A DNA stretch of 39,366 nucleotides, taken from Pirellulales bacterium. GTDB lineage: Bacteria; Planctomycetota; Planctomycetia; Pirellulales; JAICIG01. Below are positions 1 through 39,366 of the stretch, piece by piece. Position 1 is the first letter of the stretch; each line of letters begins with the position of its first letter. A program made the translations under genes and the position numbers. The notes below the pieces were generated by a model. That model saw only the letters and a list, made by a program, of their open reading frames with translations, did no database searches and was not told the origin of the DNA. Location: contig DATLUO010000161.1 of NCBI GenBank assembly GCA_035533075.1, positions 1-39,366 of the forward strand. Reading direction: 5' to 3'.

Positions 1-409
1 TCTCTCTGCGACATCGATGACACCTCCGTGAATTAGCGGCGCGGCTCCTTACCGCGCCCACGAAAGCCCTACGCAGGCTCGCCTCCCATTGCTCAGATCG
101 CAGATTTTCCGACCAAACAGCCGCCAACGTCCGTAGAAAAGGGTGGGACCAGCGAGCTTGCGAGCGCCGGCCCACCGTAATCGACGTCGCCATCGGTGGG
201 CCGGCGCTCGCAAGCTCGCTGGTCCGACTCTACGTTCGCGAAAAAGCGCCATTTGGCAGGATTGTTGCTCACAACAATGATTTGAATACGCGGTGGCGGC
301 GCGATCAATGCTGGTCGCTCTGCGCATTGGACGGCAGGGCGGAATTTTTTCTCGGACGGCCCTGGCGACGGTTGTTCGCGCGGGCCACATCCTCATGCGG
401 AGGTGGAGC
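1..409. other. Gene-free left edge with palindromic repeat
   Basis: No convincing gene was found here. Open frames on either strand have no recognisable domain and run through the large inverted repeat at 145-226, which is listed separately. A partial gene that continues off the left edge cannot be excluded for the first 100 bases. Confidence 0.5.
145..226. repeat. REP-like palindrome, family A, full copy 1
   Basis: Two arms of about 32 bases (145-177 and 194-226) are inverted copies of each other. The left arm reads GTGGGACCAGCGAGC... and ends ...CGGCCCACCG. The arms are separated by a 16-base spacer containing CGACGTCG. The outer ends also partly match (GTAGA on the left, TCTAC on the right). 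A second full copy with the same spacer length lies at 4257-4340 and a single arm at 20125-20164. The length, perfection and intergenic location fit REP/BIME-type elements mobilised by RAYT transposases. Confidence 0.85.
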
Positions 410-1015
410 ATGAAACGTTTTCTCACTTTGGGACTCTTGGGAATGGGGCTCGTGGGTCTGCTGCTGGCGGAGGTCGGCGCCGCCGAAACCGCCAAGGGCG
501 AGCAGATGTTGGTGGCGGCGCAGAACGCGCCGCTGATGCGCGGCAGCTCGACGCTGGCAAGGCTGCCGGCCGGGCACCGTTTTGAGGTGATTCGCACGGA
601 AGGCAATTGGGTCGGCACCCGCGCCACGGTGAATGGGAAGCCCGTAAGCGGCTGGCTCTGGCGAGGATATGTGGCAACGCCCCAGCAGTTCGCTCGCCGG
701 CAGGAGTTGCTGCGGCGGTATTCGTACATTCCCATGACGGAAATGATGCCGACGGTGCCGGAACTGTATGCCCGCACGTTCCCGCAGCCGCAGCCGCTCT
801 TTCCGGCGGCCCGCGGGGGCCCCATGGTGGCTGAGGCCGTGCCTGGCGCCTCGAGGCCTTACAAGGGACCGTATCCGTATGCACGGCCAGTCCTCTGGCC
901 GGACATGGGCGACTACGTCACCGGTGGGCTTCGCGCGAACTCGCCCTTGCTCATGGGAACGACGTGGTACAGCCGCAACTATTGGCGTGCTGACCGGAAG
1001 ATCATCGGCTACTGA
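410..1015 (+). CDS. Secreted SH3-like domain protein
   Basis: This 201-residue protein has a signal peptide at residues 1-25 (MKRFL start, hydrophobic LLGMGLVGLLLAEVGA, then AAETAKG). Residues of about 30-85 resemble a bacterial SH3 domain: an unstructured start, LMRGSSTLARLPAGHRFEV, then a W-containing strand (GNWVGTRA) and GWLWRGYV. The rest is Pro/Tyr-rich without a recognised domain. The start at 410 was chosen because GGAGGTGGAG lies directly upstream and the signal peptide begins there; the frame is open further upstream to 293. It converges with the BBP7 gene, with only five bases between the stops. The function is unknown; a cell-envelope or wall-binding role is inferred from the fold. 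Confidence 0.75.
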   Translation: MKRFLTLGLLGMGLVGLLLAEVGAAETAKGEQMLVAAQNAPLMRGSSTLARLPAGHRFEVIRTEGNWVGTRATVNGKPVSGWLWRGYVATPQQFARRQELLRRYSYIPMTEMMPTVPELYARTFPQPQPLFPAARGGPMVAEAVPGASRPYKGPYPYARPVLWPDMGDYVTGGLRANSPLLMGTTWYSRNYWRADRKIIGY

Positions 1016-1020
1016 CGGCG

Positions 1021-2568
1021 TTAGAAGCGGAAATCGAGCCCGAAATTGAGGCCCTGGGCCCAATAGGTCGACGTGTGAAACTGAAAGGCCGGCGGCACCG
1101 GGCCGGTGCCGCCGTAGGCCGGGTCGGAGGGAATCCGATTGGCGCTCGTCACGCGGCTCACCTGGTCGCCGGGCCGGGCGACGTTGCTCAGGTAAATAAA
1201 CGAATAGCCGATGCGCGCCGTGACCGACGGCGAGATTTGGTATCCGAGGTTGAAATGCCCCTCGGGCGCGACTGCGTACGGATTCTGGTAATAATTGCCC
1301 ATGTTGGCCGTGGTGGCCAGGACGCCGCCGGGCAACATGGTCCGCACGCCTTGCGGGTTGGTGAAGAGGGTCGAGCCCGAGATCGTCGCCCGCTGCTGAA
1401 CCGTACCGAAGGCGATCTTGCCCAACGCGGTGAAGTAGAACCGCCCTTGAGCATAATAGAGTCTTGCTCCCCCCGACCCTCCATAGAAGCTGTTGGTGAG
1501 CCGGAAGCCGTCGAAATCGGACAAGGTGGCGGAGGTGCTCAGGGGCGCGCCCCCGAAGGTGCTCCCGCCGCCCAAGAAATCGGAGGACTGGTCGTAGATA
1601 TTCAACGATTCCACCAGGCTCAAGTAGCGGAAGCCCAACAGGCCATCCAGTCGCACGCGCTGGGTCTGGAGCAGATTGAGAACGCCGTCGCAATTGGCCC
1701 CTTGGAATTCGCTGCGTAGGATCACATCCACGCCGCCGAGGAACTGGTCGGGGAGCGAGTCGACGTGAGAACCTTCGCCGCCGCTTCGCGCGTCGATCGT
1801 CGGCCGTGCAATGACCGGATTGCCAAAGCCGTCCGATTGCTGCGAGAACTCGCGGCTCTGCTGGATCAGCACGAAGTAGCCGGCCTCCAGACCGAAGACG
1901 CGTCCCTCGTCGAGCCAGATGCCGGTTTCGAGGCGGACTCCGCCCACATATCCGAAGCTGGCGGTGCCGCCGCCAAAGACGACCAGCGTGCCCGGCTGCC
2001 CGATGGCCCCAGGCACGGCATCGGCCGTCGATCCGCTGGTTGCAATCGGTTGCGGCACGGGCGCCGCTTTGGTGTCCCACAACAGCGCTTCGGGACGGAA
2101 CCAGAACTTGGCAGTCACCACGTAGACCATTTCGGGCAAGGCCGGCCGGACGGGCCGCGGTGGCGGCGGGACGACCGGATAGGGCCCCGGCGACAGGGGC
2201 GTGAAGGGATCAGGCGGCTGCCAGTTGGGCGGCGCGCCGTAGGTTTGCGGAGGCGGCGCGAGCGGCCCAGAGCCCGGTGGTTGCGCAGCGAACGCAGGCG
2301 GCGCCGAGTAGGGCAGGGCGCCGTTGGTCTGCGGCCTTGGCGCAGGCTGCGCATCGCTCGAAGGCTGCGCGGCGGTCTGGGCCGGCGCGGGCTGCCGCAG
2401 GCTTGAAGCGCGAGGCGTGGAAGCTGCGCCCCCTGCCCCTCCGGGCGCAAAGCTTGCAGTGTACGAGGGCGGCTGGCCCATGCCTGTCGCCGCGCTTGCG
2501 CAAAGCAACAAGGCAGCCAGCAGGCCTCGAAAAGGCCAGTACACGTGGCCCGGCGGAAGACACATCAT
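1021..2568 (-). CDS. BBP7-family outer-membrane beta-barrel protein
   Basis: This 515-residue protein has a signal peptide (GLLAALLLCASAATGMGQ, residues 14-32), then a Pro/Ala/Gln-rich low-complexity stretch to about residue 150. A barrel domain follows, starting near FWFRPEALLWDTKAAPVP and ending with the aromatic C-terminus NFGLDFRF expected for a barrel strand. The lines FGYVGGVRLETGIWLDEGRVFGLEAGYFVL and LLGFRYLSLVESLNI are typical of the planctomycete BBP7 (beta-barrel porin 7) family. The family is assumed to sit in the outer membrane; its substrate is not known. The ATGATG start at 2568 has no clear Shine-Dalgarno sequence. An inverted repeat lies just upstream (2578-2619), and the next gene is a divergent MarR regulator. 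Confidence 0.88.
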   Translation of the reverse strand: MMCLPPGHVYWPFRGLLAALLLCASAATGMGQPPSYTASFAPGGAGGAASTPRASSLRQPAPAQTAAQPSSDAQPAPRPQTNGALPYSAPPAFAAQPPGSGPLAPPPQTYGAPPNWQPPDPFTPLSPGPYPVVPPPPRPVRPALPEMVYVVTAKFWFRPEALLWDTKAAPVPQPIATSGSTADAVPGAIGQPGTLVVFGGGTASFGYVGGVRLETGIWLDEGRVFGLEAGYFVLIQQSREFSQQSDGFGNPVIARPTIDARSGGEGSHVDSLPDQFLGGVDVILRSEFQGANCDGVLNLLQTQRVRLDGLLGFRYLSLVESLNIYDQSSDFLGGGSTFGGAPLSTSATLSDFDGFRLTNSFYGGSGGARLYYAQGRFYFTALGKIAFGTVQQRATISGSTLFTNPQGVRTMLPGGVLATTANMGNYYQNPYAVAPEGHFNLGYQISPSVTARIGYSFIYLSNVARPGDQVSRVTSANRIPSDPAYGGTGPVPPAFQFHTSTYWAQGLNFGLDFRF

Positions 2569-2577
2569 CTTGTTCTA

Positions 2578-2619
2578 ATCGGATGACTTTTCCGGCGGCG
2601 ATAAGCGAAATCATCCGAT
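2578..2619. promoter_or_regulatory. Inverted repeat between BBP7 and MarR genes
   Basis: ATCGGATGA at 2578-2586 and TCATCCGAT at 2611-2619 form perfect 9-base arms around 24 bases. It starts ten bases upstream of the BBP7 start, so in the BBP7 transcript it would form a leader hairpin. It could instead be a DNA site for the divergent MarR regulator, although the arm spacing is wide for one MarR dimer. Confidence 0.4.
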
Positions 2620-2651
2620 GCTGTACTTCACGCGGCGAACATGCACGCCGT

Positions 2652-2680
2652 TTGACAATTGAGTGCGGCGCCACTATCCA
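2652..2680 (+). promoter_or_regulatory. Promoter of MarR gene (leaderless)
   Basis: TTGACA at 2652-2657, a 17-base spacer and TATCCA at 2675-2680. The start site expected seven bases after the -10 end is 2687, exactly the A of the ATG start codon. There is no Shine-Dalgarno sequence, which fits a leaderless mRNA. Confidence 0.5.
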
Positions 2681-2686
2681 CAAGCT

Positions 2687-3169
2687 ATGGATCGTCCCTC
2701 CAAGACAGCCGACCCTCGCACGCCTCACTTCGATTCGCTGGAGCAAGAGGCTTTTCTCAACCTCTGGCGCACCTACGACCGTTTGAAAGCCATCGAAGAA
2801 GCCTTGTTTGGCGAATATGGTCTGACCGCGCAGCAATACAACGCGCTGCGGCTGCTGCGGGCCGAGCACCCCGATTCGCTGCCCACGCTGGCCATCGGCT
2901 CGCGGCTGATCTCGCGCGCCCCCGACATCACGCGACTGCTCGATAAGCTGGAAGAACGGGGCCTCGTGTCGCGCCGGCGTGATGCGACCAATCGCCGCGT
3001 GGTGAACGTGGCGATCACCGACGCCGGGCTCGAATTGCTCGGCGCGATCGCCGCGCCCTTGGCCGAGTGCCACCGCCGCCAGCTCGGCCATCTTTCGCCC
3101 CAGGAGCTTGGCAGCCTGATCGACCTGCTCGCCGCCGCCCGGCGGCCGCATGAGTCGAATGGCTTTTGA
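2687..3169 (+). CDS. MarR-family transcriptional regulator
   Basis: This 160-residue winged-helix protein has the MarR layout. An N-terminal helix (LEQEAFLNLWRTYDRLKAIEEAL) for dimerisation is followed by YGLTAQQYNALRLLRA, the recognition region LAIGSRLISRAPDITRLLDKLEERGLVSRR and the wing DATNRRVVNVAITDAG, then a C-terminal dimer helix. The ATG at 2687 is preferred over the GTG at 2663 because the promoter predicts a transcript starting there. It is divergent from the BBP7 gene and may control it or itself; the ligand is unknown. The FkbM gene converges from the other side with an 11-base gap, so the regulator is monocistronic. Confidence 0.88.
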   Translation: MDRPSKTADPRTPHFDSLEQEAFLNLWRTYDRLKAIEEALFGEYGLTAQQYNALRLLRAEHPDSLPTLAIGSRLISRAPDITRLLDKLEERGLVSRRRDATNRRVVNVAITDAGLELLGAIAAPLAECHRRQLGHLSPQELGSLIDLLAAARRPHESNGF

Positions 3170-3180
3170 CGAACGATGCT

Positions 3181-4113
3181 TTATGCTGCTTGAGAAAGGG
3201 AACGAACGGGCGACGGCCCGATCCAGGCAGGGTTCTTCCAGACCTGGCAGCCGTCTCGCACAAGTTGCACGCCGCCGTTGGATTGCCGATAGAGGCAGGT
3301 TTCTTCGGCTTCGAGCAGCCAGCCGTCGGCCGACATCATGTCGAGCAACTGCTGTTCGATCGCCCGGCCGTGCGTGCCGACCACGGTCCGCTTCACTTTT
3401 TGCCGCAACACCTGCCGCGCGGCCGCCAGCACCACGTGCTCGTGGCCTTGGATATCGACGTGCAGCAGATCGACCACGCGAAACGGCTTGAGTAAAGTGC
3501 CGATCGAATAGCAAGGCAATCTTTCCGTCGCCGCACGAGTGCCGACTCGCCGGCCGAGCGTCGCCGCGCAACGCCGCAGTCGCCGGGCAAGGCCGCCGTC
3601 GGGCGCGGCAAAAATGGCGGGCGTGCCCCAATCGAGCGACGGATCGGCAAGCACCGGAAACTCCGCCGTGCCGTCGCGCGGTCCAACGACGCCGTGCAGC
3701 AGCGTATGCGCGGCGGGGTCGAGGCCGTTGTCGCGAAAATGGCGGCTCATGTACTCGCAATGTTTTTTCGATCCTTCCACGCCCGTCAGCCGCACGTGGT
3801 TGATGCCGCGCAACCGCGCCGCGCGGGCAGTCGCCACCAGCCACGGCGCCCACCCCGCACCCAACTCGACGACGCACAGTTCGTCGGCCGCCTCATGGAC
3901 CGCGGCCAGCGCTCCGGCCCACTCCAGGGCGGTGGCATGGAAGTTCACCGGCAGGGGATATCCTTCCACCGTGCCTCCCTGCAAGCCGCGCACGTACTCG
4001 GCGCGGGTCCGCGTGCCGAGAAAATCGATCACATAGTCCGGCTCCGGCAGACCGCGATACTGCGGGAAAGCCTTGAGCGTCTCTTCGATGCGTAGCACTG
4101 TATCTTCGGACAT
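3181..4113 (-). CDS. FkbM-family SAM-dependent methyltransferase
   Basis: This 310-residue protein has no signal peptide. The SAM-binding motif I is VELGAGWAPW (residues 82-91), followed by an acidic motif II region (TGVEGSKKH, about 110-118). The FkbM hallmark near the C-terminus is DLLHVDIQGHEHVVL (215-229), matching the family's 'lKIDvEGaE' line. FkbM enzymes usually methylate hydroxyls on sugars or small molecules; the substrate here is unknown. The start at 4113 (MSEDT) is chosen because the frame upstream is not protein-like. A family A palindrome lies about 140 bases upstream. Confidence 0.8.
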   Translation of the reverse strand: MSEDTVLRIEETLKAFPQYRGLPEPDYVIDFLGTRTRAEYVRGLQGGTVEGYPLPVNFHATALEWAGALAAVHEAADELCVVELGAGWAPWLVATARAARLRGINHVRLTGVEGSKKHCEYMSRHFRDNGLDPAAHTLLHGVVGPRDGTAEFPVLADPSLDWGTPAIFAAPDGGLARRLRRCAATLGRRVGTRAATERLPCYSIGTLLKPFRVVDLLHVDIQGHEHVVLAAARQVLRQKVKRTVVGTHGRAIEQQLLDMMSADGWLLEAEETCLYRQSNGGVQLVRDGCQVWKNPAWIGPSPVRSLSQAA

Positions 4114-4256
4114 ACATCTTCGCTCGGCGGTCCCCCACTTTGCCGCGCGGACGATAGATGCCGCCGCCGCGCATGTCAAGACGGCTGCTCCATCAAAACC
4201 GGGAATGAAAAAAATCGGTTTGAGAATCAAAGACCCGCAATGGACGGGCGTAGGAT

Positions 4257-4340
4257 GGGACCAGCGAGCTTGCGAGCGCCGGCCCACCGATAGCGACGTC
4301 GTTTACGGTGGGCCGGCGCTCGCAAGCTCGCTGGTCCCAC
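4257..4340. repeat. REP-like palindrome, family A, full copy 2
   Basis: Arms at 4257-4289 and 4306-4340 are inverted copies, with a 16-base spacer sharing CGACGTCG with copy 1. The arm sequence is the same as at 145-226. It lies between the FkbM gene start and the end of the GDSL hydrolase gene. Confidence 0.85.
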
Positions 4341-4345
4341 TCTAC

Positions 4346-5779
4346 TCAGAGTTCCATGAGGCGCTCGACCAGCGGCCCGATGGCCTGGGCATAGATCTGG
4401 TAGCCCGCCGCCGTCAGATGCACTTGGTCATCGAAGAAGATGCCCGCCTGCTGGTCGCCGTTGGGGGCCAGCAAGAGTGGAGTGATGTCGATGTAGAAGG
4501 TGTCCACGCCGTCGGCGAGCGCCTGTATCAGGGCGTTGGCGGCAGCCTCCTTCTGCCGATAGGGGTAGCTGGCGCTGGTGCCCGTCGGCGGAATGCCGAC
4601 CAACAGCACCTTGGTGTCGGGCAAACGCTCATGCAGCGTGTCGACGATCGCCTTGACGCCGGCGGCAATGTCGGCGGACGAATCGTTCAGCAGGTTGTTC
4701 GTGCCCGCCAGCAGCACGACCAGCTTCGGGTGGACGTTGTCGAGAAGCCCGTTATCCAGTCGCCAGAGAATGTTTTGCGTCGTGTCTCCGGGAATTCCGG
4801 CGTCGAGCGGCTGGAACTGGCCGAAATACTGGTTCCAGGCGTCGTTGCCGAAGACGGTCCAGCCGTAGGTCAACGAATCGCCCAGAAACATCACCTGAGC
4901 GTTGTTTTGCGCCGCCGTGGCGTCGATGGCCGCATTGTCGGCTGCGAACCAACTGTTGTCGGCCGGCTGCGGAACCGTGGTGACCGGCTGGCCGGCGGCG
5001 GCCTGGAAATAGTCGTCCGTGCCGGCCATATAAGCGACGATCGATTCGTTGGTCATGCCCTGGCCCAAAAGCGCGGCCCAATACGCGGTCACCGCACCAT
5101 CGCTCGATTCGTGCAGCACCTGGCTGAAGTCGGCTTCGATCCGCGCGCTTTCTCGCTCTGCGCCGCTGGTAAACGCCATCGCCACTTGCGTCCGTGCCTG
5201 GCCCTGAGCAAGCTCTGCCAGCCAAAATGCGCTTCCACCCGGATCGGCCGCACGGCCCAACACCGCGTTATACACCGCGTCGATCCAGGCGGCGTTCGTT
5301 CCACCGGCATCATTGAAGAATTCGTCGGATGCGACCAGTACCGCCTCGATCTGCTCGTCACTGGCGCCCGATTGCATGGCGGCGGTGTAAAACGCGATGT
5401 CCGAGGCCGAGGCGCCGCGTTGAAGGTATCGCTGGAAATCGGGCCCGATCACGATGTTGGCATCGTATTCGTCGCTGTGGGCCACCGCCCCCGCGACCGC
5501 CTGGACCGGCAGGCCGGAGTCGAGCAGCGAAGTCCAGTAGGCCAGCGCCGACGGGTCGATTTGCCGTTGAAGCACGTCCTTGTAAACGGCCGAGGCGTAC
5601 ATCGCGAACGGCGAATCGGCCGTCGTCGCCGCAGCGGCGGGATCGGCACTCAGCGCGAGCCGTGCTTCGAGCGGTTCCGGCGCGCACGCACGACCGCCAG
5701 GCGCATCCGATGCCCGCAAGCTTCTCACACGGTGTTTTCTGGCCCAAGCGCTGCGGGGCAGCCGACGATCCATGCTCAT
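4346..5779 (-). CDS. DUF4214 repeat and GDSL/SGNH hydrolase, surface protein
   Basis: This 477-residue protein has an N-terminal PLEARLALSA motif (36-45), like the LEPR-XLL element found at the start of many planctomycete surface proteins. Residues of about 60-265 hold about four DUF4214-like units of the form Y..VLgR..DP...YW...L..G. An SGNH esterase domain follows: GDSL at 300-303, Gly of block II in GIPGDTT (328-334), GTNN at 359-362 (block III) and DQVH at 451-454 (catalytic Asp and His). It probably hydrolyses an ester, perhaps acetyl groups on polysaccharide, outside the cytoplasm. The start at 5779 has AGAGG just upstream; the ATG at 5773 is an alternative. The two-domain arrangement is complete, with all four SGNH blocks present. 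Confidence 0.85.
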   Translation of the reverse strand: MSMDRRLPRSAWARKHRVRSLRASDAPGGRACAPEPLEARLALSADPAAAATTADSPFAMYASAVYKDVLQRQIDPSALAYWTSLLDSGLPVQAVAGAVAHSDEYDANIVIGPDFQRYLQRGASASDIAFYTAAMQSGASDEQIEAVLVASDEFFNDAGGTNAAWIDAVYNAVLGRAADPGGSAFWLAELAQGQARTQVAMAFTSGAERESARIEADFSQVLHESSDGAVTAYWAALLGQGMTNESIVAYMAGTDDYFQAAAGQPVTTVPQPADNSWFAADNAAIDATAAQNNAQVMFLGDSLTYGWTVFGNDAWNQYFGQFQPLDAGIPGDTTQNILWRLDNGLLDNVHPKLVVLLAGTNNLLNDSSADIAAGVKAIVDTLHERLPDTKVLLVGIPPTGTSASYPYRQKEAAANALIQALADGVDTFYIDITPLLLAPNGDQQAGIFFDDQVHLTAAGYQIYAQAIGPLVERLMEL

Positions 5780-5867
5780 GTTGCCTCTTGCGGAGTGTAG
5801 CAACAATGTTAATTGGCCGTACGCATTTTGCAACTCTTTCTCAAACCCGCACCGTCGACCTCCTGAC

Positions 5868-5896
5868 TTCTCACGAAGTCAGCTACGCGGTATCAT
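5868..5896 (+). promoter_or_regulatory. Possible promoter with overlapping palindrome
   Basis: TTCTCA at 5868-5873, 17 bases, TATCAT at 5891-5896; transcription would start near 5903, about 90 bases before the ankyrin-cytochrome gene. CTGACTTC (5863-5870) and GAAGTCAG (5875-5882) form a perfect 8-base dyad with a 4-base centre overlapping the -35 element, which could be an operator. Confidence 0.35.
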
Positions 5897-5992
5897 CGAA
5901 GCGCGGACTCGTTGGGCCGTGCCGTTTGCGCGATGCGTTCCGCGGGCACGGTCCGAGGATCACCAGCGCGGTCAGAGCGAAGGAGCACAATC

Positions 5993-8248
5993 ATGGCAAG
6001 AACCTGGCTGGCGACAGCGCTGACGCTCGTTCTGACAGGCGCGCTTTCTAGCCGGGCTTCCAGGGCCGACGATGCGGTCGACTTCGGCCGTGACGTTCAG
6101 CCGCTGTTCAAGGCGCACTGCTATGAATGCCACGGGCCGAAGCAGCAGAAGAACGGCTTTCGGCTCGACCGGCGGCGGGATGCCCTGCGCGGCGGGACCA
6201 TCACCATGATCGGCCCCGGCCATAGTGCGGCGAGCCGGCTCTATCTCAAGCTCGTTTCAGACCAGTACGGCCAGCGGATGCCGCCGACCGGTCCGCTCGA
6301 TCCCGAGCAGCTCAACATCATCAAGCTCTGGATCGACCAGGGAGCGAAATGGCCCGATGATCTGGCCGGAGAAACCGCTGCGGCGCCTCCCGATCCGCAG
6401 GCGGCGCGGATGATGGAGCTTCTCCGCGATGGCGATCATCGGGCGCTGCAAACGATGTTGAGCGAGGATCGCCGGATCGCCAGCCTCAAAGGGCCCGGCG
6501 GTTCGACACCGCTGATGTACGCCGTGCTCTACGGCGATGCCGATGCCGTCCGGCTCCTGCTCGACAACGGCGCGGATCCCAACGTTCGCAACGAGGTCGG
6601 CGCGTCGGCGCTGATGTGGGCGGCCGACGATCTGGAAAAAACGCGATGGTTGCTCGAGCGCGGCGCCGAGGTGAATGCCCGCTCCGACGACGGACGGACC
6701 GCGCTGGCGATCGCGGCCAGCCGCTTTGGCTCCCTCGCCGTAGTCCGGCTGCTGCTCGATTCTGGCGCGGATCCATCCGTCAGATCGCCCAGCTACAAGG
6801 GGCCGTTGACTCCGCTCCGCGAGGCGGCCGACGTCGGTGATGAGGCCGTTGTGCGGTTGCTGATCGAACGCGGGGCCGACGTGAAGAGCGCGGGGCCTCT
6901 CCCACTGATCGCCGCGCTCAACGCGAATGACGCCCGCTGCGTGGACCTGCTCATGCCGTCGGCCGACCGCGCCACGCTGAGCACGGCGCTGGCGTCCCTG
7001 GGTCCGCCCAACGGCAATCCGGCGGCGTTCGGCAACGCGAAGCTGATCCAGCGACTGCTCGATGACGGTGCCGACGTCAATGCCAGGGGCCGTGACGGCC
7101 GCCGCATTCTGATGGACTTGGCCAACTCCGATAGCTTGCCCCTGGAAAGCGTCACCACGCTGCTCGAACGCGGGGCCGATACGAACACCAGGACGGAGGC
7201 GGGCCAGACCGCTCTCGACTTCGCCCTCCAGCGCGGCCAGACGCCCGTCGTGGATCTGCTCGTCAAGGCGGGTGCGAAGCCGGGGGGCGCGTCGCCGGTG
7301 CCGGTCAGCCCGCCGAAGCCGGCCGGCTCCGTGCGTGCCGCCCTGTCGCGGACGATTCCGCTCCTGCAGCGGTCCGACATCGGATTCGTGCAAAAGACGG
7401 GCTGCGTCTCCTGCCATCACAACTCGCTGACGGCGATGACCATCGCCGCGGCCCGAAGTGCCTCAGTGCCGGTGGACGATCAGGTCGCACGCGCGCAACG
7501 GGCGTCGATCGCGTCTTACATCGACGTGTGGCGCGAGCGCGCGCTTCAGGGCCTTGGCATTCCGGGCGACGCCGATACCGTCGGTTACGTGCTGATAGGC
7601 ATGGCGGCGGAGAAACATCCGCCCGATGCGGCCACCGACGCGCTGGCACGCTACGTCAAGAGCCGGCAATTGCCCGACGGTGGGTGGCGGCCCCTTGGGC
7701 ATCGGCCTCCTCTCGAATCGAGCGCCATCCAGGTCACGGCCGCCTCGCTGCGGGCGCTGCAGGTCTACGCCCCCAGAGCAAGGCGGAGCGAGTACGAGAA
7801 GTCGATCGAGCGCGCCAAGGAGTGGCTGAAGCGGGCCCGGGCCACGACGACCGAGGACCGGGCCTTTCAACTTCTCGGCCTGCGATGGGCGGGAGACGAC
7901 CAGGAGATCCTCCTACGAAAAGCCGCGAGCGACCTGCTGAGCGAGCAACGAGCCGACGGAGGGTGGGGAGAACTTCCCTCGCTCGCCAGTGATGCATACG
8001 CGACCGGGCAAGCGTTGGTGGCCCTGAAAGAGGCCGGCGCCGTCGCGGCGACCGATGCGGCCTACCAGCGGGGCGTCGAATTTCTTCTGTCGACGCAGCT
8101 CGAAGATGGATCGTGGTACGTGAGGAGCCGTTCCATACCGTTCCAGCCTTACTTCGAAAGCGGTTTTCCCCACGGACACGACCAGTGGATCTCCGCGGCG
8201 GCGACCAACTGGGCCGCCATGGCGCTGGTGGCCGCGGCCGGGCCGTGA
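5993..8248 (+). CDS. Secreted cytochrome c / ankyrin / cyclase-fold protein
   Basis: This 751-residue protein has a signal peptide (about 1-25, ending SRASRA-DD). A PSCyt1-like cytochrome c domain follows with the haem site CYECH (43-47) and a downstream MPP (QRMPPTGPL) as axial Met candidate. Six or so ankyrin repeats cover about 135-435 (for example TPLMYAVLYGDADAVRLLLDNGADPNVRN). A second CxxCH, CVSCHH (471-476), opens the C-terminal domain. That domain has repeats of the type ...LPDGGWRP, RADGGWGE and QLEDGSWYV, matching the alpha/alpha-barrel fold of squalene-hopene cyclase or prenyltransferase-like proteins, but no DXDD motif was seen. AAGGAG precedes the start. It is probably a periplasmic electron-transfer or scaffold protein; the enzymatic role is unknown. 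Confidence 0.85.
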   Translation: MARTWLATALTLVLTGALSSRASRADDAVDFGRDVQPLFKAHCYECHGPKQQKNGFRLDRRRDALRGGTITMIGPGHSAASRLYLKLVSDQYGQRMPPTGPLDPEQLNIIKLWIDQGAKWPDDLAGETAAAPPDPQAARMMELLRDGDHRALQTMLSEDRRIASLKGPGGSTPLMYAVLYGDADAVRLLLDNGADPNVRNEVGASALMWAADDLEKTRWLLERGAEVNARSDDGRTALAIAASRFGSLAVVRLLLDSGADPSVRSPSYKGPLTPLREAADVGDEAVVRLLIERGADVKSAGPLPLIAALNANDARCVDLLMPSADRATLSTALASLGPPNGNPAAFGNAKLIQRLLDDGADVNARGRDGRRILMDLANSDSLPLESVTTLLERGADTNTRTEAGQTALDFALQRGQTPVVDLLVKAGAKPGGASPVPVSPPKPAGSVRAALSRTIPLLQRSDIGFVQKTGCVSCHHNSLTAMTIAAARSASVPVDDQVARAQRASIASYIDVWRERALQGLGIPGDADTVGYVLIGMAAEKHPPDAATDALARYVKSRQLPDGGWRPLGHRPPLESSAIQVTAASLRALQVYAPRARRSEYEKSIERAKEWLKRARATTTEDRAFQLLGLRWAGDDQEILLRKAASDLLSEQRADGGWGELPSLASDAYATGQALVALKEAGAVAATDAAYQRGVEFLLSTQLEDGSWYVRSRSIPFQPYFESGFPHGHDQWISAAATNWAAMALVAAAGP

Positions 8249-8574
8249 GCGCTGCTAACTAAAACAGGCCCGAAACCCTTGCCCAAGCGGAAAAATGGCC
8301 CACCGGCCAGCGATTCAAGTCGGGGCAACGAGACGGCTATTGAACTTTTTCAGCACGACGTAAAAACGCTCGCATCGCAGCTAAGCATTACACGACAAGC
8401 ACTTGTGACAGTTTTTGGTTCGTCTTGCCCCGAGCCGACCGTCGACATAATGACCGAGACGCAGTTGGTTCCACAGTGCCGCCGAGCGCTTCCCGTCCGA
8501 TGAATCCGACGCGATTTCTGACGGCGAACGCCGCCATCGCCGCTTCGCCATTCGCAAAAAAAGAAGCGACCCTC
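8249..8574. other. Intergenic stretch, no recognised feature
   Basis: The only open frame of note (8279-8503) has no ribosome-binding site or recognisable family. The stretch is less GC-rich than its surroundings. Nothing else can be supported before the GntR promoter. Confidence 0.5.
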
Positions 8575-8603
8575 TTGACGCTCTAGTGTACTATTACTAT
8601 AGT
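8575..8603 (+). promoter_or_regulatory. Promoter of GntR-slipin operon
   Basis: TTGACG (8575-8580), a 17-base spacer and TATAGT (8598-8603), each one base from consensus. The predicted start site is 8610, only five bases before the ATG at 8615, so the mRNA would have almost no leader. Confidence 0.7.
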
Positions 8604-8610
8604 TCAATAG
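8583..8610. promoter_or_regulatory. YtrA-type operator over the GntR promoter
   Basis: CTAGTGTACTAT (8583-8594) and ATAGTTCAATAG (8599-8610) are inverted arms matching at 10 of 12 positions around a 4-base centre. The AGTGTA core is like that of operators described for YtrA-subfamily GntR regulators. The site covers the spacer, the -10 element and the predicted start site, so binding by the downstream GntR protein would block its own transcription. The autoregulation is inferred. Confidence 0.6.
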
Positions 8611-8614
8611 AGCA

Positions 8615-9001
8615 ATGATCATCTTCTCGTTGGATCCGAAGAGCGGCGTGCCGATTTACCGGCAGATACAGGATCAGGTCCGCTTTGGGATCTCGTCGGG
8701 GAGACTGTGCCCTGGTGAACAACTGCCGACGGTGCGGGCCTTGGCCGTCGATCTCTCGGTCAACCCGAACACGGTCATCAAAGCGTACACCGAGCTTGAG
8801 CGCCAGGGAGTGTTAACGACCGAACAAGGCAGCGGCACGTTCGTCGCCCCGCAGCCCGCGGTGACGCTTGCCCCGCGGGACCAGGAGGCCAAGCTTCGCG
8901 CTTTATGCACCGAATTCTTGGGACAGGCTGCCCAATACGGCTTCGCGCCTCGCGATGTACTGAAGACGATACGCAACCTGACAGCGGAGCGACCAAAATG
9001 A
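8615..9001 (+). CDS. GntR-family regulator, YtrA subfamily
   Basis: This 128-residue protein has the GntR winged helix (about 10-75): PIYRQIQDQVRFGISSGRLCPGEQLPTVRALA, then the recognition helix SVNPNTVIKAYTELERQGVL and the wing TEQGSGTFV. Only about 45 residues follow, which is the short C-terminal tail of the YtrA subfamily with no ligand-binding FCD or UTRA domain. YtrA regulators usually control membrane-transport operons; here the partner is a slipin whose ATG overlaps the TGA stop (ATGA at 8998-9001). It is probably self-repressed through the dyad at 8583-8610. Confidence 0.9.
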   Translation: MIIFSLDPKSGVPIYRQIQDQVRFGISSGRLCPGEQLPTVRALAVDLSVNPNTVIKAYTELERQGVLTTEQGSGTFVAPQPAVTLAPRDQEAKLRALCTEFLGQAAQYGFAPRDVLKTIRNLTAERPK

Positions 9002-9975
9002 CCAGCCGCAGGGACACCGAACGCACGCTGGCCCGAGAGCACGCCGCGCGCGAACGTCGCCGAGCCAGTACGTTTCTCCTGAATTCGGTCGTGGCCACGC
9101 TGATCCTGGTTGCCCCGGCAGCCGTTCAGTTTTCCGAGGAGAAGTATAACCAGCTCACGTGGGCCGTCGCGGTCGTGGCGGCCTTGGCCGTGTTGCTGTG
9201 CGTGCGTATCGCTTTACAGTGGGATCGTGCTGTGCTGTTGCGGCTAGGGAGGTTCCACGCCCTGAAGGGGCCGGGTGTCTTCATTCTGGTGCCGTTCGTC
9301 GACCGCGTGGCCCGTTTTGTGGACATGCGCATCCGAACAACGGAATTCTTCTCGGAAAGCACGCTGACTCGCGACACCGTACCGGTAGACGTCGACGCGG
9401 TCTGCTTCTGGATGGTCTGGGATGCCCGGAAAGCGCTTCTGGAGGTCGAGAATTACTACCGGGCCATCTCGCTCTCCACGCAAACGGCGCTGCGTGACAT
9501 CATCGGCACTCACACCTTGGAAGAGATGCTGACCCAGCGGGAGGCGTTGGGCCACGCTCTGCAGGAAACGCTCGACCGCAAGACAAATCCCTGGGGCATC
9601 ACGGTCCAGTCCGTGGAAATCCGTAACGTGATCATTCCCGCCAGCTTGCAAAACGCTATGAGCAAGCAAGCCCAGGCAGAACGGGAGCGCCAGGCGCGGA
9701 TTATCTTGAGCACGGCGGAGACCGAGATCGCGGCCAATTTCGTGGAGGCGGCCCGGCCGTACCAGAACAACCCGGTGGCGGTGCATCTGCGTGCCATGAA
9801 CATGCTCTATGAGGGCCTCAAGGAGAAGGGTTCGATCGTGGTCGTCCCGTCGTCAGGCGTGGAGTCGATGAACCTGGGCGCGCTCGGCGGTCTAGCAAGC
9901 ATTAACGTGAAGAGGGCGTTGCCCGATGACGACGACCAGGCTGGGAACTCGGAGGCACGAGCCTCGTCGAGTTGA
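8998..9975 (+). CDS. SPFH-domain slipin/stomatin-like membrane protein
   Basis: This 325-residue protein has two N-terminal hydrophobic segments (about 22-40 and 50-68). An SPFH domain follows: RAVLLRLGRFHALKGPGVFILVPFVDRVARFVDMRIRTTEF, VPVDVDAVCFWMVWD, and the slipin lines TQTALRDIIGTHTLEEMLTQRE and GITVQSVEIRNVIIPASLQNAMSKQAQAERERQARII. The C-terminal coiled-coil region and the LNLG-like stretch SMNLGALGG are also usual. Slipins form membrane-bound oligomers that organise lipid domains or protect membrane proteases; an NfeD-type protease partner was not seen here. The start at 8998 overlaps the GntR stop by four bases, so translation is probably coupled. Confidence 0.88.
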   Translation: MTSRRDTERTLAREHAARERRRASTFLLNSVVATLILVAPAAVQFSEEKYNQLTWAVAVVAALAVLLCVRIALQWDRAVLLRLGRFHALKGPGVFILVPFVDRVARFVDMRIRTTEFFSESTLTRDTVPVDVDAVCFWMVWDARKALLEVENYYRAISLSTQTALRDIIGTHTLEEMLTQREALGHALQETLDRKTNPWGITVQSVEIRNVIIPASLQNAMSKQAQAERERQARIILSTAETEIAANFVEAARPYQNNPVAVHLRAMNMLYEGLKEKGSIVVVPSSGVESMNLGALGGLASINVKRALPDDDDQAGNSEARASSS

Positions 9976-10066
9976 AAGCTGAAATGATGGCCCGCGGGCC
10001 GTGCGGGCTCCGTAGGTGTGGCTAGGCAGTACTACCGAAATCTTGCTTCGAAATCAGGTGCCCACG

Positions 10067-11794
10067 ATGTCCGCGAGCGTTCCATCCGTTGACTTGACCC
10101 GGTCTGCGAGCCTTCGCCGGCATGACCTCGATGCGCTGCGCGCCTTCGCGATGCTGCTCGGCATCGTGCTGCACGCGTCGCTGTCGTTCTCCACGATCCC
10201 GTGGGTTGTGCGCGACACCCGTCAAAGCGAGCTGTACTCGGTGATCATGCAGGCCCTCCACGGTTTTCGGTTGCCGCTCTTCTTCTTGGTGAGCGGCTTG
10301 TTCACCACGATGCTCTGGCGCCGACGGGGGCTGGCGTCACTGCTTAAGCAAAGGGCCGTACGGATCCTCGTCCCCTGCCTCGTCGGCTTGGTGACCATCA
10401 TCCCGCTGCTGGATTGGGTGTCTGAGTGGGCGAGACAGCACGCGATCCCCGTCGTCGCGTCCGACGACGACTCGATCACCGCGGCTGTTCGATTGGGAGA
10501 CTCCGCCGCGCTTCGCGAACGCCTATTGGCGGGGCTGGACGTTAACCAAAGGGCCGGGACTTTTGGCGTACCTCCGCTGGGTTGGGCCGCGATGCTCGGC
10601 GACACCGCTGCGGCGCAGCTTCTGATCGACGCCGGCGCCGATGTGAGAATTACGAACCGCGACGGCTCCACGCCGTTGCACGGCGCGGCGATCTTTGGCC
10701 GCGCCGAGGTCGCGGCGCTGCTCCTCAAGCACGGCGCCAACCCCAACGCTCGCAACCGCGAAGGTCGGTCGGCTCTCGATGCCACGACGGTCGACTGGGG
10801 CACGACGCAGTTCGTTGCCAAACTGCTACAAATCCGCCTCGGCACCGAGCCCGACGTCGACGCGGGGCGCGCCGAGGTCCGGCGTTTGCTTGCACCGATC
10901 ACGCAATCGACCGGCGACACAACCCGTAGTGCGGCGGCCGCCGCGGAGAAGGGAGGCGGGATCGTTAAAGCTTACAGGCGGCTGCTCGATTCCGACCGAT
11001 TAACCGTGCAGGTCGGCGGTTCAAGCTTCAACCTTATCCGCACGCCCGTGTTCGATCACCTTTGGTTTCTCTGGTTCCTGTGCTGGCTCGTGCCGATCTT
11101 CGCGTTGCTCGCCTGGGCCGCCCAGAGGCTTCACCTCCCTCGAGTCCCGCGCGGTCTGCTCCACTCGCCCATCTGCTACCTTTGGCTTCTGCCGCTGACG
11201 TTCATTCCGCAGTGGTTCATGGGCGACGGGATTTTTGGTCCGGACACGTCGATCGGGCTCCTGCCGCTGCCGCACCTGCTCGTCTACTATGGAATCTTCT
11301 TCGGCTTCGGCGCCCTCTACTACGACACCCACGACGACGAGGGCCGGCTGGCCCGCCGTTGGTGGTTTCTTCTGCCGCTTGCGTTGATCGTCGCGCTGCC
11401 GCTGGGCCTCGTACCGCTCTTGCCGCGCGCCGTCACGGCGTTGGCGCAGGTCGTCTATGCGTGGGCGATGAGTTTTGGCATGCTGGGTCTCTTCCGCCGC
11501 GTCCTCAGGCGAGAGCGCCCGTGGGTCCGTTACGTGTCCGACTCGTCATACTGGTTGTACGTCACACACCCACCGCTTGTTATCGCCGCACAAGTGATCG
11601 TCGCACCTTGGCCCCTGCCGGCGTACGTGAAGTTCGTCCTGATCTGCAGCGTCGTGACGGCGATCCTCCTCCTGACATATCAACTTTTCGTTCGCTACAC
11701 GTGGATCGGCTTCATCCTCAATGGCCGGCGGACGCGTCCTCGTGGCGAAACTTCCCACAGTGACATCGGCGACCAAGTTCGCAGGATCGGTTGA
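10067..11794 (+). CDS. Acyltransferase-3 membrane protein with inserted ankyrin repeats
   Basis: This 575-residue polytopic protein starts with the acyltransferase-3 signature RHDLDALRAFAMLLGIVLHASLSF, in which the Arg and His are typical family residues. Two more membrane helices follow (LHGFRLPLFFLVSGLFTTM and ILVPCLVGLVTIIPLLDWV). Residues of about 131-260 are four ankyrin repeats (for example STPLHGAAIFGRAEVAALLLKHGANPNARN). Membrane helices then resume at HLWFLWFLCWLVPIF, a family-typical line, and continue to the C-terminus, including SSYWLYVTHPPLVI. Positive-inside charges (RRRGLASLLKQR between helices 2 and 3) place the ankyrin loop outside the cytoplasm. The ATG at 10067 has CAGGTG six bases upstream. 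It probably acylates an envelope glycan or lipid; the insertion is unusual. Confidence 0.85.
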   Translation: MSASVPSVDLTRSASLRRHDLDALRAFAMLLGIVLHASLSFSTIPWVVRDTRQSELYSVIMQALHGFRLPLFFLVSGLFTTMLWRRRGLASLLKQRAVRILVPCLVGLVTIIPLLDWVSEWARQHAIPVVASDDDSITAAVRLGDSAALRERLLAGLDVNQRAGTFGVPPLGWAAMLGDTAAAQLLIDAGADVRITNRDGSTPLHGAAIFGRAEVAALLLKHGANPNARNREGRSALDATTVDWGTTQFVAKLLQIRLGTEPDVDAGRAEVRRLLAPITQSTGDTTRSAAAAAEKGGGIVKAYRRLLDSDRLTVQVGGSSFNLIRTPVFDHLWFLWFLCWLVPIFALLAWAAQRLHLPRVPRGLLHSPICYLWLLPLTFIPQWFMGDGIFGPDTSIGLLPLPHLLVYYGIFFGFGALYYDTHDDEGRLARRWWFLLPLALIVALPLGLVPLLPRAVTALAQVVYAWAMSFGMLGLFRRVLRRERPWVRYVSDSSYWLYVTHPPLVIAAQVIVAPWPLPAYVKFVLICSVVTAILLLTYQLFVRYTWIGFILNGRRTRPRGETSHSDIGDQVRRIG

Positions 11795-11925
11795 ATACAA
11801 ACCTGCTCGACTTTGCCCAGACGCTCCGTCGGGGAACCAGTCTTGGCTGTCGTTAGAGGCTGGCCGCAAGACAACCGCTTCAGGCAACTAAAGGAATGCA
11901 AAGCAAGACACCCGAGACACCCGTC

Positions 11926-11952
11926 AAAAAGCCGATAAAACACGGCGTTTTT
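11926..11952 (+). terminator. Weak terminator-like hairpin
   Basis: AAAAAGCCG, an 8-base loop, then CGGCGTTTTT. Only four GC pairs plus an A/T stem with one mismatch are formed, with a T-run on the plus strand. It lies about 130 bases after the acyltransferase stop. Confidence 0.35.
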
Positions 11953-12011
11953 ATGTTATGTATTGTGTATGGACAGTTGAAGAGTGCTTAACAATTGAGC
12001 AACCCAAGCAG

Positions 12012-12036
12012 GATGAGAGATGAGAGATGAGAGATG
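12012..12036. repeat. GATGAGA tandem repeat
   Basis: Three complete copies and a partial fourth of the 7-base unit GATGAGA lie in tandem within the gene-free stretch. Confidence 0.8.
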
Positions 12037-12332
12037 CCGATGAGGGCCAGAGAACGGGACAAGCCAGCGGGGCGCCAGAATGACGGATGACGCCGGGAGC
12101 GGATGCCAGAAAGATACCACCGCGGAACTACGAGATGATGAAATCCCTCGGGTTTTTCCCGTTATTGCAAATTTGCACGAAGGACGGAAGCTCAGGGAAC
12201 GCTACGCAAGGGGATCCATCACGGCGGAGCGTGATGCCCCATCCCGGCGCGCCTGAACCCTGAACCCGTGAATTCCCGCTCCGGCGGAGGCATGCTAGAC
12301 TGGAAACCGATCGTTCCACTCACGGCACCCGT

Positions 12333-15146
12333 ATGGCTTCAACGCGCACTCTTCAGATCATCGTCGGCGTGTCGGCGGTTTTTGCCGGCCGAATGGCTTA
12401 CGCCGCGGCGCCGGCCGCCGCCGAGCTGGAGTTCTTCGAAAAGCGCGTGCGGCCGGTCCTGGTCGAGCATTGCTTCGAATGTCACAGCGGCGGCGAGAAA
12501 GCCAGCAAGGGCGGCCTGCGGCTCGACCTGCGCGAAGGTTGGGCCGCCGGCGGCGATTCCGGTCCCGCCGTCGTGCCGGGCAAGCCCGACGAAAGCCTGC
12601 TCATTCAAGCCGTCCGCTATGACGACACCGCACTGCAAATGCCGCCCGACGGCAAACTGCCGCAAACGGCCATCGACGACCTCGTGACGTGGGTCGCACG
12701 TGGCGCGGCCGATCCGCGGACCGGCACCGCGGCCGTCAAAAAGGCCGGCGCGCCCCTGCGAAGCGGCGACCATTGGGCTTACCAACCGCTCGCCGGTCCC
12801 CGCCCGCCCGAAACGAACGACCAAGTCTGGCCGCTCGACGAAGTCGACCGTTTTCTGCTCGCCAAACTCGAAGAGAAGCAATTGCACCCCGCCGCCGACG
12901 CCCCGCCCGATGCCCTGGTCCGCCGGCTTTTTTTCGACCTGATCGGCCTGCCGCCCACGCCCGAAGAGATCGACGCCTACGTCGCCGACGCTTCGCCCGA
13001 CGCCTACGCGCGGCTCGTCGACTTGCTTCTCGCTTCGCCCGAGTTCGGCCAGCGTTGGGGGCGGCACTGGCTCGACGTGGTCCGCTTCGGCGAGTCGATG
13101 ACGCTGCGCGGCCTGGTGTTTCGACAAGCCTGGCGCTATCGCGACTATACAATCCACACCTTCAACGAAGACCGGCCCTACGATCAGTTCCTCCGCGAGC
13201 AAGTGGCCGGCGACCTGCTGCCCGCCGAAAGCGTCGACCAGCGGCAGCGGAACCTGATTGCCACCGGCTTCCTGGCCTTCGGCAACGTCAATCTCGAAGA
13301 GCAAGACAAGGCCCAGTTGCGAATGGACGTGGTCGACGAGCAGCTCGACACGATCGGCAAGGCGTTCCTGGCCCAAACCCTCGGCTGCGCTCGCTGCCAC
13401 GATCACAAGTTCGACCCGATTCCGACCCGCGACTACTACGCGCTGGCCGGCATTCTGCGGAACACGAAGACGCTCGAACACGCCAACGTCTCGAACTGGA
13501 TCGAAACGCCGCTGCCGCTGCCACCGGCCGAAGAGCAGGCCCTCGCCCGGCAAGAGGCCGCGATCGCCGCGTTGGAGGCGAATATCAGGACGCTCAGCGG
13601 CTCGCGTCGTGGCGTCGTGCCGGCCAAAGACCTGCCGGGCATCGTCGTCGACGACCGCGCCGCCAAGCGCGTCGGCGAGTGGAAGCTGTCGCAGTTCAAC
13701 GGCTCCTATATCGGCGACGGCTACCTGCACGATCTCGACCAGCACAAAGGCCAAAAGACGCTCACCTTTCTGCCGCAACTTCCGGCGGCCGGTCTTTACG
13801 AAGTGCGGCTGGCCTACACGCCGGGCGACAACCGCGCCACCAACACGCCGGTCACGGTCTTCAGCGCCGACGGCGAACGGCTGCTCCACGTCAACCAACG
13901 CCGCGGGCCGCCCATCGACGGCCGGTTCATCTCGCTGGGCAAATTTCATTTCGAATTGAACGGGCAGGGCTTCGTGATCGTGGCCAACGAAGCGACCGAC
14001 GGGCACGTCATCGCCGACGCCGTGCAGTTCTTGCCCGTCGATGCCGCTCCATCGTCGTCATCGGTCGCGGCCGACTCGACCGCCGTCGACCGGCCTAACG
14101 TCGCCGACGATCTGAAGCGGCTGGAACGCCTGCTGAAACAGCTCAAGGCCGAGGGCCCGACGCGGCCCAAGGCGATGACCGTGGCCGAAGAGAAAGAGAT
14201 CGGCGACACGAACGTCCATATCCGCGGCAACGTCCACAACCTGGGCGAGCGCGTGCCGCGCGGCTTTTTGCAGGCGGCCGGCGCGGGACCTTCGCGGCCG
14301 TTGCCCGACGACGAGAGCGGGCGACTTCAGCTCGCCGATTGGCTCGTGCGGCGCGACAACCGCCTCACCGCGCGGGTCATGGCCAATCGCGTCTGGCACT
14401 GGCTGTTCGGGACGGGCATCGTGCGGACGACCGATAATTTCGGCACGGCCGGCGAGGCCCCGTCGCACCCCGAGCTGCTCGATTACCTGGCGCTGCGTTT
14501 CATGGACGAAGGCTGGTCGGTCAAGAAACTCGTGCGGCGGATGGTGCTGTCGCACGCCTACCGGCTGTCGACCGTCGCCGACGAACGGACGAAGGCCGCC
14601 GATCCGGAAAACCGGCTGCTGGCGCGTGCTCCACGGCGCCGGCTGGACGCCGAGTCGCTGCGCGACGCGATGTTGCTCGTCGCCGGCCGGCTCGAACGGA
14701 CCGCGGCCGGAAGAACTTTCCCGCCGGGCGTGTCGGCCGACTATGGCTACAAACACGCCGAGCATTGCCGCAGCGTGTTTGTGCCGGTCTTTCGCAACGC
14801 CTTGCCCGAAGTGTTCAAGGCGTTCGACTTCGCCGATCCGAGCACGGTGACGGGCGTGCGGACGCAAAGCACGACGCCGCAACAGGCGTTGTTCTTCATG
14901 AACGACCCCTTCGTGGCGGGCCGCTCGCGGCAGGCGGCGGCCAACTTGCTGAGTCTCGCCGGTCTTGACGACCGCGGCCGCGTCGAGCGTGCTTATCGAC
15001 AGGCTGTCGGCCGTTTGCCGAGTTCGCTCGAGTTGGAAGCCGCCCTGCGGTTCGTTTCTGCATCGGGCGGCCACTCGACGCTCGACGTCTGGTCGCAGTT
15101 CTGGCAAGTGCTGTTCGCGTCGCTCGATTTTAGATACTTAGATTAA
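12333..15146 (+). CDS. PSCyt1-DUF1549-DUF1553 planctomycete cytochrome protein
   Basis: This 937-residue exported protein has a signal peptide ending near AYAAA. A cytochrome c-like PSCyt1 domain carries CFECH (47-51). The DUF1549 (PSCyt2) domain follows at about 165-370 with DEVDRFLLAKLE, LIGLPPTPEEIDAYV, RWGRHWLDVVRFGES and CARCHDHKFDPIPTRDYYALAGI. A golvesin/CBM-like insert occupies about 440-575 (GLYEVRLAYTPGDNRATNTPV through VIADAVQFLP). DUF1553 (PSD1) covers about 640-900 (NRVWHWLFGTGIVRTTDNFG, SVKKLVRRMVLSHAYRLST, TTPQQALFFMNDPFV). The family is planctomycete-specific, and its biochemical role is unproven. It leads a co-directional cluster; the sulfatase starts 15 bases after its stop. 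Confidence 0.93.
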   Translation: MASTRTLQIIVGVSAVFAGRMAYAAAPAAAELEFFEKRVRPVLVEHCFECHSGGEKASKGGLRLDLREGWAAGGDSGPAVVPGKPDESLLIQAVRYDDTALQMPPDGKLPQTAIDDLVTWVARGAADPRTGTAAVKKAGAPLRSGDHWAYQPLAGPRPPETNDQVWPLDEVDRFLLAKLEEKQLHPAADAPPDALVRRLFFDLIGLPPTPEEIDAYVADASPDAYARLVDLLLASPEFGQRWGRHWLDVVRFGESMTLRGLVFRQAWRYRDYTIHTFNEDRPYDQFLREQVAGDLLPAESVDQRQRNLIATGFLAFGNVNLEEQDKAQLRMDVVDEQLDTIGKAFLAQTLGCARCHDHKFDPIPTRDYYALAGILRNTKTLEHANVSNWIETPLPLPPAEEQALARQEAAIAALEANIRTLSGSRRGVVPAKDLPGIVVDDRAAKRVGEWKLSQFNGSYIGDGYLHDLDQHKGQKTLTFLPQLPAAGLYEVRLAYTPGDNRATNTPVTVFSADGERLLHVNQRRGPPIDGRFISLGKFHFELNGQGFVIVANEATDGHVIADAVQFLPVDAAPSSSSVAADSTAVDRPNVADDLKRLERLLKQLKAEGPTRPKAMTVAEEKEIGDTNVHIRGNVHNLGERVPRGFLQAAGAGPSRPLPDDESGRLQLADWLVRRDNRLTARVMANRVWHWLFGTGIVRTTDNFGTAGEAPSHPELLDYLALRFMDEGWSVKKLVRRMVLSHAYRLSTVADERTKAADPENRLLARAPRRRLDAESLRDAMLLVAGRLERTAAGRTFPPGVSADYGYKHAEHCRSVFVPVFRNALPEVFKAFDFADPSTVTGVRTQSTTPQQALFFMNDPFVAGRSRQAAANLLSLAGLDDRGRVERAYRQAVGRLPSSLELEAALRFVSASGGHSTLDVWSQFWQVLFASLDFRYLD

Positions 15147-15161
15147 CACTTGTGAAAGAAT

Positions 15162-17012
15162 ATGGATCGACTAAGCGTGTCAGGTGTCGTCACGGTGTTA
15201 ACGCGGGTTGTCGTGGCGACGGCGATGGTTGGTTTTTCGCACTTGGCGGCGTCTTGTGCCGAACCGGCAAGGCCGCCCAACGTGGTGCTGATCGTCGCCG
15301 ATGACCTGGGCTGGGCCGACCTGGGCTGTTACGGCAGCAAGTATCATCGCACGCCGCAGCTCGATCGGCTGGCGGCCGGCGGCCGGCGATTCACGCAGGC
15401 CTACGCAGCCTGCCCGGTCTGTTCGCCGACCCGCGCGTCGCTGATGACGGGCAAAACGCCGGGCCGTTTGCATCTCACGGACTGGTTGCCGGGCCGCCGT
15501 GATATGCCGACGCAGCGGCTGTTGCGGCCGCAGCTTCGCCAGCAGTTGCCGTTGGAAGAAGTGACGGTCGCCGAAGTGTTCAGCGACGCCGGCTACGCCA
15601 CGGCCCACGTCGGCAAGTGGCACCTGGGCGGCGCCGGCTACGAGCCGACGCGGCAGGGGTTCGATGTGAACGTGGCGGGCGACGCACGCGGATCGCCGGC
15701 CAGCTACTTCGCGCCGTTCGGCAAGGGCGACCGCGCGATCCCCGGCCTCGCCGACGCCCCCGCGGGCGAGTATCTCACCGACCGACTGACCGACGAAGCG
15801 CTGCGGTTGATCGAGAACAACCGCGCGCGGCCGTTCTTCTTGTACCTGGCGCACTATGCGGTGCATATTCCGCTGGCCGCCAAGAGCGACCTCCAATCGC
15901 ATTACGCGCCTTGGGACGGCGTTCCGCACGGCCGGCAGGAGAATCCGATCTACGCCGCCATGCTCGAAAGCGTCGACGAAGGCGTGGGCCGCATCCTGGC
16001 CAGGCTGGCGGAACTTGAACTTGCCGAACGCACGATCGTGATCTTCACCAGCGACAACGGCGGACTGGCGACCCGCGAAGGACCCCACACCCCGGCGACG
16101 ATCAACGCTCCGCTGCGTGAAGGCAAGGGCTGGTTGTATGAAGGCGGCGTGCGCGTTCCGCTGATTGTCTCCTGGCCCGGACATATCGGGCCGGGCGTGG
16201 TGGAGACGCCGGTGTTCAGCGGCGACGTGCCGGTGACCGCGCTGGCCTTGTGCGGGCAAAAGTTCCCGGTGGCCGTCGATGGCGTCGACCTGACCGCGCT
16301 CGTCCTGGACGACAAGCCGCCGCTGCCTGCCCGGTCGCTGTATTGGCATTATCCGCATTACGCCAACCAAGGAAGCCGGCCGGGCGGAGCGGTCCGCGAC
16401 GGCGATTGGAAGCTGATCGAGTTCTACGAAACCGGGCGGCGCGAGTTGTTCAATCTGGCCCGCGATCCGAGCGAGTCCAAGAACCTGGCCGCAGACGAGC
16501 CGGAGCAAGTCGAGCGGCTGGCGGCCAAGTTGGCTGCCTGGCGACGCGAGATCGACGCGCAGATGCCGTCGCCGAATCCCGACTACATGCCGAACCCGGC
16601 CGACAAGCAGGGTGTGATTGTGTTGCCCGCTCGCACGGCCGACGTGCATGGCGTGATGCTGCGTTACGAGCCGTTGCCGCACAAGAACACGCTGGGTTAC
16701 TGGGTGCGGCCCGACGATTGGGCCGAGTGGCAATTCGACGTGCCCGAACCGGGCGAGTATCGCGTCGAGGCGCTGGTCGGCTGCGGCGACGGCAGCGGCG
16801 GCAGCAAGGTGCGGTTCCGCGCGGCCGAGCAGACGAGGGAGTTCGTCGTGCCCGAAACCGGCGGCTTTCAGCAGTTCGAGTCGTTTGTGATCGGCAAGCT
16901 GACGTTCGCTCGCGCGGGGCGGTATCAGCTTGAAGTGCGTGCCGTTAGCAAGCTCGGCCCGGCGGTGATGGATTTACGCGAAGTGAAGCTGACGCCCCGC
17001 GGAGCGGAGTGA
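15162..17012 (+). CDS. Secreted sulfatase with C-terminal carbohydrate-binding-like domain
   Basis: This 616-residue protein has an N-terminal hydrophobic segment ending near SCAEPARPP. The sulfatase N-terminal domain begins NVVLIVADDLGWADLGCYGS, where the paired Asp residues (47, 48) bind the metal. The formylglycine motif is CSPTR at 87-91, a Cys-type site that needs a formylglycine-generating enzyme, which is not encoded here. GKWHLGG and FTSDNGG are further active-site lines. After about residue 480 an extra beta-rich domain follows (YWVRPDDWAEWQFDVPEPGEYRVEALV), resembling CBM6-type modules. It probably removes sulfate from a polysaccharide in the periplasm. It is almost contiguous with the genes on both sides. 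Confidence 0.93.
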   Translation: MDRLSVSGVVTVLTRVVVATAMVGFSHLAASCAEPARPPNVVLIVADDLGWADLGCYGSKYHRTPQLDRLAAGGRRFTQAYAACPVCSPTRASLMTGKTPGRLHLTDWLPGRRDMPTQRLLRPQLRQQLPLEEVTVAEVFSDAGYATAHVGKWHLGGAGYEPTRQGFDVNVAGDARGSPASYFAPFGKGDRAIPGLADAPAGEYLTDRLTDEALRLIENNRARPFFLYLAHYAVHIPLAAKSDLQSHYAPWDGVPHGRQENPIYAAMLESVDEGVGRILARLAELELAERTIVIFTSDNGGLATREGPHTPATINAPLREGKGWLYEGGVRVPLIVSWPGHIGPGVVETPVFSGDVPVTALALCGQKFPVAVDGVDLTALVLDDKPPLPARSLYWHYPHYANQGSRPGGAVRDGDWKLIEFYETGRRELFNLARDPSESKNLAADEPEQVERLAAKLAAWRREIDAQMPSPNPDYMPNPADKQGVIVLPARTADVHGVMLRYEPLPHKNTLGYWVRPDDWAEWQFDVPEPGEYRVEALVGCGDGSGGSKVRFRAAEQTREFVVPETGGFQQFESFVIGKLTFARAGRYQLEVRAVSKLGPAVMDLREVKLTPRGAE

Positions 17013-17099
17013 TGAGCGGCGAGAGGCGGATGACAAACCGCCGTCGATCGACGACAATTGTTGGGTCCGTCGGTGATGCAACAACCTTATAAGCTCCAA

Positions 17100-20000
17100 A
17101 TGTCCGCGATGACTGTTGCCCGTGCTTCTCTCGTTGCCTGCTCTCTGTGTGTCGGTGTCTGTTTGTTCCATTTCTTCGCGCCGCCGGCGGAGGCGCAAAC
17201 GGCCAACAGCGACGACTTCAGCTCCGAGTTGCCGCGGATTCCGCCCGTTGAGCCGGACCGGACGCTCGAAACTTTTACCGTGCAGCCCGGCTACCGCGTC
17301 GAGCTGGTGGCGGCCGAACCGCTGGTCAACGATCCCGTGGCGGCGGCCTTCGATGAGAACGGCCGGCTGTATGTGGTCGAAATGCGGGGATACTCCGAAG
17401 AGGCCGACGAGCTGCTCAGCCGCGTGCGATTGCTCAAAGACACCGACGGCGACGGGCGATTCGAGGAAAGCCTGGTGTTCGTCGATAAGCTGAGTTGGCC
17501 GACGGCGATCGTGTGCTACGACGGCGGCGTGTTTATCGGCGATGCCCCCGACATTCTCTATTGCAAAGACACCGACGGCGACGGCCGGGCGGACGAGCGA
17601 AAGACCGTATTCACCGGCTTCAGCAAGGCCAACGTGCAGGGCCTATTGAACTCGTTTCACTGGGGCCTCGACAACCGCATCCACGGCGCCACCAGCACCT
17701 CCGGCGGCAGCGTCCGTCGGGCAGACGATCCGCAGGCCAAACCGGTAAACCTGAACGGCCGCGACTTCGCCTTCGATCCCCGCACTCGCGAACTAGTGGC
17801 CACCAGCGGCGGCGCCCAGCACGGCATGAGCTTCGACGCCTGGGGACGCAAATTCGATTGCTCCAACAGCGATCACATTCAGCAAGTGATGTACGACGAC
17901 CGCTACATCGCCCGAAACCCGTATCTCAGCGCCCCCGGCCCGCGGAAGAGCATCGCGGCCGACGGCCCGCAGGCGGAAGTGTTTCGCACCAGCCCGGTCG
18001 AGCCGTGGCGGATTGTGCGCACGCGGCTGCGCGTGTCGGGCGCCGCGCCGGGACCGATCGAAGGCGGCGGCCGCGCGGCAGGCTACTTCACCGGCGCCAC
18101 CGGCGTGACCATCTATAAGGGAGACGCCTGGGACACCGGCGGCGAAGAGTGGGCCATCATCGGCGACGTGGGCAGCAATCTCGTTCACCGCAAACGCCTG
18201 GAAGCCAACGGGCTGGAGTTCGTCGCCCGACGCATCGACGAGAAATCGGAGTTCGTCAGCTCGCGCGACCTATGGTTCCGTCCGGCCCAGTTTATGAACG
18301 TGCCGGACGGCGCGCTCTACATCCTCGATGTTTACCGCGAGGTGATCGAGCACCCGGCCAGCCTGCCGCCGATGATCAAGCGGCATCTCGACCTGACGAG
18401 CGGCCGCGACCGCGGGCGGATCTATCGCATCGCGCCGGACGGCTTTCAGCCGCGCAAACCACCCGCCTTGGGCCGGGCAACGACGGCCGACCTTGTGGCC
18501 TTGCTCGAACATCCCAATGCCTGGCATCGCGAAACGGCGTCGCGGTTGCTTTGGCAGCGGCAGGACAAAACGGCCGTGCCGCTGTTGGAAAAACTGGTCA
18601 AAGAGTCGCCATCGCCGCTGGGAAGGATGCACGCCTGCTATGCGCTGGCCGGGTTGAAGTCGCTTGGCAGCGCGGCGCTCGTTCGCGGCCTTGGTGACGA
18701 GCATGCGGGCGTGCGAGAGCACTGCGTAAAGCTCGCCGAGCCGGCGATGAACGAATCGGACGAGCTTGCCGATCGCGTCGTGGCGATGGTCGACGACGAC
18801 GACTTGCGGGTGCGCTACCAGTTGGCGTTTTCGCTGGGCGACCTGAAATCGCCGCGGAGGCTGACGGCGCTGGCGGCGCTGGCCCGCCGCGATGCGGGCG
18901 ATCGTTGGATGCGATTGGCGATCCAAAGCTCCTTGGGCGAGGGCGCGGACCAAGTGTTGAGTCAATTGGCCGCCGACGCGGCGTTTCGGCAAAGCGATTC
19001 GGGCATGACATTCCTCGACTCGCTTGCCAGGCAGATCGGCACGGCCAATCGGCAGGCCGAGCTGCAAGCGACCTTGCGAACGATCGACGAGCTTGCCAAG
19101 ACGGACGCCACGGCGGCCGGCGCCATCGTGCGTGGCCTGGCGGCGGGACTGACGGCGCGGGGGGCGAAGCTGGAGACGGCGTTGACCGGCGAGAGCGCGA
19201 CGGCTGCCCGGCGCATCATCGGACAGTTGCTTGCGTCGGCGCGGACGACGGCCGCGGATCAGAACCAGGCCGTCAACCGCCGCGTGTCCGCGATTGACAC
19301 CTTGGCCTTGGCGCCGTTGGCCGAAGTGGAGGACGATCTGACGGGTCTGGTCCACGGGCGGCAGCCGCAAGAGGTGCAGAGGGCGGCGTTGCGGACGCTG
19401 GGTCGCTTCAACGGTCCGGCGGTGGCGACGATCGTGCTTGGGGCCTGGCCGGGGCTTGGTCCGACGGTGCGCGGCGCGGCGGCCGACGTGCTATTTTCGC
19501 GGCCGGCATGGATTGCCACCTTGTTCGACGCCGTCGAGCGCGGCGAGATCAACGCCAACGATCTCGACGCGGCGCGGCTCAAGCTGCTCGCATCTCACAG
19601 CGACGCGGCCATCCGGGAACGCGCAAAGAAGCTGTTTGCGTCGTTGGCCATCGGTCGTCGGCAGGACGTGGTGGAGGCGTACCGCGACGTGTTAACGACG
19701 CCCGGCGATGCGGGGCGCGGCAAGGCGACGTTCAAGAAAATCTGCGCGGCGTGTCATCGGGTGGAAGGCGTCGGGCAGGAGATCGGGCCGAACCTGGCCA
19801 CGGTCAAGAGCCGCGGCGCCGACGCGATTCTGGTGAACCTGCTCGACCCCAGCCGCGAGGTAAACCCGCAATTCGTCAACTACGTGCTCTTGACCGACGA
19901 CGGCCGCTCATTGACCGGTATGATTGCCGCGGAGACGGCCACCAGCGTCACGCTGCGCCGCGCCGAAGGGGCCAGCGACACGGTGTTGCGGGTGAACATC

Positions 20001-20108
20001 GACGAGCTGCGCAGCACCGGCTTATCGCTCATGCCGGATGGGATGGAGAAGCAGCTCACGAAGCAGGAGATGGCGGATTTGATCGCGTATTTGTTGAGTG
20101 CGGGTTAA
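17100..20108 (+). CDS. PVC-type haem-binding dehydrogenase with HEAT-like region
   Basis: This protein of about 1002 residues has a signal peptide ending PPAEA-Q. A beta-propeller, membrane-bound dehydrogenase-type domain covers about 40-450 (GYRVELVAAEPLVNDPVAAAFDENGRLYVVEMRGY, KDTDGDGR repeats, DLWFRPAQFMNVPDGALYILDVYREVIEHP). HEAT-like helical repeats cover about 460-850. A C-terminal cytochrome c domain of the Pirellula/Verrucomicrobium type follows with CAACH (882-886), GPNLATVKSRGADAILVNLLDPSREVNP and a late Met (SLMPDGM). The start is uncertain: ATG at 17076, 17100 and 17109 are in frame and none has a clear ribosome-binding site. It is probably a periplasmic sugar or alcohol dehydrogenase passing electrons to its own haem, acting with the preceding sulfatase. 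Confidence 0.92.
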   Translation: MSAMTVARASLVACSLCVGVCLFHFFAPPAEAQTANSDDFSSELPRIPPVEPDRTLETFTVQPGYRVELVAAEPLVNDPVAAAFDENGRLYVVEMRGYSEEADELLSRVRLLKDTDGDGRFEESLVFVDKLSWPTAIVCYDGGVFIGDAPDILYCKDTDGDGRADERKTVFTGFSKANVQGLLNSFHWGLDNRIHGATSTSGGSVRRADDPQAKPVNLNGRDFAFDPRTRELVATSGGAQHGMSFDAWGRKFDCSNSDHIQQVMYDDRYIARNPYLSAPGPRKSIAADGPQAEVFRTSPVEPWRIVRTRLRVSGAAPGPIEGGGRAAGYFTGATGVTIYKGDAWDTGGEEWAIIGDVGSNLVHRKRLEANGLEFVARRIDEKSEFVSSRDLWFRPAQFMNVPDGALYILDVYREVIEHPASLPPMIKRHLDLTSGRDRGRIYRIAPDGFQPRKPPALGRATTADLVALLEHPNAWHRETASRLLWQRQDKTAVPLLEKLVKESPSPLGRMHACYALAGLKSLGSAALVRGLGDEHAGVREHCVKLAEPAMNESDELADRVVAMVDDDDLRVRYQLAFSLGDLKSPRRLTALAALARRDAGDRWMRLAIQSSLGEGADQVLSQLAADAAFRQSDSGMTFLDSLARQIGTANRQAELQATLRTIDELAKTDATAAGAIVRGLAAGLTARGAKLETALTGESATAARRIIGQLLASARTTAADQNQAVNRRVSAIDTLALAPLAEVEDDLTGLVHGRQPQEVQRAALRTLGRFNGPAVATIVLGAWPGLGPTVRGAAADVLFSRPAWIATLFDAVERGEINANDLDAARLKLLASHSDAAIRERAKKLFASLAIGRRQDVVEAYRDVLTTPGDAGRGKATFKKICAACHRVEGVGQEIGPNLATVKSRGADAILVNLLDPSREVNPQFVNYVLLTDDGRSLTGMIAAETATSVTLRRAEGASDTVLRVNIDELRSTGLSLMPDGMEKQLTKQEMADLIAYLLSAG

Positions 20109-20124
20109 GTACAGGGTAAGCGCA

Positions 20125-20164
20125 GGGTGGGACCAGCGAGCTTGCGAGCGCCGGCCCACCCTAC
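20125..20164. repeat. REP-like repeat, family A, single arm
   Basis: One arm of the family A element (GGGTGGGACCAGCGAGC... to ...GGCCCACCCTAC) without its inverted partner. The arm itself has complementary ends (GGGTGGG and CCCACCC) and can fold as a short hairpin. It lies 17 bases after the PVC dehydrogenase stop. Confidence 0.8.
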
Positions 20165-20224
20165 CATGCTCTTTGCGCCATCCCTCAAGGGACGAACGAC
20201 AAAGCAGTAGACGGTAGGCGGGGG

Positions 20225-20689
20225 TTATGGATGAGCGTTAGGGTCTTCGACGACGAAGCCATTGGCAATGGCTGCCGCGTTGAGTTCGAGATCGGCGGAG
20301 ACCAGAGTCAGAGCCGGTTGGGCCCACGCGGCGCGCGATCGATTAAGGTCGATTGCCGCGGCGAGGTGCAAGGCATCGTAGGCCCGGAGCTCGTGCCGAT
20401 CAGCGAGCATCAATGCCTCTACGATCAGCGGGTCAGAAATCCCCAGCAGAATGTAATCATGGCGAACCTCATGCGAGAGACGAGCGATTGCGGTCGCCGC
20501 GGCGGCCGCCGTCAAGCTACCGCCCTTCCGACGCCGAGCAATCGCCGACACGACTTCCAACTCAACGAGTTGGAGCGCATGAATGTTGTTGCCCGACGCG
20601 GGAGCGGTAACGCCGCGAACCCAGGCGCTGCCCAACTCGTTGATGTAGCGTTTCGCCAGAGCACTACTGTCGAAGAAATAGGCCGCCAA
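20225..20689 (-). CDS. PIN-domain toxin (VapC-like)
   Basis: This 154-residue PIN nuclease carries the conserved acidic residues in the expected order: FFDSSALAKRY (Asp7), LVELEVVSA (Glu43 or Glu45), RAYDALHLAAA (Asp105) and SADLELNAAA (Asp133). PIN toxins cleave RNA and are neutralised by a partner antitoxin. The only possible start is TTG at 20689, directly after the TAG stop of the antitoxin gene; GAGGAG lies nine bases upstream. The weak start codon and the immediate adjacency should make toxin synthesis depend on antitoxin translation. The family is clear; the RNA target is unknown. Confidence 0.88.
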   Translation of the reverse strand: MAAYFFDSSALAKRYINELGSAWVRGVTAPASGNNIHALQLVELEVVSAIARRRKGGSLTAAAAATAIARLSHEVRHDYILLGISDPLIVEALMLADRHELRAYDALHLAAAIDLNRSRAAWAQPALTLVSADLELNAAAIANGFVVEDPNAHP

Positions 20690-20974
20690 CTACCGGCGCT
20701 CCTCAATAATCGTTTCCGACAAGGGCTTGCCGATGATCTCCACAGGGGTGAATTGGTCGAACGCCTGCTGGTCGCGGCGACGCAGCCGGATTTTGCTGAT
20801 CAGGCCGGCAGCCAGCAATTGCCGTTGATAGGCTTCATCAGCGATTTCCTCATCGGTGATCGCCGGTCGGTCGCTCTGCGCCAAGCTCGCGGAAACCGCG
20901 CGCTGCACAGCCTCGCGGTCGTCCCGCGGCAAGGCGCAGATCTCCGCGATCAACTTTTCCACATGAGGTGCCAT
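20690..20974 (-). CDS. Antitoxin partner of PIN toxin
   Basis: This 94-residue acidic/basic helical protein (MAPHVEKLIAEICALPRDDREAVQRAV...) ends with a basic and acidic tail including PVEIIGKPLSETIIEERR. No DNA-binding domain of the common AbrB or ribbon-helix-helix type is obvious. The assignment rests on its position directly upstream of, and contiguous with, the PIN gene. The start at 20974 is supported by GGAGG eight bases upstream. Confidence 0.65.
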   Translation of the reverse strand: MAPHVEKLIAEICALPRDDREAVQRAVSASLAQSDRPAITDEEIADEAYQRQLLAAGLISKIRLRRRDQQAFDQFTPVEIIGKPLSETIIEERR

Positions 20975-21172
20975 AGCAATGCCTCCGCTTGAACGGAATA
21001 CGTCTTTGGACGTCAATCTATTCTAGCCCCTCCCAACCCGCGGGCAAATATCGCTTCAACTCCCAGGCTGCTATCGCCGCTTCCTTGACCCGCCACTCAT
21101 CCGCCCCTATGCTCGAAATTGCCAGCGGTTCGCGAACATCAGATTTAGACCGATGATCAATACGAGGCTTTT

Positions 21173-21509
21173 ATGTCCGAGGGATCAAAGTTCCTTGGTC
21201 ATCCTGTGGATCCTCCCGCGGATTGGATGCGCGAGCTGGCAAGGAATTCGCAGAACGTCGAGTTTATTGAACGCATCCGAGCTGCGGCGGAAACCATCGA
21301 CCGCTTGCGTCGAGGCGAACAGCCGCAAGTGCAGCGGTGTGTTTGTTCTGAAGGGAACGCGGTTCCCGCTGTCCCAGTTGTTCGGCGAGCTCGCCGAGGG
21401 GAGGAGTGTCCGATCGATCGCCAAGGGGTTCGATCTCGACGAAGAGCAAATGAGCACGTTCCTGCACGCCTTGGCGGTATGTTTGGACGCTCGCGTGGCC
21501 CATGATTGA
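21173..21509 (+). pseudogene. DUF433-family gene with frameshift
   Basis: The start ATG at 21173 has GAGG upstream and opens a helical N-terminus (SKFLGHPVDPPADWMRELAR... to EQPQVQ). The DUF433 signature GVFVLKGTRFPLSQLFGELAEGRSV, then AKGFDLDEEQM, lies in another frame and ends at 21509. The frame changes near 21325-21345 around a GTGTGTTTGTT run. DUF433 proteins are often antitoxins. It could be a real mutation, a programmed frameshift or a sequencing error. Confidence 0.6.
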
Positions 21510-21527
21510 GGTGCAGCAAGACAAGGC

Positions 21528-21818
21528 ATGGAGGATGGAAGCGTCAGACGGATCACCGAATCGATCACGATAGAAATGCTCCGGAGATTCAAGCAAGAGT
21601 ATCCGGCATGGTCCGAGCTGGCTTTCCGGAACTCCGTCATTGAGCTTCAACCGCGATATATCTACGTCAGCCACTTTGAGGTCGATTCAGTCAAGCGAAC
21701 GGGATTTGTCGACCGGCTTACGTCGGGATGGCAGCGGGATCTGAAGCAGATGCTCGAAGTAAACACATCGCGTATTTATGGACTCGATGAAATCAAGAAA
21801 CTACTGGAGGTACAATGA
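21528..21818 (+). CDS. Small hypothetical protein
   Basis: This 96-residue protein (MEDGSVRRITESITIEMLRRF...) was not recognised. It has mixed alpha/beta character, including PRYIYVSHFEVDSVKRTGFVDRLTSGWQRDL, and a helical C-terminus. It begins 18 bases after the DUF433 frame, and its TGA overlaps the ATG of the ceramidase-like gene (ATGA at 21815-21818), indicating translational coupling. Codon usage is less GC-biased than that of its neighbours, which may indicate recent acquisition together with the DUF433 gene. Confidence 0.6.
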   Translation: MEDGSVRRITESITIEMLRRFKQEYPAWSELAFRNSVIELQPRYIYVSHFEVDSVKRTGFVDRLTSGWQRDLKQMLEVNTSRIYGLDEIKKLLEVQ

Positions 21819-23206
21819 GGTTCGTCACGTTCAATTTCAAATTTGTAATTTGCGTTTTGCAATTCGCATTTTCTCTCTTGTTTGCCGCGCCAGTTTCAGC
21901 GAGCGACACATGGAAAGCCGGCGTGGCCAAGGCCAAGATCACGCCAGAGCGGTTGATGTGGATGTCGGGCTATGGCGCCCGCAACAAGCCGGCCGAAGGA
22001 ACCAGCCTCGACCTGTGGGCCAAGGCGCTGGTGCTGGAAGATCCGCGGGGACATCGCGCGGCGCTCGTGACGCTCGATCTGGTGGGCATCGCCCGAGATC
22101 TGTCTCAGGCCGTTTGCGACACATTGCGGCAGAAGCACGGCCTGGAGCGGTCGCAAGTCATGCTGGCAGTGTCGCACACGCACTGCGGTCCCGTCGTGGG
22201 TCGCAATCTGAGCGCAATGTACTTTCTCGATCGGCAGCAATTGCAATATGTCGACGACTATGCGGCCCGCTTGGAAGAAACGCTGGTCGGCTTGGTGGGT
22301 GAAGCAATCGGACGATTGGCGCCATGTTCGCTGGCTTGGGGAAATGGCCAGGCGACGTTCGCGGGCAATCGCCGCAACAACAATGAGGCCGAGGTGCCGC
22401 AGCGCCGGGCCGAAGGCCGCTTGGTCGGGCCGGTCGATTACGACGTGCCCGTGCTGGCGGTGCGCGATGACCGGCGGCGGTTGGTGGCCGTGTTGTTCGG
22501 CTACGCCTGTCACGCCACCGTGCTCAATGATTATCAGTGGTCGGGCGATTACCCCGGCTACGCGCAACGGGCGTTGGAAGCGTCGCGCCCGGACATGACG
22601 GCCCTGTTTTGGGCGGGCTGCGGCGCCGACCAGAACCCGGTGCCGCGCCAAAAGCAGGCCTACGCCGAAGAGTACGGCCGGCAACTCGCCGCGGCGGTCG
22701 AGCGCGTGCTGGCCGGCGTGATGCCGCCGGTGGAAGGCGAACTGGCGACGAGCTATCGTGAAATCGCACTTCCTTATGCCCAACTGCCGACCCACGAAGA
22801 CTTGGTGCGGCAGACCGAATCGTCGAACAAATACGAAGCGCAGCGGGGCCGCATCTTGCTGGCCCAAGTCGACGCCGGGCGGCCGCTCAGCCCGACCTAT
22901 CCCTATCCCGTGCAATGCTGGCGACTGGGCCGCGACGTGCGGCTGATCGCGCTGGGCGGCGAGGTGGTGGTCGATTATGCCCTGCGGCTCAAAGCCGAGT
23001 TGGGCCGCGAGCGGACTTGGGTGGCCGGATATACCAACGACGTGATGGCTTATATTCCCTCGCGCCGCGTGCTGGCCGAGGGCGGCTATGAGGGCGGCGG
23101 CGCGATGGTCTACTACGGCCTGCCGACCGTCTGGTCGCCGGAAGTCGAAGAATTGATCGTCCGAGAAGTGCAGGCACAAGCGGCCAACGAGCAGGCCAGC
23201 CATTGA
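21815..23206 (+). CDS. Neutral/alkaline ceramidase-like secreted hydrolase
   Basis: This 463-residue protein resembles the N-terminal domain of neutral/alkaline non-lysosomal ceramidases. WKAGVAKAKITPERLMWMSGYGAR opens the domain, SHTHCGP (120-126) is the family's metal-binding line, and GYACHATVLNDYQWSGDYPGYA and FWAGCGADQNPVPR follow. It is shorter than full ceramidases (about 650-700 residues) and lacks their C-terminal domain; many planctomycete members are like this and their substrate is unproven. The signal peptide (residues 1-29) is oddly Phe-rich and is encoded by an AT-rich low-complexity run. It overlaps the upstream gene by four bases. Confidence 0.88.
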   Translation: MRFVTFNFKFVICVLQFAFSLLFAAPVSASDTWKAGVAKAKITPERLMWMSGYGARNKPAEGTSLDLWAKALVLEDPRGHRAALVTLDLVGIARDLSQAVCDTLRQKHGLERSQVMLAVSHTHCGPVVGRNLSAMYFLDRQQLQYVDDYAARLEETLVGLVGEAIGRLAPCSLAWGNGQATFAGNRRNNNEAEVPQRRAEGRLVGPVDYDVPVLAVRDDRRRLVAVLFGYACHATVLNDYQWSGDYPGYAQRALEASRPDMTALFWAGCGADQNPVPRQKQAYAEEYGRQLAAAVERVLAGVMPPVEGELATSYREIALPYAQLPTHEDLVRQTESSNKYEAQRGRILLAQVDAGRPLSPTYPYPVQCWRLGRDVRLIALGGEVVVDYALRLKAELGRERTWVAGYTNDVMAYIPSRRVLAEGGYEGGGAMVYYGLPTVWSPEVEELIVREVQAQAANEQASH

Positions 23207-23308
23207 GCTCCGAACCTCACTTCCGTGTGCCGACCTTGTTCTAACATGCGGAAGGCCACACCAAAGACGTCGTTATGGGCGAGACGCTCGCGGGCAAACA
23301 ACGACGAG

Positions 23309-23331
23309 ACGGCCTAGGAAGGCCATCCTCC
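23309..23331. repeat. Repeat family B, single arm
   Basis: ACGGCCTAGGAAGGCC followed by ATCCTCC. It is the exact reverse complement of the left arm of the full element at 36645-36705. It abuts the stop codon of the N-acetyltransferase gene. Confidence 0.75.
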
Positions 23332-24144
23332 TTATGTCTCATCGCTCAGGCAGCGGAACCGTGTGCCGGGCGGAAACTCCAGACCGAACGTCTCGGCCAA
23401 CACCGCCAACAGAGCCTCGGCGTCGACGATCTGGCGGCAGTCGCTGTTGCCGTCTTTGATCACGGTCAACTCGCGGTTGCGCAGCAGGTAGCAGGCCTCG
23501 GGCGTTTGTCTCTGCACCGCCAGCGTCTGCACGAACCGCGACGCCGGGTGCGTCGAAACGTAGTGGTTGGCCATCTCGAAGTCGAGGGCATAATGCGGCT
23601 CGAGCGTAAAGACATACAGAGGCTGCCACGCTCCTTCTCGCAACGATTCGAGCACCCAAACGCCACGCTCTTCGACCAGCCGGAAGCTCCAGCCGAACTG
23701 CCGCGAGACCCCGCCCGGCCGCAGACGAATCGGCTCGAGCAGGCCGCCGGTGCCGAAACCGACGTCCGCCAGCCAGGCCTGGCCCGCGACGTCGACCATG
23801 AGCATCATGTGCGTCCGCGGCAGCACGCGATGGGCGCCCAACCGCACGCGCGCCGCCAAGGGCGTGACGTGAAAGCCAAGCCGCTCGAGCACGGCCGCCA
23901 GCAGCGTGTTTTGCTCGAAGCAGTAGCCGCCACGCCGTGCCTTGACCAGTTTGGCTTGGATGCTGGCCAGATCGATTCCAATCGGCCGGCCGAGTTGAAT
24001 ATCGAGATTCTCGAAGGGAATGCTGGTCGCGTGCGCCAGGTGGACCGCGTCGAGCACCTCCGGCGTCGCCTGGCGCGGTCCGGTGTAGCCTATACGGCGA
24101 AAATAGGCGTCGAGATCGAGAGCGGCTGCGGGGAGATCCGTCAT
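23332..24144 (-). CDS. Arylamine N-acetyltransferase
   Basis: This 270-residue NAT has the normal family length. The catalytic triad is complete: Cys75 in RRGGYCFEQN, His112 in RTHMMLMV and Asp127 in WLADVGFG. IPFENLDI near residue 42 is another family line. It transfers acetyl groups from acetyl-CoA to arylamines or hydrazines in the cytoplasm; the natural substrate is unknown. The start at 24144 is favoured because a perfect TATAAT (24157-24152 on the minus strand) would begin transcription at about 24145; the ATG at 24153 overlaps that -10 box. A single family B repeat arm lies immediately after the stop. Confidence 0.92.
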   Translation of the reverse strand: MTDLPAAALDLDAYFRRIGYTGPRQATPEVLDAVHLAHATSIPFENLDIQLGRPIGIDLASIQAKLVKARRGGYCFEQNTLLAAVLERLGFHVTPLAARVRLGAHRVLPRTHMMLMVDVAGQAWLADVGFGTGGLLEPIRLRPGGVSRQFGWSFRLVEERGVWVLESLREGAWQPLYVFTLEPHYALDFEMANHYVSTHPASRFVQTLAVQRQTPEACYLLRNRELTVIKDGNSDCRQIVDAEALLAVLAETFGLEFPPGTRFRCLSDET

Positions 24145-24151
24145 GAGTCGC

Positions 24152-24157
24152 ATTATA
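24152..24157 (-). promoter_or_regulatory. -10 element of the NAT gene (leaderless)
   Basis: A perfect TATAAT on the minus strand, with predicted transcription start at 24145, one base before the ATG at 24144. No good -35 element was seen at 16-18 bases. Confidence 0.45.
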
Positions 24158-24376
24158 CCGTAAGGTGGCACCGGCGAGCGGCGACATACACCACCGAACT
24201 TGCGCTTCGGGGAAACTTTAACGGTTTCAGCGATCGTGGCGGGGGGGCCGGTTGATCTCACAAGCAGCGGTTCTGCTGCCGATGCCAATTGCTAGGTTTT
24301 CGACGCCGCGCCGGATCGTACCGGCGCCGAAGCACCATGCCGCGTGAAACCACCCGCGTTTGAGGAAGCGTATCCC

Positions 24377-26467
24377 ATGTCATCCAGCAAGGTCCACCGC
24401 CTGTTGCTTGCTTTGGCGTTCTGCGCCGTGGGGGAAGGAGTCGCATCGGCGATCGACCTCGCGTCCGGCCCAGAGGCTCCGGTCAGTATGGCGGCCCGGC
24501 CGCGCATTGCCCAGACTGCTCAACCTGCCACAAGGCCGGCCTCGTTGCAGGTCGGTTCGGCGGCTCCGGGTGCTTTGCCCGGCGCTTCGCCCGCCACGCT
24601 CTGGAAGTTTATGGGTATCCCGCAGGGGATACGAAAGATGCAGGGCGCCACCCGCAATCGCAACGGCAACAGGCCCGGCAGGGAGCCCAAGCCGCCCTTG
24701 AAGGCGATCGCCGACCCGGCGAACCTCGATCCGGGCAACGGACCGGCCATCAACAAGGCGGCCGAGATCAAACAAAAAGAAGACTTGGCGCCGCAGAAGA
24801 TCAAGGCCCTGAAATATCTGGCCACCATCGGCTGCGGCTGCTATCCGGGCGTGGAAGAGGCCCTTGCCAAATCGTTGAAGTTCGGCGACGAATGTACGGA
24901 AGAGGTGCGCTACGAGGCCGCCCTGGCAATCCAAGAGGCGGCCGAGAGCAACTGCGCCAAGTGCGGTAAATCGTGTTGCTGCACGGTGGAAATGATGCAG
25001 TTGCTCAACGACGTGGCCACGGCACGCGATGCCGACGGTTGCTTCCTTGAGCCGTCGGCGCGGGTCCGCGAGGCCGCCTGCCAGGCGTTGTTGGCCTGCC
25101 GGCGACGCGTGCCCGTCTATCCGGCCCCACCCGTCGTTCCGGTCGATGGCGGCGAGATAATTCCACGAGAGCCATTGCCGGGCGAAGTCGTTCCCAAAGA
25201 GTCTTCGGCGCAGTCGGACAAGCGTGTCCGGCCGAACGAGGCCAATCACCTGATGAACGACGTTCTTGGCGTGGCGAGCGATGGTGGTCGCCAGCCGTCA
25301 AACGACCCGGGGACTGCCGCATCGACGGTGGCCACGCGGAAATCGGTGGTCGGACAAGAAACCAGCGACGCCGCGCGGACCGCGGCCTCTCGCATGGTGT
25401 TGATCGGCTCCATCATGGCCGTCGATGTGAAGACCTCGACGGTCGACCTGGAGTTCCAGGGACGCCGGCAGCCGACCGTGGGGAGCCAATTCAGCGTCCA
25501 TCATGATTACGCCTTGTCGAGCACCTACTTGGGCCGCGTCGAGGTGGTCTACCTGGCCAGAAACGGTCGCGCGATCGCCAAGCCCGTCGGCCGCCTCGAC
25601 TTTGCCAAACTCGGCAAGGGCGACCGCGTAACGGGACGGATTACCGTCGGCGACGACGAGGAACGGAGCACTTCGCCGGCGTCGCACGCGGTTCGCTCCA
25701 AAGCCGGCCGCGCTGGCGCCGCTCCGCCGCGAGGAGACGGCGTGCCACAGCCCCCGGCCAGATCGGCCAACGACGCGACCACTGCGGCGCCCTCCGCGCC
25801 GGCCCTGCCCGCCGGCGTCACACGCACGAACGCGGTCCCCGCCAAGGCACCCAACAGCGCCAAGAGTTTTCACGACGTGGCCGCTCCAAAGAAAGTCGTG
25901 ATTGCAGAAAAGGCCACTGCTGGGCAAAAGACCGCCGTGGCGGCTCCCCAAGCCAAGCCCGTTCTGGCTTCGAAGGACGCGGAAATCGGCACGCGGATTT
26001 CCGATGCCATTTCGCCCTGGAAGAAGGCGGCGCCGGCAAAAACCGACCGAGTGGACAACAACCCGTGGAAGAACTTCGTGCCGGCGAAGGCGAGCAAGAT
26101 TGACGACAGCCTGGCGGACTACGCCATGTGGCAGTCGGAGCAGCCTCCGGCAAAGATGGGCAAGCTCGGCAGCGGCATCGCCGACAAGACGGCCCAATGG
26201 AAAAACGCCTTGTTCGGCAGAATCCGGGGCGGCGAGAAACGAGTTGCCGAGGGCGGCGGTCCGGTCAAGAACGTCTCACCCGTCAAGCCGGATGACCGCA
26301 AACAGCAGGTGGCGCACCGCACGTCAGCCTCGCCGATTTCGAGCACCTGGCCGCGGTTGACGAAACCGGCGGGTGTGGGCCTCCATCCCTCGCCGGTCGC
26401 GCCGGCGTCTGCCTCGACCGACTCCGACTCATCGTCGGTGGCGGGCATCGTGCTGCTGGAAGAATAG
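24377..26467 (+). CDS. Exported planctomycete protein with Cys-rich helical repeat region
   Basis: This protein of about 696 residues has a signal peptide (KVHRLLLALAFCAVGEGVASA). Residues of about 130-250 are HEAT-like helices rich in Cys (IGCGCYPGVEEALAKSL, ESNCAKCGKSCCCTVEMM, REAACQALLACRRR). A beta-rich segment at about 340-425 follows (LIGSIMAVDVKTSTVDLEFQG, VHHDYALSSTYLGRVEVVYL, AKLGKGDRVTGRI). The C-terminal half is Ala/Pro/Lys-rich and includes two related units, SPWKKAAPAK and NPWKNFVPAK. I recognise the overall type from other planctomycetes but know no function. The start at 24377 has GAGGA upstream; GTG at 24344 is an in-frame alternative. Confidence 0.75.
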   Translation: MSSSKVHRLLLALAFCAVGEGVASAIDLASGPEAPVSMAARPRIAQTAQPATRPASLQVGSAAPGALPGASPATLWKFMGIPQGIRKMQGATRNRNGNRPGREPKPPLKAIADPANLDPGNGPAINKAAEIKQKEDLAPQKIKALKYLATIGCGCYPGVEEALAKSLKFGDECTEEVRYEAALAIQEAAESNCAKCGKSCCCTVEMMQLLNDVATARDADGCFLEPSARVREAACQALLACRRRVPVYPAPPVVPVDGGEIIPREPLPGEVVPKESSAQSDKRVRPNEANHLMNDVLGVASDGGRQPSNDPGTAASTVATRKSVVGQETSDAARTAASRMVLIGSIMAVDVKTSTVDLEFQGRRQPTVGSQFSVHHDYALSSTYLGRVEVVYLARNGRAIAKPVGRLDFAKLGKGDRVTGRITVGDDEERSTSPASHAVRSKAGRAGAAPPRGDGVPQPPARSANDATTAAPSAPALPAGVTRTNAVPAKAPNSAKSFHDVAAPKKVVIAEKATAGQKTAVAAPQAKPVLASKDAEIGTRISDAISPWKKAAPAKTDRVDNNPWKNFVPAKASKIDDSLADYAMWQSEQPPAKMGKLGSGIADKTAQWKNALFGRIRGGEKRVAEGGGPVKNVSPVKPDDRKQQVAHRTSASPISSTWPRLTKPAGVGLHPSPVAPASASTDSDSSSVAGIVLLEE

Positions 26468-26486
26468 ACGCTACGACAAGGCCGAA

Positions 26487-27386
26487 CTAGGCAAAAGCTG
26501 CCCGCAGCTCGTCGATGTGCCGCGGGCAAGCTTGCCGCGGGTTTTCACGCTCTTCGTATTCCAAGACAATGTAACCGCGGTATCCGCTGTCGGTCAGGAT
26601 CTTGGCCAGGCGGCGAAAATCGGCCGGCTCCTTCTTGCCGCCGCCGGGATTCATCGACACCTTCACCTGCACGTTTACGGCATAAGGAGCGATCCGGGCC
26701 AGATCGGCATAGGGGTCGGCCGAATGGAAGTTGCCCGTGTCGAGGTTGATGGCAAACCAGGGGCTCTTCACATCACCGATCAGCCGCATCAGGCCGTCGA
26801 TGGTGGTGGTCAGCCCGCCGTGATTTTCCAAGGCCAGAAAAACGCCGTGCTCGCCCGCGTACTGGCAGCACTCTTCGATTCCCTCCACGGCCAGCCGGTG
26901 CGCCTCCTGTTCCGATTGTCCTGACCGGGCCTGGCCCGAGAAGATGCGAATCACCGGTGCGCCGAGAACCTCGGCTCGATCGACCCACTGCTTGACCTTG
27001 GCGATCTGCGTTTTTCGTTCGTCGCCGGGCGGGTGGCAGAAGTCGTTGCCCACGGCCGTGCCCGAGATGTCGAGCCCCAGAAGAAACGTCTGGTGCTTGA
27101 GCTGTCGCAGGTATTCGGGCGTCGGTTCGGCAGGAAAGTAGTAGGAGGTCAGCTCGGTCCCTTCGAGCCCCATCTTGGCGCAGTCGTCGATGAAGTCGGC
27201 CAGCGTCAGTTTGGGCGGCTTGCCGGTGAGCAGCTCGCGGTAGCTATACGCCGCCAGGCTGAATTTGAACTTGGGCTTGTCGGTGCGGCGGACGGGTTCG
27301 ATGGCCGCAAGAGAGCGGCCAAACACCGTAGTGGCAGACGCCGCGGCAGCCAAAAGGAGACTGCGCCTGGTGGAAAAAGAAGACAT
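26487..27386 (-). CDS. Tat-exported sugar phosphate isomerase/epimerase-like TIM barrel
   Basis: This 299-residue protein begins with a twin-arginine signal (FSTRRSLLLAAAASATTV). The rest is a xylose isomerase-like TIM barrel: TLADFIDDCAKMGLEGTELT, IFSGQARSGQSE, HGVFLALENHGGLTTTIDGLMRLI, FAINLDTGNFHSADPY and GYIVLEYEERENP, where Glu and His residues match metal ligands of the family. It probably acts on a sugar in the periplasm. GAGG lies just upstream of the start at 27386. It is the last gene of a minus-strand operon, 15 bases after the HTTM-like gene. Confidence 0.87.
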   Translation of the reverse strand: MSSFSTRRSLLLAAAASATTVFGRSLAAIEPVRRTDKPKFKFSLAAYSYRELLTGKPPKLTLADFIDDCAKMGLEGTELTSYYFPAEPTPEYLRQLKHQTFLLGLDISGTAVGNDFCHPPGDERKTQIAKVKQWVDRAEVLGAPVIRIFSGQARSGQSEQEAHRLAVEGIEECCQYAGEHGVFLALENHGGLTTTIDGLMRLIGDVKSPWFAINLDTGNFHSADPYADLARIAPYAVNVQVKVSMNPGGGKKEPADFRRLAKILTDSGYRGYIVLEYEERENPRQACPRHIDELRAAFA

Positions 27387-27401
27387 GGTTCGACCTCGGT
27401 G

Positions 27402-28466
27402 TTAGGCCGCCGCTTTTGCCGGCAGCGCTGCTTCGTGGGTGCGTCGCCTGGAAACCACCGCTCGCAACTTTTCAGGAGCCACAAACGCCAGGCTGGCAAC
27501 GATCATCATAACCGCGAATGGAATGTTTCCAAGAATGGGCGCCAGCAGCGCCCACATGACGGCATTGATTCCCAGCATGAGCGGCCTTGCCAGGCGGTTC
27601 CAGACAAAGATCGGGAACGCCGCCTGCCAGAACATGACGGCATAACTCCCGGCGTGGACGAGCAAGGGCCACTGGTGCAGCGCCGTCAAGTCGAGCATCC
27701 GCTGTTCCGTTCGGGCGATCAAGTACCACATGCCCATGCCGCTCCACCAGACGTTGTCGCCCTGACCGTGGCCGCCCAGCTTTCCGACCGCCATCATGGC
27801 GTAGACCAGCGTCAAATGGACCTGAATGAGCCGCAAGGAAACGGTGGCCCACGTGCTGGACCTGGCGACAAGCGGCCCGATGGAACCGGCGGGCAACGAC
27901 CCCGGAGTACGTCGCTCTTTGCGCCAGCGGTCGACAGAGCAGGCGCTGCCCGATGGTCCAAGGCAAAGATACAACAGCACGAATGCCATGAGCGGCTCGA
28001 CCTGCGACGTCAGCATCGGCCCGCGGTGCAGGTAGGAGAGCACCACGACCAGCGTGGCAATCGACGAGACCGGAGTAAAAACTCCGCAAGTGAAAAGAGC
28101 CACGGCCGCCATGCCCGCCAAGTGAGCCGCCAGCAGACCGCCGGGCGACCGAACGTGGTCCAGGTAAGAGAAGCGGTATTCGCGGGGCATCGCTTCGCGA
28201 ACTTGTTCGGGCGCGGTCTGCCGGTTGCCGTCGCGCGTCGGCTCTTCCAACTGGCGAAGCGTGCCGAGCGGTACCAGTCCATGCGCACCGAAATAGCGGT
28301 CGAGATCCGGCGTGAACGTGGCCAGCCAATAAAGAGCGATCAGACCCACGCCGATGCGCAAGCCACCCAACGCGATAGGATCGCTGGGCGCAAACCAGAA
28401 CCGGGTCCAGCCACGGCCGCATTCCGTCGTCAGCCTCTTGAAATAACCTTCCGACATGGACGTCAC
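27402..28466 (-). CDS. HTTM-like polytopic membrane protein
   Basis: This 354-residue protein has about seven or eight membrane helices and resembles the HTTM domain of vitamin K-dependent carboxylase-like proteins. Typical lines are LGGLRIGVGLIALYWLATFTPDLDRYFGAHGLVPL near the N-terminus, LLYLCLGPSGSACSVDRW, and LRLIQVHLTLVYAMMAVGKLGG with WWSGMGMWYLI. Bacterial HTTM proteins are poorly characterised; carboxylase activity is not established. The GTG start at 28466 overlaps the TGA of the upstream gene (GTGA); ATG at 28457 has GGAAAG upstream and is an alternative. Confidence 0.82.
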   Translation of the reverse strand: MTSMSEGYFKRLTTECGRGWTRFWFAPSDPIALGGLRIGVGLIALYWLATFTPDLDRYFGAHGLVPLGTLRQLEEPTRDGNRQTAPEQVREAMPREYRFSYLDHVRSPGGLLAAHLAGMAAVALFTCGVFTPVSSIATLVVVLSYLHRGPMLTSQVEPLMAFVLLYLCLGPSGSACSVDRWRKERRTPGSLPAGSIGPLVARSSTWATVSLRLIQVHLTLVYAMMAVGKLGGHGQGDNVWWSGMGMWYLIARTEQRMLDLTALHQWPLLVHAGSYAVMFWQAAFPIFVWNRLARPLMLGINAVMWALLAPILGNIPFAVMMIVASLAFVAPEKLRAVVSRRRTHEAALPAKAAA

Positions 28467-29143
28467 TTTCCGCCCTTGTTGATTGCGGCAGGCGCCACTT
28501 CGGCGGCGGCCTCCGACTTCAGAAGCTGCACTTGGCCCCCAACGACGATGATGCGCGCCTCATAGACCTGCGAATAGTAACGGCTTTTGTCGTAGGGATC
28601 GCGTTCGCCGGCATCGCTCGACGAAGGCGCGGTAATCGGTTGTTGGAAGTGCCGCCGCAGGCGAAGGGTGCCGCCTTTGGCCCCGTGCTCGGCCACGAAG
28701 TGCGACGCGATGGCCTGCGGCAAAAGGCTCTCGACCGCTCGGAAATTCTCGCCGGTCAAATCGGCGGCGGTCTCAGCCAGCCGTGCGTCGCGTCGCCAAC
28801 GCTGTCGCGGCGCCAGTGTGGAGGCCGGCAGGCTGAAGCTTTGCTCCGATCCGTCCGAGAGCTTCAAATCGACCTCGGCGACCACGTCCGTGTCTTCGGT
28901 CATGCCGAACGTCAGGCCGTAAAGCGGCACGTATGATTGGTCCAGCGCCAGGTATTCCAGGTAGGGCTTGACGAACGGCACGCGACGCAGCCGCAGGGCC
29001 AGCGGCGAGGGATTCCAATTTGACAGCACGGCCACGCCCAACGCGAACAGATGCAAAAAGATGAGGAAGCTGACCAGCGTCCGCTTCCATTCCGCGGGCA
29101 AGGATGCTTCCTTTTCGGTCGCTGCCACGTCGCTCGTTTGCAT
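28463..29143 (-). CDS. Single-pass membrane partner of the HTTM-like protein
   Basis: This 226-residue protein has one membrane helix (LVSFLIFLHLFALGVAVLSNW, about 23-43). An extracytoplasmic beta-rich domain follows (YVPLYGLTFGMTEDTDVVAEVDLKLSDG, RQRWRRDARLAETAADLTGE, SRYYSQVYEARIIVV). The family has no function I can name. It overlaps the HTTM-like gene by four bases and is the first gene of the operon, so the two probably form a complex. The strong terminator at 29181-29214 insulates it from the upstream gene. Confidence 0.75.
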   Translation of the reverse strand: MQTSDVAATEKEASLPAEWKRTLVSFLIFLHLFALGVAVLSNWNPSPLALRLRRVPFVKPYLEYLALDQSYVPLYGLTFGMTEDTDVVAEVDLKLSDGSEQSFSLPASTLAPRQRWRRDARLAETAADLTGENFRAVESLLPQAIASHFVAEHGAKGGTLRLRRHFQQPITAPSSSDAGERDPYDKSRYYSQVYEARIIVVGGQVQLLKSEAAAEVAPAAINKGGK

Positions 29144-29180
29144 GTTGTTAGCTTAGCTTCCGCTGCCGGAAAAGGACGAT

Positions 29181-29214
29181 AAAAAAAGCCGGGTCTCCCA
29201 AAGGAGACCCGGCT
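29181..29214 (-). terminator. Strong intrinsic terminator
   Basis: AGCCGGGTCTCC (29187-29198) and GGAGACCCGGCT (29203-29214) make a perfect 12-base stem with a 4-base loop. On the minus strand it is followed by seven Ts. It ends transcription of the Cys-rich protein gene. Confidence 0.92.
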
Positions 29215-29298
29215 AACTTATCGTAGCGGTCGATCGGCCAACAGGGCCTGGCGAAAAACCGCTGTTTTTACACTGGGTCGTTCTGGCGCTAGTTGAGA

Positions 29299-29709
29299 CT
29301 AGCGACGGAAGCTGACCAGACGAGCACGGCCACGCTCGAGCTTGGCCGAGGGGGCGGGAGCCGGAGCTTCCGGAGCGGGCGGGGGGCCAGCTTCGGGAGC
29401 AGCAGCCGGGGCGGCGCCAGCGCAGCCACAGCAGGCCGGCGGAGCGGCCGGAGCGCCACAGCACGCCGGTGCAGCACCGGCGCAGCCGCAGCAGCCGCGG
29501 TTGCGGTGATGGCGATGATGATGGCGACGGCCGCCGCAGGGAGCGCCACAGCAAGCCGGAGCGCCGCCGCAGCCGCCGTCGCAACCGACGTAACCGCCGC
29601 CGCAACCCGCACAACCATGACCAGCCAAAGCCTTGCTATCGCCCCCGACGAGGGCGATACCGACCACCGCGAAAAAGATCGCGATGCCGAACAACAGAGC
29701 ACGATTCAT
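29299..29709 (-). CDS. Exported Cys/Gly/Ala/His-rich small protein
   Basis: This 136-residue protein has a signal peptide or N-terminal anchor (LLFGIAIFFAVVGIALVGG). A Cys- and Gly-rich segment (HGCAGCGGGYVGCDGGCGG) is followed by a His/Arg cluster (RRHHHRHHR), repeats of ACCGAP and CCGCAGAAPA, then an Ala/Pro tail. No catalytic domain is visible. The Cys and His density suggests metal binding or disulfide cross-linking in the envelope, but this is inference. GGAGG eight bases before the ATG at 29709 fixes the start. It has its own perfect terminator, suggesting strong expression as a single gene. Confidence 0.72.
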   Translation of the reverse strand: MNRALLFGIAIFFAVVGIALVGGDSKALAGHGCAGCGGGYVGCDGGCGGAPACCGAPCGGRRHHHRHHRNRGCCGCAGAAPACCGAPAAPPACCGCAGAAPAAAPEAGPPPAPEAPAPAPSAKLERGRARLVSFRR

Positions 29710-30052
29710 CCTTAGTTCCTCCAACAAACAGGTACCGTACCTAGAGACTGAGAACACATGGCCGTCTTGCGAACCGATTCCCCCTCCTGACGGCCGTCAA
29801 AAGGGAGGGGACCTTCTTGTTCACTCGTGCTCGCCGTTGTCGCTTTGCCAGGCAGCCCTGTGGTTAGCCTTTAACGATTGCGCAGCTTACGGGCGAAAAC
29901 ACACGTTAGGTTGACTAGGTTAACATCGCCGAAACGGTTGTCAAGCGTCAAAACAGATAAGATTTGAGCAATGAGTCATCCGTTTGGTTTGCGTAGTTTG
30001 CATAAACCTAGTCTATTGTTGGCTTCCCCGCAAGTCTTGTCCCCAGCGCAAT
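29710..30052. other. Upstream region of the Cys-rich gene
   Basis: No gene was found. TTGACA occurs on the minus strand near 29935-29940 but without a good -10. AACCTAGTC occurs as inverted copies at 29913-29921 (minus strand) and 30005-30013 (plus strand), possibly regulatory. Confidence 0.35.
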
Positions 30053-30081
30053 AAAAAAGGATCCGGCCTAGCCGGATCCTT
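30053..30081 (-). terminator. Intrinsic terminator of the lipoprotein gene
   Basis: AAGGATCCGGC (30057-30067), loop CTA, GCCGGATCCTT (30071-30081): a perfect 11-base stem followed on the minus strand by a T-run. Confidence 0.92.
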
Positions 30082-30118
30082 GGAGCTGATGCGCCTTAAA
30101 TGATTACTGTAAAACGGG

Positions 30119-30838
30119 TTAGTTGCTGCTTATCGGTCTGGCCGGCCTCGTTGCCTGCCGCTCTTCGGGGCCGTTCAATTCGGTGGACGGGCCGGCATCT
30201 TGGCCATTAACCGTCTCGGATGGTTCCGTAGCGGCCGCTTGAGCACGGCGTTCCATTTCTGCCTCGGCGAGTTGCTGCTTACGCCGCATATCGGCCGGGT
30301 CTTCAAAATCGAGCAACAACGGCGGCTGATCTTCGAAGACCTTGGTGGCCATACCGCCAATTCGCCAGCCTTCGTCCTCGTAGCGCAACACCCACAGGAT
30401 TTCATCGGTGCGGCTTCGGCCATCGTCGTCGATGTCGGTCCAGGTGGAGGAGACGTGGGCCAAGTGCCCGTTGCCCTCTTCAGGCAGTTCGACCTCTCCG
30501 ACGGTAAAGGTGGCGGTGTCGCTGCCGGTAGGTGCCACGGCCATATTGAACTCAGCCGTCTTTTGCCGGGCCAGGGGGGTGAGCAACTCGTTCGACTTGG
30601 ATTCGTCGCCGGTCTTGATGGCCTGCAAAAACTCTTCGACGGCTTTGGCAGCCGCCTGAGGATCAGCGGTCTTGTCCGGCGCTTCGCGACCTTCGGTTTG
30701 GGCGTCGGCGTCGGTTGTCACCGCATCCGCGGAGGCCGCTTGTTCGGGGGCGGATTGTCCGCATCCGGCAAAGGCGCCGATCAACGTGGCTGCCAAGAGC
30801 AATGTGGTTCGAGCGTAAAGCGATCCGTCGCGGCGCAT
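30119..30838 (-). CDS. Lipoprotein of unknown function
   Basis: This 239-residue protein has a lipoprotein signal: RRDGSLYARTTLLLAATLIGAFAGC, with the lipidated Cys at residue 26. An Ala/Asp/Glu-rich linker follows. A compact domain covers about 60-185 (AAAKAVEEFLQAIKTGDESKSNELLTPLARQKT, then ATFTVGEVELPEEGNGHLAHVSSTWTD, ILWVLRYEDEGWRIGGMATKV), with an NTF2- or DUF4878-like appearance. The tail is Glu/Pro-rich. GGAGG upstream supports the start at 30838. It is probably a monocistronic outer-membrane or periplasmic lipoprotein. Confidence 0.75.
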   Translation of the reverse strand: MRRDGSLYARTTLLLAATLIGAFAGCGQSAPEQAASADAVTTDADAQTEGREAPDKTADPQAAAKAVEEFLQAIKTGDESKSNELLTPLARQKTAEFNMAVAPTGSDTATFTVGEVELPEEGNGHLAHVSSTWTDIDDDGRSRTDEILWVLRYEDEGWRIGGMATKVFEDQPPLLLDFEDPADMRRKQQLAEAEMERRAQAAATEPSETVNGQDAGPSTELNGPEERQATRPARPISSN

Positions 30839-31149
30839 CCGCGTCCCTCCTATCAAGACAGTCTGAGTCGTAGCCGTAGCAGCGGCGTCGTGCCGCTTCT
30901 ATACATCGCGGGGCGAAGTCTCGCAGGAAGCGGAGACGAGGTCAAGAGAAACTGGCCGGCGCGGGCATTGCCCACGTTGACCAACCGGGCATCTATCATC
31001 CGGTTTTGCTTCGCCGCCCGCCGCGTGGTAAACTGGGCCGTTTTCACGTCCCTTTCGAATTAGGGCTTCGCGAGCTTGACCATATCGAACTCGCCGGTTG
31101 ACTAGAGGTGTCCAGCGAAGGATACGGCCAGCCGGCAAAGAGTCAATAA
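30839..31149. other. Intergenic region before tRNA-Arg
   Basis: No gene was recognised. AGCGGC and GCCGCT form a small dyad near 30878-30895. TTGACT at 31098-31103 with GATACG 17 bases later may be a weak tRNA promoter. Confidence 0.35.
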
Positions 31150-31168
31150 GTGCCGTAGATTACGGCAC
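31150..31168 (+). promoter_or_regulatory. Hairpin just upstream of tRNA-Arg
   Basis: GTGCCGTA, GAT, TACGGCAC: a perfect 8-base stem with a 3-base loop ending three bases before the tRNA. There is no T-run, so it is more likely a leader or processing structure than a terminator. Confidence 0.45.
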
Positions 31169-31171
31169 CAC

Positions 31172-31244
<73 letters not shown>

Positions 31245-31463
31245 TTGCAGTTTCGCCCAGGGAACCCCCCTGTTTTCCCGTGTTTTCTTGGACCTCTTGC
31301 GTCGTCGGCGCGTTCTCATTGGTGGGGTTCCGCGATTCGCCGGCAAAGACTGAACGATACGATCTCCGCTTGCGAGCATGGTCCGAAGAGCTTCTCACCG
31401 GCGTTCCATTGGATGTTGAACACGACGATTACGAGCAAATCGTGCCCGGCGATTTGTTCGGCT

Positions 31464-31622
31464 TTACACCAGTCGCCAGCCCTTGCGGTACTCGCGGTGG
31501 ATGAAGGCGTCGACCTCCGGCGCGTTCGTGGCACGGAGCTACTCGGCGTCCCATTCCAGCGTCTTGCCGGCACGGAAGGCGACGTTGCCCAAATGGTTCG
31601 CCTCCGTCGGCCGACCATCACA
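31464..31622 (-). pseudogene. C-terminal relic of Gfo/Idh/MocA oxidoreductase
   Basis: Read on the minus strand, 31601 to 31464 gives ANHLGNVAFRAGKTLEWDAE, a TAG stop (31541-31539), then LRATNAPEVDAFIHREYRKGW and RLV before the natural stop. This is the usual C-terminal end of planctomycete Gfo/Idh/MocA-type oxidoreductases. The Rossmann domain and most of the protein are gone, and an in-frame stop interrupts the remainder. The family assignment comes from recalled C-terminal motifs and is not a database result. Confidence 0.6.
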
Positions 31623-31636
31623 TCAAGGAGCCAAGG

Positions 31637-31800
31637 ATGCGCGAACTCACTCTGACAATTCCTGACGACCCAGTCGCTGCTTTGGCGGAATCACCGGAGG
31701 AAGCCGGTGCCGATTTACGAATGCTCGCGGCCGTCAAACTGTTCGAGCTGAAGAAGCTTTCTTCCGGGGCTGCAGCGCGGCTGGCCGGCGTTTCACGGGT
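31637..31800 (+). pseudogene. UPF0175 antitoxin, truncated at its 3' end
   Basis: AAGGAG precedes an ATG at 31637. The N-terminal part (MRELTLTIPDDPVAALAESP, then AAVKLFELKKLSSGAAARLAGVSR) matches UPF0175 proteins, which are antitoxin-like. After VSR, where intact members continue with VEFL and about 25 more residues, the frame runs into the 3' end of the methyltransferase on the other strand. The break is near 31797. Confidence 0.65.
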
Positions 31801-31802
31801 CA

Positions 31803-32426
31803 TCACCCGGCCCTCCTCACCACCACAAACCACGCCTTTGGGCCGCCCTCGCTGAAGCTGATGTCCTTGAGATCGGGCCGGACCTCGAACCGTGCTGGCT
31901 CGATGGCCTCGATTTGCCACCCCTTGGCGAAGGAGTCCTCGATCTCTCCTCGTGAAACTCTTCGAGGTCCCTGCTCGCCCGGCTCGTCCTCACTGAAGCA
32001 AAGCATGAACAATCCACCGTCCGGCTTGAGAACCGTCGCCAACCCTTCGACGTAGCGCTTGCGGCCGTCGTCGCTGAAGACGTGAAACAACCCGCTGTCG
32101 ATCACGTTGTCGAAAACTTCCGGCAGGTCTTTTAAGTCCAGGGCATCCATGACCAGGAAGGTCGCCGACAGGCCCCGCTGTTTCGCCTTCTGCTTCGCTC
32201 GATTGATCGGCTCGGTCAGGAAGTCTATGCCAGTGACTTTGTGGCGACGGCTGGCGAAGAAGAGGGCGTTTTCGCCCGTGCCGCAGCCGGCGTCGAGGAC
32301 CGACCCCGTGATTTGATCGGCTACGTCGATGAACACCTTCTGCGGCCTGCCGATGTCCCAGGGCGGCTGCCCAACATAGATGTTCTCGAAAGTTGTGCGG
32401 TCGGGGGCAGGCATCATCAAAGACAT
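31803..32426 (-). CDS. Class I SAM-dependent methyltransferase
   Basis: This protein of about 204-208 residues has motif I VLDAGCGTGENALFFASR, motif II KVTGIDFL, VMDALDLKDLPEVFDNVIDSGLFHVF and the post-core line YVEGLATVLKPDGGLFMLCFSE. YVGQPPWDIGRPQ near the N-terminus is shared with tellurite-resistance- or thiopurine-type methyltransferase relatives. The substrate is unknown. Starts at 32426, 32417 and 32414 are possible; none has a ribosome-binding site. It lies exactly between a UPF0175 gene cut at its 3' end and a CPXCG gene cut at its 5' end, so it is probably an insertion or the product of a recombination. Confidence 0.85.
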   Translation of the reverse strand: MSLMMPAPDRTTFENIYVGQPPWDIGRPQKVFIDVADQITGSVLDAGCGTGENALFFASRRHKVTGIDFLTEPINRAKQKAKQRGLSATFLVMDALDLKDLPEVFDNVIDSGLFHVFSDDGRKRYVEGLATVLKPDGGLFMLCFSEDEPGEQGPRRVSRGEIEDSFAKGWQIEAIEPARFEVRPDLKDISFSEGGPKAWFVVVRRAG

Positions 32427-32437
32427 CGAGCGGCTGA

Positions 32438-32583
32438 AGGCGCTAGATGACGTGCCCATCGACCTGTCGGCGGGAACGGAGCAGGAATACGTCGAGGACT
32501 GCCCCGTTTGTTGTCGCCCGAATATCCTCCACGTCGAGGTCGATGAGGAAGGCGATGGGCGGGTTTGGGCAGAAGCGGAATAG
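32438..32583 (+). pseudogene. CPXCG-type Cys-rich protein, truncated at its 5' end
   Basis: The reading VPIDLSAGTEQEYVEDCPVC followed by CRPNILHVEVDEEGDG is the C-terminal half of small CPXCG-motif Cys-rich proteins (about 60 residues). The N-terminal half with the first CPYCG pair is missing; the break is near 32450 and the upstream sequence overlaps the methyltransferase start. The frame ends normally at the stop at 32583. Confidence 0.65.
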
Positions 32584-32617
32584 GCATCGGGGCCACGCAT
32601 GCTGGGTGAGAACCGAG

Positions 32618-32691
32618 TAGCGGCGCAGGGACTCGAACCCCGGACACGCGGATTATGATTCCGCTGCTCTAACCAACTGAGCTACGCCGCC
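32618..32691 (-). tRNA. tRNA-Met (anticodon CAT), elongator type
   Basis: On the minus strand GGCGGCG pairs with CGCCGCT in the acceptor stem, the D arm holds GCTCAGTTGGTTAGAGC, the anticodon stem GCGGA/TCCGC surrounds ATCATAA (anticodon CAT) and the T arm holds GGGGTTCGAGTCCC. The body resembles elongator tRNA-Met rather than initiator or tRNA-Ile2. CCA is not encoded. Confidence 0.95.
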
Positions 32692-32698
32692 AAACCTC

Positions 32699-32879
32699 AA
32701 GTTGCATTATTTCGGCCGGCTGGACGATCCGCAAGGGGCGCTCGCCAAGTGGAACGAGCCGAAAGACCACCTGCCGCCGGGCCGCGTCCCTGGCAAACAG
32801 CACGATGCCAACCAGCGGAGAAAAACTGCCATGCCCCTCGACCCCATCCGGTTGCAGGCGGCGAGAAAACGAAGGTAAC
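32699..32879 (+). pseudogene. N-terminal relic of planctomycete tyrosine integrase
   Basis: The frame reads KLHYFGRLDDPQGALAKW and then NEPKDHLPPGR, which matches the N-terminal line 'lHYFG.WdDP..AL..y' of planctomycete site-specific integrases. The start and the entire catalytic domain (R, H, R, Y) are absent, and the frame stops at TAA (32877-32879). It begins eight bases from the tRNA-Met 5' end. Confidence 0.5.
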
Positions 32880-32913
32880 CAGACGACGGACGATTCCTGT
32901 TCGGATGGAGTGA

Positions 32914-33165
32914 CGGGACCTGCTATACTGGTTGAATGAATGGAGGCCGGGGATTCTGGTCGTTTACGATGCGTCGCGAGACCGTGCCTGGTGGCTGCAT
33001 TTGCAGGCGGCGCTTCGCGGAATGCGGCAACAGGGCAACGATCGGCTCGCGCAGACAGCAACGTTGCACTTGCCGCTCGATAACGTGCTGAACGAAGCGG
33101 CGGTCCGTGGGTTTGCCATACTCCGTGATGCCGCCGTTCTGGCAAAAGGAGATGCACCGTGGTAA
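32914..33165 (+). pseudogene. C-terminal relic of DUF4365 protein
   Basis: The frame reads DLLYWLNEWRPGILVVYDA, RDRAWWLHLQ, then TLHLPLDNVLNEAAVRGFAILRD, fitting the C-terminal part of DUF4365 proteins. Upstream, GRFLF in another frame looks like the preceding strand, so a frameshift lies near 32910 and the N-terminal nuclease-like half is missing. TTG at 32932 could start a shortened product. Its stop overlaps the next gene by seven bases. Confidence 0.5.
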
Positions 33166-33413
33166 AGAAAAGCAACATCCGATTTGCCCAGCTTCGGGCG
33201 TTTTTCGAAGGAATGGGCTTCTCTGCGACTCGCGAGAGAAAAGGCTGGCGCATCGAGCACAGCCCCACAGGCACGGTATTCATTTTCCGGCCCTATCGCG
33301 CGACCGACCTGGTTTATGCCCCCGATCTGTTGCTCATCCGCTCGCAACTTGACGCTCGCGGCATGGTTCCCCAAGAATCGTTCGACGAATCTCTGACGAA
33401 AACGCCCGCGTGA
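33159..33413 (+). CDS. HicA-like small protein, DUF4365 partner
   Basis: This 84-residue protein (MVKKSNIRFAQLRAFFEGMG..., EHSPTGTVFIFRPYRATD, LLLIRSQLDARGMVPQESF) belongs to a small family often found just after DUF4365 genes. The fold looks like the alpha-beta-beta-beta-alpha layout of HicA mRNA interferases, but the HicA His is not clearly conserved. The GTG start at 33159 has AAGGAG eight bases upstream. Its partner gene is broken, so it may be an orphan of a former two-gene module. Confidence 0.6.
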   Translation: MVKKSNIRFAQLRAFFEGMGFSATRERKGWRIEHSPTGTVFIFRPYRATDLVYAPDLLLIRSQLDARGMVPQESFDESLTKTPA

Positions 33414-33449
33414 CGGCGCGGCGCCGCGTGAGCTTGCAGTTCACCACGG

Positions 33450-33758
33450 CTACCATTTGCCCATTAGCACGATTGGATCGGCGCCGCCGTCATCCCAAAT
33501 CGTCAGCGCGGTGACAAACGGCATGGTCCGACGCGCCCGCGCGACGAGGGCGTCGAGGTAATCCAGCCCGGCGCGCAGCGGAACCGCATTCGCTCGCTCG
33601 GTGGGCAAGGCGTGCAAGAACGAAATCTCTTCAAGGCGAGCGTAGAGCGGTGCTTCGTCGCAGAAATCGGCGGACGCGAAAACGGCGAAATCGTCGAGCT
33701 CTCGACGTCGGAACAGTTCTCGAAAGGCATCTTCAAACCGGTCGGTCATGCTTGCCAT
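33450..33758 (-). CDS. Hypothetical protein
   Basis: This 102-residue protein (MASMTDRFEDAFRELFRRREL..., DFCDEAPLYARLEEISFLHAL, RARRTMPFVTALTIWDDGG) was not recognised. The start at 33758 has GGAG six bases upstream. A second ATG at 33749 forms an ATGA overlap with the stop of a short upstream frame ending RVGLTNDQADFLRRFGWQA, which may be a coupled small gene. It lies downstream of transketolase on the same strand, separated by about 180 bases. Confidence 0.5.
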   Translation of the reverse strand: MASMTDRFEDAFRELFRRRELDDFAVFASADFCDEAPLYARLEEISFLHALPTERANAVPLRAGLDYLDALVARARRTMPFVTALTIWDDGGADPIVLMGKW

Positions 33759-33939
33759 CCAAATCTCCGCAGAAAGTCCGCTTGGTCGTTGGTTAAGCCG
33801 ACGCGCAGCACACTGCGCGTCCCCGAACGGATCCCGATTCGGCCGCGAACTGCCAAGCGGTGGTGGTTCACGATTCGGCTTTTTGGGAGGCCAGTTCGCC
33901 AAGATCTGCCGAGCGTGCTGTCCGCTGGAGACGGCGAGT

Positions 33940-36006
33940 TTAGGCTCCTTTCCCGGCCGCTATCGCTTCCTTCGCCAGCCGCACCAGGTTTTCGGTGGTG
34001 AAACCAAAGTGCTTCGCCAAATCGGGCAGCGGAGCGGAGGCGCCAAAGCCGCGCATGCCCACAAACTTGCCTTTCGGACCAAGATACTTCTCCCAACCCT
34101 GCACCACGCCCGCCTCGACGGCCACGCGGGCCGTGACCGCCGCCGGCAACACCGACTCGCGGTAAGCATCGTCCTGCTCGTCGAACAGCTCCCAGGACGG
34201 CATGCTCACCACACGGGCCTTGACTCCGTGCTTGCTTAACTCTTCGCTGGCCGCCACACAGAGCGTCACCTCGCTGCCGCTGGCCATCAGCACCACATCG
34301 GGCTTGCCTGACGAACTGTCGGCCAACACGTAGGCGCCCTTGGCGACACCCGCTGCCGATGCATACTTCGAGCGATCGAGCGTGGGCAGGTTCTGACGCG
34401 TGAGAACCAGCGCCACGGGGCGGTCCTTCCAGGGCAGAATCGTGCGATACGCCTCCGCCACTTCGTTGGCGTCCGCCGGCCGCAACGTCACGAGCCAGGG
34501 GATCGCCCGCAAGGCGGCCAGGTGCTCGACGGGCTGGTGCGTCGGCCCGTCTTCGCCCACGCCGATCGAGTCGTGGGTGAAGATGAAAATCGACGGTATC
34601 CGCATGATGGCGGCCAGCCGCAACGATGGCCGCAGATAATCGGCAAACACGAAGAACGTCGCTCCAAAGGCCCGCAAGCCGCTGAGCGTCATGCCGTTCA
34701 CGGCGGCCGCCATCGCGTGCTCGCGAATGCCGAAGTGCAGGTTTCGCCCGCCGTAGCTCTCGGCCTCGAAGCTGTCGATGCCGGTGAGCAGGGTCATGGT
34801 CGAAGGAGCCAGATCGCCCGCTCCGCCAATGAGCCACGGCAGCTTGCCGGCGACGGCGTTGAGAACCTTGCCCGACGAGACCCGCGTCGCCAGCCCTTTG
34901 GCATCGGCGGCGAAGGCGGGAATTGCGGAGTCCCAGCCGGCGGGCAACTCGTGCTTGATGATCGATTGCAACTCGGCGAACAGCTCCGGGAATTGGCAGG
35001 CGTAGTCGGCCAGCTTCTCTTGCCACCGGGCGTATTGCGCTCGGCCCCGCTGGCCGATGCCGCCGGCGAAATCGGCCAGGGCGTCGGGCGGCACGACAAA
35101 CTTCTCGTCTTCCGGCCAGCTGTAGACCTTCTTGGTCAGCTTGATCTCGTCTTCACCCAGCGGCGCCCCGTGGGCATGGTGCGAGTCTTGCTTGTGCGGC
35201 GACCCATAGCCGATGTGGCTCTTGACGATGATCAGCGTCGGACGGTCGTCGGTGGCCAGGAACTCCCGATAGGCGTCGGCCAGTGCGTCGAGATCGTTGG
35301 CGTCGGACACATGCACCACGTGCCAGCCGTAGCCTTCGAACCGCCGGCCGACGTTTTCGCTGAAGGCCAGCGAGGTCTCGCCCTCGATGGTGATCGAGTT
35401 GTCGTCGTAAATCCAGCAGAGATTGGCCAGCTTCAGGTGCCCGGCCAGCGAGGCCGCCTCGCCGCTGACGCCCTCCATCATGTCGCCGTCGCTGCACAAA
35501 GCGTAGACGTGGTAGTCGAACAACTCGAAGCCGGGCCGGTTGAAATGGGCCGCCAGCCAACGCTCGGCGATGGCCATGCCGACGCTGTTGCCGAGGCCTT
35601 GCCCCAGCGGGCCGGTGGTCGTCTCGATGCCGCTCGCCTCGCGATACTCCGGATGCCCGGCACAGCGGCTGTGAAGCTGGCGAAACCTGCGAATATCGTT
35701 CAGCGAAATCGCCAATTCGCTGGTCGGCCGTCCGTCTTCGCCCGCCTGCTTCACTTGGGCCAGGTGCAGCACCGAATAGAGGAGCATCGAGGCGTGGCCG
35801 CAGGAGAGGACGAAACGGTCGCGATTGGGCCACAGCGGCTGTTCGGGATCGTAGTTGAGCACGCGGTTCCAAAGCGTGTAGACCACGGGCGCCAAGGCCA
35901 TCGGCGTGCCGGGGTGCCCGCTGTTGGCGGCCTGCACGGCGTCCATCGCCAAGGTGCGGATGGTGTTGATCGAAAGCTCTTCGACGGCGAGGGCTGCGGT
36001 GGGCAT
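33940..36006 (-). CDS. tkt: Transketolase
   Basis: This 688-residue enzyme is full length. It transfers two-carbon units between sugar phosphates in the pentose phosphate pathway using thiamine diphosphate. Family lines: NSGHPGTPM with His31, LSCGHASML with His71, the ThDP-binding motif GDMMEG (174-179) followed by NLCWIYDDNSITIEG, then HGAPLG, the pyrimidine-domain lines FGIREHAM, DSIGVGEDGPTHQPVEHLAALR, and the C-terminal MASGSEV. The ATG at 36006 has GGAGGA four bases upstream. It is the one clear central-metabolism gene in the worn right third of the window. Its 5' side faces a family C inverted repeat and a broken hydrolase gene. Confidence 0.97.
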   Translation of the reverse strand: MPTAALAVEELSINTIRTLAMDAVQAANSGHPGTPMALAPVVYTLWNRVLNYDPEQPLWPNRDRFVLSCGHASMLLYSVLHLAQVKQAGEDGRPTSELAISLNDIRRFRQLHSRCAGHPEYREASGIETTTGPLGQGLGNSVGMAIAERWLAAHFNRPGFELFDYHVYALCSDGDMMEGVSGEAASLAGHLKLANLCWIYDDNSITIEGETSLAFSENVGRRFEGYGWHVVHVSDANDLDALADAYREFLATDDRPTLIIVKSHIGYGSPHKQDSHHAHGAPLGEDEIKLTKKVYSWPEDEKFVVPPDALADFAGGIGQRGRAQYARWQEKLADYACQFPELFAELQSIIKHELPAGWDSAIPAFAADAKGLATRVSSGKVLNAVAGKLPWLIGGAGDLAPSTMTLLTGIDSFEAESYGGRNLHFGIREHAMAAAVNGMTLSGLRAFGATFFVFADYLRPSLRLAAIMRIPSIFIFTHDSIGVGEDGPTHQPVEHLAALRAIPWLVTLRPADANEVAEAYRTILPWKDRPVALVLTRQNLPTLDRSKYASAAGVAKGAYVLADSSSGKPDVVLMASGSEVTLCVAASEELSKHGVKARVVSMPSWELFDEQDDAYRESVLPAAVTARVAVEAGVVQGWEKYLGPKGKFVGMRGFGASAPLPDLAKHFGFTTENLVRLAKEAIAAGKGA

Positions 36007-36127
36007 GATTCCTCCGATTTTTTTGACGGAAAAGGTTGGGCCGTATGGGTTTCGGCAGCCGAAGAGTTTAGCCCGGCGCGGGCCGGAAGGTCAACCACGC
36101 GCCGCGTCGTTTTCGGCAAGGCCAATC

Positions 36128-36224
36128 TACTTCACGCGGCCGAGAATGAGACATTTGGCGGTGGCTGGGGCAGAGCCTGGCCAAGTGGAGGCTAGCGCTC
36201 CGTTCATCTCGGCCACGTGAAGTA
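36128..36224. repeat. Repeat family C, long inverted repeat
   Basis: TACTTCACGCGGCCGAGA (36128-36145) plus ATGA, and TCATCTCGGCCACGTGAAGTA less one base (36204-36224), are inverted arms of 21-22 bases with one mismatch and one bulge. The 54-base centre is GC-rich. It lies between the transketolase start and the hydrolase relic. Confidence 0.7.
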
Positions 36225-36333
36225 TCGCCTAGGGCATACTATGGCTAGGCGCCGCGGTCGGTTGCGTTGCGGAACCGCTCGCGGCGACATGCGCCGCCGC
36301 GTCCACGGCCAGCCGCGGGCCAAGTTCGGCCAT

Positions 36334-36606
36334 CGAGAAAAGTTCGGCGACGATCCGGCGAAGCACCGCGACTTCTCCGCCGTCACGCACGTGGCGAAAG
36401 ACAAAGGCATCCCGCCGTTTTTGATTCTCTACGTCGCCGATCATCCCGACAACGCCGCGCAGGCGCAGCGGCTGGCCGCCGTGCTGAAAGAGGCGGGCAT
36501 TACGGTCAAACTCTTCGGCGCCAAGGAAACCAACCACAACCGGCTGAACGACAACCTCGGCACGCCCGACGATCCCGCCAGCAAGGAGTTGTTCGCGTTT
36601 GTGTAG
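36334..36606 (+). pseudogene. C-terminal relic of alpha/beta hydrolase
   Basis: The frame reads [20 protein letters not shown] and [20 protein letters not shown], then [20 protein letters not shown] and [17 protein letters not shown]. This matches the end of planctomycete alpha/beta hydrolases (esterase type) and includes the strand after the catalytic Asp region and a His near TNHNR. The nucleophile elbow and about 200 N-terminal residues are missing. Confidence 0.65.
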
Positions 36607-36644
36607 GAAGCGTTGAAGAAGTGATGCCTGGCGGCCGAGAAACT

Positions 36645-36705
36645 GGAGGATGGCCTTCCTAGGCCGTGCCGTTCGTTCTTGGACGGCCTGGGAAGGCCAT
36701 CCTCC
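36645..36705. repeat. Repeat family B, full inverted repeat
   Basis: GGAGGATGGCCTTCCTAGG then CCGT (36645-36667) and ACGGCCTGGGAAGGCC then ATCCTCC (36683-36705) are 23-base arms with one mismatch and a 15-base spacer. A single arm occurs at 23309-23331. Confidence 0.85.
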
Positions 36706-36709
36706 CGCG

Positions 36710-36933
36710 GCGTCCGGACGAAAACCATCGGGTGCGCCGGCGAGCCAGGCCTCGACACGGGCGGCGATTTGGGCCACTGGCTGCTGCGACAAGGCGTGTG
36801 CCGCGGCCACGTGCCGTTGCGTCTCGCGGCGCAGGATGTGTTGTTCGTAGATTCCGCAGTCGCGCTCGGTGGGAGGCCGTTCGTCCGCCGCCGTCCGCTT
36901 GGCGGGTCGCTGCGCCTTTTCTCGCTTGGGCAT
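36710..36933 (-). pseudogene. HTH protein, C-terminus cut at repeat B
   Basis: From an ATG at 36933 the frame reads a basic N-terminus (MPKREKAQRPAKRT) then IYEQHILRRETQRHVAAAHA and SQQPVAQIAARVEAWLAGAP. This looks like the helix-turn-helix of small phage-terminase-like or transposon-associated planctomycete proteins. After about 75 residues the frame enters the family B repeat and then runs antisense to the hydrolase relic, so the natural C-terminus is lost. The heptamer repeat lies just upstream. Confidence 0.45.
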
Positions 36934-36948
36934 GGTGTTCGGTTCTCC

Positions 36949-37028
36949 GGGTTCGGGGTTCGGGGTTCAGGGTTCAGGGTTCAGGGTTCAGGGTTCAGGG
37001 TTGAGGGTTCAGGGTTGAGGGTTCAGGG
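36949..37028. repeat. GGGTTCA heptamer tandem repeat
   Basis: About eleven units of GGGTTCA or close variants (GGGTTCG at the left, GGGTTGA in two places) lie in tandem. It sits 16 bases upstream of the HTH gene start on the minus strand. Two units of the same heptamer in reverse orientation occur at 12252-12268. Confidence 0.9.
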
Positions 37029-37076
37029 ATTTTGGATTTGCGATTTTGTCCCAGCGCGCCGGGATTGGATTGCGGG

Positions 37077-37256
37077 TCACTTGGGTCGTTTGCGGCGGCG
37101 GGGTTTGGTGAGAGCCGAGCGCTGTTTCTCAAGGACCGCGAGGGCCTGGTCGAGCGCGGCGAGCCGGCGCATCAACACGGCCAGGCGGGGCCGCAGGCCG
37201 TCGCGGCGGGTAACGTGCGGGAATTCGTCGAGCCTCTCCTGGGAGGACTTGTCCAA
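37077..37256 (-). CDS. Small helical basic protein
   Basis: On the minus strand a frame from TTG at 37256 reads QERLDEFPHVTRRDGLRPRL, then AVLMRRLAALDQALAVLEKQ and a basic tail RSALTKPRRRKRPK. It is strongly amphipathic and probably coiled-coil, about 59 residues, and looks more coding than the frames on the other strand. The start is uncertain and the frame is open further upstream. It precedes the HTH relic on the same strand, separated by the heptamer repeat. No family was recognised. Confidence 0.35.
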   Translation of the reverse strand: MDKSSQERLDEFPHVTRRDGLRPRLAVLMRRLAALDQALAVLEKQRSALTKPRRRKRPK

Positions 37257-37335
37257 ACGCCCAGGCCACTGGCCGAAAAACGACCACCCAGCTCCGCGGC
37301 CCTGAGCGTGTCGGGCAAGTCAGACACCGATTCAT

Positions 37336-37707
37336 TTGCCTCGGTCGGAGAGCAGCGGCCCTTGGATCGGCCTGCCACGCAACACGAAGGAGATCGAGCG
37401 CCGACGTCGAGCGTGCTGGGCCACGCCGCGCCCAGTACGCCGCGCCGCGAAAGCAGAAGCGCCGCGCGCGGCGCTTTTGATGAGCGCGCCGGCCGATCTG
37501 CACAGCGAGCACCGGTGGGACGGCATCCCGGCGCTCCGGGATTGCCTACCGAGACGTCCCCCGCCGTTCGGTCCGCCGGAATACTACACGAGCGCGACCC
37601 GCGGGCAAAGCAACCGGGCCCGCTGGGCCGAGAGCGCGATCGTGGAGGTCTTTCATCGGGCCGTGACGCAGAGCGACATCACTTTCTGGGAAAGCCTGAT
37701 GCAATAA
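37336..37707 (+). CDS. Hypothetical protein
   Basis: The frame reads GLPRNTKEIERRRRACWATP, then ADLHSEHRWDGIPALRDCL, YYTSATRGQSNRARWAESAI and FHRAVTQSDITFWESLMQ. It is about 123 residues from a TTG start, or 76 from ATG at 37480; neither has a clear ribosome-binding site. No family was recognised. It ends about 60 bases before the next gene. Confidence 0.4.
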   Translation: MPRSESSGPWIGLPRNTKEIERRRRACWATPRPVRRAAKAEAPRAALLMSAPADLHSEHRWDGIPALRDCLPRRPPPFGPPEYYTSATRGQSNRARWAESAIVEVFHRAVTQSDITFWESLMQ

Positions 37708-37733
37708 ATCCGCCGGCCAACGCGGCCGGTTGA

Positions 37734-37762
37734 TTGCTTCCCGCGGCGGTGGCTTGTACAAT
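37734..37762 (+). promoter_or_regulatory. Promoter of 37770 gene (leaderless)
   Basis: TTGCTT (37734-37739), 17 bases, TACAAT (37757-37762). The predicted start site is 37769, one base before the ATG at 37770. Confidence 0.5.
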
Positions 37763-37769
37763 CGAGGCG

Positions 37770-38087
37770 ATGGCGACCAAACGCTCGACGAACGGAAGTA
37801 GACCATCCTCCCCGGCGAAAAAGGTGGCGGCGAATGGCCGCTGGCTGCCGCGGCTGGGCATGTACCAGTCGAAGCGGGCGCTCACTTTTCGAACCGAGGA
37901 TGATCTGACGAAGGCGCTTCAGGCACTCTGGGATCCCACCGATGAACTGTATCGGATGCCGCGCGCGCCCGGCGACGCTTTGACCATGATCGTGCCCGAG
38001 GATGCCGTGCCGCTGTTCCGGGCTCGAAAGCTCCGTTTCACCGAATATCCGGTGGCACCCGCCACACGCGACTCGAACGTCGCCTGA
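37770..38087 (+). CDS. Hypothetical protein
   Basis: This 105-residue protein has a Lys/Ser-rich start (MATKRSTNGSRPSSPAKKVA) and then RLGMYQSKRALTFRTEDDLTKAL, LWDPTDELYRMPRAPGD, TMIVPEDAVPLFRARKLRFTE. No family was recognised. The ATG at 37770 is supported by a promoter predicting transcription from 37769. The next gene begins 32 bases later in the same direction and may be co-transcribed. Confidence 0.55.
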   Translation: MATKRSTNGSRPSSPAKKVAANGRWLPRLGMYQSKRALTFRTEDDLTKALQALWDPTDELYRMPRAPGDALTMIVPEDAVPLFRARKLRFTEYPVAPATRDSNVA

Positions 38088-38119
38088 TTGTATCTTTTGG
38101 AGCATGGCAGGTCGCGGTC

Positions 38120-38515
38120 GTGGCAGCTAAGAATATACCGAAACACGAGCCTCGCACACGAGTCGTCTTCAATCTTCCCGTCAACGATTGGGGCGAGGAG
38201 AAGGCATTTTACGAGGTGATCGGGCATCTTCGCGGCCTGAAAGACCGCCGCAGCGGCGTGACGGGCTTTACCTACAGCGACCCCATGCCGGCCGTTTTCA
38301 CTGGGTTTTGGTGGAGCGACGATCAGCAAATCTGGATGGAAGACGCGATCGTTATCGTGATGATTGACTTCTCAATGCCCTCGCCAAGCGCGAGGTTCTC
38401 GGTCAGCGGCGAGATGACGAAGCTCAAGCGATTCATTTCCGCCACGTATCGGCGCAACGGCAGCCGGCAAGAGGAGGTTTGGATCGTTGCCCACCGCGTG
38501 ACTCGCCAGAGTTGA
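38120..38515 (+). CDS. Hypothetical protein
   Basis: This 131-residue protein (GTG start at 38120) reads RTRVVFNLPVNDWGEEKAFY, then EVIGHLRGLKDRRSGVTGFT, GFWWSDDQQIWMEDAIVIVM and KRFISATYRRNGSRQEEVWI. The pattern suggests a mixed alpha/beta fold with a conserved Trp-rich strand. No family was recognised. There is no clear ribosome-binding site. It is probably in one unit with the 37770 gene. Confidence 0.55.
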   Translation: MAAKNIPKHEPRTRVVFNLPVNDWGEEKAFYEVIGHLRGLKDRRSGVTGFTYSDPMPAVFTGFWWSDDQQIWMEDAIVIVMIDFSMPSPSARFSVSGEMTKLKRFISATYRRNGSRQEEVWIVAHRVTRQS

Positions 38516-38555
38516 GCGCGACGGCCGTTGGCGGAACTTGGATTCCGGCTGTAGC

Positions 38556-39131
38556 TCACTGCATCGGTGCGGCCGTCCGATGCAACGTCAGCACCAGCAC
38601 GCGCTTGGGAACCTGCCCGACGGGAATCCGCGCGGCCACGCGCCGGCTGGCCGTCTCGATCGCGGCCACCGTGTTGCCCTTCCGCTCGCTGATGTAGCAA
38701 AAGCGGCCGTCGGGCGAAAAGCACATCCAATAGCCGCCGCCTTGCATCACGATCGTCGCCACCTGCCGCGGCGGCGCGACCGTCAGGTCGAAGACATACG
38801 TCCGGTCGTGAAACACGTCGCACATCCATAGCTCTTTCTCGTCCGGCGTCAGCCCGATGCCGTGACTGCGGCTCGCCTGGCGCAGCAACTCGTCAGGCAC
38901 CTCCGCCGCGACGCGGTAAATCACCTTGCGGGCCGGCACGTCGCAAACCTCGAAGCCGATCAGCGTATCGACGTTGGCATACAGCCGCTTTTCGTCGCGC
39001 GAAAGCACGATCGGCCGCGGAGCATCGGAAAGCGGTATCTCACCGATCAAGCGGTGCGTCGCCACGTCGGCGATCAACATGCGAAGCGGAGCAAGAGAAG
39101 CGAAGCAAGACACCCATACTTTATCCACCAC
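38556..39131 (-). pseudogene. Beta-propeller (YVTN/YncE-like) protein, N-terminus missing
   Basis: The frame reads IADVATHRLIGEIPLSDAPR, LSRDEKRLYANVDTLIGFEV, SHGIGLTPDEKELWMCDVFH, MQGGGYWMCFSPDGRFCYIS and ERKGNTVAAIETASRRVAAR. These are YVTN-type beta-propeller blades. About 170 good residues remain, roughly half of a normal propeller, and sequence upstream of about 39080 no longer matches the family, so the N-terminal blades are lost. A shortened protein from ATG at 39080 is possible. Confidence 0.6.
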
Positions 39132-39190
39132 GCGCCGCGCGGAGCAACTGCTTGTGAATAAGCCCTTCTCGCCCCCCCGCCAAGACCCGC

Positions 39191-39218
39191 TTGACAGGTC
39201 TTGAGGCGGATGTACATT
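39191..39218 (+). promoter_or_regulatory. Promoter of transposase gene within a hairpin
   Basis: TTGACA (39191-39196), 16 bases, TACATT (39213-39218) preceded by TG. CAAGACC (39180-39186) and GGTCTTG (39197-39203) are inverted arms with the -35 element in the loop, so protein binding or cruciform formation there could control expression. Confidence 0.6.
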
Positions 39219-39243
39219 GACGGCAACACCCCGAGGTGCTCAC

Positions 39244-39366
39244 ATGCCAGCCTATGCCCGTCGCCAGATCGTCGACGAAACCGAAGTCGGCATCTACCAC
39301 TGCGTCTCGCGCTGCGTCCGCAGGGCCTTTCTGTGCGGACAAGACGCCCTTACGGGCCGCAATTTT
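39244..39366 (+). CDS. REP-associated tyrosine transposase (IS200-like), partial
   Basis: The gene starts at ATG 39244 with GAGGTG five bases upstream and runs off the end of the window after 41 codons. It reads MPAYARRQIVDETEVGIYHC and then VSRCVRRAFLCGQDALTGRN and F. The YHCVSRCVRRAFLC line is the N-terminal part of IS200-like Y1 transposases of the RAYT type common in planctomycetes; the HUH motif and catalytic Tyr would lie beyond the window. Such proteins act on REP palindromes, and three palindromic families occur in this window, but which one it recognises cannot be told. Confidence 0.75.
   Translation, partial: MPAYARRQIVDETEVGIYHCVSRCVRRAFLCGQDALTGRNF

Follow-up and report, generated by a model that had tools for sequence, protein, structure and literature searches.

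The locus examined here raises the question of why an acyltransferase-3 (AT3) protein should carry an ankyrin domain among its membrane helices, and what that domain might do there. The gene lies in the window (the whole stretch of 39,366 nucleotides that was analysed) and is listed with its parts and upstream neighbors in Table 1; its product is referred to below as Ank-AT3. The open reading frame is intact from an ATG start to a TGA stop, and it is the sole AT3 gene found in its own genome (8.5 Mb, 99% complete). A Pfam scan matched Acyl_transf_3 (PF01757) in two stretches (3.5e-32; 112 bits against a gathering score of 31) and Ank_2 at residues 140-230 (2.5e-13; 50.8 bits against a gathering score of 27.3). 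In a genome-level profile search, the two AT3 halves covered PF01757 positions 2-112 and 113-324, with 67.1 and 50.2 bits, respectively, which places the insert between the consecutive profile positions 112 and 113.

Table 1. Ank-AT3, its component parts and the two genes upstream of it in the window
Feature	Position	Strand	Description and basis
GntR-type regulator gene	8615..9001	+	PF00392; sigma-70-like promoter at 8575-8603; upstream, possible operon head
SPFH/band-7 membrane protein gene	8998..9975	+	PF01145; upstream, stops some 90 bases short of the acyltransferase gene
Ank-AT3 gene	10067..11794	+	575-aa AT3 protein with inserted ankyrin domain; ORF, Pfam, relatives
First AT3 part, residues 19-133	10121..10465	+	TM1-TM3; D22xxR25x10H36, F72xxxxG77, R96xxR99; PF01757 positions 2-112, invariant columns
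Ankyrin domain, residues 132-281	10460..10909	+	Three canonical repeats, degenerate fourth, long C-cap helix with conserved G267-R268; model, 4ANK superposition, conservation
Variable linker to membrane, residues 282-325	10910..11041	+	Weakly conserved, length varies; pLDDT 56-67 at residues 281-300
Second AT3 part	11024..11692	+	HLWFLWFL motif, TM4-TM10; PF01757 match 11024-11671; TM helices to residue 542

The catalytic signature of the family was examined across 76 aligned sequences. The residues of the DxxRx10H motif in TM1 (D22, R25 and H36), of FxxxxG in TM2 (F72 and G77) and the first arginine of RxxR in TM3 (R96) were invariant, and R99 was retained in at least 90% of the sequences; all three motifs are features of AT3/TmAT proteins (PMC9833829, PMC12423673). 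Judged by profile and signature residues, Ank-AT3 is a member of the AT3/TmAT superfamily. Since these residues are intact, it looks enzymatically competent, and it probably moves acyl groups out of the cell.

An AlphaFold2 model built from the 76-row alignment reached a mean pLDDT of 90.2 and a pTM of 0.86, with the ankyrin blocks mostly at 85-98, and contains ten membrane helices. Residues 132-281 superposed on the designed four-repeat ankyrin protein 4ANK (1n0r) over all 126 residues (Z 19.7, rmsd 1.9), and in the model a long capping helix (261-281) comes after the degenerate fourth repeat. A sequence-only reading of this DNA had placed ankyrin repeats between helices TM3 and TM4 of an AT3 protein, which the split profile, the Ank_2 match and the 4ANK-like model bear out. 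Its count of four repeats is right in structural terms, as three recognizable repeats and the degenerate fourth with its capping helix; of the proposed limits, residues 131-260 or so, the end was set too early, as the domain runs to about residue 281.

A fold search with the whole model returned a list filled by ankyrin chains, which was uninformative on the membrane half. When the TM4-TM10 half was folded alone, HGSNAT supplied the top structural rows at a modest Z of 6.2 (rmsd 5.0, 196 residues), and GWT1 followed nearby (Z 4.7). Both are TmAT members with solved structures and show low sequence identity to Ank-AT3, and HGSNAT is not known to have an ankyrin domain. Foldseek on the same half yielded no significant match (E above 1).

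The sidedness of the insert was assessed from charge and from published homologs. Lysine plus arginine averaged 14.8 per protein in the cytoplasmic loops versus 2.8 in the periplasmic loops, and the bias ran in the same direction in each of the 76 members. Published work on AT3 proteins puts the TM3-TM4 loop in the periplasm or has it re-enter the membrane; it is their longest periplasmic loop, as in OafB and Oac, and models and topology studies show it as partly re-entrant and closing off the acyl-CoA cavity from above (PMC9833829). Charge bias and published homologs together predict an N-terminus inside and an extracytoplasmic ankyrin loop for Ank-AT3, which would put the insert on the acceptor side. 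The positive-inside argument already made from the sequence, that the ankyrin domain lies outside the cytoplasm, is thereby strengthened. Its companion premise that this loop is normally short proved mistaken for OafB and Oac, although the loop is indeed short, at approximately 30-40 residues, in the ankyrin-free AT3 relatives compared. The distance from DxxR to HxWFL is 134-141 residues in ankyrin-free relatives versus 309 here, an insert of about 174.

A search of a genome collection recovered 196 relatives of Ank-AT3, which are numbered here with the prefix L. The best 80 of these, examined for identity, showed 39-51% over nearly the full length, ankyrin included, and both domains occupied the same slot in all 76 that were aligned. 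According to record titles, their owners belong to Planctomycetota, Verrucomicrobiota, Latescibacterota, Gemmatimonadota, Armatimonadota and Acidobacteriota, mostly as metagenome-assembled genomes. Among the owners are Thalassoglobus neptunius, Aquisphaera insulae and Rhodopirellula baltica (L022, L013 and L042). The gene was present in 18 of the 392 Planctomycetota genomes sampled, and of those listed this genome is the single one from its own order; such patchy spread suggests transfer or loss.

In a quick tree of 76 ankyrin-bearing and 11 distant ankyrin-free rows, a single branch (SH-aLRT 90) separated the ankyrin-bearing proteins from the rest. With the ankyrin-free AT3 proteins on separate branches, a single ancient insertion is the simplest history, and the tree fits one entry of the ankyrin domain into an AT3 ancestor. 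Pairwise identities of the two domains co-vary (Mantel r 0.75; none of 999 permutations as high), with the ankyrin domain evolving faster (mean pairwise identity 35% versus 53% for AT3). Across 17 close pairs, dN/dS ranged from 0.04 to 0.47 for ankyrin and from 0.07 to 0.21 for AT3; by this measure, purifying selection is maintaining both domains, with ankyrin slightly less constrained. We also considered whether the ankyrin domain had been copied from the ankyrin gene at 5912-8248 or from elsewhere in the genome. This origin was rejected: the best local identities were 32-46% and covered pieces of the domain alone, as against 37-47% over the whole domain with the relatives compared, so that inheritance along with the rest of the family explains the domain better.

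Several known systems resemble Ank-AT3 in part. The AT3/TmAT superfamily (OafB, Oac, OatA; PF01757) shares its signature residues, ten helices and periplasmic TM3-TM4 loop. Known bacterial AT3 carbohydrate acetyltransferases either consist of AT3 alone or have an additional extracytoplasmic domain, frequently SGNH, joined on behind an 11th helix (PMC7448272). Unlike the AT3-SGNH acetyltransferases, Ank-AT3 has ankyrin as its extra domain, placed within the helix order; it ends 33 residues past TM10, and no Pfam match to an SGNH domain was found after an 11th helix. By sequence, the nearest curated family is the OpgC/MdoC glucan succinyltransferase (NCBIfam NF003014), from which it differs by the ankyrin insert. 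An OpgC identity was tried and rejected, because the score of 119 bits is far under the NCBIfam cut-off of 338 and mdoG (PF04349) had no match in the 99% complete genome, in a search whose E. coli control was positive.

Nothing relevant on an AT3-with-ankyrin architecture was present in the literature searched, including an AT3 review that makes no mention of ankyrin (PMC9558356); novelty is relative to that literature. Ank-AT3 is accordingly a known kind of AT3 protein in an ankyrin-in-loop variant for which no characterized counterpart was found in that literature, consistent with the earlier impression that this was not a characterized system.

A functional parallel is offered by zDHHC17/HIP14 and zDHHC13, which like Ank-AT3 are membrane acyltransferases (S-acyltransferases in their case) with an ankyrin domain. 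In these eukaryotic enzymes the ankyrin domain is N-terminal and cytoplasmic, whereas in Ank-AT3 it would be an internal, extracytoplasmic insert on the opposite side of the membrane. Their catalytic domain is unrelated to that of Ank-AT3, in which the Pfam scan matched no DHHC domain. The ankyrin domains of zDHHC17/13 bind peptide motifs in interacting proteins (PMC4571948). By analogy, Ank-AT3 probably works most like zDHHC17/13 without being a member of that family.

The reading that we favor, at a probability of roughly 0.55, is that Ank-AT3 would be an acyltransferase of the membrane whose ankyrin domain serves, outside the cytoplasm, as a docking site for a protein, whether partner or substrate. 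AT3 proteins take the acyl group of cytoplasmic acyl-CoA and pass it to an external acceptor (PMC9833829). On the strength of the family and the intact signature residues, the ten AT3 helices would hold cytoplasmic acyl-CoA within a pore in the membrane, from which its acyl group would be transferred to an acceptor on the outer face. In the subfamily ancestor, a four-repeat ankyrin module would have been inserted into the TM3-TM4 loop in the periplasm, next to the active site on its acceptor side. Tethered at both ends, the domain most probably docks an extracytoplasmic protein, either the acylated substrate or a presenting partner, and such docking would target the acylation.

Docking is favored by conserved ankyrin positions outside the scaffold, by duplicated modules, by ankyrin-only neighbors and by the zDHHC17/13 precedent. 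The conserved positions are 209 (mostly Phe, 83%), R212 (66%), D243, T247, G267 and R268, which might form a contact surface for either a partner or the AT3 body. In L095, L096 and L097, the slot holds two tandem copies of the entire ankyrin module. Against docking count the faster evolution of the ankyrin domain relative to AT3 and the pattern of gene neighborhoods, in which recurrent neighbors are confined to subsets of relatives and are absent beside this gene.

Neighbor clustering detected no gene cluster common to all relatives of Ank-AT3; neighbors were shared within subsets. An ECF-sigma and/or Ser/Thr-kinase gene adjoins Ank-AT3 in about a quarter of relatives. Of 79 loci, 18 had a same-strand kinase gene, identified by phmmer, at position -1, +1 or +2, often with Sigma70_ECF alongside. 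Kinase genes made up 18 of 213 neighboring genes, compared with 4 of 327 genes lying farther away (Fisher p 5.5e-5), a p-value that is overstated because several loci are close kin, leaving perhaps half a dozen independent cases. ECF sigma factor and Ser/Thr kinase genes adjoin Ank-AT3 on the same strand in L041, L043, L051, L060, L061, L063, L067, L075, L083 and L086; depending on the lineage, they lie upstream or downstream of it. Literature on the ECF sigma factor and Ser/Thr kinase link yielded general papers alone.

An exported YncE-like beta-propeller/cytochrome-type protein directly adjoins Ank-AT3 in seven relatives (L010, L033, L036, L076, L080, L084 and L088), which makes these proteins candidate partners of the ankyrin domain. 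The L010 beta-propeller protein also has a weak di-haem peroxidase match. At L045:1331-7689, three tandem Ank-AT3 genes follow the gene of an ankyrin-only protein, which begins with a signal-like N-terminus and has the same repeat-plus-tail module twice. An ankyrin-only gene overlaps the start of Ank-AT3 in L072 and L088. None of these partners (ECF sigma/kinase, beta-propeller or ankyrin-only) lies beside the Ank-AT3 gene of this window.

The main rival, which we regard as unlikely, dispenses with a partner: held by both ends of the TM3-TM4 loop, the ankyrin domain would move or stiffen the cavity plug and so control access. Published models place the re-entrant loop over the acyl-CoA cavity, with a plug in OafB (PMC9833829), and the pTM of the full model (0.86) hints at a fixed placement of the ankyrin domain on the membrane part. 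The linker at 282-325, however, is variable, is partly missing in many relatives and starts at low confidence, which would make it a poor stiff lever; duplicated ankyrin modules are also tolerated.

Rather improbable is a bacterial extracytoplasmic protein acyltransferase in which the ankyrin domain would catch exported proteins (for example, the beta-propeller/cytochrome-type proteins of the seven relatives), the AT3 pore would acylate them with cytoplasmic acyl-CoA, and some lineages would place the system under ECF-sigma/Ser-Thr-kinase control. Known ankyrin ligands are mainly proteins, which counts against binding of a glycan or lipid acceptor by the ankyrin domain itself, and no carbohydrate-binding feature was seen in that domain. 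We hold such binding to be less probable again, even though most acceptors known for bacterial AT3 proteins are carbohydrates (PMC9558356) and the TM3-TM4 loop is predicted on the acceptor side.

That the insert is cytoplasmic and binds a cytoplasmic regulator, such as the linked Ser/Thr kinase, is very improbable, as it would invert the AT3 topology against both the charge bias in 76 of 76 members and the published topology; the kinase genes adjacent in about a quarter of relatives would suit it, as would the cytoplasmic location of most known ankyrin domains. For an assembly chimera or dead gene, including the two proteins fused by misassembly that the sequence-only reading had allowed for, nothing was found in favor, and the intact frame, the shared architecture of 76 of 76 relatives, purifying selection and full-length relatives leave it a negligible chance; the observation is confirmed as neither chance nor chimera.

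Ank-AT3 would be a case of an ankyrin domain at work on the outside of a bacterial membrane, within a helix bundle instead of at an end. The protein bears on acceptor choice by AT3 enzymes, and with a known binding scaffold built into the loop beside the pore, the ankyrin domain alone could serve as bait for both partner and acceptor.

In the window itself, the end of the GntR gene meets the start of the SPFH/band-7 gene (ATG about 8998). These two genes form a possible operon that perhaps includes the acyltransferase; neither family recurred beside the Ank-AT3 genes of relatives in the neighbor clustering. Further upstream, the product of the gene at 5912-8248 (+) combines a planctomycete cytochrome c domain (PSCyt1) with a long array of ankyrin repeats and, at its C-terminus, a squalene-hopene-cyclase-like repeat. 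Being a c-type cytochrome, it is predicted to be exported and would then be a second extracytoplasmic ankyrin protein of the window. Three successive long ORFs (326, 707 and 510 aa) without a Pfam match at 0.001 occupy 23275-28565 (+), and the gap of about 540 bases downstream of the acyltransferase holds a short tandem repeat of gatgaga units at 12012-12040.
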